Shown here in pieces: positions 1-52,444 of a stretch of 52,444 nt of DNA. The notes beneath the pieces were generated by a model. The model ran no database searches and was not told the DNA's origin. It saw only the letters and a program-made list of their open reading frames with translations. This stretch comes from Lachnospiraceae bacterium (GTDB lineage Bacteria > Bacillota > Clostridia > Lachnospirales > Lachnospiraceae): positions 1-52,444 of the forward strand of contig JALEWA010000172.1 of the NCBI GenBank assembly GCA_022788085.1, read 5' to 3'. How positions within the stretch are numbered: the stretch's first letter is position 1; the number at the start of each line of letters is the position of its first letter. Made by a program: the position numbers and the translations under genes.

Positions 1-357
1 GTTGTGCTTATTATAACAGATTTTTACCATGTTTGCTCAAAAAATCCTCTAAAATTTATAATTTTAAAAGGAGGTGTGGAATTTAAATCTGCACTGGAAT
101 TTACAATTTCAAGTCAGCAAAAATATCCCGATAAGGTATAATTTATCCATTTCCGTTGAAATTATACCTTATCGGGGTTATCCTTTGGATATTGATTACT
201 ATTTATGACTTGTTAAATAAAATGATATTATATGATATAATGTAGACAATGAGCCAAGCACGAAGTATTTGGCGAATGTGGGTAATCATGAGCTATGCTC
301 ATGATATAATAAAAAAATCATTATCAATTCATACCAATAATCTAAGGAGAATACCAA
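1..357. other. Gene-free AT-rich leader region with hairpins
   Basis: No convincing gene is present. The stretch is AT-rich and holds a long perfect hairpin (127-176, listed separately), a short GCCAA/TTGGC inverted repeat near 253-273 and a 9-bp inverted repeat ATCATGAGC-TAT-GCTCATGAT at 285-305. A TATAAT hexamer near 235 could be the -10 of a promoter for the decayed gene that starts at 358; I see no good -35. Confidence 0.5.
127..176. repeat. Perfect 18-bp inverted repeat (hairpin)
   Basis: Positions 127-144 (CCCGATAAGGTATAATTT) are exactly complementary to 159-176, with a 14-nt loop. There is no T-run after either arm, so it is not a textbook terminator. It could be the terminator of a gene left of the window, a MITE-like remnant or a recombination scar. 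The inverted repeat is seen directly; its role is unknown. Confidence 0.75.
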
Positions 358-566
358 ATGGGATTATTTACAAAGAGAATAGGAACTGTTTTCCTAAAAG
401 AAACGAGTGATACTTCTGAATATATAGAAAAACTGGAGAAACTTAAAGAGCAAGCTCCTGATGAAGTGAAAAAGAGGATTTGTTGAAGGTATCAGGATTT
501 GGAAATGTAAAAGTTGAAAAGTATGGCGACAGAATACTAAAAATATTAAATAAAGAAGGACAATAA
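358..566 (+). pseudogene. Remnant of NERD/HRDC-type protein (internal deletion plus frameshift)
   Basis: An ATG at 358 opens 42 codons (beginning MGLFTKRIGTVFLKE) and stops at 484-486. This resembles the N-terminus of a family of NERD (nuclease-related) proteins with an acidic helical leader. From 474 another frame runs EDLLKVSGFG...VKVEKYGDRIL and stops at 564-566, which looks like the C-terminal end of an HRDC domain as found in RecQ-type helicases. The whole central domain is missing and the two ends join out of frame around 471-482, so this is probably a decayed gene. The family is identified from memory of short motifs only; the frame shift is certain. Confidence 0.6.
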
Positions 567-569
567 GAT

Positions 570-1241
570 ATGTTAAGAGACTGTGATTTAGAAGCAATAA
601 CCGATGGCAAACGCTATCAGTTGACAGATATGGTAAAGGCAGACTGTGATGACTGCAAGGGCTGTAGTGCGTGCTGTCATGGAATGGGGAATTCTATTGT
701 ATTAGATCCTTTGGATTTGCACCGTATTACTACATATTTGGGACTTAAGTTTGAGGCTCTTCTTGGTGAAAAGATAGAACTGAATATTGTAGATGGCGTG
801 ATTTTACCAAATCTGAGAATGAGTACCGAGAAAGCCGGAGAGCCTTGCGTATTCTTAAACGAAGAGGAAAGATGTAGCATTCATCCGCACCGCCCCGGCA
901 TTTGCAGAATCTTTCCGCTAGGGCGAATTTATGAAGATAACAGTTTTTCTTATATTTTGCAGGTGCACGAATGCGCCAAAGAGAATAAGGCGAAGGTAAA
1001 GGTAAGTAAATGGATTGATACACCGGATGTGAAGCGTAATCAGAAATTTGTTGCTGATTGGCATTATTTCCTTAAGGATGTACAAAAATACTTACAGGAA
1101 AAGGCGGATGATGAGCTAATCAAAAAAATCACCATGCAGATTCTGCAATACTTTTATATAGAGCCTTATGACAAGGAATGCGATTTCTACGAGCAGTTTG
1201 ATTTGCGCCTTGCGCAGATGAAAAAGATGCTTGGCATTTAA
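570..1241 (+). CDS. YkgJ-family cysteine cluster protein
   Basis: A 223-residue cytoplasmic protein of the YkgJ (zinc- or iron-chelating CxxCxxCC) family. Cys26, Cys29, Cys32 and Cys35-Cys36 form the N-terminal cluster, followed by a C-x6-C-x5-RP-x2-C pattern near residues 93-112 that usually completes the metal site. The biochemical role of the family is not settled; binding of Zn or an Fe-S cluster is the usual inference. AGAAGGA about 11 nt upstream supports the start. It lies 3 nt after the decayed NERD/HRDC gene and its stop is only 6 nt from the convergent LysR gene, with no room for a terminator between them. Confidence 0.85.
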   Translation: MLRDCDLEAITDGKRYQLTDMVKADCDDCKGCSACCHGMGNSIVLDPLDLHRITTYLGLKFEALLGEKIELNIVDGVILPNLRMSTEKAGEPCVFLNEEERCSIHPHRPGICRIFPLGRIYEDNSFSYILQVHECAKENKAKVKVSKWIDTPDVKRNQKFVADWHYFLKDVQKYLQEKADDELIKKITMQILQYFYIEPYDKECDFYEQFDLRLAQMKKMLGI

Positions 1242-1247
1242 GGCTTG

Positions 1248-2123
1248 TTAGAATAGCTCCTTAAAAAGCTCCTGAAAGGAATCCTCAAACAGGTTATTCT
1301 TCTTCCATACGATAGATATTTCGTGGCAGAGGGAGAAATCCTGAAGGGGGATTTTTTTTATGCTTCCATCTTCTAATTCTTTTTTTACCGCGGATTCATA
1401 GAGAAAGCTGATGCCACAGCCGGCAATGACCATTTCTTTGATGGCATTCATATTTCCGATGACAGCGGTATTTGGAAAATCGTCAAAACTAAGATGATGC
1501 TGAAGGAGAGCACGTTCTAAGATAGAACGGGTACCGGAGCCTTTTTCACGGAGCAAAAGTCGTTCCTGTATCAAATCAGAAATATTTTTTGGCTCTTTTT
1601 CAAAAGCATAATCATTGCTGCAAATGGGGATAAAGTTTTCCGTGAAATAAGGCTTATGTGCATAAAGCGTTTCCGGATAATCACCTTCTAAAATGGCAAA
1701 ATCGATATCACCACAATCAAGCTTGGAAAGAAGCTCTTTTGTGTTGGCAACCGAAACAGAAACGTCTGCATTCCGGTGTTTTAGGAGAAATAAGGATAAA
1801 GGTTTTGCAATCATGAATTCACCAACTGTAAGCGTTGTACCAAAATGTACCGTCTTTTTCTTATCTGTCATAGAAGAAAGCTGTTCTTTCAAATAGATTT
1901 CGTTATTATGAAACGATGTCAGAGAAGTTTCCAAAAACTTTCCTTCCTTGGTCAAAGACATTTTTTTCCCGGAGAAGCTAAAGAGCTTAACACCATAGTA
2001 TTCCTCTATATATTGAATATGCTGTGATACGGCAGGCTGAGTAATATGGAGCTTTTCAGCCGCTCTTGTATAATTCATTTCCTTGCAAACCATAAGAAAG
2101 GTAAGTATTCTGCTGTCTAACAT
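1248..2123 (-). CDS. LysR-family transcriptional regulator (YeiE-like context)
   Basis: A 291-residue LysR regulator: an N-terminal winged HTH (residues 1-60, with RAAEKLHITQPAVSQHI as recognition region) and a C-terminal substrate-binding-like effector domain (about 90-290). GGAGG precedes the ATG. It is divergent from the YeiH-type transporter at 2307, the arrangement known for E. coli yeiE-yeiH, where YeiE has been linked to sulfite sensing. By analogy it probably controls the transporter and itself; the effector here is inference. A candidate operator sits in the shared upstream region (2187-2204). Confidence 0.9.
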   Translation of the reverse strand: MLDSRILTFLMVCKEMNYTRAAEKLHITQPAVSQHIQYIEEYYGVKLFSFSGKKMSLTKEGKFLETSLTSFHNNEIYLKEQLSSMTDKKKTVHFGTTLTVGEFMIAKPLSLFLLKHRNADVSVSVANTKELLSKLDCGDIDFAILEGDYPETLYAHKPYFTENFIPICSNDYAFEKEPKNISDLIQERLLLREKGSGTRSILERALLQHHLSFDDFPNTAVIGNMNAIKEMVIAGCGISFLYESAVKKELEDGSIKKIPLQDFSLCHEISIVWKKNNLFEDSFQELFKELF

Positions 2124-2186
2124 TTTCGTAACCCTCCAAAAACATTCTATTATCTATCATAACAAAAATTTATCGTTAAATAAAGT

Positions 2187-2204
2187 ATCATAATTTTACA
2201 TGAT
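2187..2204. promoter_or_regulatory. Candidate LysR operator between divergent genes
   Basis: ATCAT-N8-ATGAT is an inverted repeat in the 183-bp divergent intergenic region between the LysR gene and yeiH. Its size suits a LysR-type box. Only symmetry and position support it. Confidence 0.4.
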
Positions 2205-2306
2205 GCTAATTAATTGGTAAAATTTACCTGTACAGAGTCAATGCATCGCATTTTCGAGGTTGACTCTTAAATTACAAAAGAGAAACCTTATGAGGAGGAA
2301 GACACA

Positions 2307-3338
2307 ATGGAGTTTATCAAAAAAAATGGAAAGGGCATCTTGTTATGTTTTATTATTTCCGTAATTTGCTGGTTATTAGGAAAACAGTTTCCAATTATTG
2401 GGGGACCGGTATTTGCGATTATTGCAGGAATGATAATTACATTAATCATGAAGGATAAGACGCAATTTGAGAGTGGCATTAAGTTCACTTCTAAGAAGAT
2501 ATTACAGTATGCTGTTATCTTACTTGGTTTTGGTTTGAATCTGCAGGTTATCCTACAGACAGGTGCACAGTCCTTACCAATTATTGTTGCAACAATTTCT
2601 ATTTCTTTGATTATTGCTTATATACTTTGTAAGGTTATGCATATTCCCGGGAAAATATCCACTCTGGTAGGTGTTGGCTCTTCAATTTGTGGCGGTTCAG
2701 CAATTGCGGCAACGGCACCTGTTATTGATGCAGATGATGAAGAGGTTGCACAGGCAATTTCTGTTATCTTTTTCTTCAACGTGCTGGCAGCAGTACTGTT
2801 TCCTGCGTTTGGTTCATGGCTTGGTTTCGACCGAACAACAGGTGAAGCATTCGGAATCTTTGCAGGAACGGCAATCAATGATACCTCATCCGTAACAGCA
2901 GCTTCTTCTACCTGGGACAGCATGTATGGACTTGGAAGTCAGACCTTGGATAAAGCGGTTACTGTTAAGCTTACAAGAACACTTGCCATTATTCCTATTA
3001 CGTTAGTGCTTGCTTTTATCCGTACTAGAAAAGAAAGCGGAAATGGATCTGAAAAGGTTTCCTTGAAGCAGGTATTTCCATTCTTTATCTTATTCTTTAT
3101 TGGCGCCTCTGTAATTACCACGATTGCAACCTCCATTGGCGTGCCGGCAAGCTTCTTCACACCACTTAAGGAGTTGTCCAAGTTCTTTATCATTATGGCA
3201 ATGGCAGCAATTGGATTGAACACCAATATTGTTAAATTGGTAAAAACAGGTGGAAAGCCCATTATTATGGGATTATGCTGTTGGATTGGAATTACAGCAG
3301 TAAGCCTTGGTATGCAGCATACTCTTGGTATTTGGTAA
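2307..3338 (+). CDS. YeiH family membrane protein (putative sulfate exporter family)
   Basis: A 343-residue polytopic membrane protein with roughly ten hydrophobic segments, of the UPF0324/YeiH family. It carries the characteristic [12 protein letters not shown] and [10 protein letters not shown] stretches (residues about 128-200). Members are annotated as putative sulfate or anion exporters, with little direct evidence. GAGGAGG lies about 9 nt before the ATG. The partner LysR gene is divergent, a conserved pairing. AAGCT/AGCTT and CAGGAA/TTCCTG mini-hairpins follow the stop but no clear T-tract terminator is visible. Confidence 0.88.
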
Positions 3339-3488
3339 GCTGGAAAAAGCTTACAGAAAGCAGGAAGTTCCTGTTCAGACATGACTTAGCATTTACTGCT
3401 AAATCTTTGAGAAAGTGTTTTTTCTTGAATTTGTACGATTTGTGTCGTATTCTGAAAGAGGAAAATTGAGAGAGGAGATAGATGCAAT

Positions 3489-4724
3489 ATGGAACAAAGA
3501 TCATATATGCTGGTAGTACCAAAAAAGGAAGAGGATTTAATGGATCTGGATGGAATTCTGTCAAGGCTTAGGGATGCACAGGATTTCAAGCTGGGCGAGA
3601 TGAATATGCAGGAAGAAAAGTTATATCTGGAAATTCTTTATCAGGGCAGTACTTTTCAGGCAGAAGTGTATCCAACAACCTATTCCGTACCGGAGATGTA
3701 TCGCATTCAGCATTTCTTTAGCGATATCGATGTGGAGGAAATACAAAAATCTGAGAATGGATTGGCAGTTGAACTTGATTTTGGTGAAAATGCTTTGCAA
3801 TCGTATCATTTGCAGTTAAAATTGATTGATACCATATTACCGGAGAAATTAGCTGTGTTTGATGACAGCTCGGAAAAGGTGTTGTCAGGAAAATGGGTAG
3901 CACTTGCAGCAAGGTCTGACATCCCTCCTGCACCACGATATTTATATACGGTGCAGGCTGTATATAACGAAGATGAGGATTGCGTATGGCTTCATTCACA
4001 TGGTTTGAATCGATGTAATCTGACAGAACTTGAAATATTGGACTCCCATAAAGAGACTTATCAGGAACACTATAATGTGATAGAAACGATGGCAAACAGA
4101 ATGCTTGAGCTGGACGAGCCGATTCATCCATATGAACCATTGTTTCTGGCAAATCTTGGTCAGGGATATAGTCTTGTTACTACCTATGTACCATGGGAAG
4201 ATGCAATAGGCTTTTACGACAAAGGAATTTTGGGTGGAAGAGAAGACAGAAAGGAATCACACAATCAGGATACAAGTCTGATTTTCCTTTATCTGGACGA
4301 GGAGTCATTTAAAAAGGGACAATTTGCGCCGGTTTCTGTTGTGGATGATTTACTGACAGATAATCCCATGTATATGTTTACACTGAAGGAAACGGAACGA
4401 ATGAAAGCATTGGCAAAGGAGAGACTCGCATATGTGAAGACTGCCATGAAGCAGAAGGATGTTACGATTCTTGTAAAACTTGGCCTTGAGGTTGATGAAG
4501 AATACAAAACGAAGAATAACTCACATGAGCATATCTGGTTTGAATTAAAGGAAATCACAGATCAGGATTTGACGGCTATGCTGACACAGGAACCATATTA
4601 TGTCAGTGGTATAAAGAAAGGGGATATAAGAACTTATTCTTATGATGCCATAACAGACTGGCTCATACTTACACCGCAGAGACGTCTGACACCGGATGAC
4701 GCATATATGCTTGAATCAGAATAA
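3489..4724 (+). CDS. DUF4026 / DUF2314-type hypothetical protein
   Basis: A 411-residue soluble, acidic protein without signal peptide or membrane segment. The C-terminus has the pattern HIWFELKEI ... DIRTYSYDAITDW ... RRLTPDDAYML, which I recognise as the DUF2314-like end of DUF4026 proteins common in Lachnospiraceae and other gut Firmicutes. Function is unknown; immunity-like roles have been guessed for DUF2314 relatives, but nothing here supports that specifically. GAGAGGAG precedes the start. It is monocistronic, with a strong terminator at 4797. Confidence 0.7.
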   Translation: MEQRSYMLVVPKKEEDLMDLDGILSRLRDAQDFKLGEMNMQEEKLYLEILYQGSTFQAEVYPTTYSVPEMYRIQHFFSDIDVEEIQKSENGLAVELDFGENALQSYHLQLKLIDTILPEKLAVFDDSSEKVLSGKWVALAARSDIPPAPRYLYTVQAVYNEDEDCVWLHSHGLNRCNLTELEILDSHKETYQEHYNVIETMANRMLELDEPIHPYEPLFLANLGQGYSLVTTYVPWEDAIGFYDKGILGGREDRKESHNQDTSLIFLYLDEESFKKGQFAPVSVVDDLLTDNPMYMFTLKETERMKALAKERLAYVKTAMKQKDVTILVKLGLEVDEEYKTKNNSHEHIWFELKEITDQDLTAMLTQEPYYVSGIKKGDIRTYSYDAITDWLILTPQRRLTPDDAYMLESE

Positions 4725-4796
4725 ATGTAAATATGGTAAAAAATGTAAAAAAAGCCATATATTAAGCGCTTGAAATATCATACACAGGGTAAAAAT

Positions 4797-4828
4797 AAAA
4801 GAAGAAGTCATAATGATTTCTTCTTTTT
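4797..4828 (+). terminator. Intrinsic terminator after the DUF4026 gene
   Basis: AAAAGAAGAA pairs perfectly with TTCTTCTTTT across an 11-nt loop; the T-rich 3' arm serves as the T-tract. Confidence 0.75.
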
Positions 4829-4888
4829 ATGTTATAGAAAATTGCAGTAGTGTAGTATCATCTTTTTTTTGACATGGAGGTATGATAT

Positions 4889-5101
4889 ATGGATATCAAT
4901 GGATATAACGACAATTTTGCCATGACCAATGGTCTGCCGCTTGGCTTGGCTTTTGGGATGGCAATGAACCAACAGGATCTTGATAATTATGGAAAACTCA
5001 CAGAGTACGAGAAGGAAAAGCTTCTTGCCGAGAGTAAGAATGTAAAGAGCAAGGAGGAAATGAACCAGCTGATTCAAAGGCTGGGTGAAGGAATGTATTA
5101 A
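4889..5101 (+). CDS. Small hypothetical protein (70 aa)
   Basis: A 70-residue ORF preceded by a good TGGAGG site about 10 nt upstream and followed by a strong terminator, so it is probably a real gene. The first half is hydrophobic and Gly/Met-rich (GLPLGLAFGMAMN, residues 15-27), possibly membrane-associating. The second half is a charged amphipathic helix (LTEYEKEKLLAESK). The helix pattern resembles other short Lachnospiraceae proteins, but I recognise no family and assign no function. Confidence 0.7.
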   Translation: MDINGYNDNFAMTNGLPLGLAFGMAMNQQDLDNYGKLTEYEKEKLLAESKNVKSKEEMNQLIQRLGEGMY

Positions 5102-5108
5102 GGAATAA

Positions 5109-5138
5109 AAAGACCGCTTGTGTATACAGGCGGTCTTT
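5109..5138. terminator. Bidirectional terminator between convergent genes
   Basis: AAAGACCGC and GCGGTCTTT form a 9-bp stem with A-rich 5' and T-rich 3' flanks, between the 70-aa gene and the convergent lipoprotein gene. Confidence 0.85.
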
Positions 5139-5157
5139 AAGGTACAAGACATATGTT

Positions 5158-6669
5158 TTATAACAGAGTACCAATCTGCGTAAACTTCATATCTGTTATG
5201 ACATAGCCAAAGGTAGAATTGCTATATGGGGTAAAGATATAGTCAGCTGTTGCAAGCGTATCGGATTCCTGGGAAAGCTCATAATCATAAGCAAAGTAAT
5301 TGACAGATACCGTGTAAGAACCATCATCATTCTTAGTGGTATCCGTAACTTCGTATTTTGGAGCAACCAGTCCCCAGTCACCTACTTGAACAAGCAATCC
5401 GCCCTGTGAGGCAGGTTCTACCATAGGGGATAGTTCAGAAGCCTGGAAGGAAGAAATATCGTATGTTTTTCCAAAGTAGTTTTCCGTGTAGGCATTGATT
5501 AAGGAATCCGGAATAGCATATCCACCAACACTGTCATCATACCATGCTTCATCATAAGCATAATTGGATATAATGGCAAAGCCGGCCATGCTTAAAGCAG
5601 CTTCCGGTGTTAAGGAGTCAAATTGCACATCATCACCATAAAAATATAAAAGTCCGGTCCAGGATAAGAAGGAGTCCAACATAGGAACAACTACGTCATC
5701 ATGAAAATCAGCCTGATAAGTATAGGTTATGGGTTCTTTCTCTGTGTCTGTAATTTCAAAGTTCCAGGAAGCATTCGTTGGATAGTAATCAGCCTTTACA
5801 TAATCTTTTAAATCTTCATAAGGAATACAGAAGACAATCGTGCCGGAAGAGTATGGTTGAAGCATATACTCCTGTGAGATAAAGCACAGGCCTTCTTTGG
5901 AGAAGTAGAAAGTATCGTCACTTATGATATCTGCTATATTATCCTGATATCCTTCAAAAAAGACAGTTCCATTTGCTTCCTTGTCAGCAGCTAACGTAAG
6001 CAATTGCTCTGTACAGTAGGAAATAAAAGTGTCAGTGTTGTCAGAAATGTCAGCAATCGTCAAAATTTCACCTGTATTCATGTCATAATTGATGCCGTAC
6101 TGGTACTGTGAACCATGTGCACCACCACAATAGGAATCTGATTCTGCAAGAATACTGAATACCATGTTATCGATACGCTGTACGGAATAGTCCTGATAGT
6201 AATAATAGGGTGAGAAGGTCTCTCCGTTGCCGGAAGCATCCATACTGGCATATTGTTCATAGGCAGAAGCCGGAAGCTTGTATAGAAAATCGCTTTCACC
6301 GGAAGAACCGGAACCATCAATAAGAGTAAGTGCATTCTTATAAGTGTTAAGGAAATCCTCATTGATTTTCAGAATAGCTTCATTTCCGCTATCATTAAGC
6401 AGGACTGTTTGCAAATGAATGTCTGCAAGCTTTGTATTTCCGGTAGGTGTCCAATAACTGATATCCTGATTTTCTATGGTCACGGCATTTTTGTCATTTG
6501 AAACAGGTTCTGATGTTTCTTGCGTTGTTTGCGCGTCTTTGTCAGATTCAGCTGGAAGAGTTTCTACTTCAGGTGCTGCAGCAGGAGCAGGCTCTGATGC
6601 CTTGCCACAGGCTGTAAATGTAAGCATGGTAAGGCTTGTTAATAAGAATATAAGTGATTGTTTTTTCAT
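5158..6669 (-). CDS. DUF3298 (RsiV/PdaC C-terminal type) lipoprotein
   Basis: A secreted lipoprotein of about 503 residues. The start chosen is the ATG at 6669 (MKKQS), because AGAGGAA lies 9 nt upstream; the frame extends six codons further. A signal peptide ends in a lipobox (LTFTAC), followed by an Ala/Glu/Pro-rich linker, then a region with YCGGAHGS (about residue 186) and NYDMNTGE that is typical of DUF3298, the domain shared by anti-sigma factor RsiV and deacetylase PdaC, which can bind muropeptides. No anti-sigma or deacetylase domain is fused here, so the role is open. Monocistronic and convergent with the 70-aa gene. Confidence 0.75.
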   Translation of the reverse strand: MKKQSLIFLLTSLTMLTFTACGKASEPAPAAAPEVETLPAESDKDAQTTQETSEPVSNDKNAVTIENQDISYWTPTGNTKLADIHLQTVLLNDSGNEAILKINEDFLNTYKNALTLIDGSGSSGESDFLYKLPASAYEQYASMDASGNGETFSPYYYYQDYSVQRIDNMVFSILAESDSYCGGAHGSQYQYGINYDMNTGEILTIADISDNTDTFISYCTEQLLTLAADKEANGTVFFEGYQDNIADIISDDTFYFSKEGLCFISQEYMLQPYSSGTIVFCIPYEDLKDYVKADYYPTNASWNFEITDTEKEPITYTYQADFHDDVVVPMLDSFLSWTGLLYFYGDDVQFDSLTPEAALSMAGFAIISNYAYDEAWYDDSVGGYAIPDSLINAYTENYFGKTYDISSFQASELSPMVEPASQGGLLVQVGDWGLVAPKYEVTDTTKNDDGSYTVSVNYFAYDYELSQESDTLATADYIFTPYSNSTFGYVITDMKFTQIGTLL

Positions 6670-6781
6670 AATCGTCATTCCTCTCAATAATTACCATATT
6701 TTGTGAAAACTATTATAATTAGTATAACATAACAGAAGCATAAAAAGAACTCTTAAAGTTGTTGGAATGAAGTGAACCAAT

Positions 6782-6799
6782 GGTTACTGTTCAGTAACC
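6782..6799. repeat. GTTACTG/CAGTAAC palindromic element, short copy
   Basis: GGTTACTG-TT-CAGTAACC is an 18-bp near-perfect palindrome. Its arms match the longer copies at 40510-40535 and 45497-45522, so it appears to be a minimal member of the same dispersed family. Confidence 0.6.
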
Positions 6800-6925
6800 T
6801 CTGATCCAATAACGAATCATGTGTACAGGCAGTATTCATTGAAATTTACACGATTTGATATTTTTATAAATATAGTTGACATACAGTCCAAAATGCGGTC
6901 ATTGTAGTTAACAAATGTTAATTGC

Positions 6926-6952
6926 AAGGAGGTACACACAATGAACTTTTAA
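6926..6952 (+). other. Strong ribosome binding site with a three-codon ORF (gene stub)
   Basis: AAGGAGG (6926-6932) lies 8 nt before ATG AAC TTT TAA (6941-6952). A hairpin follows with TCAGCC (6969-6974) pairing GGCTGA (7001-7006) and an internal CACAAATTTGTG palindrome. A near-consensus site serving three codons suggests that a coding region was deleted, or that this is a minimal regulatory ORF. Confidence 0.4.
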
Positions 6953-7015
6953 AGATACATGATGATAGTCAGCCACAAATTTGTGCTTTTTACATTTCGC
7001 GGCTGATTATAATAC

Positions 7016-8455
7016 TTAAGTGAAGAGGTCATCCAATGTTATTACATTATCAAAATCGCTACTATATTCGTTATACTTTAGCCCATAGGTTGTTATGAGT
7101 GTATTATGAATGATCATTTTGGAAGATATTTCTTTTTCCAACAGCTCCTGCCTGTTAATCAATACTTTGTGATAGTCTTTATTAACGGTAAACTCATTAC
7201 CATAAAACTTGATTTCACATAAATTGACAATATTGTCCTTTCGTTCAATTATTAAATCAATCTGAGTACCCAATTCATCATCTGCTCTTTTGGACCAGGC
7301 GGAATGCTTCGTACTTACACCGTTAATCCCAAGAGCAGACTTAATTTGATTAATATGATTAAAACAAACATTCTCAAATGCAAAACCTCTCCATGAAATT
7401 ACACTTTGTGAAGCCAGGTTATGTTGCCAAAAAGAATCATTTAGTGAATCTTGATTTTCGACAAACTTTAGATAGAACATACAAAACGGGTCAATCAGTT
7501 TATAGTGTTCTTCCCGTTTGCTAAAACCAAATGGAACGTACTTCATCACAAAGTCACTTGCAATCAAAGCATTTAGCGCTCCGGTAAGTGTTCCGCCCGC
7601 TGAATATCCTGTCTTTTCCGATATTTCACTACGGGTATACCCGGCATTTCTGGAACTCAGCAGCCTGATAATCGCTTTCATCATTTCGGGATTATTAAAT
7701 ATAGATCCAAACAGTCTTTCATATTCATTTCGAAGTTTTGCACCACCTGTAAAGAAAAGCTGGTCTACATTTTGCGCCAGGCTCATTCCCTTCTGAAAAT
7801 AATTCAAATAATAAGGCATTCCACCGGTAATCATATAGCTTTGCACAATATCATACCGTGACAGCTTTATTTTTTCGCTCCGAAAAAGTTCTTCACATTC
7901 AAGCAAAGAAAAAGGTGCAAGTTTGATTTCATAAGTCACGCGATTGTACAGACCACCATGATTATTAATGAGCTTATCCAAAATCCATGATGTGGCGCTT
8001 CCACATACAATAACCATCAGATTGTCACGATGACATGCCCATGTATTCCAGAATCCTTCAAAGGCAGTTATGAATCCTGATTTCTGAGTGTCAAGCCAGG
8101 GTAGTTCATCCAAAAAGACAAGCTGACGACTACCGTTTTCCTTACTCTCTAAGAACATTTCCAGCAATAAAAAAGCATCAAGCCAATTTTCAGGACATTT
8201 ACTTTTCTTCATCCCATGCATAAGCAGAGAATTATAAAAATGTTTCAACTGTATCTTTAATGGACTGCCAACTGCATTTTCTGCCGATTCTATTGGTGAA
8301 AGACCTGCGTGCCTGAAAGTGATTCTTCTTTTAAAGGTTTCATCGATCAGGTATGTTTTTCCAACACGTCTTCGCCCATAGACAGCAACTAATTGGGATT
8401 TATCACTGTCATATAGTCTGTTAAGCTCCGCAACTTCTTTTCTTCGTCCTACCAT
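7016..8455 (-). CDS. AAA family ATPase with C-terminal DUF234 nuclease-like domain
   Basis: A 479-residue P-loop ATPase of the archaeal/bacterial MJ-type AAA+ family. Walker A is GRRRVGKT (27-34) and Walker B is VFLDE (residues 113-117). The middle holds a winged-helix region (TRSEISEKTGYSAGGTL). The C-terminal DUF234 region contains DLIIERKDNI...CEIKFYG (about 415-435), which fits a PD-(D/E)XK nuclease core. Function of these ATPases is unclear; they are common in Bacteroidales, archaea and Clostridia and often behave as accessory or selfish genes. AAGGAG precedes the ATG. It has no obvious partner, and the next gene is preceded by its own T-box. Confidence 0.88.
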   Translation of the reverse strand: MVGRRKEVAELNRLYDSDKSQLVAVYGRRRVGKTYLIDETFKRRITFRHAGLSPIESAENAVGSPLKIQLKHFYNSLLMHGMKKSKCPENWLDAFLLLEMFLESKENGSRQLVFLDELPWLDTQKSGFITAFEGFWNTWACHRDNLMVIVCGSATSWILDKLINNHGGLYNRVTYEIKLAPFSLLECEELFRSEKIKLSRYDIVQSYMITGGMPYYLNYFQKGMSLAQNVDQLFFTGGAKLRNEYERLFGSIFNNPEMMKAIIRLLSSRNAGYTRSEISEKTGYSAGGTLTGALNALIASDFVMKYVPFGFSKREEHYKLIDPFCMFYLKFVENQDSLNDSFWQHNLASQSVISWRGFAFENVCFNHINQIKSALGINGVSTKHSAWSKRADDELGTQIDLIIERKDNIVNLCEIKFYGNEFTVNKDYHKVLINRQELLEKEISSKMIIHNTLITTYGLKYNEYSSDFDNVITLDDLFT

Positions 8456-8668
8456 TTTTCCATCGCTCCTTAATATTATTTTCAGCTATCAATTAATATT
8501 ATATGCATTTCATGGCTGAATATCAACGATTTTTCTAAATGTCGAGAACTGTCACTGATGAATATGGATGTGGTACTCACCTTTTGGGATTGATAAGGAA
8601 TTGAATAAATATTAATTAAATGTAAAAAAGTATTAAATATAGGTTTTTAAATTTGTTACTGTGAAGCC

Positions 8669-8697
8669 TTGACGAACCAAGTGTTTGATGATATCCT
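8669..8697 (+). promoter_or_regulatory. Candidate trpS promoter
   Basis: TTGACG (8669-8674), a 17-bp spacer and TATCCT (8692-8697) lie just upstream of the T-box, placing transcription start near 8704. Confidence 0.5.
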
Positions 8698-8703
8698 TTA
8701 GAA

Positions 8704-10043
<1,340 letters not shown>

Positions 10044-10087
10044 AGAAGAGGACATTTTTGGAAGTGATTTCAGAAATGTCCTCTTCT
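10044..10087 (+). terminator. Terminator after trpS
   Basis: AGAAGAGGACATTT pairs with AAATGTCCTCTTCT (14 bp), directly after the stop codon. The T-tract is weak. Confidence 0.75.
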
Positions 10088-10139
10088 CTTAATTGATAGA
10101 AAAAGAGCTGATTTTTCTAAAAATAAAATACAATAGGCT

Positions 10140-10167
10140 TTGACTGCAACGAATTGTGTGATAAAAT
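10140..10167 (+). promoter_or_regulatory. Candidate promoter of the GGDEF-EAL gene
   Basis: TTGACT, 16-bp spacer, TAAAAT. The predicted transcript then contains the inverted repeat at 10173-10211. Confidence 0.6.
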
Positions 10168-10172
10168 GTAAT

Positions 10173-10211
10173 TGTTCAGAATATCACTACAATGGAGATG
10201 ATTTCTGAACA
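10173..10211 (+). repeat. Inverted repeat in the leader of the GGDEF-EAL gene
   Basis: TGTTCAGAA (10173-10181) is the exact complement of TTCTGAACA (10203-10211), separated by 21 nt. It may be an RNA hairpin or a dimeric regulator site just downstream of the promoter. It does not resemble a c-di-GMP riboswitch. Confidence 0.5.
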
Positions 10212-10244
10212 GTTATGTTATAACAATGATTTTGCAGATGGGAT

Positions 10245-13160
10245 GTGATTGTTATTTATTCTAATACATGGTCTATAAGAAGAAAGATAATATTATTTAG
10301 TGGCATCCTTGTATGGATGTTATCTTTATTTTTGCCTTTTATGGAAGGTGATACTTATGCAGCAGAAAGACGGTTGGTAAGGGTTGCTTTTTTTCCTATG
10401 GATGGATATCATATCGTGAATGCAGACGGAAGCTATGATGGTATGGACGTAGAATATTTAAAAGCATTATGTGAATATACAGATTGGGAAATTGAGTATG
10501 TAGAATGTGACAGCTGGGAAGAAGCATTGCAGATGCTGAGCAATAAACAGGTAGATTTGGTGGGCTCTGCACAGTTTTCGGCAGAGCGGGCTAAAAATTA
10601 CCAGTATGCAGATCTTTCAAGCGGATATACTTTTGGTGTTATTGCTACAAATCCGGAAAGCACAATCGCTTATGAAGATTTTACAGTGATGAAGGGGATT
10701 ACTTTTGGTATGGTAGAGAATTATGTCCGAAGAGATGAATTCTTACAATATCTGCGTGATCACGGAATTATAAATCCAACTATTATAGAATATGCCTCAA
10801 CAGCAGACTTGCAGAATGCGCTATCCGAAGGGCAAATAGATGCGTTGGTCCATACCTTTACGGAAGTAAAAGAGGGACAGCGTCTGATTGGACGATTTGC
10901 ACCAAAGCCATTTTATTATATTACTTATCAGGGAAACGATGATGTGATACGTGAATTGAATCAGGCAACTGCTGACTTAAAGATGAATCGTCCGGAACTG
11001 GAAACGGAACTGATGAATAAGTTCTTCTACAGCAGATTCGATAAAACATCATTGCTTACAACGGAAGAAAATGCATATATTGCGGAAACAAAAGAGGTTG
11101 TAGTAGGATTTCTGGATGGATTTTATCCATTCTCTTATGAGGAGGATGGAGAATTTAAAGGGCTTACCAGAGAACTGTTAGAGAACGGAATCTGTAATAC
11201 CGGTTTAAAACTGGAGTATTGCAAGATGGAAAATCGCAAGGAGGCGCGTGAAGCCCTGCAAAATGGTGAAATTGACATTTTGGCATACTGTGCGGATACA
11301 GAAAAAGTACTGAATGAAGGCTATCTGACAAAAGCGTGTGATTATGCAAATGCTCCATTGGTTCTGGTGACCGCAAAAGACAGAAATATTGACGAAATAA
11401 AAATGTTAGCGACGGTTTCTTTTCTGACAGACAAGGTTGGAACTGCAGTACAGACGGATGAAACGAAGGTGCTTACTTATAATACACAGCAGGAATGTAT
11501 CGATGCTTTGAAGGAAAATGAAGTAGATGCAGTACTCTGTGATGGGTATCTTGCAGAGTATTTATTACGAACAGAATTCCGGTATGAAAATCTGCAGATT
11601 AAGAATGTATTTAGCAGTGAATATAAAATTTCGATGGCAATCAGGGAAAAGGATAAACTGCTTTTAAGTATTCTTAAAAAGACAATTCCTACGATTGATT
11701 CAAAACGAATTAATATGTATATGCTAAAAGAAAATACCTATCCATTGGTCAGCGTGATTAATTTTGTCCAAGAGTACAGTCTTTGGATTATTGGTCTTTT
11801 AATTATATGTATTATTCTCATTATATTTGTAGCAAGACATATTGTCATGGATAGCAAAAAAATCCAGAAGCTTATGTATCAGGATACCAAAATGGATATC
11901 TGGAATCTGAACTACCTGATATATTGGGGTGAGCATAAGTTATTGCCGGAGCGCAAGATACAGTATGCGTTAATCTATGTGAATCTGGAGCAGTTCCGCC
12001 GCTATAACATTATATATGGCTGGAATGCAGGGGAACATCTGCTGGAAGGTGTTGCCAATATTCTGCTTAAAAGTGTAGATCCAAAAACAGAGATCTGTGC
12101 GCGGGATCAGGGAGATCGTTTTGTGATGCTTTTGAGCTATGCAGATCAGGATGAATTCATGGAACGAATTCAGAAGATAAGAAATCATGTTGAAAAATGG
12201 ATTTTGAGTGATACGGAAAATCATATGTCATTGAATATGGGAATTTATTACATCCCACAGGATGACAGCGATTTACGTCTGGCAATCAATAATGCAAATC
12301 AGGCGCTTGAATTTACCGGAAACAGTAAGGAAGATGGAATCAGGACATATGATGAAGGACTTGAAGTTTTAATTAAAGAACGCCATGAACGTGAAAAATT
12401 ATTAGATTCCGTGGATATTAATAAGGATTTTGTGACATATTATCAGCCGAAGGTAGATATCCGTAATGGTAAAATTGTGGGCGCGGAAGCATTGGTACGC
12501 TTCCTTGATCCAACAGAAGGAGGAAAGGTGAAAGCACCTGGATTTTTCGTGCCATATTATGAGCAGATTGGCAGGATAACAGAGATTGACTTTTTTGTAT
12601 TTGAATCGGTTTGCAAAATGCTTCGCAGACGTTTGGATGCAGGTTTGCCGGTAGTGACGGTTTCCTGTAATTTTTCAAGAATGCACTTTATTAAGCCCGG
12701 CTTTCCGGAGCATTTAATTGAAATCCTTGACCGTTATGGGATTTCAAAGGATTTGATTGAGATAGAAATTACGGAGACCCTTATTGTAGAAGAACTTCAA
12801 CGGCACATGGTAAAGAAGACACTGGATATTTTGAAAGAAAAGGGTATTCATTTGTCCATTGATGATTTTGGCGCCGGATATTCTTCACTTGGTATTTTTG
12901 AACAGATACCGGCTTCGGTTATTAAGCTGGATCGTTCTTTCCTGCTTAATCAGGAGGATCATAATCGTCAGGTAAAGATCATGCGCGGTATTGTGAAGCT
13001 TGGAGAAGAACTGGAAGCCCAGATTGTATGCGAAGGTGTTGAGACAGAAACAGATGTTGATCTGATGAAGGAAATCGGAGCCTATGTAGCACAGGGATAT
13101 TTCTATTCTAAGCCGATTCCGGAGGCGGATTTTGAAGAAAAACTTACACAAATGGTATAG
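10245..13160 (+). CDS. Membrane c-di-GMP phosphodiesterase: two SBP3 sensors, degenerate GGDEF, EAL
   Basis: A 971-residue sensor enzyme. Order: signal anchor (12-32), two tandem periplasmic amino-acid-binding-protein-like (SBP_bac_3) domains (about 43-265 and 280-495), a transmembrane helix (512-531), a GGDEF domain (about 570-700) and an EAL domain (about 718-968). The GGDEF signature reads QGDRF (622-626), so cyclase activity is unlikely. The EAL domain keeps EAL (748-750), Asn809, DDFGAGYSSL (873-882), Lys894, EGVET (930-934) and Gln950, so it should hydrolyse c-di-GMP. Extracytoplasmic ligand binding probably tunes it. The GTG start has only a weak site; no later start would preserve the signal anchor. 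Confidence 0.9.
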   Translation: MIVIYSNTWSIRRKIILFSGILVWMLSLFLPFMEGDTYAAERRLVRVAFFPMDGYHIVNADGSYDGMDVEYLKALCEYTDWEIEYVECDSWEEALQMLSNKQVDLVGSAQFSAERAKNYQYADLSSGYTFGVIATNPESTIAYEDFTVMKGITFGMVENYVRRDEFLQYLRDHGIINPTIIEYASTADLQNALSEGQIDALVHTFTEVKEGQRLIGRFAPKPFYYITYQGNDDVIRELNQATADLKMNRPELETELMNKFFYSRFDKTSLLTTEENAYIAETKEVVVGFLDGFYPFSYEEDGEFKGLTRELLENGICNTGLKLEYCKMENRKEAREALQNGEIDILAYCADTEKVLNEGYLTKACDYANAPLVLVTAKDRNIDEIKMLATVSFLTDKVGTAVQTDETKVLTYNTQQECIDALKENEVDAVLCDGYLAEYLLRTEFRYENLQIKNVFSSEYKISMAIREKDKLLLSILKKTIPTIDSKRINMYMLKENTYPLVSVINFVQEYSLWIIGLLIICIILIIFVARHIVMDSKKIQKLMYQDTKMDIWNLNYLIYWGEHKLLPERKIQYALIYVNLEQFRRYNIIYGWNAGEHLLEGVANILLKSVDPKTEICARDQGDRFVMLLSYADQDEFMERIQKIRNHVEKWILSDTENHMSLNMGIYYIPQDDSDLRLAINNANQALEFTGNSKEDGIRTYDEGLEVLIKERHEREKLLDSVDINKDFVTYYQPKVDIRNGKIVGAEALVRFLDPTEGGKVKAPGFFVPYYEQIGRITEIDFFVFESVCKMLRRRLDAGLPVVTVSCNFSRMHFIKPGFPEHLIEILDRYGISKDLIEIEITETLIVEELQRHMVKKTLDILKEKGIHLSIDDFGAGYSSLGIFEQIPASVIKLDRSFLLNQEDHNRQVKIMRGIVKLGEELEAQIVCEGVETETDVDLMKEIGAYVAQGYFYSKPIPEADFEEKLTQMV

Positions 13161-13164
13161 TTGT

Positions 13165-13198
13165 AAAATGACATTGGCTTTGCTGATGTCATTTTTTT
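13165..13198 (+). terminator. Terminator after the GGDEF-EAL gene
   Basis: AAAATGACAT pairs with ATGTCATTTT across an 11-nt loop, followed by a T-run. Confidence 0.9.
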
Positions 13199-13276
13199 GA
13201 TGTAATAGAAAAAAGAATAACAATATGATTTTTGGGAAAAATGAATAAAAACGAGTTATGCACGAGGAGGAAGCAT

Positions 13277-14341
13277 ATGGGAGCAAATCAGGCGATAGGA
13301 AAATCAAGCATTGCCTTTGGCAGTCCGGTTTTGATAAAGGGAAGCGGCTCTGTTGTGGGACAGACCGAAGGGGAAGGACCGCTGGGGCAATATTTTGATA
13401 AAGTAGGAAATGACAAAAATGATATGTTTGGTGCAGATTCATGGGAAAAGGCAGAGAGTGCTTTACAAAAAGAAGCAATCGAAATAACTTTGCAAAAGAC
13501 AGGATTAGAAGCAAAGGATGTACGCTATCTTTTCGCAGGAGATTTGTTAGGACAGTCTATTGCAAGCTCTTTTGGCGTTATGGATTATCAGATTCCACTG
13601 TTTGGATTATTTGGAGCCTGCTCTACCTGTGGAGAGTCACTTTGTCTTGGCAGTATGGCGGTTGCGGCGGGATATGCGGACACTGTGATGTGCCTGACAT
13701 CCAGCCATTTTGCCAGTGCGCAGAAGGAATTTCGCTTTCCATTGGAATACGGAGGACAGAGACCGCTATATGCGTCTTGGACAGTGACAGGAAGTGCAGG
13801 TTTTATTTTGCAGCCTTCCACTCTTAGCAATAAGGCGAAGGCCGCAAAGGATAATTATAAGCGTAAGATCGGAATAACCGGAGTCACACCGGGCAAAATT
13901 GTAGATTACGGTATCAAGGATTCTTTTAATATGGGGTGCGCTATGGCTCCTGCGGCAGCAGATTTGATTCAGACGAATTTATCTGACTTTGGAAGAACGC
14001 CAAAGGATTATGATGCAATCATTACAGGTGATTTGGGAAGTGTTGGAAGCGAAGCACTTTTTGCACTTTTACAGGAGCAGAAGATTGATATCAGCGACCG
14101 GCATTATGATTGCGGTTTGATTATGTATGATACAAAGAAGCAGGATGTACATGCCGGAGGAAGCGGATGCGGCTGTGCGGCAACGGTGTTGTCTGCATAT
14201 CTGTTAAAGAAAATCGAGGACGGAGAGTGGAATAGAATCCTGCTCTTACCGACTGGTGCATTGCTTAACAAAACCAGCTTCAATGAGGGTCAGAATGTGC
14301 CTGGAATCGCACATGGCGTAGTGATTGAAGCGGTGGAATAG
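13277..14341 (+). CDS. spoVAD: Stage V sporulation protein AD
   Basis: A thiolase-fold SpoVAD of 354 residues, which binds dipicolinic acid and takes part in its uptake into the developing spore. The start at 13277 (MGANQAIGK) is chosen because GAGGAGG lies 6 nt upstream; the frame extends 15 codons further without a good site. Family signatures include SSIAFGSPV near the start, the LFAGDLLGQ and FGLFGACSTCGES stretches and GGSGCGCAATVLSAYLL near the end. Unusually it stands alone: the usual partners spoVAC and spoVAE are not adjacent, and a spoVAE lies 6.7 kb downstream. Confidence 0.93.
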   Translation: MGANQAIGKSSIAFGSPVLIKGSGSVVGQTEGEGPLGQYFDKVGNDKNDMFGADSWEKAESALQKEAIEITLQKTGLEAKDVRYLFAGDLLGQSIASSFGVMDYQIPLFGLFGACSTCGESLCLGSMAVAAGYADTVMCLTSSHFASAQKEFRFPLEYGGQRPLYASWTVTGSAGFILQPSTLSNKAKAAKDNYKRKIGITGVTPGKIVDYGIKDSFNMGCAMAPAAADLIQTNLSDFGRTPKDYDAIITGDLGSVGSEALFALLQEQKIDISDRHYDCGLIMYDTKKQDVHAGGSGCGCAATVLSAYLLKKIEDGEWNRILLLPTGALLNKTSFNEGQNVPGIAHGVVIEAVE

Positions 14342-14505
14342 AGAAAAAGTAACTGTTCAGCAGGTCTGCGCATTTACTGCGCTGACCGTGAGAAAGATTG
14401 GTGGTAGCAGGCACAAATCCATCACCGAAGGTGATTTTGCATGGATTTGTGCTCGTAACTATGAAGGTACTGAGTAGTTACGAGAAAAATAAAGAGACTG
14501 GGTTC
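14342..14505. repeat. Intergenic nested palindromes after spoVAD
   Basis: The region holds GTAACTGTTCAG near 14349 and a nested hairpin in which GCACAAATCCA (about 14411-14421) pairs with TGGATTTGTGC (about 14442-14452), with TCACC-TTCGG-type inner stem TCACCGAAGGTGA. Further GTAAC and GTTAC half-sites follow near 14456-14480. The AAATTTGTGC-type arms recur at 6974-6985 and 20399-20421. This looks like a composite of small dispersed repeats. Confidence 0.5.
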
Positions 14506-14533
14506 AGGGCAGGAAGATGTATCCTGCCCTTTT
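14506..14533 (+). terminator. Terminator after spoVAD
   Basis: AGGGCAGGA pairs with TCCTGCCCT around a 7-nt loop, followed by TTT. Confidence 0.8.
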
Positions 14534-14637
14534 GATATTGACAAATAATATTAATTTATCGAAAATCAATAAAATGTTCTTGCAAAACAATATGCATGGT
14601 GATATGGTATATATAGAGAGATGATTAGGAGGTAAAT

Positions 14638-15093
14638 ATGAAAAAGGAAACCGTTATCATAATTACAAAATATCTACTTGATTTTATGTTTTTTGCAGGA
14701 ATGATAGTAACAGCTACATTACCATGGACGGTGAAGTGGATTGGGCAAATTTTCTCTTATGAGATATTTGTGGAGCAGTATAAGGAGGCTGTGGTTATTT
14801 ACTTTATACTGGGTGTTCTTGCAATTCTCATTATTGGGGAGCTGCGTAAGATGTTTCGCACCGTTCTTGCAGATGATTGTTTTGTCAGGGACAATGTTGT
14901 TAGCCTGCAAAGAATGGGAACTTATAGCTTTCTGATAGCACTAATCTGTCTGGTAAGGACGTTGCTTTACCTTACCGTGACTATGCTGACATTAGTTTTG
15001 GTGTTTGTGATTGCAGGGCTGTTTAGTAAGGTACTGGCATTTGTATTTGATAAGGCTGTTGAATATAAACTGGAAAATGACCTTACGATTTAG
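14638..15093 (+). CDS. DUF2975 family membrane protein
   Basis: A 151-residue protein with four predicted transmembrane segments (about 12-30, 52-70, 93-115 and 118-140), matching the DUF2975 family. These proteins are almost always encoded directly before a small Cro-like HTH, as here (12-nt gap). AGGAGG lies 7 nt upstream. The pair may act as a membrane-linked regulatory module, but this is inference. First gene of a likely operon 14638-16976. Confidence 0.82.
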   Translation: MKKETVIIITKYLLDFMFFAGMIVTATLPWTVKWIGQIFSYEIFVEQYKEAVVIYFILGVLAILIIGELRKMFRTVLADDCFVRDNVVSLQRMGTYSFLIALICLVRTLLYLTVTMLTLVLVFVIAGLFSKVLAFVFDKAVEYKLENDLTI

Positions 15094-15105
15094 AAAGGAA
15101 CAACT

Positions 15106-15336
15106 ATGTCGATTATCATTAATCTGGATGTTATGATGGCAAAGCGGAAAATGGGACTTACCGAACTTGCGGGTAAAGTAGACATTACGCTTGCAAATCT
15201 GTCCATCTTAAAGAACAATAAAGCAAAAGCGGTACGCTTGTCTACACTGGATGCCATTTGCAAGGCTCTGGATTGTCAACCGGGAGATATTCTGGAGTAT
15301 GTAGAAGATGACGAAGAAACAAAGGAACAGGAATAA
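15106..15336 (+). CDS. Small Cro/CI-type HTH regulator (YozG-like)
   Basis: A 76-residue protein made almost entirely of an XRE-type HTH: MMAKRKMGLTELAGKVDIT ... LDAICKALDCQPGDILEY. This is the YozG-like family that accompanies DUF2975. It is expected to bind DNA near its own operon. AGAAAGGA precedes the start. A small hairpin (CTGCC-tgtt-CGGCAG, 15346-15360) lies between this gene and the DUF4173 gene. Confidence 0.9.
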   Translation: MSIIINLDVMMAKRKMGLTELAGKVDITLANLSILKNNKAKAVRLSTLDAICKALDCQPGDILEYVEDDEETKEQE

Positions 15337-15386
15337 TCAGTAACTCTGCCTGTTCGGCAGGAGATTCAGAAAGAGGAGAATATCAT

Positions 15387-16976
15387 ATGGATAATCAGTT
15401 ATATGGTCTGCCAACACAGCAGGCTTGTGAAAGTGCGCCTAAAATTCAGGAAATGCAGGAGATAAAGGAACAAAATGAGCATAAAGAGTGTGCGTTACGC
15501 TTTCGAATGTTGTCAGTAGGATGCTTTTTCTATGCATTATTTTATACTTTTTGTCTTTATCATAATAAGTCAGGTATTACCTACCCTTTTTTCATAGGCG
15601 GAACCCTTTACTTTTTTTGCTTTTATTTGAAAAAGTTTGGGGCTACTGCCGCAAGAGACAGGCGCTTTTTGATGGGCTCGATGATTCTTCTTGGAATCAT
15701 TAATTGTACAACAGACTCATGGGTTTTGATTTCTTTAAACCGTCTTTTCATCACCGTACTGATAGGGGTATGGCTACTGGAAAGCTTTCATGAAAGCTTT
15801 GCATGGAGATTGGGTGCATGGGGAAAGGCTTTGATGCATTTAGTGTTTGGAAGTTTTACACAGATTTATAAACCGGTTATGGACGCCTATTGGAGCAATA
15901 AGCAAAGGGAAAAGAAAAGGGAAAGAAGCACTGAGCAGGAAGTGCGAAAAGAGAGGATTTTGTACGGAATTCTTGGTATTGGAATCAGCATTCCGGTATT
16001 GTTTTTTATCCTTCTACTGCTTGGAAGCGCGGATGCTTTATTCAATGAAATGTTATGTAAGGCATGGGATTCGTTATTCTCTTGGAGTTTGCCGGAATTT
16101 CTGACAAATGGAGAATGGTTTCAGATTCTTTGGATGATAGGATGGAGCTTTTTGCTTGTTTATGGATTGCTTACCTATATTGGAAAACGGGAGTACATAG
16201 AGGCTGCAGTCAGGACAAAAACGATAGAGTGTGATGCATTTATTGCCATTGCATTTCTTAGTCTGATTACAGTAGTGTATTGTCTGTTTTGTGGGATTCA
16301 GATTTTTGGACTTTTTCTTGGCTGGATGACACTTCCGGAAGGGTATACCTATGCAGGTTATGCAAGACAAGGATTTTTTCAACTGCTATTTATCTGTCTC
16401 TTTAATATTTGTCTGGTACTTTGCTGTCTTGGCTTCTTTCGGAAGAATAAATGGCTGCAGGCTATGCTTACACTGATTTCCGGATGTACCTATATTATGG
16501 TAGCTTCCAGTGCGTATCGAATGATTCTTTATATCAGTAGTTACCAATTGACCTTTTTAAGAGTATTTGTTCTGTGGGCATTGTTGATGATAGCACTTAT
16601 TCTTGGCGGGGTTATCCTATATATCTGGAATCAGGAGTTTGGCCTGTTTCGTTATTTACTGATAACGGTTACGATAGGATATCTTACTTTTGCAGGAATT
16701 CATCCCGATTATTGGATTGCAAGGTATAATATTACGCAGGAGATGCAAGGCGAAAGTATGGATTCTCGGTATTTGGTATATGATCTTTCTCTGGATGCGG
16801 CTCCGGCTGTTTATGAGCTTACCAAAGTGAATGATTCGCCTGAAAATAGGAGAAGAATTGATTATATTCTTGCTGAGTATGATTGGAAGGTTGACTGCGA
16901 AACAGAGAATATGTCTATCAGAAGCTGGAATGCAAGCAGGGTATATGCAGAAATTGTAAAAAACCGGAGCAGGTAA
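15387..16976 (+). CDS. DUF4173 membrane protein
   Basis: A 529-residue polytopic protein with a cytoplasmic N-terminus (1-35), about eleven hydrophobic segments and a soluble C-terminal tail from about 455. The region ARYNITQEM...SMDSRYLVYDLSLDAAPAVYEL is characteristic of DUF4173. Function is unknown; the family often lies with DUF2975/HTH pairs, as here, suggesting a shared membrane stress or signalling role. AGAGGAG lies about 11 nt upstream. The terminator at 16961 overlaps the stop. Confidence 0.85.
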   Translation: MDNQLYGLPTQQACESAPKIQEMQEIKEQNEHKECALRFRMLSVGCFFYALFYTFCLYHNKSGITYPFFIGGTLYFFCFYLKKFGATAARDRRFLMGSMILLGIINCTTDSWVLISLNRLFITVLIGVWLLESFHESFAWRLGAWGKALMHLVFGSFTQIYKPVMDAYWSNKQREKKRERSTEQEVRKERILYGILGIGISIPVLFFILLLLGSADALFNEMLCKAWDSLFSWSLPEFLTNGEWFQILWMIGWSFLLVYGLLTYIGKREYIEAAVRTKTIECDAFIAIAFLSLITVVYCLFCGIQIFGLFLGWMTLPEGYTYAGYARQGFFQLLFICLFNICLVLCCLGFFRKNKWLQAMLTLISGCTYIMVASSAYRMILYISSYQLTFLRVFVLWALLMIALILGGVILYIWNQEFGLFRYLLITVTIGYLTFAGIHPDYWIARYNITQEMQGESMDSRYLVYDLSLDAAPAVYELTKVNDSPENRRRIDYILAEYDWKVDCETENMSIRSWNASRVYAEIVKNRSR

Positions 16977-16989
16977 CAAGCTCCGGTTT
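16961..16989. terminator. Bidirectional terminator overlapping a stop codon
   Basis: AAACCGGAGC pairs with GCTCCGGTTT; the DUF4173 stop codon lies in the loop. It serves both this gene and the convergent cyclase gene. Confidence 0.85.
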
Positions 16990-16994
16990 CCGGA

Positions 16995-18665
16995 TTATAT
17001 GGCATTATGAAAAGAATCACGTACAAGGAAGCCATTTCTTCCATTCATTTTAACATCATATAGGGTGATATCAGCAGTAGATAAAAAATCCCAGATTCGG
17101 TTAGCCGGATTAGGAATCATATTGCAACAACCCTGTGAGAGTGTGAGATAATCAACGCCTACCAGACCGATTTCGGGAAGCTTAATGGAAGAAACATATT
17201 TTTGCAGTTTTTCCATAATCTGATTAATTTCCGCTATGTTTTTGTTGTAATAAACAATGACAAATTCATCACCGCCATAACGGGCTGCAAAGACATCAGA
17301 GAATTCTTCTGTTATGTGTTGAAGCTGATCTGCGAGGGAGGTCAGATATTTGTCTCCCGCCATATGCCCATAGGTATCATTGATATGTTTGAAATGGTCA
17401 ATGTCTAATATTTCAATACCAAAGGCTACTTGGTTCTTGCAGGCAGCAGCGAGCGTTTCTTCGGCATAGCTGTTTAAATAAGAGCGGTTTGGCAGGGCAG
17501 TCAGGGTATCATGCTGTGACTGAACCAAAAGTTTTTCGTTTAAGAGATGCATTTCATACTGCTGTTTTTGGATACGGTTATACTCGCGGTGCGTTTCCTC
17601 GGCTCGAAGAGTTGCATCGGAATTTTTCGTCTGGTCATTTTGAAAAGCATCGAAAAACTTCTGAGCATACAACAGGTAAGTATCCATATCATTTAACTGC
17701 CTGGCACATGCAAGGCGCTCGCTTAAGAAAAAACTGGAAATGTGGAAAGGCGCCTGATCCTGTTCACATTTCAAAATATAGGACTCCAGGATAGAAATAA
17801 GTTCATCAAAATATCCAAGTTCTTTATACAATTTTAGATATGCTTTGATATCTTCCATAAGATGAATATAACTATTCAATGAATGAAAATACTTTTTAGC
17901 AAGCTCCAGATAGAAATCTCTTTTTTCACTATTTCCGATATTATGATAATAAGTAGCATAATAGGTATTAACGACAAATTCAGGGATAATCTGGTTGGAT
18001 TCCCTTGCAGATTTTATAATTTGTGACAGCTTTTCGGTAAATTCTTTGACTTCGTCTATTCTATTAATGGATAAGAGACAATAGCATTTGTTACAATATA
18101 AACAAATGATAGTATTATAAGAACTTATATTAGAGTCAGAATAACATTTGTTATAATAATATTCAGATTCATCATAATAATGTAATGCGCGGTCAAAGTT
18201 AGAAGTCCGGTGAAAAATATCAGCCAAATTACCGGCAAGCATACAGTGAGCATAATCCAAGTGGTGCAGATTGCAGAAATCAACACCTGTTAACAGGTAT
18301 TCAACACTTTTTGTTACATCACCTGCAGATTGCGTATATACGCCAAGAATATTGTAGGAGCGGGCAATCAGCTCGTTGAGCTGTACCTTCTGCTGGTATT
18401 TAATTCCCTCCAGAGCACTACTGATGGTGTTTATATAGTCATTATCGGTTGCAAAATACTGCGCATAATAATAATATGCGAGAGCAAACAGATAATCGGA
18501 TTGTTCTTCTATGGCATGCATCAATAGCTTCTCACAATATGGTTTAAACTGCTTATATTGTGATGTATATATTAATTCCATATTCTTTTCCGTATCATGT
18601 ATACAAGCCTGAATTTCAGAAGAAAAAGTATAGGGGATGTTGTTTTTATCTGATCTTACTGCCAT
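16995..18665 (-). CDS. TPR-containing diguanylate cyclase (soluble)
   Basis: A 556-residue cytoplasmic protein. The start at 18665 (MAVRSDKNN) has AGAAAGG about 9 nt upstream; the frame extends 40 codons further into AT-rich sequence without a site. Residues 50-350 are helical TPR-like repeats (NILGVYTQSAGDVTKSVEYL, GNLADIFHRTSNFDRALHYY). A short coiled linker (355-382) leads to a GGDEF domain with an intact RYGGDEF (GGDEF 464-468) and DIDHFKHINDTYGH (421-434). No RxxD inhibitory site is seen upstream of GGDEF. It should make c-di-GMP in response to a protein partner or peptide sensed by the TPRs. It could oppose the phosphodiesterase at 10245. Confidence 0.88.
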   Translation of the reverse strand: MAVRSDKNNIPYTFSSEIQACIHDTEKNMELIYTSQYKQFKPYCEKLLMHAIEEQSDYLFALAYYYYAQYFATDNDYINTISSALEGIKYQQKVQLNELIARSYNILGVYTQSAGDVTKSVEYLLTGVDFCNLHHLDYAHCMLAGNLADIFHRTSNFDRALHYYDESEYYYNKCYSDSNISSYNTIICLYCNKCYCLLSINRIDEVKEFTEKLSQIIKSARESNQIIPEFVVNTYYATYYHNIGNSEKRDFYLELAKKYFHSLNSYIHLMEDIKAYLKLYKELGYFDELISILESYILKCEQDQAPFHISSFFLSERLACARQLNDMDTYLLYAQKFFDAFQNDQTKNSDATLRAEETHREYNRIQKQQYEMHLLNEKLLVQSQHDTLTALPNRSYLNSYAEETLAAACKNQVAFGIEILDIDHFKHINDTYGHMAGDKYLTSLADQLQHITEEFSDVFAARYGGDEFVIVYYNKNIAEINQIMEKLQKYVSSIKLPEIGLVGVDYLTLSQGCCNMIPNPANRIWDFLSTADITLYDVKMNGRNGFLVRDSFHNAI

Positions 18666-18911
18666 ATCGAAAGCCCTTTCTAAAGAATTCTTTTTTGATG
18701 TCTTTATTATATTATAAAATAACAAGAAATGCATTAATGTTTCATGAAACAACATAAAAAAGAAGAAAATATTAGAAAAATACAAAAAAAATAAAAAAAA
18801 TAGAAAATAGCTATAATATTATGACAACTTCATCCGATATATATAGCATAAGGGGATAGTTAACATAGAATACAGTCATAAAATGACAACATAAGTATTT
18901 ACTTATAAATA

Positions 18912-18937
18912 CGCGCAGGCAAGAGGGGGTCTGCGCG
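18912..18937 (+). promoter_or_regulatory. GC-rich hairpin in an untranslated leader
   Basis: CGCGCAG (18912-18918) pairs with CTGCGCG (18931-18937) in otherwise AT-rich sequence, about 25 nt before the start of the flagellin-like gene. With no T-run, it is probably an mRNA-stabilising or regulatory hairpin. Confidence 0.5.
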
Positions 18938-18961
18938 ATATATAAGGGAAAGGAATCATGT

Positions 18962-19513
18962 ATGGAGGTTAAAAATGCAGGTGTAACATTGCAGCTTAAC
19001 ACAGCAGCAATAGCGGTTGACAATATGGGTTCAGATGGAAATCAGCGCCATAAAGCCGGAAAAGCAGAAGCAGTAGAAGTAGAGAAAAAAACGGAACAGG
19101 AAGAAGAGTCTGTAAAGGTATCTATTTCAGCAGCAGGAATGCGTAAAAGCCTGCGACTGGAGCAGATTGCAGCACAGCAGGAGAAGGAGCTTGCAACTGC
19201 GTCTGAGATTGATGATATGATGAAGAAGATGGATGGTTTATCAAGCCAGATTATCAATGGTAACTTTTCCATACAGGACAGACTTAACTTTCAAAGTGAG
19301 ATTAAAAAGCTGACTAATGAAATAGACCGTTTAAATGGAGACGGTATATCCTTTACAAAATATGATAATGTCCAGCTTTCCCAGAAAATCAATGATCTTA
19401 CCAGAACAATCAATGAAGCGGCTGTATATCACAGATCTGCTACAGCCTTGTTCATGGTGAAGAATCAGCAAAAGGCAGGCACAGCGAGAACAAAACTCGA
19501 TATTGCCATCTGA
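18962..19513 (+). CDS. Helical protein with flagellin-D1-like segment
   Basis: A 183-residue acidic, helical protein with no signal peptide. Residues about 90-115 (MDGLSSQIINGNFS...DRLNFQSEIKKLTNEIDRL) resemble the D1 helices of bacterial flagellins, but the flagellin N- and C-terminal D0 helices are absent. Residues 40-80 are Lys/Glu/Gln-rich. I do not recognise a named family. It might be a flagellum- or surface-associated accessory protein. AAGGGAAAGGA precedes the start. The gene has its own terminator at 19585. Confidence 0.65.
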   Translation: MEVKNAGVTLQLNTAAIAVDNMGSDGNQRHKAGKAEAVEVEKKTEQEEESVKVSISAAGMRKSLRLEQIAAQQEKELATASEIDDMMKKMDGLSSQIINGNFSIQDRLNFQSEIKKLTNEIDRLNGDGISFTKYDNVQLSQKINDLTRTINEAAVYHRSATALFMVKNQQKAGTARTKLDIAI

Positions 19514-19584
19514 TATTCTAATTAAAATCCGATATAACATGATATCAGAGCCGGTTGTAAGTTGGGAAAACTTATATTGATAAA

Positions 19585-19616
19585 AACTCATTGTTAACGT
19601 AACAATGGGTTTTTTT
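19585..19616 (+). terminator. Terminator after the flagellin-like gene
   Basis: CTCATTGTTA pairs with TAACAATGGG across a 3-nt loop, followed by seven T. Confidence 0.85.
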
Positions 19617-19727
19617 ATGCGTTTATCTTGACTTTTTCCATATCTTGAAGCATGATTATCTAGAAAGGCGGTAACTGTTCAGTGTAATTATGAAATGAGC
19701 TGGATTGTTACGAAAGAGGGATGTTAG

Positions 19728-19958
19728 ATGCGTCAAATGGAATTTAAAATGGAACGTCCGGGATTGGTCAGTGAAGGAGATATCGTGACCATTACTGAGG
19801 GTGTTCTACCAAGTAATTACTATTACACAATTGATCCGTCACTTGCCATGTCAGGGAATATACCATTCAGAGAAAGGCTTCTTGCCAGAAGTGGAAAAGT
19901 ATTATCTGTTATCGAGAATGAACGGGGATTTTATGTGACAGTTGAGTTTGAAGAATAA
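19728..19958 (+). CDS. Small hypothetical protein (76 aa)
   Basis: A 76-residue soluble protein, preceded by GAAAGAGGG and ending 21 nt before ridA, with which it probably forms an operon. The predicted fold is mostly beta strands (DIVTITEGV, GKVLSVIENERGFYVTVEFEE), suggestive of a small barrel. No family recognised. Confidence 0.75.
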   Translation: MRQMEFKMERPGLVSEGDIVTITEGVLPSNYYYTIDPSLAMSGNIPFRERLLARSGKVLSVIENERGFYVTVEFEE

Positions 19959-19979
19959 ACGATAAAGGAGAGAAATATT

Positions 19980-20357
19980 ATGTTGAAGAAAATCAGTACC
20001 CCAAAAGCACCGGCAGCAATCGGACCATATTCACAGGCAGTTATAGCAGGAGATATGTTATATGCATCAGGTCAGATTCCAATCAATCCGGAAACAGGAA
20101 ATGTTGATGCAGTGGGCATCGAAGCCCAGGCAGAGCAGTCTATTAAGAATGTTGGTGAAATATTGAAGGCAGCAGGCGTTTCCTATGACAATGTAGTGAA
20201 AACAACATGTTTTCTTGCTGATATTGCTGATTTTGCAGCATTTAACGAAGTATATGCAAAATATTTTACAGAAAAGCCGGCAAGAAGCTGTGTGGCAGTA
20301 AAGGATCTTCCTAAGGGAGTACTTTGCGAAGTAGAAGTTATTGCATATTTAAAGTAG
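19980..20357 (+). CDS. ridA: RidA family reactive intermediate deaminase
   Basis: A 125-residue YjgF/YER057c/UK114 family protein that hydrolyses reactive enamines/imines made by PLP enzymes such as threonine dehydratase. The motifs AAIGPYSQAV, LYASGQIPINPETG (start half) and KTTCFLADIADFAAFNEVYAKYF...PARSCVAVKDLPKGVLCEVE with the conserved Arg (residue about 105) are all present. AAGGAGAG sits 8 nt upstream. Full length for the family. Confidence 0.95.
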   Translation: MLKKISTPKAPAAIGPYSQAVIAGDMLYASGQIPINPETGNVDAVGIEAQAEQSIKNVGEILKAAGVSYDNVVKTTCFLADIADFAAFNEVYAKYFTEKPARSCVAVKDLPKGVLCEVEVIAYLK

Positions 20358-20360
20358 TAA

Positions 20361-20395
20361 GATTGAAAAATCCATATACGGAAGATTTTTCAATC
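20361..20395. repeat. Dispersed copy of the 33-bp hairpin element
   Basis: GATTGAAAAATC (20361-20372) pairs perfectly with GATTTTTCAATC (20384-20395). The 11-nt loop CATATACGGAA matches the loops of the tandem units at 31457-31553. Located directly after ridA, it could also serve as its terminator. Confidence 0.75.
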
Positions 20396-20398
20396 AGC

Positions 20399-20421
20399 GA
20401 ATTTGTGCAAGGCACAAATTC
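20399..20421. repeat. AATTTGTGC palindrome
   Basis: GAATTTGTGC-AAG-GCACAAATTC is a perfect 10-bp inverted repeat immediately after the dispersed hairpin unit. Related arms occur at 6974-6985 and in the 14411-14452 hairpin. Confidence 0.6.
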
Positions 20422-20448
20422 ACAGAATTTTGAAAAGGCAAAAGGGAC

Positions 20449-20946
20449 ATGAAAAATATAGTTTTAATCGGCATGCCGGGGGCAGGAAAAAGTACGGTAG
20501 GCGTTGTACTTGCTAAAAGACTTGGCATGTCATTTATGGATTCGGATCTGGTCATTCAGGAGCAGGAGGGAAGGACACTTCATGAAATTATTGAACAACA
20601 GGGGACGGAAGGCTTCCTTGTGATAGAGGATAAGGTGAATGCTGCCATCAACCCCAAAAATACAGTAATAGCGACTGGTGGAAGCGTTGTCTATGGAAAC
20701 AATGCGATGGAACATCTAAGTGAAATTGGAACAGTCTGCTATCTGAAGCTTTCTTACGAAAGCATTCGTGACCGGTTAGGAGATTTGGCGCAACGTGGAG
20801 TCGTACTAAAGGATGGACAGACGCTTATGGATTTATATCATGAGAGAACACCATTATATGAAAAATATGCAAAGCTCGTGATTGACTGTGAGAATAAGAA
20901 TATCCGTGAGGTTGTAGGAGAGATTGCCCGTATTATGGGGCGCTAA
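20449..20946 (+). CDS. Shikimate kinase-like P-loop kinase with altered shikimate site
   Basis: A 165-residue NMP-kinase-fold protein of the AroK/AroL family. Walker A GMPGAGKST (8-16) and DSD (31-33) are intact, as is ERTPLYEKYA near the end. However, the substrate-binding Arg of shikimate kinases (F-R-x2-E motif) is Leu57 here (GFLVIE), and the GGG motif reads GGS (77-79). True shikimate phosphorylation is therefore doubtful; it may be a paralogue with a different substrate. No aro genes are nearby; it lies between ridA and spoVAE. AAAAGGG precedes the ATG closely. Confidence 0.8.
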   Translation: MKNIVLIGMPGAGKSTVGVVLAKRLGMSFMDSDLVIQEQEGRTLHEIIEQQGTEGFLVIEDKVNAAINPKNTVIATGGSVVYGNNAMEHLSEIGTVCYLKLSYESIRDRLGDLAQRGVVLKDGQTLMDLYHERTPLYEKYAKLVIDCENKNIREVVGEIARIMGR

Positions 20947-21029
20947 AACGAATAAAATACGTATATATTTTCTATGAATACACATACTATTCTCAAGTAT
21001 ATGAATATACAGAGAAAGGGATGTAGGAA

Positions 21030-21389
21030 ATGGATTATATCAATGCTTTCTGGGTCGGGGGATTGATTTGTGCATTGTCGCAGATACTTCTTGACCGTAC
21101 AAAGATGTTACCGGGACGAGTTATGGTTCTTTTGGTGTGTTTAGGTGTACTTATCAGCTTTTTTGGCTGGTATGAGCCTTTTGCAGAGTATGCCGGTGCA
21201 GGAGCAAATGTTCCTTTGTTAGGATATGGAAACATATTGATGAAGGGAATTAAGGAAGCAGTAGACAAGGATGGTTTTATCGGACTATTTAAGGGTGGCT
21301 TTACCAATGGAGCTGTAGGTTGTTCTGCAGCATTGGTATTTGGCTATCTGGCAAGCCTGATTTTCAAATCAAAAGTAACAAAAGCTTAA
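21030..21389 (+). CDS. spoVAE: Stage V sporulation protein AE (solitary)
   Basis: A 119-residue membrane protein with about four hydrophobic segments, matching the SpoVAE (SpoVAEb-type) family involved in movement of dipicolinate across the inner spore membrane. Signatures: FWVGGLICALSQILLDRT at the start, then GAGANVPLLGYGNILMKG and GGFTNGAVGCSAALVFGYL. AGAAAGGGATG lies upstream. It is not next to spoVAC or spoVAD; spoVAD is 6.7 kb upstream, suggesting a rearranged spoVA operon. Confidence 0.9.
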   Translation: MDYINAFWVGGLICALSQILLDRTKMLPGRVMVLLVCLGVLISFFGWYEPFAEYAGAGANVPLLGYGNILMKGIKEAVDKDGFIGLFKGGFTNGAVGCSAALVFGYLASLIFKSKVTKA

Positions 21390-21394
21390 AAGAC

Positions 21395-21429
21395 ATTGCC
21401 GGTTATGTTCAGATAGCCGGTAATTTTTT
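21395..21429 (+). terminator. Terminator after spoVAE
   Basis: ATTGCCGGTTAT pairs with ATAGCCGGTAAT (with G-U pairs) and is followed by TTTTTT. Confidence 0.85.
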
Positions 21430-21438
21430 ATGTAAATC

Positions 21439-21942
21439 TTATACTTCTTCAAAATCAATCTGTATACGACTAAAAAGTTGACGTATATATTTATCCCATA
21501 TAGCATCCGTTGTTTTGTCCATCAGAAAAGTGGTAAAGGCAGTGCCTGTTACGCAGGTTACACGACCGTTATCATAGCGGATATTTAATACAAGTGAACG
21601 AATTAAATCAGCACTGACCTCACAGTCCGGTTGTGATGCAATGAAAGCAGTAAGCGCAGGATCAGCATGAAGGATAACACGAAATGTGACAGGTGTCTTT
21701 TTTCCTTTGATTAACTGGAAGCATATGGGGCGTATATCTTTCCAAAGCGAGAAATCAGGAAGACCGTGTTCCATATTGTCTATTTCTTCAGAGCTATAGA
21801 AGTCCTTTACGATATGACCATCAATATGAAAGGTGTTGAAGGTTGTAATGGAAGCCTCCTCTACCAGAAAGGAATCGAATTGTTCAGAAATAAGTAAGGC
21901 ATTCATAATACTTTTTGTATTTTTAAGCTGTAATGCAATCAT
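21439..21942 (-). CDS. DUF5721-type hypothetical protein
   Basis: A 167-residue soluble protein. The N-terminal pattern MIALQLKNTKSIMNALLISEQFD with FNTFHIDGHIVKDFYS is what I recall for DUF5721, a Lachnospiraceae-specific family of unknown function. AAAGGAG precedes the ATG. It is convergent with spoVAE and monocistronic as far as visible. Confidence 0.65.
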   Translation of the reverse strand: MIALQLKNTKSIMNALLISEQFDSFLVEEASITTFNTFHIDGHIVKDFYSSEEIDNMEHGLPDFSLWKDIRPICFQLIKGKKTPVTFRVILHADPALTAFIASQPDCEVSADLIRSLVLNIRYDNGRVTCVTGTAFTTFLMDKTTDAIWDKYIRQLFSRIQIDFEEV

Positions 21943-22070
21943 AAAAAGCTCCTTTTTAAATAATTTTTGATGCTATATTAGTATATACCGAAGAAATGGA
22001 ATATGTAAATTGTTTTGTTCAGACAGGGATGGAAAAAATTTATATAAAATACCTTTTCAAAAGTATATTA

Positions 22071-22084
22071 ATATGTTAACATAT
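22071..22084. promoter_or_regulatory. Perfect 14-bp palindrome upstream of degV
   Basis: ATATGTTAACATAT, about 55 nt before the degV start. Symmetry and position suggest an operator, but I cannot name the regulator. Confidence 0.35.
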
Positions 22085-22139
22085 AACGTAGTAATAAAAA
22101 CTATGTAAAATAGTAAGAAAAAATCCAAGAGGTATAGAA

Positions 22140-22979
22140 ATGAGCTATAAAATAGTTGTAGACAGTTGTTGTGAATTACCTGAAGAGTTAAAAAAGGATT
22201 CAAGGTTTGAAATAGTACCACTTACCTTAATTGTGGGAGATGTATATGAAAAAGAGGACAATGAGGATTTTGATCAGAAGGAATTTCTAGAGGCAGTAGC
22301 GGCATGTCCTACCTGTCCGAAGTCAGCATGTCCGTCACCGGAAAGATATATGAAATCTTATCAGACAGATGCAGAGCATGTATATGTAGTAACATTATCA
22401 GCACAGTTAAGCGGAAGCTATAACAGTGCTGTGCTTGGAAAGAATCTGTATCATGAGAATTACGGTGATAAAGATATTTATGTGGTAGATTCCAAGTCTG
22501 CTTCCTGCGGTGAGACACAGGTTGCATTTAAAATTATGGAGTTGGAAGAAGCAGGACTTAACTTTACAGAGATTGTGGAAAAAATAGAAGAGTATGTAAA
22601 GGGCATGAATACCTATTTTGTATTAGATAATCTGGATACCTTAAGAAAGAATGGCAGGCTATCCGGTGTTAAAGCATTGGTTGCATCCACTCTGAATATT
22701 AAGCCGGTTATGGGAGCTGATAATGGCAGTATCATTCAGTTAGGACAATCAGTCGGAATTAAAAAGGCTTTGGCGAAAATGGCTGATTATGTAGTGAAGG
22801 AAGTGGTAGACCCGGAAAAGAAGAATCTAATGATTACACATTGCAATAATCTGCAGCGTGCACAAAGTGTGAAGGAACAGATAGAAGCAAAGGTTAAGTT
22901 TAAGAATATTGTCATTATGGATACGGCCGGAATCAGTAGTATGTATGCAAATGATGGCGGAGTAATTGTATCAGCATAG
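22140..22979 (+). CDS. DegV family fatty-acid-binding protein
   Basis: A 279-residue DegV/FakB-like protein that binds a fatty acid and may present it to a FakA-type kinase. Present are KIVVDSCCELPEEL at the start, the fatty-acid carboxylate-binding TLSAQLSGSYNSA region (near residue 84) and DNLDTLRKNGRLSG...KPVM (about 162-187). No fakA gene lies in the window. AAGAGG precedes the start. Confidence 0.93.
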   Translation: MSYKIVVDSCCELPEELKKDSRFEIVPLTLIVGDVYEKEDNEDFDQKEFLEAVAACPTCPKSACPSPERYMKSYQTDAEHVYVVTLSAQLSGSYNSAVLGKNLYHENYGDKDIYVVDSKSASCGETQVAFKIMELEEAGLNFTEIVEKIEEYVKGMNTYFVLDNLDTLRKNGRLSGVKALVASTLNIKPVMGADNGSIIQLGQSVGIKKALAKMADYVVKEVVDPEKKNLMITHCNNLQRAQSVKEQIEAKVKFKNIVIMDTAGISSMYANDGGVIVSA

Positions 22980-22993
22980 AAGATATGAAAGTA

Positions 22994-23029
22994 AAAAACC
23001 ACGTAGGAATATGTTCCTACGTGGTTTTT
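22994..23029. terminator. Bidirectional terminator between degV and LytTR gene
   Basis: AAAAACCACGTAGGAA pairs perfectly (16 bp) with 23014-23029, ending in a T-run. Confidence 0.93.
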
Positions 23030-23741
23030 AGAATAATTCATCAATCTCTTCTTTAAGTTTTTTAATCTCCAAATAACGAAATGGAGAGATGTGGAATTCT
23101 CTATAGTCCTGCATCATGACAGATATTGGCGTTATCATGGAAACAAATCTCATATTAATGATATGCTTTTTGTTTGCCCGACAAAATTCCCTGTAAGGAA
23201 GTACAAGAATCTGAACTTCAGCAATATCACAGGAAAGGTTTATATAAGAACCATCCAGTAAACCTAATACATAACTGCCTTGGAAAGGCATACAATAAAG
23301 AATATCATCCTTTGCAACATAATGAGTACCATTCTCACAAGGAACAGGAATGGTTTCTACATTCCCACGAACATGTGCATCGCCAAGCTTTAACAGTTCA
23401 GGAAGCGGTTCCGGAGTATATGGTTTTTTCATATGTACAACTGTTTCGGGAAGATTTTGGAACGTTGTATAATCTATCGTGGAAGAGTAGAGTATCAATG
23501 GTGCATCTAATCCCATCTGCATGAGTTGCGTAATAATATCTTCAGCAACAGTAGGGGTCGATGTCATATCCATGAAAATCATATCATACATCAATGGATT
23601 ACGTAAAAAGTGATCCTTACTGCCATAAGAATCAATATACAGGATATTAGGTGTTCCTGCACGCTTATCTGATTCTCTGGAAAGCAAGCGCTCCAGATGT
23701 TTTCTGTCTGCAACATTATCATCACAAATTGCGATATGCAT
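23028..23741 (-). CDS. LytTR-family response regulator (AgrA/VirR type), orphan
   Basis: A 237-residue regulator: an N-terminal receiver with Asp7-Asp8, phosphoacceptor Asp58 (MIFMDMT) and conserved Lys (MKKPYTP near 105), then a C-terminal LytTR DNA-binding domain (about 135-235, with CRANKKHIINMRFV). It should be phosphorylated by a HPK10-type kinase, but no kinase or peptide gene is adjacent. GGAGGAG precedes the ATG. Its stop overlaps the 3' arm of the shared terminator. Confidence 0.9.
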   Translation of the reverse strand: MHIAICDDNVADRKHLERLLSRESDKRAGTPNILYIDSYGSKDHFLRNPLMYDMIFMDMTSTPTVAEDIITQLMQMGLDAPLILYSSTIDYTTFQNLPETVVHMKKPYTPEPLPELLKLGDAHVRGNVETIPVPCENGTHYVAKDDILYCMPFQGSYVLGLLDGSYINLSCDIAEVQILVLPYREFCRANKKHIINMRFVSMITPISVMMQDYREFHISPFRYLEIKKLKEEIDELF

Positions 23742-23814
23742 GTTATCTCCTCCAGTCTGGGTTTTGAATGAAAATTCGGAACAGGCTCGAAAATCTTGCA
23801 GTCCCGAATTATAA

Positions 23815-24108
23815 TTACATGATTGAAAATTGCAATGGTGAACAGATTAGTATTATCACGACAGCAATCTGCAAGAACAAAATAGCCGGCATACCATATA
23901 CAAAGTACCAATGTCTTGTTTTGTGATGAAATACTCGCATCCCGATGATGGAACCTATACTGCCGCCAATCAGGGCAATGATAAAAAGCGTCGATTCCGG
24001 AATACGCCAAAGCTTCTTCACGGCACGTTTTTTATCAATGCCCATAATAGCAAAGCCAATCAGGTTCATCATTACAAGATAGCCTGTGATGAAACCGATT
24101 ACAATCAT
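23815..24108 (-). CDS. DUF1294 small membrane protein
   Basis: A 97-residue protein with three hydrophobic segments and the DUF1294 pattern: FAIMGIDKKRAVKKLWRIPE (20-39), GGSIGSIIGMRVFHHKTRH and WYFVYGMP. Function unknown. AAAAAGGAT precedes the start. It is downstream of argG on the same strand with about 35 nt between, so it may be co-transcribed with argG and the LytTR gene. Confidence 0.88.
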   Translation of the reverse strand: MIVIGFITGYLVMMNLIGFAIMGIDKKRAVKKLWRIPESTLFIIALIGGSIGSIIGMRVFHHKTRHWYFVYGMPAILFLQIAVVIILICSPLQFSIM

Positions 24109-24142
24109 ATAGCCTTATCCTTTTTCATGTATGTTAACATGT

Positions 24143-25363
24143 TTATTTGTTCTTTTCAACTTCCTGAAGCTTCATAGCACGAACCTTGCTGGATAAACCA
24201 AACAGATTGATAAAGCCTTCAGCATCATGATGATCATAAAGGTCACCGGTTGTGAAGGAAGCAATGCTCTCATTATATAAAGAGTATGGACTTGTCTCAC
24301 CAGCCTTGATGATATTGCCTTTGTAAAGCTTGAACTTTACTTCACCGGTTACATATTCCTGAGTCTTTTCGATGAATGCCTGGATTGCTTCACGCTTTGG
24401 TGTGAACCACTTTCCTTCGTATACAGTATCAGCAAGCTTGTTGCCCATTTCCTTCTTCAATGTATATGTATCACGGTCAAGAATAAGCTCCTCTAACTGC
24501 TGATGAGCTTCCATCAGAATCGTTCCGCCAGGAGTTTCATATACACCACGTGACTTCATACCAACAACACGGTTTTCGACGATATCAACAATTCCGATAC
24601 CATGCTTTCCACCAAGTTTGTTAAGCTCACGGATAATATCAGAAACCTTCATCTTCTTACCGTTTACAGAAGTAGGAACACCCTTCTCGAAGGTCATGGT
24701 TACATATTCACCTTCTTCAGGAGCCTTTTCAGGAGTAGTACCTAATACTAAAAGATGGTCATAATTTGGCTCATTTGCAGGATCTTCCAGTTCCAGACCT
24801 TCATGGCTGATGTGCCAGATGTTACGGTCACGGCTATAGGAGGAATCTGCAGAGAAAGGAAGATGAATACCATGAGCCTTGCAGTACTCGATTTCAGATT
24901 CACGGGAATCCATTGTCCACTTTTCATTTCGCCATGCAGCAATAATCTTAATGTCTGGTGCAAGAGCCTTGATACCTAATTCGAAACGAATCTGGTCATT
25001 ACCTTTACCGGTAGCACCATGGCAGATTGCTGTAGCACCTTCTTTTCTTGCAATCTCAACAAGCTTCTTGGCGATAAGAGGTCTTGCCATAGAAGTTCCT
25101 AATAAATATTTATTTTCGTAAATGGCATTAGCCTGTACACATGGAACAATGTATTCATCACAGAATTCGTCAACAACATTTTCAATATAGAGCTTTTCAG
25201 CGCCACAGGATTTTGCTCTTTCTTCAAGACCATCAAGCTCTTCTTCCTGTCCACAGTCTACACAGACACAGACTACTTCATAGTCGAAATTCTCCTTTAA
25301 CCAAGGGATAATTGCGGTAGTATCAAGACCACCTGAATAAGCCAAAATAACTTTTTCTTTCAT
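24143..25363 (-). CDS. argG: Argininosuccinate synthase
   Basis: A 406-residue enzyme joining citrulline and aspartate with ATP in arginine synthesis. The N-type ATP pyrophosphatase motif YSGGLDT is at 9-15. GATGKGNDQIRFE, the citrulline/aspartate-binding region ISHEGLELEDP and the C-terminal ESIASFTTGDLYDHHDAEGFINLFGL are all in place. AAGGAGG lies 8 nt upstream. Divergent from the GNAT-argJ-argB-argD cluster, sharing a 355-bp region with tandem ARG boxes. argH is not adjacent. Confidence 0.97.
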   Translation of the reverse strand: MKEKVILAYSGGLDTTAIIPWLKENFDYEVVCVCVDCGQEEELDGLEERAKSCGAEKLYIENVVDEFCDEYIVPCVQANAIYENKYLLGTSMARPLIAKKLVEIARKEGATAICHGATGKGNDQIRFELGIKALAPDIKIIAAWRNEKWTMDSRESEIEYCKAHGIHLPFSADSSYSRDRNIWHISHEGLELEDPANEPNYDHLLVLGTTPEKAPEEGEYVTMTFEKGVPTSVNGKKMKVSDIIRELNKLGGKHGIGIVDIVENRVVGMKSRGVYETPGGTILMEAHQQLEELILDRDTYTLKKEMGNKLADTVYEGKWFTPKREAIQAFIEKTQEYVTGEVKFKLYKGNIIKAGETSPYSLYNESIASFTTGDLYDHHDAEGFINLFGLSSKVRAMKLQEVEKNK

Positions 25364-25718
25364 AATAAGTCCTCCTTATATTAGTGTAGTGTAATGCTTC
25401 AACCTTAGGCGGTTTATGTTCATGGGAATAATATACAACATTACGACATAGAAATCAAGTGAAAAATTATACATTATATATTGACAAAAGCTTTTAAAAG
25501 TGTAAAAATAAGTAGTCTAAAATGAATAATATACATACTGGAATGTATAAAAATTCATATATAAACAAAATAAGTGCTAATTACCGTAATTCATACATAT
25601 AGTAGAAAAAAGTGGAAAACAGTTGTATTTCCACAAAGGTTATAATATGATGTAAGTTAGACTTGTTTTGCGGATTATTTTATGAAAGAAGCAAAGAAAT
25701 AAAAGGATTGGTGTTGAA
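25364..25718. other. Divergent arginine regulatory region
   Basis: The 355-bp AT-rich region between argG and the GNAT gene has no ORF of note. It contains a TTGACA (25481-25486), tandem ARG boxes (25522-25560), a GTGGAAA-N9-TTTCCAC inverted repeat (about 25612-25634) and a TATAAT soon after, likely the rightward promoter. Confidence 0.6.
25522..25560. promoter_or_regulatory. Tandem ARG boxes (ArgR/AhrC operator)
   Basis: Two 18-bp sites, ATGAATAATATACATACT (25522-25539) and ATGTATAAAAATTCATAT (25543-25560), are separated by 3 bp, giving 21 bp centre to centre, the spacing used by ArgR hexamers. The second differs little from the Firmicute ARG box consensus ATGAATAAAAATTCA. Position between argG and the argJBD cluster fits arginine-dependent repression of both. 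Confidence 0.75.
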
Positions 25719-26162
25719 ATGGTAAGAGTAATGACAATCGAGGATTATGAACAGGTGCATGCTTTATGGATGAGAATCAAGGGCTTTGCAATCAGAAGTA
25801 TTGATGACTCCAGAGAGGGTGTGGCAAGATTCCTTAGAAGAAATCCAACAACAAGTGTGGTTGCAATAGAGGATGGAAAGATTGTTGGAGCTATTCTGTG
25901 TGGTCATGATGGAAGAAGAGGCTGTCTCTATCATGTTTGCGTTGATCCCGAGTACCGAAGACGCGGTATCGGAAAGAGCATGGTTGTCTTTTGCATGGAA
26001 GCATTGAAGAAGGAAGAGATAAACAAGGTCTGTCTGATTGCTTTTACGGTAAATGACATCGGAAATACTTTCTGGCATAAGGTAGGCTGGCTGGAGCGGG
26101 AAGACTTGAACTATTATGATTTCGTTTTAAACAGTGAGAATATTATTAAGTTTAATCAATAA
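25719..26162 (+). CDS. GNAT family N-acetyltransferase, first gene of arg cluster
   Basis: A 147-residue GNAT protein with the acetyl-CoA-binding motif RRRGIGKSM (motif A, residues about 79-87) and a beta4 strand LYHVCVDPEY. It begins the likely operon GNAT-argJ-argB-argD, ending 25 nt before argJ. Its place is where argC often lies. It may be an N-acetylglutamate synthase-like enzyme that primes the cycle, or act on another substrate. The link is positional only. It has no canonical Shine-Dalgarno (AAAGGATTGG about 8 nt upstream). Confidence 0.88.
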   Translation: MVRVMTIEDYEQVHALWMRIKGFAIRSIDDSREGVARFLRRNPTTSVVAIEDGKIVGAILCGHDGRRGCLYHVCVDPEYRRRGIGKSMVVFCMEALKKEEINKVCLIAFTVNDIGNTFWHKVGWLEREDLNYYDFVLNSENIIKFNQ

Positions 26163-26187
26163 GAAAATAGGAAAGGATGGTATCAGT

Positions 26188-27411
26188 ATGAAGGTTATCG
26201 ATGGTGGTGTAACTGCAGCAAAGGGCTTTGAAGCAGCTTGCTGTGAAGCAAATATTAAATATAAGGATAGAACAGACATGGCAATGGTATATTCTGTTAA
26301 GCCATGTGAGTGTGCAGGTACTTTTACCAGTAATGTTGTGAAGGCAGCCTGTGTACAGTGGGATCAGAAAATCGTATATTCAGGAGAACATATGCAGGCG
26401 GTTGTCGTGAATTCAGGAATTGCAAATGCCTGTACAGGGAAAGAGGGCTTTGAAGCCTGTGAGTCTACTGCTAGGGCTGTGGAAAAGGAGTTAGGAGTCC
26501 CATTTGCAAATGTAGCGGTAGCATCGACCGGTGTTATTGGCATGCAGCTTCCGGTAGATAAGCTGGTAAATGGTGTTGCAGCAATGAGTAAGACCTTAGA
26601 CGGCAGTCTGGAAGCCGGAACAGCGGCAGCAAAAGCAATTATGACAACAGATACGATTCATAAAGAAGTAGCTGTCACTTTTGAAATAGCCGGTAAGACA
26701 GTAACATTAGGAGGAATGAGTAAGGGTTCAGGAATGATTCATCCCAATATGTGTACCATGTTAGGCTTTTTAACAACAGACCTTGCGATTGAAAAGAGCT
26801 TGTTGCAGGAGGCTTTGAGTGAAGTGGTAAAGGACACCTTCAATATGATTACAGTTGATGGTGATACTTCAACGAATGATACGCTTCTGATTATGGCAAA
26901 TGGACTTGCTGAGAATGAGACAATTTCAACCAAAGGAGCAGATTATCAGACCTTTGTAGATGCTTTGTTCTACGTATGTGAATTCTTAGCTAAGAAAATG
27001 GCCGGAGACGGAGAGGGCGCAAGTAAGCTTTTTGAAGCAAAGGTTGTGAATGCAAAGAGTAAAGAGGATGCAAGAACTCTGTCCAGATCAATTGTAGCAA
27101 GTAATTTATCAAAGGCTGCCATTTATGGATGTGACGCGAACTTTGGCCGTTTCCTGTGTGCTATGGGTTATTCGGGAGCCCAATTTGATCAAAATGATGT
27201 AGAACTGTTCTTTGAAAGTAAAGAGGGACGTTTACAGGTATTTGATAAGGGAACCCCTATTGTATTTGATGAGGAGAAGGCGACTAAAATACTTGGGGCT
27301 TCAGAAGTTACCATATATGTAGATATGCATGAGGGCAGTGAGGAAGCTACAGCGTGGGGCTGTGATTTGACTTATGATTATGTTAAGATCAATGCAGATT
27401 ACAGATCATAA
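26188..27411 (+). CDS. argJ: Bifunctional ornithine acetyltransferase/N-acetylglutamate synthase
   Basis: A 407-residue ArgJ. The start at 26188 (MKVIDGG) is chosen over an upstream in-frame ATG at 26134 that overlaps the GNAT gene, because AAAGGATGG lies about 8 nt before it. The autoproteolysis site is in KGSGMIHPNMCTMLGF: Thr190 would be the new N-terminal nucleophile of the beta chain, with Cys189 in the place usually taken by Ala. SGIANACTG and ASTGVIGMQLP are also conserved. It recycles the acetyl group from N-acetylornithine to glutamate. Confidence 0.96.
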   Translation: MKVIDGGVTAAKGFEAACCEANIKYKDRTDMAMVYSVKPCECAGTFTSNVVKAACVQWDQKIVYSGEHMQAVVVNSGIANACTGKEGFEACESTARAVEKELGVPFANVAVASTGVIGMQLPVDKLVNGVAAMSKTLDGSLEAGTAAAKAIMTTDTIHKEVAVTFEIAGKTVTLGGMSKGSGMIHPNMCTMLGFLTTDLAIEKSLLQEALSEVVKDTFNMITVDGDTSTNDTLLIMANGLAENETISTKGADYQTFVDALFYVCEFLAKKMAGDGEGASKLFEAKVVNAKSKEDARTLSRSIVASNLSKAAIYGCDANFGRFLCAMGYSGAQFDQNDVELFFESKEGRLQVFDKGTPIVFDEEKATKILGASEVTIYVDMHEGSEEATAWGCDLTYDYVKINADYRS

Positions 27412-27444
27412 GTAAAGGACTTAGTGATTTTGGAGGATAGTAAA

Positions 27445-28335
27445 GTGGATAAGGATATGAATCAGGTTTTATCAAAGGCAGAGGTTTTAATCGAGGCGCT
27501 ACCATATATTCAGCGTTTCAATAGAAAGATTATCGTTGTAAAATATGGTGGAAGCGCTATGAGCAACGAAGAATTACAGAAGAATGTAATCAAGGATGTT
27601 ACTTTATTAAAGCTGGTTGGCTTTAAACCAATTATCGTGCATGGTGGTGGAAAGGAAATCAGTCGCTGGGTAGGTAAGGTAGGTAAGGAAGCAAAATTCG
27701 TCAATGGTCTTCGTGTTACGGATGAAGAAACAATGGAAATTGCAGAAATGGTTCTGAATAAGGTAAATAAGAGCCTTGTAACGATGGTGCAGGAGCTTGG
27801 CGTTAAGGCTGTTGGTATCAGTGGTAAGGACGGTGGACTCTTAAAGGTAGATAAGAAGTATTCTGACGGACAGGACATTGGATTTGTTGGTGATATCAAA
27901 GAGGTTAACCCAAAAGTATTGTATGATATGCTTGAGAAGGATTTTCTTCCAATCGTAGCACCAATTGGCCTTGATGATAATTTCCAGACCTATAATATCA
28001 ACGCTGATGATGCGGCTTGCGCAATTGCAAAGGCAGTAGGTGCTGAAAAGCTGGCATTCCTGACAGATATTGAAGGTTTATATAAAGATATTAATGATAA
28101 GTCCAGCTTTATTTCCAGATTGTCTGCATCTCAGGCAGATAAGCTGATAGAGGACGGATTCATCGGTGGAGGTATGCTTCCAAAGCTTACAAATTGTACT
28201 TCAGCAATCAAGAATGGAGTAAACAGAGTACATATTCTGGATGGACGTATTCCGCATTGTTTACTGTTGGAAATCTTTACCAACAATGGTGTTGGTACAG
28301 CTATTGTTTCTGATGATGAGATGGATCATGAGTAG
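27445..28335 (+). CDS. argB: N-acetylglutamate kinase
   Basis: A 296-residue amino-acid kinase that phosphorylates N-acetylglutamate. The GTG start at 27445 is preferred because GGAGG lies 8 nt upstream; the frame is open to another GTG at 27424 which precedes that site. [21 protein letters not shown] and [22 protein letters not shown] are present, as is GGGMLPKL. The C-terminal length fits feedback-inhibitable ArgB, but I cannot confirm arginine sensitivity. Confidence 0.96.
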
Positions 28336-28353
28336 AAAGGCATGGTGACTTGG

Positions 28354-29538
28354 ATGAACATGAAAGAATATATTGAAGAAGCAGAACAAGACCTGCTTCA
28401 TACCTATAATCGTTATCAGATTGTATGGGATAAGGGAGATGGCGTACATCTTTATGATATAGAAGGCAAGGAATATCTTGACTTTGTTTCCGGTATCGGA
28501 GTATTCGCATTAGGATATAATAATAAAGCATATAATGATGCTCTGAAGGCTCAGATTGATAAGATTACACATACATCGAATTATTATTATAATATCCCGG
28601 CAATTGACGCGGCAAGAAAGCTAAAAGCTGTTTCCGGTATGGATAGAATCTTCTATACGAACAGTGGTGCGGAAGCAGTAGAGGGAGCCATTAAGGCGGC
28701 TAGAAAGTATGCTTTTTTAAGAGATGGCAATACAGATCATGAGATTATTGCATTGAATCATTCTTTCCATGGAAGAACGATGGGCGCATTATCGGTAACA
28801 GGAAATGCCCATTACAGAGAGGCATTTGAACCGTTGCTTCCCGGAATCAAATATGCCGACATGAATGATTTTGAGAGTATTAGGGCACAGGTAACAGATA
28901 AGACATGTGCAATCATCATGGAGACTGTTCAGGGTGAAGGTGGAATCTATCCTGCAACAAAGGAATTCCTGCAGCAGGTAAGAACACTTTGCGATGAAAA
29001 GGACATTTTGCTTATTTTAGATGAAATCCAGTGTGGTATGGGAAGAACAGGAACGATGTTTGCATGGCAGCGTTATGGAATCAAGCCTGATATCATGACA
29101 AGTGCAAAGGCAATCGGGTGTGGCGTTCCGGTAGGTGCATTTATGCTGACGGAGAAGGTAGCACAGAATTCGCTTACGAGCGGTGATCATGGTACTACTT
29201 ATGGTGGAAATCCTCTTGCATGTGCAGCTATTTCCAAGGTTCTTGATTTATTTGAAGAACAGAAGATACTGGATAATGTCAATGAAGTTGGTGCATATCT
29301 TTCTGCAAAGCTGGATGAGCTTGTGGAAAAGTACGATTATATAAAGGAGCACAGAGGTGTAGGATTGTTACATGGCTTAGAGTGTAATGGACCGGTAGGC
29401 GATATTATTATCAAAGCCCTTGATAAGGGATTATTGCTGATCAATGCAGGAACCAATGTAATTCGTTTTATTCCACCTCTTGTTATTACCAGGGAAAATG
29501 TGGATGAAATGATTGCAATATTAGAAGAATGTTTGTAA
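28354..29538 (+). CDS. argD: Acetylornithine aminotransferase
   Basis: A class III PLP aminotransferase of about 394 residues. NSGAEAVEGAIKAARKY, SFHGRTMG, LLILDEIQCGMGRTG and the PLP lysine in TSAKAIGCGVPVGAFM are intact. The start is uncertain: in-frame candidates lie at 28342, 28345, 28354 and 28360, and AGAAAGG (28334-28340) fits none perfectly; 28354 or 28360 best match usual ArgD N-termini (EYIEEAEQDLLHTYNRYQI). It converts N-acetylglutamate semialdehyde to N-acetylornithine. Last arg gene of the cluster. Confidence 0.95.
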   Translation: MNMKEYIEEAEQDLLHTYNRYQIVWDKGDGVHLYDIEGKEYLDFVSGIGVFALGYNNKAYNDALKAQIDKITHTSNYYYNIPAIDAARKLKAVSGMDRIFYTNSGAEAVEGAIKAARKYAFLRDGNTDHEIIALNHSFHGRTMGALSVTGNAHYREAFEPLLPGIKYADMNDFESIRAQVTDKTCAIIMETVQGEGGIYPATKEFLQQVRTLCDEKDILLILDEIQCGMGRTGTMFAWQRYGIKPDIMTSAKAIGCGVPVGAFMLTEKVAQNSLTSGDHGTTYGGNPLACAAISKVLDLFEEQKILDNVNEVGAYLSAKLDELVEKYDYIKEHRGVGLLHGLECNGPVGDIIIKALDKGLLLINAGTNVIRFIPPLVITRENVDEMIAILEECL

Positions 29539-29588
29539 TTATGAAGATATAAATAGTTATGAATGTTTGTAAGTAAGGAAAGAATAAA

Positions 29589-30956
29589 ATGAATGTAAGA
29601 AAGAGACTGATATCGGTACTGGCTATAGCACTTGTTCTGATAGCACTTTGCCTTTTTGGCAGCTCTTATATTGGAAATGATAGTCAGAATCTCCGTTTTT
29701 CCGGTTTTCACAAAGAAACCATTCACTTATGGTATACGGATGATGCATTGACGGATTATTTAAACAGCAAGGCTTTGAGCTTTTATGAGGCAAATGATAT
29801 CAGAGTGGAGCCAAAGCTTGTTTCCGGATTGGAATATCTGGAAACAGTAAATAAGGCAAGTGTTCAGCAGGATGAGGATGCACCGGATGTATTTATTGTG
29901 ACCAATGACTCTTTGGAGAAAGCATATCTTGCAGGACTGGTAACTGAGCTTAAGGATATTTCTGATGTTGCCAATACTTCAAATTATAGTTCGGCAGCGC
30001 AGAACGCTGTATTATATAATGGAAAATACTTAGGATATCCATTCTATTATGAAACAAGTGCATTGTTATATAACAGAACGTATCTGGAACAGATTGCGGC
30101 AGAAGCGGAGCTTGCCAATGCAGATGAACTGATTCCAAGTTCCATAGCAGATATTCTTAATTTTGCTGACCGCTATTCGGCGCCCGAAAATGTGGAATAT
30201 TTCTTTCGGTGGGATGTTTCCGATATCCTTTATAATTATTTCTTTATTGGAAATTATATTTCCGTGGGTGGCGCATCCGGTGAGGATAAGAACCAGATTA
30301 ATATCTATAATACAGATGCAATAGCAAGTCTTTCTGTATATCAGGAGTTGAATCAATTCTTTTCTATTGATACGAAGGAAACGAATTATGATACGATTAT
30401 GCAGGAATTCCTTGAGGGAAAGACAATTTATACAATAGCAACCAGTGACTGCTTAAGAAAGTTGGAAGATGCAAAGCAGAATGGTGAGTTTGCATATGAA
30501 TATGGTATTGCCAATATTCCTGATATTAATCAGGAGCTTGTAACAAAAGGAATGTCGGTAACAAATGCAATAGTTATTAATGGATATTCCAAGAAAAAGG
30601 ATATAGCAAAGTGCTTTGTAGAATATCTTGCCAGGGAAGATGGAAATGAATTATATGAAAAGACAGGAAAACTTCCGGCAAGAATCGGACAGGAATATCT
30701 GAATGAAAATATGAGTGCATTTGCCAATAATTATGCAGAGTCAGTACCAATACCTAAAATGGTGGAGACAAGTAATTTCTGGGTAGAACTGGAAATCTGT
30801 TTTGCAAAGGTATGGGGTGGAGCAGATGCAAATGCAGAACTGAAGACACTTTCAGAGCAGATTAAAACACAGCTTGCAGGTGAAACTGTGACAGAGGAAT
30901 CATTAGAAACACCAGTGGTAGAGCTTTTACCAGAGGGTGAATATGATGAGGAATAA
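29589..30956 (+). CDS. Orphan extracellular solute-binding protein (family 1 type)
   Basis: A 455-residue exported protein. The N-terminus has a hydrophobic helix (7-27) with basic start but no good lipobox (Cys21 is preceded by Leu), so it is either membrane-anchored or cleaved. The body has the pattern of ABC sugar-binding proteins (LWYTDD, ALTDYLNSKALSFYEAN, NAVLYNGKYLGYPFYYETSALLYNR, QEFLEGKTIYTIATSDC). No permease or ATPase genes are adjacent, so it may share a transporter elsewhere or act as a sensor. AGGAAAG precedes the start. Confidence 0.85.
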   Translation: MNVRKRLISVLAIALVLIALCLFGSSYIGNDSQNLRFSGFHKETIHLWYTDDALTDYLNSKALSFYEANDIRVEPKLVSGLEYLETVNKASVQQDEDAPDVFIVTNDSLEKAYLAGLVTELKDISDVANTSNYSSAAQNAVLYNGKYLGYPFYYETSALLYNRTYLEQIAAEAELANADELIPSSIADILNFADRYSAPENVEYFFRWDVSDILYNYFFIGNYISVGGASGEDKNQINIYNTDAIASLSVYQELNQFFSIDTKETNYDTIMQEFLEGKTIYTIATSDCLRKLEDAKQNGEFAYEYGIANIPDINQELVTKGMSVTNAIVINGYSKKKDIAKCFVEYLAREDGNELYEKTGKLPARIGQEYLNENMSAFANNYAESVPIPKMVETSNFWVELEICFAKVWGGADANAELKTLSEQIKTQLAGETVTEESLETPVVELLPEGEYDEE

Positions 30957-30987
30957 AAATAGTACAAGAATAGTATAAAAAATATTA

Positions 30988-31041
30988 AAAAATCCAATCA
31001 TAATAGTAAAGAAAGGGGTTTACATTTATGATTGGATTTTT
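30988..31041 (+). promoter_or_regulatory. 16-bp hairpin containing a start codon
   Basis: AAAAATCCAATCATAA (30988-31003) is exactly complementary to 31026-31041, which contains the ATG (31028) of the YdcZ-like transporter. The Shine-Dalgarno GAAAGGGG lies in the 22-nt loop. The 3' arm ends in five T. It could terminate read-through from the solute-binding protein gene and also mask the start codon. Confidence 0.8.
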
Positions 31042-31462
31042 GATTGCTTTATTATCGGGAACATTAATGAGTGTGCAAGGTGTATTCAATACAAAGGTTA
31101 CAGAAGGATCCAGTATGTGGGTAGCGAATGCGTTTGTGCAGTTTACAGCATTCCTTGTCTGCATGGCAGCATGGTTGATCTCAGACAGAACCTCCTTTAA
31201 AACACTGCTGACAGTGGAACCGAAGTACTTTCTGCTTGGTGGAGTCATGGGAGCTCTTATTACATGGACGGTAATAAAAAGCATGGATGCACTTGGACCG
31301 GCTAAGGCAGTTATGCTTATTGTAATTGCACAGCTTATTGTAGCTTATCTGATTGAACTTTTTGGATTATTTGGCGTTGACAAACAGCCTTTTAGCTGGA
31401 GAAAGGCCTTGGGAGCTCTGGTTGCCATTGCAGGATTTGTGATGTTTAAGTGGGAAACTTAA
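31028..31462 (+). CDS. DMT superfamily transporter, YdcZ/DUF606 type
   Basis: A 144-residue protein with four to five transmembrane segments, matching the half-size YdcZ (DUF606) branch of the drug/metabolite transporters (GTLMSVQGVFNTKVTEGSS, FLLGGVMGALITW, ALGALVAIAGFVMFKW). Such proteins usually act as dimers; substrate unknown. The start codon is within a 16-bp stem and the stop codon (31460-31462) is within the first hairpin of the 33-bp repeat array, so both ends lie in secondary structure. GAAAGGGG precedes the ATG. Confidence 0.88.
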   Translation: MIGFLIALLSGTLMSVQGVFNTKVTEGSSMWVANAFVQFTAFLVCMAAWLISDRTSFKTLLTVEPKYFLLGGVMGALITWTVIKSMDALGPAKAVMLIVIAQLIVAYLIELFGLFGVDKQPFSWRKALGALVAIAGFVMFKWET

Positions 31463-31553
31463 AAAATCCTTATACGCAAGATTTTTTAAGTGGGAAGAAT
31501 CCATATGCGGCAGATTCTTCAAGTAGGAAAAATCCATATACCGAAGATTTTTC
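31457..31553. repeat. Tandem array of three 33-bp hairpin units
   Basis: Stems: 31457-31468 with 31480-31491 (12 bp), 31494-31501 with 31513-31520 (8 bp), 31527-31534 with 31546-31553 (8 bp). Loops are all 11 nt: CTTATACGCAA, CATATGCGGCA, CATATACCGAA. The middle stem uses GAAGAATC/GATTCTTC where the third uses GAAAAATC/GATTTTTC, a compensatory pair change. The first unit includes the stop codon of the YdcZ-like gene. A further copy is at 20361-20395. Confidence 0.85.
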
Positions 31554-31667
31554 AAGTATAAAATTTTCCACTTGTATTCATGATTGATTTATCATAGAAT
31601 AACAATAGATATGCATAGAGGGGCTTTTATGATGGCAGACATACAGGGAAAACTGTATGGAGGTAAC

Positions 31668-32315
31668 ATGATAAAGGAGCTATGTAATCATATGGAAAAG
31701 TTAATAAAAAACGAATTTTGGAAAGTACTTGCAGGAGTGCTTTCTTGTTGTATGCTGCTAAATGGATGTGGAACTGCTACAGAAACTGAGATTGATTGGA
31801 AATTAGAGGAAGAGGTTCCTACAGAGCAGGAAATGGTGATGATAGAAGAAAAGAATTTATCTGCCACAGAAGAAGCTTTGATTTATGTTTATATATGTGG
31901 AGCTGTAGCTGAACCTGGTGTATATCAGATTCCGGAGGGAAGCAGGCTATTTGAGGCGGTTGATGTAGCAGGTGGAATGCTTGAGGAAGCAGAGTATGCA
32001 AGTCAGAATCTGGCGAGAGTATTACAGGATGGTGAACAGATACAGATTCTGACGAAGGAAGAGGCGAAATGCTTAAATGAAACTGGCATATCGATACAGG
32101 CAGGGAATACAACAGAAAGTAAAGGTCTTGTTAATATCAACACAGCCTCAGTGCAGGAGCTGACTACCTTAACAGGAATCGGAGAAAGCAGGGCACAGGC
32201 AATTGTAGAGTACAGAGAAGCAAACGGGTTTTTTAAAAGTATTGATGGAATCAAAAATGTTACCGGGATTAAAGATGGACTTTTTGAAAAAATCAAGGAT
32301 AAAATTACTGTATAA
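31668..32315 (+). CDS. comEA: ComEA-like lipoprotein, SLBB plus helix-hairpin-helix
   Basis: A DNA-uptake receptor of about 215 residues. A signal peptide ends in the lipobox LLNGC, an SLBB domain follows (IYVYICGAVAEPGVYQIPEGSRLFEAV...AGG) and the C-terminus has tandem HhH motifs (NINTASVQELTTLTGIGESRAQAIVEYR and IKNVTGI). ComEA binds double-stranded DNA at the cell surface. The start is uncertain: 31632, 31668 (GGAGG only 4 nt upstream) and 31692 (best signal peptide) are all possible. The rest of the uptake locus, including comEC, follows on the same strand. Confidence 0.88.
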   Translation: MIKELCNHMEKLIKNEFWKVLAGVLSCCMLLNGCGTATETEIDWKLEEEVPTEQEMVMIEEKNLSATEEALIYVYICGAVAEPGVYQIPEGSRLFEAVDVAGGMLEEAEYASQNLARVLQDGEQIQILTKEEAKCLNETGISIQAGNTTESKGLVNINTASVQELTTLTGIGESRAQAIVEYREANGFFKSIDGIKNVTGIKDGLFEKIKDKITV

Positions 32316-32366
32316 AACATAAAACTGCATGATATTGCAAATAAGAGAGGGAGAGACACACAAGTT

Positions 32367-33056
32367 ATGGGAAAAAGAGTGTTAGTTGTAGATGACGAGA
32401 AATTAATTGTTAAGGGAATTCGTTTTAGTCTGGAACAGGATGATATGGAAGTAGAATGCGCTTATGATGGAGAGGAAGCTATTGAAAAGGTAAGAGACGG
32501 GCACTTTGATCTTGTTTTGCTTGACATTATGCTTCCAAAGCTCACAGGACTTGAGGTTTGCCAGCAAATCAGGGAATTTTCTGATGTGCCAATTGTTATG
32601 CTGACTGCCAAGGGTGATGATATGGATAAGATTCTTGGGCTTGAATATGGTGCAGATGATTATATTACCAAGCCATTTAATATTCTTGAAGTGAAAGCAA
32701 GAATTAAGGCAATTATGAGAAGAACTTCCGGAAAATCAGAAAGCGTGAAGAAGCAGCGTTTTATCGAAGCAGGGGATTTGAAGCTTGACTGTGACGGAAA
32801 GCGCCTATACATCAATGATAAGGAAGTAAATCTGACGACAAAGGAATTTGATGTCTTAGAGCTTTTGGTATTGAATCCGAATAAGGTATACAGTAGAGAG
32901 AATCTGTTGAAGCTTGTATGGGGGGCTGATTATCCGGGAGATGTAAGAACTGTGGATGTTCACATTAGAAGACTGCGAGAAAAGATAGAAAAAAATCCAA
33001 GCGAACCTAAGTATGTTCATACAAAATGGGGTGTTGGATATTATTATAAGAATTAG
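32367..33056 (+). CDS. OmpR-family response regulator (WalR/PhoP-like)
   Basis: A 229-residue regulator: receiver domain with Asp9-Asp10, phosphoacceptor Asp53 (VLLDIMLPK), Thr in VMLTAK and Lys in TKPFN, then a winged-helix effector (about 130-228; LTTKEFDVLELL, VDVHIRRLREKIEKNP, KWGVGYYYKN). It pairs with the kinase that starts 12 nt downstream. A purine-rich GAGAGGGAGAG lies a little far (about 15 nt) from the ATG. Confidence 0.94.
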   Translation: MGKRVLVVDDEKLIVKGIRFSLEQDDMEVECAYDGEEAIEKVRDGHFDLVLLDIMLPKLTGLEVCQQIREFSDVPIVMLTAKGDDMDKILGLEYGADDYITKPFNILEVKARIKAIMRRTSGKSESVKKQRFIEAGDLKLDCDGKRLYINDKEVNLTTKEFDVLELLVLNPNKVYSRENLLKLVWGADYPGDVRTVDVHIRRLREKIEKNPSEPKYVHTKWGVGYYYKN

Positions 33057-33067
33057 GAGCTGCGGAC

Positions 33068-34552
33068 GTGTCTGTATTTAAGGAGAAGATAGGAAAAATT
33101 AAAATATTCAGAAGTCTTAAGATTAGGATATTTCTGATTATTATGATTGTTGGGATGATTCCTGGAATTCTGATTCATTTTGGCATTATGGAGAGATATA
33201 TGGATAATGCCATAAGTGTTAGGAGCAATGAGGTTCAGACGCAGGTTAGGATTATTGCAGACCATCTTCTTACGTATAACTATTTACACGATAGCAGTAA
33301 TGATGTTGTAAATGCGGAATTGGCTCAGCTATCTAATCTGTATGATGGGCGTGTACTGATTATTGACAGTAATCTTAAGATTATTAAAGATACATATGGT
33401 ATCAGCGAAGGGAAGACAATCATTTCAGAACCAATTATCCGCTGTTTTAAAGGAACAGGTGCGTCCAACCATGTAACAGAGAATAGTTATATAGAAATTA
33501 TTGTTCCGATAGAAGAAAAGCTTTCCGGAGATGCTGCAAAGAACACGAACAGTGCATCTGGTGTTTCACCACGTATTGTCGGTGTTATGCTTACAAGCGT
33601 ATCTATGGAGAGTATTATAAGCAGCTATGAATATTTGGAAAGCAGAGCGTTTATCATTGAGATTTTATCTGTTGTTATCTTGTTTGGAATTGCTTATTTC
33701 TTAAGTCAGCATCTGTTAAAACCTTTTGAAAAGATTACGGAAGCAATCAATGAAGTAAAGAATGGATTTACGGATGAAGAAATTCATATAACGGAATATC
33801 TTGAAACAGAACATATTGGTGATGCCTTTAACCAGATGATGGGAAGGATGAAGGTACTGGATGATTCCAGACAGGAATTTGTATCAAATGTGTCTCATGA
33901 ACTTAAGACACCGCTTGCATCTATGAAGGTATTGGCAGATTCCCTGCTTGCACAGGAGGAAGTCCCCAATGAGCTTTACCGTGAATTTATGACGGATATT
34001 GCGGCAGAGATTGATAGGGAAAATAAGATTATTACTGATTTGCTTGCATTGGTTAAGATGACCAGAACTTCAGCAGATATGAATGTGGAACCAATGGATA
34101 TTAATGCTATTTTAGAGCTTATGTTAAAAAGACTCGGACCGATTGCAGCAAGAGCGAATGTGAAGCTTGTTTTTGAAAGCAGGAGGAAGGTCAGCGCAGA
34201 GATTGATGAGGTTAAAATGACACTTGCTTTTTCAAATCTTGTGGAGAATGCGATTAAATATAATGTAGATGGTGGATGGGTTAAGGTTGTTCTTGACGCT
34301 GACCATCAGTATTTTACAGTAGAGGTATCTGACTCAGGAATTGGTATTCCACAGGAGGCAATTGAACACATTTATGAGAGGTTCTATCGTGTAGATAAGT
34401 CACATTCCAGAGAAATAGGTGGAACAGGTCTTGGACTTGCCATCACAAGGAATGTAATTCTGATGCACAGAGGTTCTATTAATGTTAAGAGCGAAGAAGG
34501 AAAAGGAACAACCTTTATTGTAAAGATTCCTCTTTCTTATATTGCATCATAG
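33068..34552 (+). CDS. Membrane sensor histidine kinase with HAMP domain
   Basis: A 494-residue kinase. Transmembrane helices at about 18-38 and 194-213 flank an extracellular sensor region; then HAMP (214-265), HisKA with His277 (VSNVSHELKTPLA) and HATPase_c with N, G1 and G2 boxes (FSNLVENAIKYN, DSGIGIP, GGTGLGLA). It starts with GTG, with AGGAG about 8 nt upstream. Forms a two-component system with the preceding regulator. The extracellular ligand is unknown; the neighbour gene encodes a GerMN lipoprotein that may be a target or partner. Confidence 0.94.
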   Translation: MSVFKEKIGKIKIFRSLKIRIFLIIMIVGMIPGILIHFGIMERYMDNAISVRSNEVQTQVRIIADHLLTYNYLHDSSNDVVNAELAQLSNLYDGRVLIIDSNLKIIKDTYGISEGKTIISEPIIRCFKGTGASNHVTENSYIEIIVPIEEKLSGDAAKNTNSASGVSPRIVGVMLTSVSMESIISSYEYLESRAFIIEILSVVILFGIAYFLSQHLLKPFEKITEAINEVKNGFTDEEIHITEYLETEHIGDAFNQMMGRMKVLDDSRQEFVSNVSHELKTPLASMKVLADSLLAQEEVPNELYREFMTDIAAEIDRENKIITDLLALVKMTRTSADMNVEPMDINAILELMLKRLGPIAARANVKLVFESRRKVSAEIDEVKMTLAFSNLVENAIKYNVDGGWVKVVLDADHQYFTVEVSDSGIGIPQEAIEHIYERFYRVDKSHSREIGGTGLGLAITRNVILMHRGSINVKSEEGKGTTFIVKIPLSYIAS

Positions 34553-34564
34553 TTAGGAAATTAT

Positions 34565-35521
34565 ATGATTATGGTAGAAGTATATAATAATATGAGTAAA
34601 AGAAAATATGTTTTTTGTATACTGACTTTTGTACTGCTTCTTTTTGGAATGACAGCCTGTGGTGAGAAGGAACAGCAGGGAACGCCGGTAGAAATATCAT
34701 ATTTGAATAAAAGTGAAACAAAAATAGTTCCCGAGCTGCATTATTTACAAGGAACTACTACAAAGGAAATGATTGTCGAGGTGCTGACTCTTCTTTGCTC
34801 AGTACCGGAACAAAAAGAGCTGGAAGCTGCGTTGCCCGGAAGTATTAATATCATCAATTATGCTTATGAAGGGACACAGGTTACGGTTGCCCTTGGTGAT
34901 AAATATAAGGAGCTTCCAAAGACAACAGAGGTGCTTACCAGGGCAGCCCTTGTAAGAAGCCTGACACAGATTCCGGATGTGAATTATGTTATGCTTACGA
35001 TAAATGGTGAGCCACTATTAGATTCAACTGGAAATGCAGTTGGCATTATGACGGCTGATATGTTCATTGATTATGCAGGGCAACAGCAAACGGATTCTTA
35101 TGCACAGGCTCAAATCAGATTATATTTTGCAAATGAGACGGGGGATGGACTGATAGCGATTAACCGAAGCCTTGCTTTTAACATGGATATATCTAACGTT
35201 TCCATGGAACGTCTTGTAGTAGAACAGCTTATAAAGGGACCGGCAAGTGATGAATCTTATCCAACAATCAATCCGGAAGCGAAGCTGCTTAGTATAACTG
35301 TTAAGGATGGCGTATGTTATTTGAACTTTAATAATGCCATTTTAACGCCTGTTAACAATGTTACAAGTGATGTAACAATCTATTCTATCGTGAATTCACT
35401 GGTAGAATTAAGCAACATAAATAAGGTAGAAATATCCATAGAAGGAAATAAAGAAATGAAGTTCCGTGATAAATATGAGCTTACGACTTTGTTTGAACGA
35501 AATCTGGAACTTGTTCAGTAG
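34565..35521 (+). CDS. GerMN-domain lipoprotein (two GerMN domains)
   Basis: A 318-residue lipoprotein with lipobox MTAC after a hydrophobic segment (LTFVLLLFG), then two GerMN domains (about 40-160 and 175-300; the second has QIRLYFANETGDGL...RLVVEQLIKGP and DGVCYLNFNNA). GerMN proteins include spore germination GerM and lipoproteins linked to cell-wall sensing. The start could also be 34592 (MSKRKYV); AGGAAA supports 34565. It is in line with the two-component system and comEC, with short gaps, suggesting one operon. Confidence 0.88.
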   Translation: MIMVEVYNNMSKRKYVFCILTFVLLLFGMTACGEKEQQGTPVEISYLNKSETKIVPELHYLQGTTTKEMIVEVLTLLCSVPEQKELEAALPGSINIINYAYEGTQVTVALGDKYKELPKTTEVLTRAALVRSLTQIPDVNYVMLTINGEPLLDSTGNAVGIMTADMFIDYAGQQQTDSYAQAQIRLYFANETGDGLIAINRSLAFNMDISNVSMERLVVEQLIKGPASDESYPTINPEAKLLSITVKDGVCYLNFNNAILTPVNNVTSDVTIYSIVNSLVELSNINKVEISIEGNKEMKFRDKYELTTLFERNLELVQ

Positions 35522-35539
35522 TTAGAAATGGAGTGAAGA

Positions 35540-37828
35540 ATGAGAAGACCACTTTGCCTCATATGTATGGCATTTGTGGTATCTGTTTTCATTAGTCTGC
35601 AGCTAACATCGTTGCCGGAGGCCTCCTATGTGGAGGAAGAAGGCAACCGTGTTAGTTATGTAGGCGAGGTATATCATAAGGAGTACAGAAATTATGGTCT
35701 GTTACTCTATCTAAGGAATGTCAATCCGGTCAATTCGACCAATATTCCACCTGATTTTTCAATAGAAGAGAAAAAAGAACAGAATATGGGAATTCTATGC
35801 TATGTAAGTGATGGAGAGGAACCAAAGCTTGGAAGCTATGTTTTTATCAGTGGTGAATGCTATTCCTTTCGTAAACCAAGAAATCCGGGCGGTTTCGACC
35901 AGCAGATGTATTATCAAATACAGAACATAGGATTTTACATGAAAAAGGCAGTGATTCTGGCAGAAAGTGAAAGCTATTCAAAATACCATGAATGGCTTTA
36001 TAGGATTCGGAGACACCTGGAGCATGTGTTTGAAGAAACAATGCCCGAAAAGGATGCTTCGATTATGAAAGCAATGGTGCTTGGAAATAAGGCGGAGCTT
36101 GATAAGGAGAGTAAGCAGTTGTATCAAAGTAGTGGGATTGCACATGTGCTTGCCATATCAGGACTTCACATTTCCTTAATAGGAATGGGGCTATATAAGC
36201 TGTTAAAAAGGCTTAGAGTGCCAACTTTACTATCGGCATCGGCTGCAGTCTGCGTCATGATTTTATATGGAGATATGGTTGGAATGAGCAGTTCTGCGTA
36301 TCGGGCAATCTTTATGTTTGCACTGAAAATGGGAGCAGAAGTGATTCACAGAACGTATGATATGATGACAGCGCTGGCAATAGCGGCAGTCGGAATCCTA
36401 TTGGAGCAACCGTTATATATCTATCATGCAGGCTTTTTACTGTCTTTTGGTGCGATTATGGGAATTGGCTGTATGGCAGAAGTAATGAAAGCAGATACAA
36501 AACAAATCTATGTAAATAAGAAAAGACAAAAAAGGAGAGAATGGTTTAGAAATCTATGTATTTATAATATAAGGGAATCTTTATTTGGAAGTGGAAGTAT
36601 CTTTTTGATACATTTTCCAATTATGCTTTCTGTTTATTATGAATTTCCTGTTTATTCATTTTTATTGAACCTGATTATTATTCCAGCAATGGGGATTGTA
36701 ATGGGATTAGGAATTGGGTGTATGTTTTTTGGGAGCATTAGCATAGGAGTAATTGGAACCGGAATTTCACAGCTTGCCGCAATAGGCTGCCAGGCATTTC
36801 TTGCCATGTTTGAATCGCTTTGTGAATGGTCAATGGCCTTACCCGGAGCAGACTGGATTGTAGGAGAACCGGCAAAATGGAGAACTATGGTGTTCTATGC
36901 AGTTGTGGTGCTGTTATTCCTGATGCACAAATATATCAAATATAACGCAAGTGGAAGGTTGTGTTTTCCTTTCCCAATTAAGATTATGTGGATTCTTGTA
37001 GCAGTCTTGCTGCTTACACAAAAGAATTTCCAAGACTTGTCAATTACGATGTTGGATGTCGGACAGGGTGACTGCATCTGGCTGGAAACACAAACGGGGC
37101 ATCATTACATGATTGATGGAGGAAGTACATCGGAGGATAAGCTTTGTGAGTATACACTTGTCCCATTTTTAAAGCAGACAGGAACAGCGTATCTTGACGC
37201 AGTATTTTTAACACATCTGGATCGGGATCATATATCGGGTATTTTGGAATTGCTGGAGGGTGAGAGTGGAATACAAATACGAAGAATTGTGATTGCGAAA
37301 GCTGCGATAAAGGATGACGCTTATGAGGAGCTGGCTGCAGTATGCAAGGAACAACATATTCCCCTTGTTTATGCCAAGTCAGGAGATATCATGACTGATG
37401 GAGAATTAACACTTGAAATACTTCATCCTTCTTCCGATTATGTAACGGATTCCAGAAATGCGTATTCTCTAGTGATGAAGCTTGAGTATGGTTCTTTTCA
37501 TGCATTATTTACCGGAGATGTGGAGGCAGATGGAGAAATGTTTGTGGCTGAGGCATTGCCTGAGAATTGGAATTGTCATTTATATAAAGTTGCACATCAT
37601 GGTTCCAGAAATTCCAATACTGCGGAACTATTGGAGCAGATAAAGCCGCAACTTGCGCTTATTTCCTGTGCAGAGGATAACAGCTATGGGCATCCGCATG
37701 AAGAAACGATGGAACGACTTGATAATGTGGGGAGTAAAATCATGATAACGAAGGATGTGGGGGCGATTATGATTCAGGTAGGGAAAGAGATTCAGGTTCG
37801 GGGATATGCGACCTCAGATGGATGGTAA
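35540..37828 (+). CDS. comEC: DNA internalization protein ComEC/Rec2
   Basis: A 762-residue polytopic protein that forms the channel for single-stranded DNA in transformation. Order: two N-terminal transmembrane segments with an OB-like DUF4131 domain, the Competence domain (LAISGLHISLIGMGLY, GMSSSAYRAIFMF), about ten membrane spans and a C-terminal metallo-beta-lactamase-like domain with MLDVGQGDCIWLE, THLDRDHISG, FTGDVE and VAHHGS. All parts are present, so the gene looks intact. GGAGTGAAG precedes the start. In many Clostridia comEC is followed at once by holA; here a nuclease-like gene and a repeat array lie between. Confidence 0.95.
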   Translation: MRRPLCLICMAFVVSVFISLQLTSLPEASYVEEEGNRVSYVGEVYHKEYRNYGLLLYLRNVNPVNSTNIPPDFSIEEKKEQNMGILCYVSDGEEPKLGSYVFISGECYSFRKPRNPGGFDQQMYYQIQNIGFYMKKAVILAESESYSKYHEWLYRIRRHLEHVFEETMPEKDASIMKAMVLGNKAELDKESKQLYQSSGIAHVLAISGLHISLIGMGLYKLLKRLRVPTLLSASAAVCVMILYGDMVGMSSSAYRAIFMFALKMGAEVIHRTYDMMTALAIAAVGILLEQPLYIYHAGFLLSFGAIMGIGCMAEVMKADTKQIYVNKKRQKRREWFRNLCIYNIRESLFGSGSIFLIHFPIMLSVYYEFPVYSFLLNLIIIPAMGIVMGLGIGCMFFGSISIGVIGTGISQLAAIGCQAFLAMFESLCEWSMALPGADWIVGEPAKWRTMVFYAVVVLLFLMHKYIKYNASGRLCFPFPIKIMWILVAVLLLTQKNFQDLSITMLDVGQGDCIWLETQTGHHYMIDGGSTSEDKLCEYTLVPFLKQTGTAYLDAVFLTHLDRDHISGILELLEGESGIQIRRIVIAKAAIKDDAYEELAAVCKEQHIPLVYAKSGDIMTDGELTLEILHPSSDYVTDSRNAYSLVMKLEYGSFHALFTGDVEADGEMFVAEALPENWNCHLYKVAHHGSRNSNTAELLEQIKPQLALISCAEDNSYGHPHEETMERLDNVGSKIMITKDVGAIMIQVGKEIQVRGYATSDGW

Positions 37829-37883
37829 GAAATGGCGGTTACCAGATTGTAATTAAGGAGTAAAAAAGGAGAACGAAGCGAAG

Positions 37884-38693
37884 ATGAAAACAATAGAGAA
37901 TAACCTAAAGAAAGAGAAGAAAGAACTGGAAGCAATTGCGAAGGCAACAAAGCAGCGACTGAAATCTGCGCCACAAGGACATTTACGTATTGCAGACAGA
38001 GGAAGAAGTGCGGAGTATTACTATAAGAGTGAAGAAGATTCAGGAAGCAGTAATGGCAGATATCTGAAAAGGAGTGAAATGGATCTGGTTAGAAGAATAT
38101 CGCAAAGAGACTATGATATACACATATTGAAAAATGTAGAAGATCGAATAAGAGCAATAGATATTTTTCTAGACAAGTATGAGAAAACAAATCTGTCAAG
38201 GGTGTATCAAAAGACTAATATATATCGAAGAAAAATGATATGTCCATTTGTCATTCCTGATGATGAATATGTAAGGCTTTGGCAAAAATTTGAGTATAAG
38301 AAAAAACACTTCAATAGTGATACACCGGAAATTATTACAGAAAGGGGAGAACGAGTGAGGTCTAAATCAGAAAAGATTATAGCTGATAAGTTGAATCTGC
38401 TAGGAATTCCCTACCGATATGAATGTCCTTTAATATTAGAAGGGAATATTGAAATGTATCCGGATTTTACAATTCTTAATGTACTTACAAGAGAAGAAGT
38501 GTATCTGGAGCATTTTGGATTAATGGATGATATTAATTATGTTGAGAATATGATGTTTAAACTTAATACTTATGAGAGAAATGGAATATATTTAGGAGTT
38601 AATTTGTTTATTACCCATGAAACAAGTAAAATCCCTTTAAATACAAGAACACTAGATGGGTTGATAAGAAAATTGTTTTGCACTGAACAATAA
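37884..38693 (+). CDS. PD-(D/E)XK nuclease-like protein, AT-rich insert
   Basis: A 269-residue protein. The N-terminus is a charged helical region (1-110, KKEKKELEAIAKATKQRLK). The C-terminal half has a restriction-endonuclease-like pattern: Glu163 in VRSKSEKIIADKL, then MYPDF (Pro193-Asp194) and VYLEHFG (Glu209), with a Lys/Arg-rich helix after. The canonical ExK lysine is replaced (E-H-F), as in several helicase-associated PDDEXK families, so activity is not assured. The gene is clearly AT-richer than its neighbours and sits between comEC and holA, suggesting acquisition. I do not recognise a named family. Confidence 0.65.
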   Translation: MKTIENNLKKEKKELEAIAKATKQRLKSAPQGHLRIADRGRSAEYYYKSEEDSGSSNGRYLKRSEMDLVRRISQRDYDIHILKNVEDRIRAIDIFLDKYEKTNLSRVYQKTNIYRRKMICPFVIPDDEYVRLWQKFEYKKKHFNSDTPEIITERGERVRSKSEKIIADKLNLLGIPYRYECPLILEGNIEMYPDFTILNVLTREEVYLEHFGLMDDINYVENMMFKLNTYERNGIYLGVNLFITHETSKIPLNTRTLDGLIRKLFCTEQ

Positions 38694-38861
38694 GAAAGTG
38701 GTCAATTTAAAATAACAGTTTATTATGCATAAAAATGTTAAAAATTATATAAAAGTTTGCTTACTTATGCATACTTTGGTATATAGCGCTCTGTCACATC
38801 GAATAGGAGTAACTCTAATTGCGGATTTGAGGTGATGACTGAACTCTTACATTGATGTATT
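38694..38861. other. AT-rich gene-free region before the repeat array
   Basis: No gene seen. It contains TTATGCATAA and CTTATGCATA palindromic words near 38722 and 38761. An apparent minus-strand ORF over the region (38765-39013) lacks a convincing ribosome site and mostly reads through the repeats. Confidence 0.5.
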
Positions 38862-39052
38862 CCAACGAAAACAAGAAAAAATAGATTTAGTTGGAAAGAA
38901 AAGAGTGAAAATCCCCAACTAAGTGTAGAAAACACAAGAATAGTTGGGAGGAGAAGAGTATAGTTTCCAACTAAAATAAGGAATCGTGTATATAGTTGGG
39001 AAGAATGGTGCAAAAAACACCAACTATATTAGAATAAGTCGAAAATAGTTGG
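38862..39052. repeat. Array of eight alternating inverted 7-mers, 53-bp period
   Basis: Half-sites start at 38862 (CCAACGA), 38888 (TAGTTGG), 38915 (CCAACTA), 38941 (TAGTTGG), 38967 (CCAACTA), 38993 (TAGTTGG), 39020 (CCAACTA) and 39046 (TAGTTGG). Steps are 26, 27, 26, 26, 26, 27 and 26 bp. Sequence between half-sites is 19-20 nt, variable and purine-rich on the plus strand. The 52-53 bp repeat unit is not conserved outside the 7-mers, so it is not a CRISPR. It can be read as three hairpins or as a protein-binding array. Confidence 0.85.
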
Positions 39053-39128
39053 GGATTCATTCAAAATTGGTTGTTTATATCCGGTTTAAGGGAAGAAAGG
39101 CGCAGTCAGCAGTGGTAACTTTTGTGAT

Positions 39129-39170
39129 AGGGAGCTTGTGTGCTCCCTCATATTCTATTGAGATAGAATA
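39129..39170. other. Two hairpins upstream of holA
   Basis: AGGGAGC (39129-39135) pairs with GCTCCCT (39142-39148), and TATTCTAT-TGAG-ATAGAATA (39151-39170) is a perfect 8-bp hairpin. They could terminate transcripts from the array or shape the holA leader; there is no strong T-run. Confidence 0.45.
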
Positions 39171-39213
39171 ATTGCATTATAAGCCGGATTATTTTATAAT
39201 CTAGAGGAGTAGT

Positions 39214-39276
39214 ATGAGAAAGGTCGGGTTTTGTATTGAAGCGGATTATTCAGGACATCAAGAGTGGACAATTTAG
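39214..39276 (+). CDS. Possible 20-codon leader ORF overlapping holA
   Basis: ATG at 39214 has the best ribosome site of the area (GAGGAG, 39204-39209) and runs 20 codons (MRKVGFCIEADY...) to a TAG at 39274, overlapping the start of holA out of frame by 41 nt. It may couple or modulate holA translation, or mark a frameshift near the holA start. No homology is known to me. Confidence 0.3.
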   Translation: MRKVGFCIEADYSGHQEWTI

Positions 39277-40216
39277 TAATGTATATCTTCTTTACGGAGA
39301 AGAGGCATATTTACGCAAGCAGTACCGTGATAAATTGAAGAATGCATTGGTTGCTGCGGATGATTCGATGAATTTTACTGCTTTTGCAGGCAAGGATATC
39401 AATGTCAATGAGGTGATTGATCTTGCAGGAACCCTGCCTTTTTTTGCAGAGCGAAGAGTTATCATCATAGAGAACAGCGGCTGGATGAAGTCAGGAAATG
39501 ACAGAATTGTCGAGCTTCTCAAGAATTTACCGGAAACCACATACATGATTTTTGTAGAGGAAGAGGTAGATAAGAGAAATAAACTTTTTAAGGCTGTCGG
39601 GGCAAAGGGGTATGCGGCTTCTTTTGAGGTGCAGGATGAAGCGACACTCAAGAAATGGATTATGGGATTACTTAAAAAGGAGAATAAGCTGATTACTGCT
39701 GATGCACTCAATCTGTTGCTGGATAGGACAGGAACAGATATGGAAAATATCGCAAAGGAAGTAGAAAAGCTTATCTGCTATAAATATTATGATGAAGGAA
39801 TTACCAGGAAAGATGTAGAGGAGCTTTGTACTGTGCGGATACAGAATAAGATATTCGATATGGTGGAGGCTGTTGCAGATAAGAAACAGAAGCAGGCGTT
39901 AGATTTATATTATGACCTGCTTGCGTTAAAGGAAGCACCCATGAAGATTCTTGCGTTGGTTGCAAGACAGTTCAATCTGTTGTTACAGGTTCGGGAGATG
40001 AAGATGAAGGGCTATGATGAAGCAACCATTGCACAAAAAACAGGTATAAATCCATACTTCCTCAAAAAGAAATATCTTCCTCAGGCATCACGCTTTAAAC
40101 TTGAACAACTGCAAAGCGCATTGCAGGCGTGCGTGCAGGCAGACGAGGATGTAAAGACAGGGCGAGTTACTGATTTATTAAGTGTGGAACTGATTATTGT
40201 CAGCCTGAGTATGTAG
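39236..40216 (+). CDS. holA: DNA polymerase III subunit delta
   Basis: A 326-residue clamp-loader delta subunit. NVYLLYGEEAYLRKQYRDKLKNAL at the N-terminus is typical, and the C-terminal domain (PMKILALVARQFNLLLQVREMK, NPYFLKKKYLPQA) matches the family. The start is a TTG at 39236, giving the usual KRIIQDIKSGQF N-terminus; only a weak AAAGG lies upstream, while a strong site nearby serves a different frame (39214). It loads the sliding clamp with delta-prime and gamma/tau. Confidence 0.93.
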   Translation: MKRIIQDIKSGQFSNVYLLYGEEAYLRKQYRDKLKNALVAADDSMNFTAFAGKDINVNEVIDLAGTLPFFAERRVIIIENSGWMKSGNDRIVELLKNLPETTYMIFVEEEVDKRNKLFKAVGAKGYAASFEVQDEATLKKWIMGLLKKENKLITADALNLLLDRTGTDMENIAKEVEKLICYKYYDEGITRKDVEELCTVRIQNKIFDMVEAVADKKQKQALDLYYDLLALKEAPMKILALVARQFNLLLQVREMKMKGYDEATIAQKTGINPYFLKKKYLPQASRFKLEQLQSALQACVQADEDVKTGRVTDLLSVELIIVSLSM

Positions 40217-40309
40217 ATTGAAAACAAATAGACAGAAGATATTTCGAGTGACAACTTTAACAAAGTTTGCAGGTTGTGTAATATAAAGATAGAAAGGTAG
40301 GAAATCATT

Positions 40310-40483
40310 ATGATACCGAAGGACCCGGTGATGCTGTTAAGTTTTATTAATCTGAAGCTGCGTGATTTTTATCCAAGCCTCGAAGCTTTTTGTGAGGATA
40401 CGGATGAAGATATGCAGGCAATTGTCGATAAGCTTGCAAGCATTGATTACCATTATGATCAGGAAAAGAATCAGTTTGTGTGA
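40310..40483 (+). CDS. DUF4250 small protein
   Basis: A 57-residue soluble protein beginning MIPKDPVMLLSFINLKLRDF and ending DYHYDQEKNQFV, the clear pattern of DUF4250, a small family of unknown function in Firmicutes and some Bacteroidetes. AAAGGTAGG precedes the ATG. Same strand as holA, 93 nt downstream. Confidence 0.88.
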   Translation: MIPKDPVMLLSFINLKLRDFYPSLEAFCEDTDEDMQAIVDKLASIDYHYDQEKNQFV

Positions 40484-40509
40484 GTTAGTATGGAAGCATA
40501 GTTACAAAC

Positions 40510-40535
40510 GTTACTGGAACGGAGTGAACAGTAAC
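40510..40535. repeat. GTTACTG-N12-CAGTAAC palindromic element
   Basis: 26-bp inverted repeat, identical to the copy at 45497-45522 except for one base in the loop. Arms also occur at 6782-6799. Confidence 0.75.
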
Positions 40536-40552
40536 TTATAAACGGTTAATAA

Positions 40553-40605
40553 TACCCGAATACGGGTAAAATGCTGTTGACCACTACCCGTTTACGGATT
40601 ATAAT
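40553..40605 (+). promoter_or_regulatory. Promoter with operators for the XRE-Uma2 gene
   Basis: TTGACC (40577-40582), 17-bp spacer, TATAAT (40600-40605). A near-perfect inverted repeat TACCCG-aata-CGGGTA (40553-40568) lies just upstream and a related TACCCG-ttta-CGGATT (40585-40600) occupies the spacer. The next gene begins with an HTH domain, so autoregulation is likely. Confidence 0.75.
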
Positions 40606-40633
40606 TTATATATAAACGGAAAGGTGGTGTAAC

Positions 40634-41380
40634 ATGTATCGGGATATTTTGCGTGAAAAGAAGGAGAGGGCAAACTGGACAACGGAGGAGCTTTCCAGGC
40701 GTTCCGGAGTACCGATGGGCACCATTAATAAAATATTAAGCGGAGAAACTTCATCACCGCGTTATGATACTATGGAAGCCTTAGACAGTGCCTTTCGTGA
40801 GGAAGAAGCTCTTATGCTGAGAGAATCTCTGCCATATGAAGTAAAGGAAGAAGAACGGTTATATACCTTAGATGATTATTACCGGCTTCCGAATGATGTC
40901 AGAGCAGAGCTGATCGATGGAAGAATTTTTTATATGCAAAGTCCGACCTCTACACATCAGAGCATAATTGGAGAGCTTTATTTCGCAACACGATTATTCA
41001 TAAAGGAAAGAGATGGAGAGTGCCAGCCTTTGATGGCACCTCTTGATGTTCAGCTTGACTGCGACGATAAGACTATGGTTCAGCCGGATTTTATGATTAT
41101 CTGTGACAAAGAAAAGATATGGAAGGACAGAATTTATGGTACGCCTGACTTTGTTGCAGAGGTATTATCACCCTCTACCAGAAAAAGGGATACTGATATT
41201 AAGATTTTAAAATACAAAAATGCCGGAGTCAGGGAATATTGGATTGTCGATATTGATAAGGAGAGAGTCATTTGTTACTTCTTTGAAGAGGATGGATTCA
41301 TGCCCAATATTTATACCTTTCAGAATGAAGTACCGGTAAGAATTTATGATGGAGAGCTAAAGATAAGAATGGAGGAGTAA
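40634..41380 (+). CDS. XRE-type HTH fused to Uma2 family nuclease-like domain
   Basis: A 248-residue fusion. Residues 4-55 form a Cro/CI-type HTH (TTEELSRRSGVPMGTINKILSG). Residues 76-246 are a Uma2 (DUF820) domain of the PD-(D/E)XK fold, with ELIDGRIF (Glu92), QPDF (Asp152), AEVLSPSTRKRD (Glu176) and KYKNAGVREYWIVD. Uma2 proteins are predicted nucleases of unknown function, expanded in cyanobacteria. The fused HTH and the operator-covered promoter suggest a self-regulated unit, perhaps defence or a selfish element. AAAGGTGGTG precedes the ATG. Confidence 0.9.
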   Translation: MYRDILREKKERANWTTEELSRRSGVPMGTINKILSGETSSPRYDTMEALDSAFREEEALMLRESLPYEVKEEERLYTLDDYYRLPNDVRAELIDGRIFYMQSPTSTHQSIIGELYFATRLFIKERDGECQPLMAPLDVQLDCDDKTMVQPDFMIICDKEKIWKDRIYGTPDFVAEVLSPSTRKRDTDIKILKYKNAGVREYWIVDIDKERVICYFFEEDGFMPNIYTFQNEVPVRIYDGELKIRMEE

Positions 41381-41462
41381 AAGGAATATAGACAGCTTAT
41401 CTTCTCATATACTGCAATGACAGCATCTTTGCATGACCGATGGGTTATAGAAGGCAGGTATT

Positions 41463-42149
41463 ATGAGGAAGCTTATGGAAGTAAATAGTCGACGAATATT
41501 ATTAGGAGAAGTAGCATTGTGCTTGCTTCTCTTTTTCATATATTTTATCAGACAGGCAGGTGGAATCATAGAAACAATAGCATTGCCGAAGGAGGAAAAG
41601 AAAATAGCAATTACTTTTGATGATGGCCCACATTCACAATATACAGAACAGCTTTTGGATGGGTTGAAGAAGAGAGGCGTACATGCCACTTTTTTTGTTA
41701 CGGGTGAGCATGCAGAACAATATCCTGATATTATTAAGAGAATGAGCACGGAAGGGCATATAATCGGAAACCACACCTATAGCCATATTCAGCTTACATC
41801 AGGAAATCGTGAGAAATTTAAGCAGGAGCTGATAAAGACAAATAAAATTATTACGGATATTACAAAAAAAGAGGTATTGTATGTTCGTCCTCCGTATGGG
41901 ACTTGGGACAAAAGCTTTGAAACGGAGTTAAATATGTTTCCTGTATTATGGAATGTAGATCCGCTTGACTGGTGTTCGAATAATGCATCATGTGTTGTAA
42001 ACCGAGTGCTGAAAAATGCAGCGGAAAGTGACATCATTCTCATGCATGATTGTTATGAAACGAGTGTGACAGCAGCATTACAGATTGTAGATGATTTACA
42101 GAAACAAGGCTACACCTTTGTCACTGTTGAGGAAATTTTGTTTGACTAA
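41463..42149 (+). CDS. Polysaccharide deacetylase (NodB fold), membrane-anchored
   Basis: A 228-residue exported enzyme with one N-terminal transmembrane helix (11-29) and a NodB domain: AITFDDGPHS (Asp-Asp metal/catalytic motif), HTYSHIQL (second metal His pair), RPPYG and LMHD. It probably removes acetyl groups from peptidoglycan or another surface glycan. The start could also be 41475, since GAGGA precedes that ATG. Related to PdaA/PdaB-type sporulation deacetylases, but which substrate is not clear. Confidence 0.9.
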   Translation: MRKLMEVNSRRILLGEVALCLLLFFIYFIRQAGGIIETIALPKEEKKIAITFDDGPHSQYTEQLLDGLKKRGVHATFFVTGEHAEQYPDIIKRMSTEGHIIGNHTYSHIQLTSGNREKFKQELIKTNKIITDITKKEVLYVRPPYGTWDKSFETELNMFPVLWNVDPLDWCSNNASCVVNRVLKNAAESDIILMHDCYETSVTAALQIVDDLQKQGYTFVTVEEILFD

Positions 42150-42224
42150 TATTGTTGAAATGTCAAAAAATAAGCAAAGAAATGATAATTAGTCATTCAA
42201 AAAGAGGCACTGACGAAAAAAATA

Positions 42225-42252
42225 TTGACTTTTAAAATGCGTAATTTATAAT
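42225..42252 (+). promoter_or_regulatory. Candidate sigma-A promoter of the chemotaxis receptor
   Basis: TTGACT, 16-bp spacer, TATAAT, about 147 nt before the receptor start. No clear sigma-D (motility) promoter was seen. Confidence 0.5.
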
Positions 42253-42398
42253 TTTATTAAAAGAGTTAAACGGGTTAAATGATGATTATCAAAGCTGGAC
42301 AGTGGAATACCAGATGGAAAATGACAACTTGATAAAGTCAGAAAAGAGATACGGAATTCTATATTCATGAAAATTCCAAGGAACGGAGGATGATACAT

Positions 42399-44396
42399 AT
42401 GGGGCAGATTGAAAATAGGACAGACAAAGGGAAAGGAAAAGAAGGATTAAGCAGCGTGATTGGACGTATGTTCACTAAGATTCTGAGTCGTGCACTGATT
42501 ATTGTATGTATGGAATCGATTTTAATTGGTGGATGTTTTGTTATCATGTATATATTAAAGGATAACCGTAGTTCTGCCATGGAGTACACAGAGGAAATAG
42601 ACCGTGCAATGCAAAGCAAGGTAAGCATGCTGGAGGCAATTGCGGCAGGAATCAGCAGTGGAACGCTTAATAATAAGGATGATATCCTAGATTATGTGGA
42701 TTCCATGGTTATGATGGATGATCAGATTTCAGCAATTTACAGCTGTTATGATGAAAATGTTACCATTATGAGCGGAGGGTGGGAGCCACCGGCGGATTTT
42801 ATTGTAACAGAACGTGAATGGTATAAAGCTGCACAGGCAAATCCGGGGGAAGTATATATTTCAGACCCGTATGTAGACTTACAGACAGGGGGAATTTGCA
42901 TTACTCTTTCTAAGGCAACCTACCACAATGGAGAAATATCTGGTGTGGTAGGTATGGATATGTATATGGACAATCTTGTCTCTCTGATTGAGGAAAGTTA
43001 TACAACAAGCAGTTATGTGTTCCTTACTACGGATGATGGAACAATTCTAGTACACCCGAATAAGGAGTATTCCCTGAATGCAGATATTGCTCATACAACG
43101 CAGGAAATAAATTCAGGAAGATATCAGCCTTTGGTAGAAAGAAATATGGCTGCAAGGTTTTTCATGGATTATAAAGGCGGTTTTAAGATTGGAATTGGCA
43201 ATACTTCCAAGGTAACAGGATGGAAGGTCGTTTCAGTGAAACCATTATATTCAATACTGTTATTCCTTGCATTTGTAATTGGTTTAAATCTGATTATTTA
43301 CTGTGTTACGACTGCAATTGCAAGAAAGGATGTAAATGGAAAAATCAGTGTGCTTTTCCAACCATTGGAGTCTATTAGCAATAAAATGACACGTGTTGCG
43401 CAGGGTGATTTGTCTGTGATTTTGGATGAAGAGAAGAATTCCATGGAAATAGAAAAATTGACGGATTCCATAAATGAAACAATAGAGAGCCTGAAATTCT
43501 ATATTAACAGTATTTCTGACACCGTTACAGCAATTTCTGATAAAAATCTGACGGTTACGATTGACGGAGATTTTAAAGGAAGTTATATGCAGATTAAGGA
43601 TGCACTTGAAAGTATTGTAAGCAATTTGAATGAATCCTTCCGAGAGATTAGCAGAGAAGCCATAAGTGTTCTTGATTTTGCAGATAAATTGGGAAAAACA
43701 ACGGAGAACGTAGCAAAAAGCGCTTCTGTGCAGAATGAATCAGTTGCTAATGTTTCAGAAGATATGATGCGATTGACGGAGCAGACTAAGCAGATTACAG
43801 AATGCGCAATCTGTGTTCGTGATAATGCAGAAGTTACCAAAGAACATTTGGCAGCAGGAAACTGTCAGATGGATGAACTTGTAAATGCAATGGACAGCAT
43901 CGAGCAGTGTTATGGTGAGATTGCAGAATTTGTTGGTGAGATTCAGAGTATTGCGTCTAAGACAAATCTGCTTTCCTTAAATGCCTCAATTGAAGCGGCA
44001 CGGGCAGGAGAGGCAGGAAGAGGGTTTGCAGTAGTTGCAGATGAAATTAGTACACTGGCAGAATCCAGCGAAAAAGCAAGTAAGAATATAAACAAACTGA
44101 TAGCAGAATCCAAGGCTGCTGTTTCCGCCGGAAAAGAACTGGTTACAGCTACTTCTGCAACGATACAACAGGGAATGAATGATTCTGTTGAGTCAAAACA
44201 GCGTATTGATGAAATTGTGGAGTATGTTGAAAAACAGCAAAAGGCTATCGAAGATGTGAACGAAGAATTAAGAGAGGTTGCTGAAAGCGTAGAGAATAAT
44301 GCAGCAAGTGCAGAGGAAAATACTGCTATCAGCCAGCAGTTAAATGAATGCGCAAAAAGCTTAGAGCAGATGGCTAATTCCTTTACATTGAGGTAA
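42399..44396 (+). CDS. Methyl-accepting chemotaxis protein with dCache sensor
   Basis: A 665-residue chemoreceptor. The ATG at 42399 is chosen because GGAGG lies 9 nt upstream; the ATG at 42390 abuts that site. A transmembrane helix near 32-53, an extracellular dCache_1 sensor ([35 protein letters not shown]), a second helix (about 280-305), HAMP region, and a signalling domain with the hairpin tip [20 protein letters not shown]. It relays extracellular ligands to CheA. No che genes are in the window. Confidence 0.94.
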
Positions 44397-44456
44397 TAGG
44401 AATCCTTTGCTATGAAAAGTAGTTATTTATGTAAATAAAGTTAAGCAGGTATGATG

Positions 44457-44478
44457 ACTTGATTTTAACACCATACCT
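44457..44478 (+). terminator. Weak hairpin after the chemoreceptor gene
   Basis: AGGTATG pairs with CATACCT. It lacks a T-run, so termination is uncertain. Confidence 0.35.
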
Positions 44479-44531
44479 TCAAGTTCTGCGTAAATTATAG
44501 AGAAGAATAATATAATAAGGTATGCAGAATT

Positions 44532-45337
44532 ATGGAAAACTATGCAACATTATCGTTAGAAACACACTTGTTTTTTGCACGGATTATGAAGGAGCATGGA
44601 CTGTTTATGGAAGCCGGATTCCCATGTAAGGAGAAGAAATGGATTGAGAGAGCAGAGGAATTCAGAGGGCAGTTTGAGGAGCTGCTTAGGGACACGGTTC
44701 AGATTAGTGACGGAAGAGTGAATCGAGAGGTTCTTAATTCAGGAGAACTTGTGACGGAATTTACGATACCTGCCGAAAACAGGACAGAGAACTTAAGCGG
44801 AGTAGTCATTGACAGTAACATTTCCAGACAGACACAGAAGCTGCAGTCTCTATGCGAAGAAAAGGAAGACAGAGACATAATAAGAGCAATTAACAGCTTA
44901 AATCGCAGGTCGGTACAGTTGTTAAATGATTTTATTACCTTCAAGGAAAACATTCTTACGGAAGTGAGTCGAGGAAGGCTTTTTCAGGTAAACTATCCAT
45001 TGCTGATCCAGCATATTCTAAGGGAAGCAAAGTTATACCGGGCTACGGCAGAGGCTTATTAGACCCGTCTGAGACAGAGCTGATTCAAACAGCTGACCGT
45101 TTTGCGTTAGAGTATCATTTACTTCTGGAAAAGGCAAGGAGGCAGGACTTAAGAGCAAATGGACTTACGAAGGAAACCTTGGAAGAAACCTTGCAATATA
45201 GTAAATTCAAAGCAGCAGGAGCAAAGGGTATTCTTGATTGCAGGATTTCATCGATTATTCTGCCTCTGCTGGCAGACCATGTATTACGTGAAGCAAACCA
45301 CTATATCCGTATACTGCAGACGGGTTGTATGAATTAG
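44532..45337 (+). pseudogene. DUF2935 family protein, internal deletion and frameshift
   Basis: The first frame (44532-45062) gives a full N-terminal DUF2935 half (LETHLFFARIMKEHGLFMEAGF ... NYPLLIQHILREAKLYR) then runs into a stop. Another frame (from about 45020) continues with GLLDPSETELIQTADRFALEY ... GAKGILDCRISSIILPLLADHVLREANHYIRIL and ends at 45335-45337, the normal C-terminal half. By recall of the family, about 40 residues (the ...FW..IM.EHA.FI... helix) are missing at the junction. Both halves are otherwise well preserved, so the lesion looks recent, unless it is an assembly error. Confidence 0.8.
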
Positions 45338-45348
45338 GAGGGCGCAAG

Positions 45349-45492
45349 ATGGAATTATGTAATTATCCAAGTGCGCAGAAATGCCGCTATTACGAAATAG
45401 AAGCAATAGAGATTCCTATCTTTCGAGTAATGAAGCAGGGAATCGGATGCAGATGCAGGAATCTGTTATCAAAAATATGCAAAATCAGTTAG
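45349..45492 (+). CDS. Short Cys-rich ORF (47 aa), possibly truncated
   Basis: ATG at 45349 with a perfect AGGAGG 7 nt upstream. The product begins MELCNYPSAQKCRYYEIEA and has six Cys, ending at 45490-45492 just before a GTTACTG palindrome. The +1 frame from about 45450 is also open through the palindrome. It may be a fragment of a longer gene or a true small metal-binding protein. No family recognised. Confidence 0.45.
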   Translation: MELCNYPSAQKCRYYEIEAIEIPIFRVMKQGIGCRCRNLLSKICKIS

Positions 45493-45496
45493 CAGG

Positions 45497-45522
45497 GTTA
45501 CTGGAACAGAGTGAACAGTAAC
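45497..45522. repeat. GTTACTG-N12-CAGTAAC palindromic element
   Basis: 26-bp inverted repeat; 25 of 26 bases match the copy at 40510-40535. Confidence 0.75.
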
Positions 45523-45536
45523 CTGGTAGGATGCGG

Positions 45537-45570
45537 AAAGCACACGAAATTGTGTGCTTTTCGTATTTTA
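45537..45570 (+). terminator. Terminator after the DUF2935 region
   Basis: AAAGCACAC pairs with GTGTGCTTT around a 6-nt loop, followed by TTCGTATTTT. Confidence 0.75.
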
Positions 45571-45676
45571 TAAATAGTGGTATAATGTACGCGAATCATG
45601 ATGGAACAAGGTGAAAGCATGGTTCTATAACGGCTTATGCATCGAGCTGAAAGAATGAAGATAAGAGGAAGAGCGG

Positions 45677-46918
45677 ATGAAAAAGAAAATGATATGGTGT
45701 GCAATACTTGGAATTTTGGCAGTGGCAGCCCTGACCTGTGGTTTTGTAGTCGTAAATGCGAAAAATAAAATACGTGAAGAGGATTTCCTTCATGTTGAGG
45801 AAGGAATGCTGGTCAATGAAAAGGGAGAACAGGTTCTTTTACAGGGCGTTAATCTCGGCGGATGGCTTTTACAGGAGAGCTGGATGTGTCCAGTCAATGG
45901 AGAAGATAGAAAATGGGCGAATCTGGATACCCTTCAGGTATTAGAGTCACGTTTTGGAACAGAGAAAACAGCAAAACTGATAGAAAGCTATCAGGATAAC
46001 TGGATTACCGAATGGGATATTGAAAATATTGCCAATATGGGTTGTAATGTAATCAGAGTTCCTTTTTGGTACCGCAATTTTATGAAGGATACACAGGGAA
46101 CCTGGATAACAGAGAATCCGGATGATAATCCAGGCTTTAAGAGACTTGACTGGGTTATTGAACAGGCGGGGGAAAACGACATGTATGTCATTTTGGATAT
46201 GCATGGATGCCCGGGAGGACAGAGTATGGATCATTGCTGTGGAACCTTGGGAGTAAATGAGCTTTATACAGATGAAACCTGTCAGAACACTATGGAACTG
46301 CTGTGGAGAATCATTGCTGCAAGATATAAGGACAATCCGGTAGTGGCTGCTTATGATATTATGAATGAGCCACAGAATAATAGCGGTTACGAGGGTGAGC
46401 ACAGTTATGATCCATGGAATTCCCAATCCTGGGAAATGTCGAATCAAATTTATGACCGCATTATAAAGGCAATCCGAGAAGTGGACAACAGACATGTTAT
46501 TACGGTAGAAGGAATCTGGCGTGTAACAAATCTTCCGGATCCGAAAACCGTTGGATGGGAAAATGTGATGTATCAGACGCATCTGTATGATGATAATTCA
46601 GGTTTTGCAAAGCAGACACAGGCTATGGCTGATACTATGCAGAAATATGGTGTTGCCGGTTATGTGGGAGAATTCCAGAATCTCTATGGAATTGCCTTAT
46701 GCAAAGAGAAAAATATCAATTGGACAACATGGACATATAAAGGAACAGGCTCTAATATAGGCACCTTTTTCTGGTATATTGGAAATGATGTATGGGATGC
46801 AGATTTACAGAATGATTCTTATGAGCTGATACTGGCAAAATGGGGAGAGGTTCTGCAGACAAAGAAATTTCAGGAAGTGACAGCAGTCACACAAATTATA
46901 AAAGACGTGACAAAATAA
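45677..46918 (+). CDS. Glycoside hydrolase family 5, membrane-anchored or secreted
   Basis: A 413-residue enzyme with a basic N-terminus and hydrophobic helix (5-27; signal or anchor) followed by a GH5 TIM barrel. GVNLGGWLLQESWM (57-70) is typical of exo-1,3-glucanase-like GH5 members. The acid/base is Glu231 (DIMNEP) and the nucleophile Glu332 (GEFQ). Likely cleaves a beta-glucan; precise substrate unknown. A TGGTATAAT extended -10 lies about 90 nt upstream. Alone, without binding modules or a transporter. Confidence 0.92.
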   Translation: MKKKMIWCAILGILAVAALTCGFVVVNAKNKIREEDFLHVEEGMLVNEKGEQVLLQGVNLGGWLLQESWMCPVNGEDRKWANLDTLQVLESRFGTEKTAKLIESYQDNWITEWDIENIANMGCNVIRVPFWYRNFMKDTQGTWITENPDDNPGFKRLDWVIEQAGENDMYVILDMHGCPGGQSMDHCCGTLGVNELYTDETCQNTMELLWRIIAARYKDNPVVAAYDIMNEPQNNSGYEGEHSYDPWNSQSWEMSNQIYDRIIKAIREVDNRHVITVEGIWRVTNLPDPKTVGWENVMYQTHLYDDNSGFAKQTQAMADTMQKYGVAGYVGEFQNLYGIALCKEKNINWTTWTYKGTGSNIGTFFWYIGNDVWDADLQNDSYELILAKWGEVLQTKKFQEVTAVTQIIKDVTK

Positions 46919-46920
46919 AA

Positions 46921-46946
46921 AAACGGCATATTATCTATGCCGCTTT
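46921..46946. terminator. Bidirectional terminator between GH5 and ECF genes
   Basis: CGGCATA-TTATC-TATGCCG with an A-run on the 5' side and CTTT on the 3' side; the ECF gene's stop codon lies in it. Confidence 0.7.
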
Positions 46947-47495
46947 GGATGTCTGAACCATTTGCTTTGGTAAAAGCTTTGCATGTTCTAATGCATGATA
47001 TAGGATAGGAAGCAGAATCAGTTGGATTATGATTCCCGGCAGGCAGGATACAAAATATCCCGTAGCCCATGCCTGAAGAGTAATACTTCCCGGTGCAAAG
47101 ATAAATGCTCTTACGATACCTGTAATAATACGACCAATCAGCATGGCAGAAAGTAACGAGGTATAGATATCTGCTGTCTTTTTCCCGGTATGTATCAGAT
47201 TGATCAGCAGACCGGAAATGAAGCCATAAAGAGCAAGCTCAACCATCATAGTAGGGAGATATCCCATTCCCGGCATGCCGGTAATAAAACTGGATAGTAC
47301 AGGACCAAAGATTCCGCAAAGCAGACCATACTGCCAACCACATACAAGACCGCACAAAAATACCGGAAGATGCATTGGTGAAAACAGAGTACCGCCATTT
47401 GGAATAGCATGGAATGCCATTGGAAGTACGACGCAAAGAGCCATACAGATTGCTGTAATAATAGTTTTCCTTAAGTGAATGGATAGTTTGTTCAT
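46935..47495 (-). CDS. ECF transporter S component (substrate unknown)
   Basis: A 186-residue membrane protein with six predicted helices. The start at 47495 (MNKLSIHLRK) has AAAGG about 8 nt upstream; a GTG 15 nt earlier is less likely. GGTLFSPMHLPVFLCGLVCGWQYGLLCGIFGP and GMPGMGYLPTMMVELALYG resemble the PF12822-type S components that bind a vitamin or precursor for a shared energising module. No EcfA/EcfT genes are present, so it is probably a group II S component. A structured leader lies upstream. Confidence 0.82.
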   Translation of the reverse strand: MNKLSIHLRKTIITAICMALCVVLPMAFHAIPNGGTLFSPMHLPVFLCGLVCGWQYGLLCGIFGPVLSSFITGMPGMGYLPTMMVELALYGFISGLLINLIHTGKKTADIYTSLLSAMLIGRIITGIVRAFIFAPGSITLQAWATGYFVSCLPGIIIQLILLPILYHALEHAKLLPKQMVQTSKAA

Positions 47496-47618
47496 AAGAT
47501 GTCCTTTCACTCTTTTTCGAAAGAGTACAGCCTTCGTGGCAATTGTTTTATTTTATTTTTCGTATTTGTTATTAAGAAAACACTCTTCTGAGTGACAGGG
47601 CTTCTTCCTGAAGCCTAC
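47496..47618 (-). ncRNA. Structured leader of the ECF S-component gene
   Basis: On the minus strand the leader has GGCTTC-AGGA-GAAGCC, CACTC-AGAA-GAGTG and ACTCTTT-CGAA-AAAGAGT stems, the last directly before the GAAAGG ribosome site. The CACTC arm could pair instead with the later GAGTG next to the ribosome site, giving two exclusive structures. This suggests a riboswitch-like leader, but I match no known class. Confidence 0.4.
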
Positions 47619-47624
47619 TTTATA

Positions 47625-47652
47625 ATGATATATCAAAGGAAGGATTTGTCAA
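47625..47652 (-). promoter_or_regulatory. Candidate promoter of the ECF S-component gene
   Basis: On the minus strand: TTGACA, 16-bp spacer, TATCAT. Confidence 0.6.
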
Positions 47653-47728
47653 GTAAAGAGTTGCAATGATATTTTAGGACATGCTATGATTTGTCATAGC
47701 GAGTTTTGAGGAAAGGAAATAAAACATC

Positions 47729-48139
47729 ATGAGAGTTATGGTTATGGATGGACAAGGTGGAGGAATCGGAAAGGCTTTGGTAGAGGAATTGCATACCAGA
47801 CATCCGCAGATAGAGATTGTCGCAGTAGGAACGAATGCAACAGCGACAGCAAATATGATGAAGGGTGGTACGACACTTGGAGCGACAGGAGAGAATGCAG
47901 TTGTTTTTAACAGCCGGAAAGCAGATGCGATTGTGGGACCAATCGGAATCGTAATGGCAAATGCGATGCTTGGTGAGATTACGCCCAAAATGGCAGAGGC
48001 AGTTTCCTCAAGCAATGCAAAGCTGTATCTGATTCCGATGAACCGTTGCCATGCCAATATTATAGGAATAGAAAACAAGAGACTGTCAGAATACATAGAA
48101 GAGGCGGTAAAACGTCTCGCAGAAAATCAGGGTGAGTAA
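47729..48139 (+). CDS. DUF3842 family protein
   Basis: A 136-residue protein with a Rossmann-like start (MRVMVMDGQGGGIGKALVEEL) and the DUF3842 pattern GTNATATANMMKGG, ADAIVGPIGIVMANAMLGEITP and KLYLIPMNRC. Function unknown, but the Gly-rich loop suggests nucleotide binding. It ends 2 nt before the kinase gene, so the two are co-transcribed. GGAAAGGAAA lies upstream. Confidence 0.88.
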   Translation: MRVMVMDGQGGGIGKALVEELHTRHPQIEIVAVGTNATATANMMKGGTTLGATGENAVVFNSRKADAIVGPIGIVMANAMLGEITPKMAEAVSSSNAKLYLIPMNRCHANIIGIENKRLSEYIEEAVKRLAENQGE

Positions 48140-48141
48140 GA

Positions 48142-49188
48142 ATGGGGAAGACATTTCAGAATTATTTGCAGGAACAGGTATCTATTCATCCCTCCATGCA
48201 GCCACAGGATGTGGTAAAGCTTTGTTACCAGGCGGCATTTGGAGCAGAGCATCTTCTTGTGGACAAGGAAGCTGCATTTATCCGGCTCCAAAGGGAATTT
48301 GAGGAAATAAAAGTGACAGAGACGTCAGAAAAATTATATGAACAGATACATGATAAGGTATGTCGTATTAACCTAAGAGAATGGAAACGCAGGAATATGC
48401 CGTTAATCTGGCTGTTTCGCATGTTTGTGGAATCTGCATCTTTCACGGATGCCTGTGGAGAAGAGAATTTTACAAAGTACTTGGAAGAAGCAAAGCTGCT
48501 GATTCAGAAGGGGGAGTTCCCTTTCACAGCAGAAGAATGGGAAAAGACAGGCAAACAAGGACCAGTTCATCATAGCGAAGCATACCGGCAGCAGGAAAGA
48601 CCGGCATATCGTATTGTATGTAGCCGCTATATCAGATTATTGCCTGTTCTCGAGAAGCTTGCAGGTCTTTCAAAGGAAGAAATACATACCATTGCAATTG
48701 ACGGAAGATGTGCATCAGGAAAGACAACAATGGCAGGAATGCTTGCAAAGATTTTGAAAGCAGGCGTGATTCATATGGATGACTTTTTCCTCCCAATGGA
48801 ACTGCGTACAGCAGAGCGTTTTGCCACACCGGGTGGAAATGTACATTATGAAAGAGTTCGTGATGAAGTTCTGCCAAAGCTAAAGGCTACAGAAACTTTT
48901 TATTATCAGAGATTTGATTGCAGCAGGATGGAGTTAGGCGATTGGATTACGGTAGAAGGATCAAACTACTATATTGTGGAGGGCGCATATAGCTGCCATC
49001 CTGAACTCGGTAGCTACATGTCCTTAAAAATTTTTTCTGATGTAGAAGAAAAAGAGCAGCTTGAAAGAATCAAAAGAAGAGACGGAGAAGAACAACTTGA
49101 TAATTTTATGAAACGCTGGATACCCTTAGAGGAAGCGTATTTTCAAAGCCTTGGAAAGCCAGAGGATACTTTTGATCTTATCCTTTGA
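48142..49188 (+). CDS. Uridine-kinase-like P-loop kinase with N-terminal helical domain
   Basis: A 348-residue protein. Residues 1-165 form a helical domain (HPSMQPQDVVKLCYQAAFGAEHLL) seen in Lachnospiraceae kinase-like proteins. The C-terminal part is a uridine-kinase/NadR-type P-loop with DGRCASGKTT Walker A (about 188-197), HMDDFFLP and a kinase lid (ERIKRRDG). Substrate unknown. It follows DUF3842 with 2 nt between. Confidence 0.85.
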   Translation: MGKTFQNYLQEQVSIHPSMQPQDVVKLCYQAAFGAEHLLVDKEAAFIRLQREFEEIKVTETSEKLYEQIHDKVCRINLREWKRRNMPLIWLFRMFVESASFTDACGEENFTKYLEEAKLLIQKGEFPFTAEEWEKTGKQGPVHHSEAYRQQERPAYRIVCSRYIRLLPVLEKLAGLSKEEIHTIAIDGRCASGKTTMAGMLAKILKAGVIHMDDFFLPMELRTAERFATPGGNVHYERVRDEVLPKLKATETFYYQRFDCSRMELGDWITVEGSNYYIVEGAYSCHPELGSYMSLKIFSDVEEKEQLERIKRRDGEEQLDNFMKRWIPLEEAYFQSLGKPEDTFDLIL

Positions 49189-49194
49189 TAAAAA

Positions 49195-49243
49195 AGCACC
49201 ACAAATACGATAAGAAGCTATTGACAATTTCGTATGTGGTGCT
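49195..49243 (+). promoter_or_regulatory. Imperfect hairpin overlapping the metal-operon promoter
   Basis: AGCACCACA[aa]TACGA (49195-49210) pairs with TCGTATGTGGTGCT (49230-49243), with a 2-nt bulge. The right arm covers the promoter spacer and first base of the -10. It probably terminates the kinase transcript and may also affect promoter use. Confidence 0.6.
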
Positions 49244-49248
49244 ATACT
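49221..49248 (+). promoter_or_regulatory. Promoter of the Zn/Cd efflux operon
   Basis: TTGACA, 16-bp spacer, TATACT, followed 9 bp later by the ArsR-type operator. Confidence 0.75.
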
Positions 49249-49257
49249 AAAAACAAA

Positions 49258-49279
49258 CATATGAATAATTGTTCATATG
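49258..49279. promoter_or_regulatory. ArsR/SmtB-type operator
   Basis: CATATGAA-N6-TTCATATG is a perfect 8-bp-arm inverted repeat just downstream of the promoter. The TGAA-N6-TTCA core fits the 12-2-12 operators of metal sensors such as CzrA, SmtB and CadC. The ArsR-family gene at the end of the operon is the likely repressor. Confidence 0.85.
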
Positions 49280-49313
49280 AAAATAATATAAAAAAGAAAA
49301 GGTGGATAAAATT

Positions 49314-49523
49314 ATGAAGAAAACATACAAGATTGAAGTAGATTGTGCTAATAAGATGGAGGAAGCCGCTAAGAATACAGCAGGTGTAAAGGATGCAACC
49401 GTGAATTTCATGACCTTGAAGATGATTGTGGAATTTGAAGAAGGTGCCGACGTAAAGGCAGTTATGCAGAATGTTCTGACAAATTGCAAGAAGGTTGAGG
49501 ATGACTGCGAGATTTATTTATAG
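49314..49523 (+). CDS. Stand-alone heavy-metal-associated (HMA) protein
   Basis: A 69-residue ferredoxin-fold HMA protein. The start is the ATG at 49314 (MKKTYKIEVD), with AAAAGGTGG about 10 nt upstream. The usual CxxC metal loop reads DCANKMEE: the first Cys remains but the second is Lys. Two Cys (positions near 57 and 63) lie elsewhere. It precedes the P-type ATPase, which lacks its own N-terminal HMA domain, so it probably serves that pump in trans. Confidence 0.88.
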   Translation: MKKTYKIEVDCANKMEEAAKNTAGVKDATVNFMTLKMIVEFEEGADVKAVMQNVLTNCKKVEDDCEIYL

Positions 49524-49550
49524 GATAGGGTGTTACCCGGAGGATAGCAT

Positions 49551-51461
49551 ATGAATAAGAAACAGAAAAAGGTATTGCAAAGGATTATCATTGCCGCAAT
49601 ATGTATTGTAGCTCTCGAACTGTTACCACTGAAAGAATATATAAAGTTTGTTTTATATCTGATTCCGTATCTGGTAATTGGTTATGATATTCTGGTTAAG
49701 GCATGGAAGGGAATACGCAACAAGCAGGTATTTGACGAGAATTTCCTGATGGCAATTGCAACGGTAGGTGCAATCGCACTTGGTATTTACCGAGTACTGA
49801 ATGGAGATATGGCAGAAGGTCTTGAAAATGGCAGAGAAGGTGTTGCCGTAATGCTTTTTTACCAGATTGGAGAGCTGTTTCAGAGCTATGCAGTTGGTAA
49901 GAGCCGTAGAAATATCAGTGAGCTTATGGATATTCGTCCTGATTATGCAAATATCGAGGACGAGGACGGAAAGCTTGTACAGGTTGATCCTGATGAGGTA
50001 GAGATTGGAAGTGTTATTCTTGTTCAGCCGGGAGAGAAGATTCCTATTGATGGCATTATTATCGAAGGAAATACAACACTCAATACCAGTGCCCTGACAG
50101 GTGAAAGCCTTCCAAGGGAAGCCAAATCCGGTGATGAGGTTATCAGTGGTTGTATCAACATGACAGGTGTATTAAAGATTCGTACAACAAAAGAGTTTGG
50201 AGAATCTACCGTATCAAAGATTCTGGAGCTGGTTGAGAATGCAAGCTCCAGAAAGTCAAAATCAGAGAATTTTATTTCTAAATTTGCAAAATATTATACG
50301 CCGGCAGTATGCTATGGTGCAGTAGCACTTGCGATTCTTCCTCCCGTTGTAAGGATGCTCTTTATGGGAGTATCACCGGAATGGGGTGTATGGGTACTCA
50401 GGGCATTGACATTTTTGGTAATCAGTTGTCCATGTGCACTTGTAATCAGCATTCCGCTAAGCTTTTTTGCAGGAATTGGCGGGGCAAGCAAAGCCGGTGT
50501 ACTGGTAAAGGGCTCTAATTATCTGGAAACTCTTTCTCAGACAAAATATGTTGTTTTTGATAAAACAGGAACGATGACACAAGGCGTTTTTGAGGTAAGT
50601 AAGATTTCTTCTGAACAGATGGAGGAAGCAAAGCTTCTTGAATATGCAGCATTAGTGGAAAGTTATTCCTCCCATCCAATCAGCAAGAGTCTGCAGAAGG
50701 CATATGGTAAGGAACCGGATACAAGCCGTGTAACAAACGTTGAGGAAATCAGTGGAAATGGTGTGACAGCCTTGGTTGATGGCATACCGGTGGCTGCCGG
50801 AAATACAAAGCTGATGGACAGACTTGGAATCGAAGCTCGGGAAATTGAGGAAACAGGAACGGTAGTGCATATGGCTGTTGATGGTGTATATGCAGGATAT
50901 ATTTTGATCTCTGATAAGCTAAAGCCTACTGCAAAAGAAGCAATCAAGGCATTAAAGCAGGCAGGAATCAGGAAGACAGTTATGTTAACCGGAGACAGGA
51001 AAAATACCGCAGAACAGGTAGCAAAAGAGCTTGGTATTGACGAGGTTTACAGTGAACTGCTTCCGGCTGATAAGGTTTCAAAGGTAGAGGAGCTGTTACA
51101 GCACAAAAGTGATAAGGAAAAACTTGCCTTTGTTGGAGATGGTATCAATGATGCTCCTGTTTTATCCAGAGCAGATATTGGTATTGCCATGGGGGCACTA
51201 GGCTCTGATGCGGCAATTGAAGCAGCAGATATTGTATTGATGGATGATGATCCTTTAAAAATTGCAAAGGCAATCAAGATTTCAAGAAAATGTATTGGCA
51301 TTGTATATCAGAATATTTATTTTGCAATCGGTATTAAGATTCTTTGCCTTGTACTTGGTGCGGTTGGTATTGCTAATATGTGGGTAGCTATTTTTGCTGA
51401 TGTAGGTGTTATGGTGCTGGCTGTACTGAATGCAATCAGGGCACTTTCTGTTGGACGCTGA
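49551..51461 (+). CDS. P1B-type Zn/Cd/Pb efflux ATPase (CadA/ZntA-like)
   Basis: A 636-residue metal-exporting ATPase without N-terminal HMA domain. Actuator TGES (183-186), membrane metal motif CPC (293-295), phosphorylation DKTGT (Asp337), HP motif in SYSSHPIS, and hinge GDGINDAP. CPC with the ArsR-type Zn/Cd sensor gene downstream points to zinc, cadmium or lead export. GGAGG precedes the start. Second gene of the operon HMA-ATPase-ArsR. Confidence 0.95.
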   Translation: MNKKQKKVLQRIIIAAICIVALELLPLKEYIKFVLYLIPYLVIGYDILVKAWKGIRNKQVFDENFLMAIATVGAIALGIYRVLNGDMAEGLENGREGVAVMLFYQIGELFQSYAVGKSRRNISELMDIRPDYANIEDEDGKLVQVDPDEVEIGSVILVQPGEKIPIDGIIIEGNTTLNTSALTGESLPREAKSGDEVISGCINMTGVLKIRTTKEFGESTVSKILELVENASSRKSKSENFISKFAKYYTPAVCYGAVALAILPPVVRMLFMGVSPEWGVWVLRALTFLVISCPCALVISIPLSFFAGIGGASKAGVLVKGSNYLETLSQTKYVVFDKTGTMTQGVFEVSKISSEQMEEAKLLEYAALVESYSSHPISKSLQKAYGKEPDTSRVTNVEEISGNGVTALVDGIPVAAGNTKLMDRLGIEAREIEETGTVVHMAVDGVYAGYILISDKLKPTAKEAIKALKQAGIRKTVMLTGDRKNTAEQVAKELGIDEVYSELLPADKVSKVEELLQHKSDKEKLAFVGDGINDAPVLSRADIGIAMGALGSDAAIEAADIVLMDDDPLKIAKAIKISRKCIGIVYQNIYFAIGIKILCLVLGAVGIANMWVAIFADVGVMVLAVLNAIRALSVGR

Positions 51462-51490
51462 ATCGTTACGAAGGAAGGGAATGAAGATAT

Positions 51491-51883
51491 ATGGAAAAAG
51501 AAAAGAAACAACATTGCTGCCATCATGATACAGAGACGCTGCAATGTGAAGCAATAGAAGTACATGAAGAACTTTTAGAGGTGGTGAATCATAATCTTCC
51601 AAATGAAGAGGAACTCTATGATTTAGCTGAGCTGTTCAAGGTATTTGGAGATTCCACCAGAATCAGAATCCTTTTTGTTCTATTTGAAGCGGAAGTATGT
51701 GTCTGCGATCTGGCAGCGGCACTGAATATGACACAGTCTGCAGTATCACACCAGCTAAGAATCTTAAAGCAGAATAAACTGGTAAAGAGCAGAAGAGAGG
51801 GAAAATCCATCTTCTACTCTTTAGCAGATGGTCACGTAAGAACGATTATTGACCAGGGTAGAGAACATATTGAAGAAGACTAA
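51491..51883 (+). CDS. ArsR/SmtB-family metal sensor (CadC/CzrA-like)
   Basis: A 130-residue repressor with winged HTH (LAAALNMTQSAVSHQLRILK). Cys70 and Cys72 in the EVCVCDL motif of alpha-3 and the N-terminal Cys9, Cys10, His11, His12 form a CadC-type site; Asp113, His115 and His126 fit an alpha-5 zinc site. Binding of Zn or Cd should release it from the operator at 49258-49279. Its last four bases overlap the convergent ACT gene. GAAGGGAATG lies upstream. Confidence 0.93.
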   Translation: MEKEKKQHCCHHDTETLQCEAIEVHEELLEVVNHNLPNEEELYDLAELFKVFGDSTRIRILFVLFEAEVCVCDLAAALNMTQSAVSHQLRILKQNKLVKSRREGKSIFYSLADGHVRTIIDQGREHIEED

Positions 51884-52284
51884 CAGGTCTGGAAGCCCTT
51901 GAGCTTCAGACATTCCTCTACTTCACGGGTACTGTCGGTATGAAGTACCATAATCGGTTTTCCGGAGGCGCGGTTGAAGGAAAGGTATGTGTAATTTACA
52001 CTAATGTTACTATCTAATATGGCAGCAAGAAGGCGGTTCAAATTACCAACCTCATCTTCAACCTCTACTCCGATTACATCCGTAAGACGGCACAGATATC
52101 CTTTGTCTGTGAGAGCCATCATTGCCTTACCCGGATCGGATACTACCATACGGATGATACCGTACTCTGCACTGTCATTGGTAACAGAACCAAGAATATT
52201 GATGTTTTCTTCCAAAAGAATTGCTGTAATCGCCTGTAAGGCGCCTTTTTTATTTTCAGCGAAAATAGATAATTGTTTTAACAT
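51880..52284 (-). CDS. Tandem ACT-domain protein
   Basis: A 134-residue protein made of two ACT domains (about 1-65, LKQLSIFAENKKGALQAITAILLEENINI; 70-134), a ligand-binding fold for amino acids. Stand-alone tandem ACT proteins of this type often accompany phenylacetate-CoA ligase-like genes; any such partner would lie beyond the window. GGAGGCAAATT precedes the ATG. Overlaps the ArsR gene by 4 bp at the convergent stops. Confidence 0.9.
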   Translation of the reverse strand: MLKQLSIFAENKKGALQAITAILLEENINILGSVTNDSAEYGIIRMVVSDPGKAMMALTDKGYLCRLTDVIGVEVEDEVGNLNRLLAAILDSNISVNYTYLSFNRASGKPIMVLHTDSTREVEECLKLKGFQTC

Positions 52285-52444
52285 AATTTGCCTCCTGATG
52301 TATTGTGTGCTTCAAAGTGTCCACATAAGAATCTCTTGCTCTTGCGTTCGCGGGCATTTGCACATAGTATAGCATAATTGGGCAGAAAAGTCAGTAAAAG
52401 ATTAAAACATAAGTGACGCAGGCAGCAGAAAATGATATGATGTA

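Follow-up and report, generated by a model that had tools for sequence, protein, structure and literature searches.

The eight alternating inverted 7-mers at 38862-39052 of the window – the whole stretch of 52,444 nucleotides analysed here – belong to a kind of repeat array that accompanies many members of an unnamed family of nuclease-like genes of gut Clostridia, referred to below as N269. We lean, with some reserve, toward reading such an array as a DNA lattice for the neighbouring N269 protein, which would occupy it as phased dimers, probably control its own gene through it, and disperse it much as REP/BIME elements are dispersed, with an enzyme of the PD-(D/E)XK type.

Results

The array in the window

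CCAACTA and TAGTTGG follow one another by turns, in steps of 26, 27, 26, 26, 26, 27 and 26 bp, between N269 and holA. The features of this region are:

35540..37828, plus strand: comEC, left flank
37884..38693, plus strand: N269, array-associated PD-(D/E)XK-like protein, 269 aa
38862..39052, no strand: array made up of eight inverted half-sites in alternating orientation, a full unit measuring about 53 bp or 5 helical turns (site scan and shuffles)
38862..38868, minus strand: half-site 1, CCAACGA, one mismatch
38888..38894, plus strand: half-site 2, TAGTTGG
38915..38921, minus strand: half-site 3, CCAACTA
38941..38947, plus strand: half-site 4, TAGTTGG
38967..38973, minus strand: half-site 5, CCAACTA
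38993..38999, plus strand: half-site 6, TAGTTGG
39020..39026, minus strand: half-site 7, CCAACTA
39046..39052, plus strand: half-site 8, TAGTTGG
39236..40216, plus strand: holA, right flank

All eight sites and the steps between them were as the first-pass annotation had described. Among 40 Markov shuffles of the window, 38 held no chain of four or more sites, and the longest chain in the other two had four. The annotation was also right that the array holds three TAGTTGG-N19/20-CCAACTA pairs and lies between the nuclease-like gene and holA – that is, downstream of N269, upstream being the usual side at homologous loci. The array is purine-rich (fraction 0.69). Across the window's genome the two-site pattern gave 14 forward matches, as against 1 with the reversed control. 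Elsewhere in the window are a tandem repeat at 31462-31558 (33-bp unit, 2.9 copies) and, just 3′ of holA at 40634-41380, a gene whose product joins an HTH domain to a Uma2 endonuclease-like one.

Arrays accompany many N269 genes

Of 397 sampled genomes of the window's bacterial family, 130 have an N269 match, a few of these matches being weak and perhaps reflecting the nuclease domain alone. We assembled 104 loci: the 88 top-scoring places of this family-wide match list, in list order, and 16 from another match list (G149:C134, which lies 5 nt from a contig end, lower-listed places, matches in G003, G013 and G015, and small pieces are left out). Tandem arrays detected by TRF, with a period of at least 30, at least 2 copies and a position no more than 800 nt upstream, are found at 60 of the 104. 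The first-pass annotation had tied the array to this gene, a link that would fall if homologues lacked arrays and neither half-site nor spacing were conserved; the opposite is the case, and near relatives of the N269 protein retain similar half-sites and spacing.

Arrays with periods of 50-96 lie upstream at 59 loci, downstream at 8, and on both sides at 4. The upstream arrays have a median of 5.3 copies (maximum 15.2) and a median gap to the start codon of 75 nt, the gap being at most 100 nt in 36 of 59, and their sense strand is purine-rich in 48 of 59. Chains of at least four alternating inverted 7-mers tell the same story of position: they occur within 700 nt upstream at 30 of 104 loci, downstream at 7 of 102 and within the gene body at 0 of 104, with 3 of 82 in the farther upstream flank and 2 of 96 in the farther downstream flank. 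A tandem repeat by itself yields chance palindromes, as is seen in the reversed-but-not-complemented control, which gave 9 of 104 upstream, 4 downstream, 0 in the gene, 1 farther upstream and 0 farther downstream; three shuffles of each stretch gave a single such chain in total.

A second set of 37 loci, 32 of them from Clostridia outside the window's family, comprises 18 loci and 19 of 20 extra stretches (L290 repeats L267), first-set loci, partial matches and unfetched matches being left out. Here the array is upstream at 15 loci, downstream at 2 and in the gene at 0, with periods like those of the first set. Among other stretches totalling 330 kb, for the most part taken from genus relatives that lack N269, tandem repeats with a period of at least 30 were the known arrays and three others (L189, L247 and the window repeat at 31462).

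Forty-four of the 104 loci carry no upstream TRF array; some of these are at contig ends and others are not. Separately, N269 lies less than 300 bases from the upstream-side contig end in contigs such as L080, L121, L131, L138, L144 and L160, as would be expected if repeated arrays break assemblies. In L087 (G239) arrays stand on both sides of N269, the upstream ones opposite in purine bias to the downstream one.

Unit length follows the turns of the helix

The 60 upstream periods fall into a series: 34 at 51-54, 11 at 62-64, 10 at 73-75, one at 83 and one at 94, corresponding to 5 to 9 turns of B-DNA. Periods off this series are 39, 57 and 70 in the first set and 128 in the second. Against a helical repeat of 10.5 bp, and over a range of 45-100 bp from which the single periods 39 and 128 fall out, the Rayleigh statistic for 59 upstream periods is R 0.86 with a phase of 0.28 bp; its maximum is flat and lies near 10.3 bp. 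Because 34 of the 60 periods are 51-54, the case for phasing is carried mainly by the remaining ones. With the 53 class removed and one entry kept per genome and period, R is 0.75 (n=24), equalled by 0 of 5000 random sets; the second set (9 of 14 periods at 51-54, the others 62, 73, 83, 84 and 86) gives R 0.81 (n=14), and again 0 of 5000 random sets were as high.

Unit length has also moved repeatedly between these classes. On a quick tree of N269, in which 22 of 55 inner branches are drawn open, the turn class switches 17 times or more. The sisters L134 and L145 (support 94) have the half-site AAAGCATCA/TGATGCTTT and an arm distance of 32 bp in common, while their linkers, of 41 and 30 bp, differ by one turn.

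Half-sites vary with their genes

Inverted arms are a feature of most units: among 59, the arms score at least 6 in 46 and at least 7 in 35, compared with 36 and 10 of 177 shuffled units, and 13 of the 59 have no arms of score 6. The half-site itself differs from one N269 gene to another, even among the paralogues of a single genome, those of G011 having CAGTCGG, GACGGAAAA, CTGAGACCAA and TGGTGGCAC. Half-site similarity correlates with protein identity (Mantel r 0.27, p 0.0002, 44 loci): pairs of N269 proteins more than 50% identical have a mean half-site similarity of 0.75-0.79, and pairs of lower identity 0.55-0.57. This set omits the doubtful loci L095, L128 and L068 as well as L161, whose protein found no match in A1; for L044, L078, L092 and L108 the half-site was assigned manually. 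Joint inheritance may be the sole cause of the correlation.

Fifty-nine half-sites from six arrays of the window's genome give the motif W-T-T-A-G-T-[T/C]-G-G-[G/A]. In the CCAACTA-19-TAGTTGG spacer three midpoint positions are A/T in 176 of 177 cases, while the other spacer has no such restriction at its midpoint; an AT-only dyad centre marks six arrays of this genome. In a count of 43 units, L095, L128 and L068 again dropped, such a centre is present in 22 against 11.4 expected and absent from 21. As an additional feature, the 73-74-bp units of L108, L118 and L142 (G282, G352) carry GCAAGTT-like stretches beside the main arms, which in L108 make a second inverted repeat.

Arrays without a gene

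A tolerant scan of the window's genome found nine arrays: C39 (10 sites), C42 (8), C56 (7), C71, which is the window (8), C82 (8), C111 (14), C187 (8), C227 (10) and C248 (11). Similarity between them mostly stops at the array borders, C111 and C187 having about 48 nt more in common on one side. In G446 the sole N269 match is at C65. This genome contains six arrays, the one beside the gene and 5 gene-less ones, all built on TACGGTT/AACCGTA or a close variant of it (in one array AACGGTT/AACCGTT), steps of 23 and 30 (one 22, one 31) and spacers that are unlike; its half-site pattern gave 0-1 matches in each of the other 11 genomes searched. G068 has arrays at C88, beside the gene, and at C83, a contig with no N269 match, with 0 matches in the other 11 genomes; a third array place, where C103 ends, has the same sequence as the start of C88 and is possibly a contig overlap. 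Units within a single array are often alike, and between the arrays of one genome the half-sites are constant while the spacers vary. Among 24 arrays listed, 17 overlap no ORF of at least 90 aa and 7 do, one of them (G446:C13) wholly.

Distribution and genomic sites

Of 60 genomes searched, two, the window's and G023, contain a triple TAGTTGG pattern; of 397 family genomes, again two, the window's and G279, contain a triple TAGTYGG pattern. Among named genomes the triple CCAACTA/TAGTTGG pattern picked out nine stretches, eight of them from five ruminant-gut Lachnospiraceae MAGs (RGIG4203, RGIG5355, RGIG8571, RGIG3012 and RGIG1692) with arrays of 9-16 sites; the ninth, from Enterococcus, contains no array. 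N269 homologues are present in four of these MAGs, with 57-61% identity in three, one of which has an internal stop, and broken pieces in RGIG3012. Beside the homologues of RGIG8571 and RGIG5355 are degenerate forms of the half-site only, and beside that of RGIG4203 no half-site was seen.

Comparison of the window's genome with its relatives reveals presence and absence at one orthologous site. N269 lies between comEC and holA in G000, G014 and G023, and before holA, near the contig start, in G011; in the 18 genus relatives whose loci showed both genes, comEC and holA are directly adjacent, with a gap of 38-183 nt. At the pepF-addB junction, the site of the C111 array, 13 of 15 relatives, including the closest, G014, match only from about addB on, leaving the array unmatched, and G023 and G032 gave no match at all. 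Two other repeats were noted near pepF: the last 1.5 kb of L221 (G014) has a different long inverted-repeat element at this junction in place of the C111 array, and L247 3388-3585 (G020) holds a 60-bp tandem repeat, 3.3 copies at 98%, that contains an inverted repeat.

N269 often stands behind housekeeping genes on the same strand – those for ribosomal proteins L13 and S9, EF-Tu, GMP synthase, lysyl-tRNA synthetase and ComEC, all named by sequence recognition. N269 modules behind the genes for EF-Tu, S9, GMP synthase and lysyl-tRNA synthetase are seen in L093, L096, L097, L130, L134, L139, L145, L108 and L123, as if the 3′ ends of these four genes were preferred sites.

The N269 protein

The predicted structure combines an N-terminal part, a helical hairpin with a beta-hairpin, and a nuclease-like C-terminal part whose fold matches PD-(D/E)XK nucleases; TnsA is also among the fold matches. 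K161, E163, E180, D194 and E209 are invariant across 92 N269 proteins and form a core of the PD-(D/E)XK type, their putative catalytic role being read from the alignment. Pfam and NCBIfam assign N269 to no family, although it matches in a third or so of the sampled family genomes; at an E value of 0.01 no transposase family is among the matches of the 92 members, and no toxin family in these collections is well matched. Some genomes encode several paralogues. A search of the open-licence literature found no description of such arrays or of the N269 protein.

Discussion

We propose that N269 dimers would sit on the inverted half-sites and that, the unit length being close to a whole number of turns, bound dimers would be aligned on one face of the DNA and able to touch. 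The array beside the gene probably controls N269 itself, a suggestion prompted by the many upstream arrays that end within 100 nt of the start codon. Gene-less arrays would share the half-site of that array, being read by the same protein, and the predicted PD-(D/E)XK enzyme probably aids their spread or upkeep by cutting. A regular protein lattice on DNA was one of the options offered by the first-pass annotation, and it is the one that our data support.

A different use of the same binding is that the arrays hold a toxic nuclease inactive, and that infection or DNA damage frees or activates N269 to attack foreign or own DNA, as defence or abortive infection. This agrees with the invariant catalytic-type residues, with the match of all 92 aligned members to the PD-(D/E)XK part of the candidate defence proteins PDC-S68, with the paralogues of different half-site in G011, and with the scatter of N269 genes behind various housekeeping genes. 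However, in the window protein PADLOC matches the nuclease domain alone (residues 151-265). The 457 neighbouring ORFs fall into 390 clusters, and in the 15 largest we recognised no defence gene; plasmid matches (5 records) cover 25-58% of the protein, and the one phage match, covering 77%, is an unverified fecal record. We consider sequestration unlikely.

We give a low probability to the idea that the array works as RNA, transcribed as a 5′ hairpin leader that controls or neutralises N269 in the manner of a type III toxin-antitoxin repeat RNA. The position of many arrays directly upstream and their purine-rich sense strand would suit such a leader, as would the folding z-score of the window array (about -7), but both strands fold strongly, as with any inverted repeat. 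Across 15 array loci from six genomes, 72 one-sided changes comprise 52 mismatches and 20 G-U pairs, and 11 two-sided changes comprise 6 that pair and 5 that do not, so that changes in one arm mostly destroy the pairing and compensating changes do not preserve it. Whole-turn quantisation of unit length is without reason in RNA, gene-less arrays lie far from the gene, and Rfam gives no match in the window. The RNA hairpins, small-RNA role and CsrA sites raised by the first-pass annotation find no support in this evidence; judging by the three positions after TAGTTGG (n=59: G 40/A 13, G 29/A 20, A 33/T 19), the arm is often, though not invariably, accompanied by a GGA. Where both nearest ORFs are on one strand, the purine-richer array strand is the ORF sense strand in 11 of 15 cases. 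Leading strands in Clostridia are generally purine-rich, and this bias therefore does not decide between DNA and RNA.

That some other chromosomal protein reads the arrays, with N269 a passenger prone to insert beside them, is an explanation we rate lower again. RGIG1692 has arrays with no N269 match, and G023 keeps its C57 array while its nearest N269 homologue is frame-broken; against this, the half-site varies with N269 sequence, even among the G011 paralogues. Ordinary functionless minisatellites, for which the similarity of units within an array would speak, as slippage would produce it, are already made very unlikely by half-sites that stay constant where spacers differ between arrays of one genome, and by location, phasing and inverted symmetry.

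The lattice that we propose for N269 has its nearest counterpart in REP sequences and BIMEs with their RAYTs. In the published account of RAYTs (PMC2817692), a gene stands beside palindromic repeats of alternating orientation and regular spacing, gene-less copies lie between genes, and each enzyme has its own repeat. Extragenic alternating palindromes with gene-less copies are likewise found here (nine such arrays lie in the window's genome and six in G446). Yet REP copies usually number over 100, and N269 arrays are far fewer; the RAYT is a Y1/HUH tyrosine transposase, whereas N269 is of the PD-(D/E)XK type; and the RAYT gene is flanked on both sides by inverted REPs, an arrangement rare among the 104 N269 loci. 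The segments between REPs in the case-study clusters of that account vary substantially in length (PMC2817692), while N269 array spacing is nearly fixed by the helix, and RAYT homologues were not found outside the lineage discussed there (PMC2817692), the hosts of N269 being Clostridia. The arrays thus resemble the BIME/RAYT system in plan and depart from it in the enzyme and the flanks that define it.

Other systems resemble the N269 arrays in fewer respects. In the type III toxin-antitoxin systems ToxIN and CptIN, as at many N269 loci, tandem repeats immediately precede a nuclease-like gene, and Eubacterium rectale is a species of the Lachnospiraceae. CptIN comes from Eubacterium rectale (PMC4627078). 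The type III antitoxin, however, is a direct-repeat RNA 5′ of its toxin; N269 units, though also 5′, are mostly inverted repeats of 51-94 bp, phased to DNA, with gene-less copies elsewhere and half-site changes that mostly break RNA pairing. Nor does N269 clearly match, in Pfam or NCBIfam, a toxin family such as the ToxN-type endoribonucleases; among the folds listed, its C-terminal part resembles PD-(D/E)XK nucleases. Like CRISPR, the N269 loci place a regular repeat array next to a nuclease-like gene, but their repeats are alternating inverted half-sites (7-mers in the window), their spacers are similar within most arrays seen, where those of CRISPR are unique, and we recognised no Cas gene among the 15 largest recurrent neighbour clusters. 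The same clusters yielded no recognisable TnsB/TnsC-type partner such as the fold match to TnsA of Tn7 might lead one to expect.

With further arrays of the same motif lying away from the gene in the few genomes checked, gene and arrays together look like an undescribed DNA-reading system. As a gene-array system we rate it categorically new; a role in transposition or defence would bring it nearer to known kinds. More tentatively, it is possible that N269 represents a new class of bacterial genetic system, in which a nuclease has its own phased DNA lattice, a fast-changing paired specificity, and gene-less lattices that it seeds. The enzyme itself may make the arrays, cutting and duplicating DNA in whole-turn steps.

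For the family at large, the interest lies in what such pairs record. Steps of whole turns, taken over at least 17 changes on the tree, amount to a natural experiment in how lattices assemble along DNA. The arrays would offer a direct read-out of protein-DNA co-evolution, with dozens of natural pairs of protein and likely half-site in the present data and probably many more to be had, and from such pairs a recognition code could be learned.
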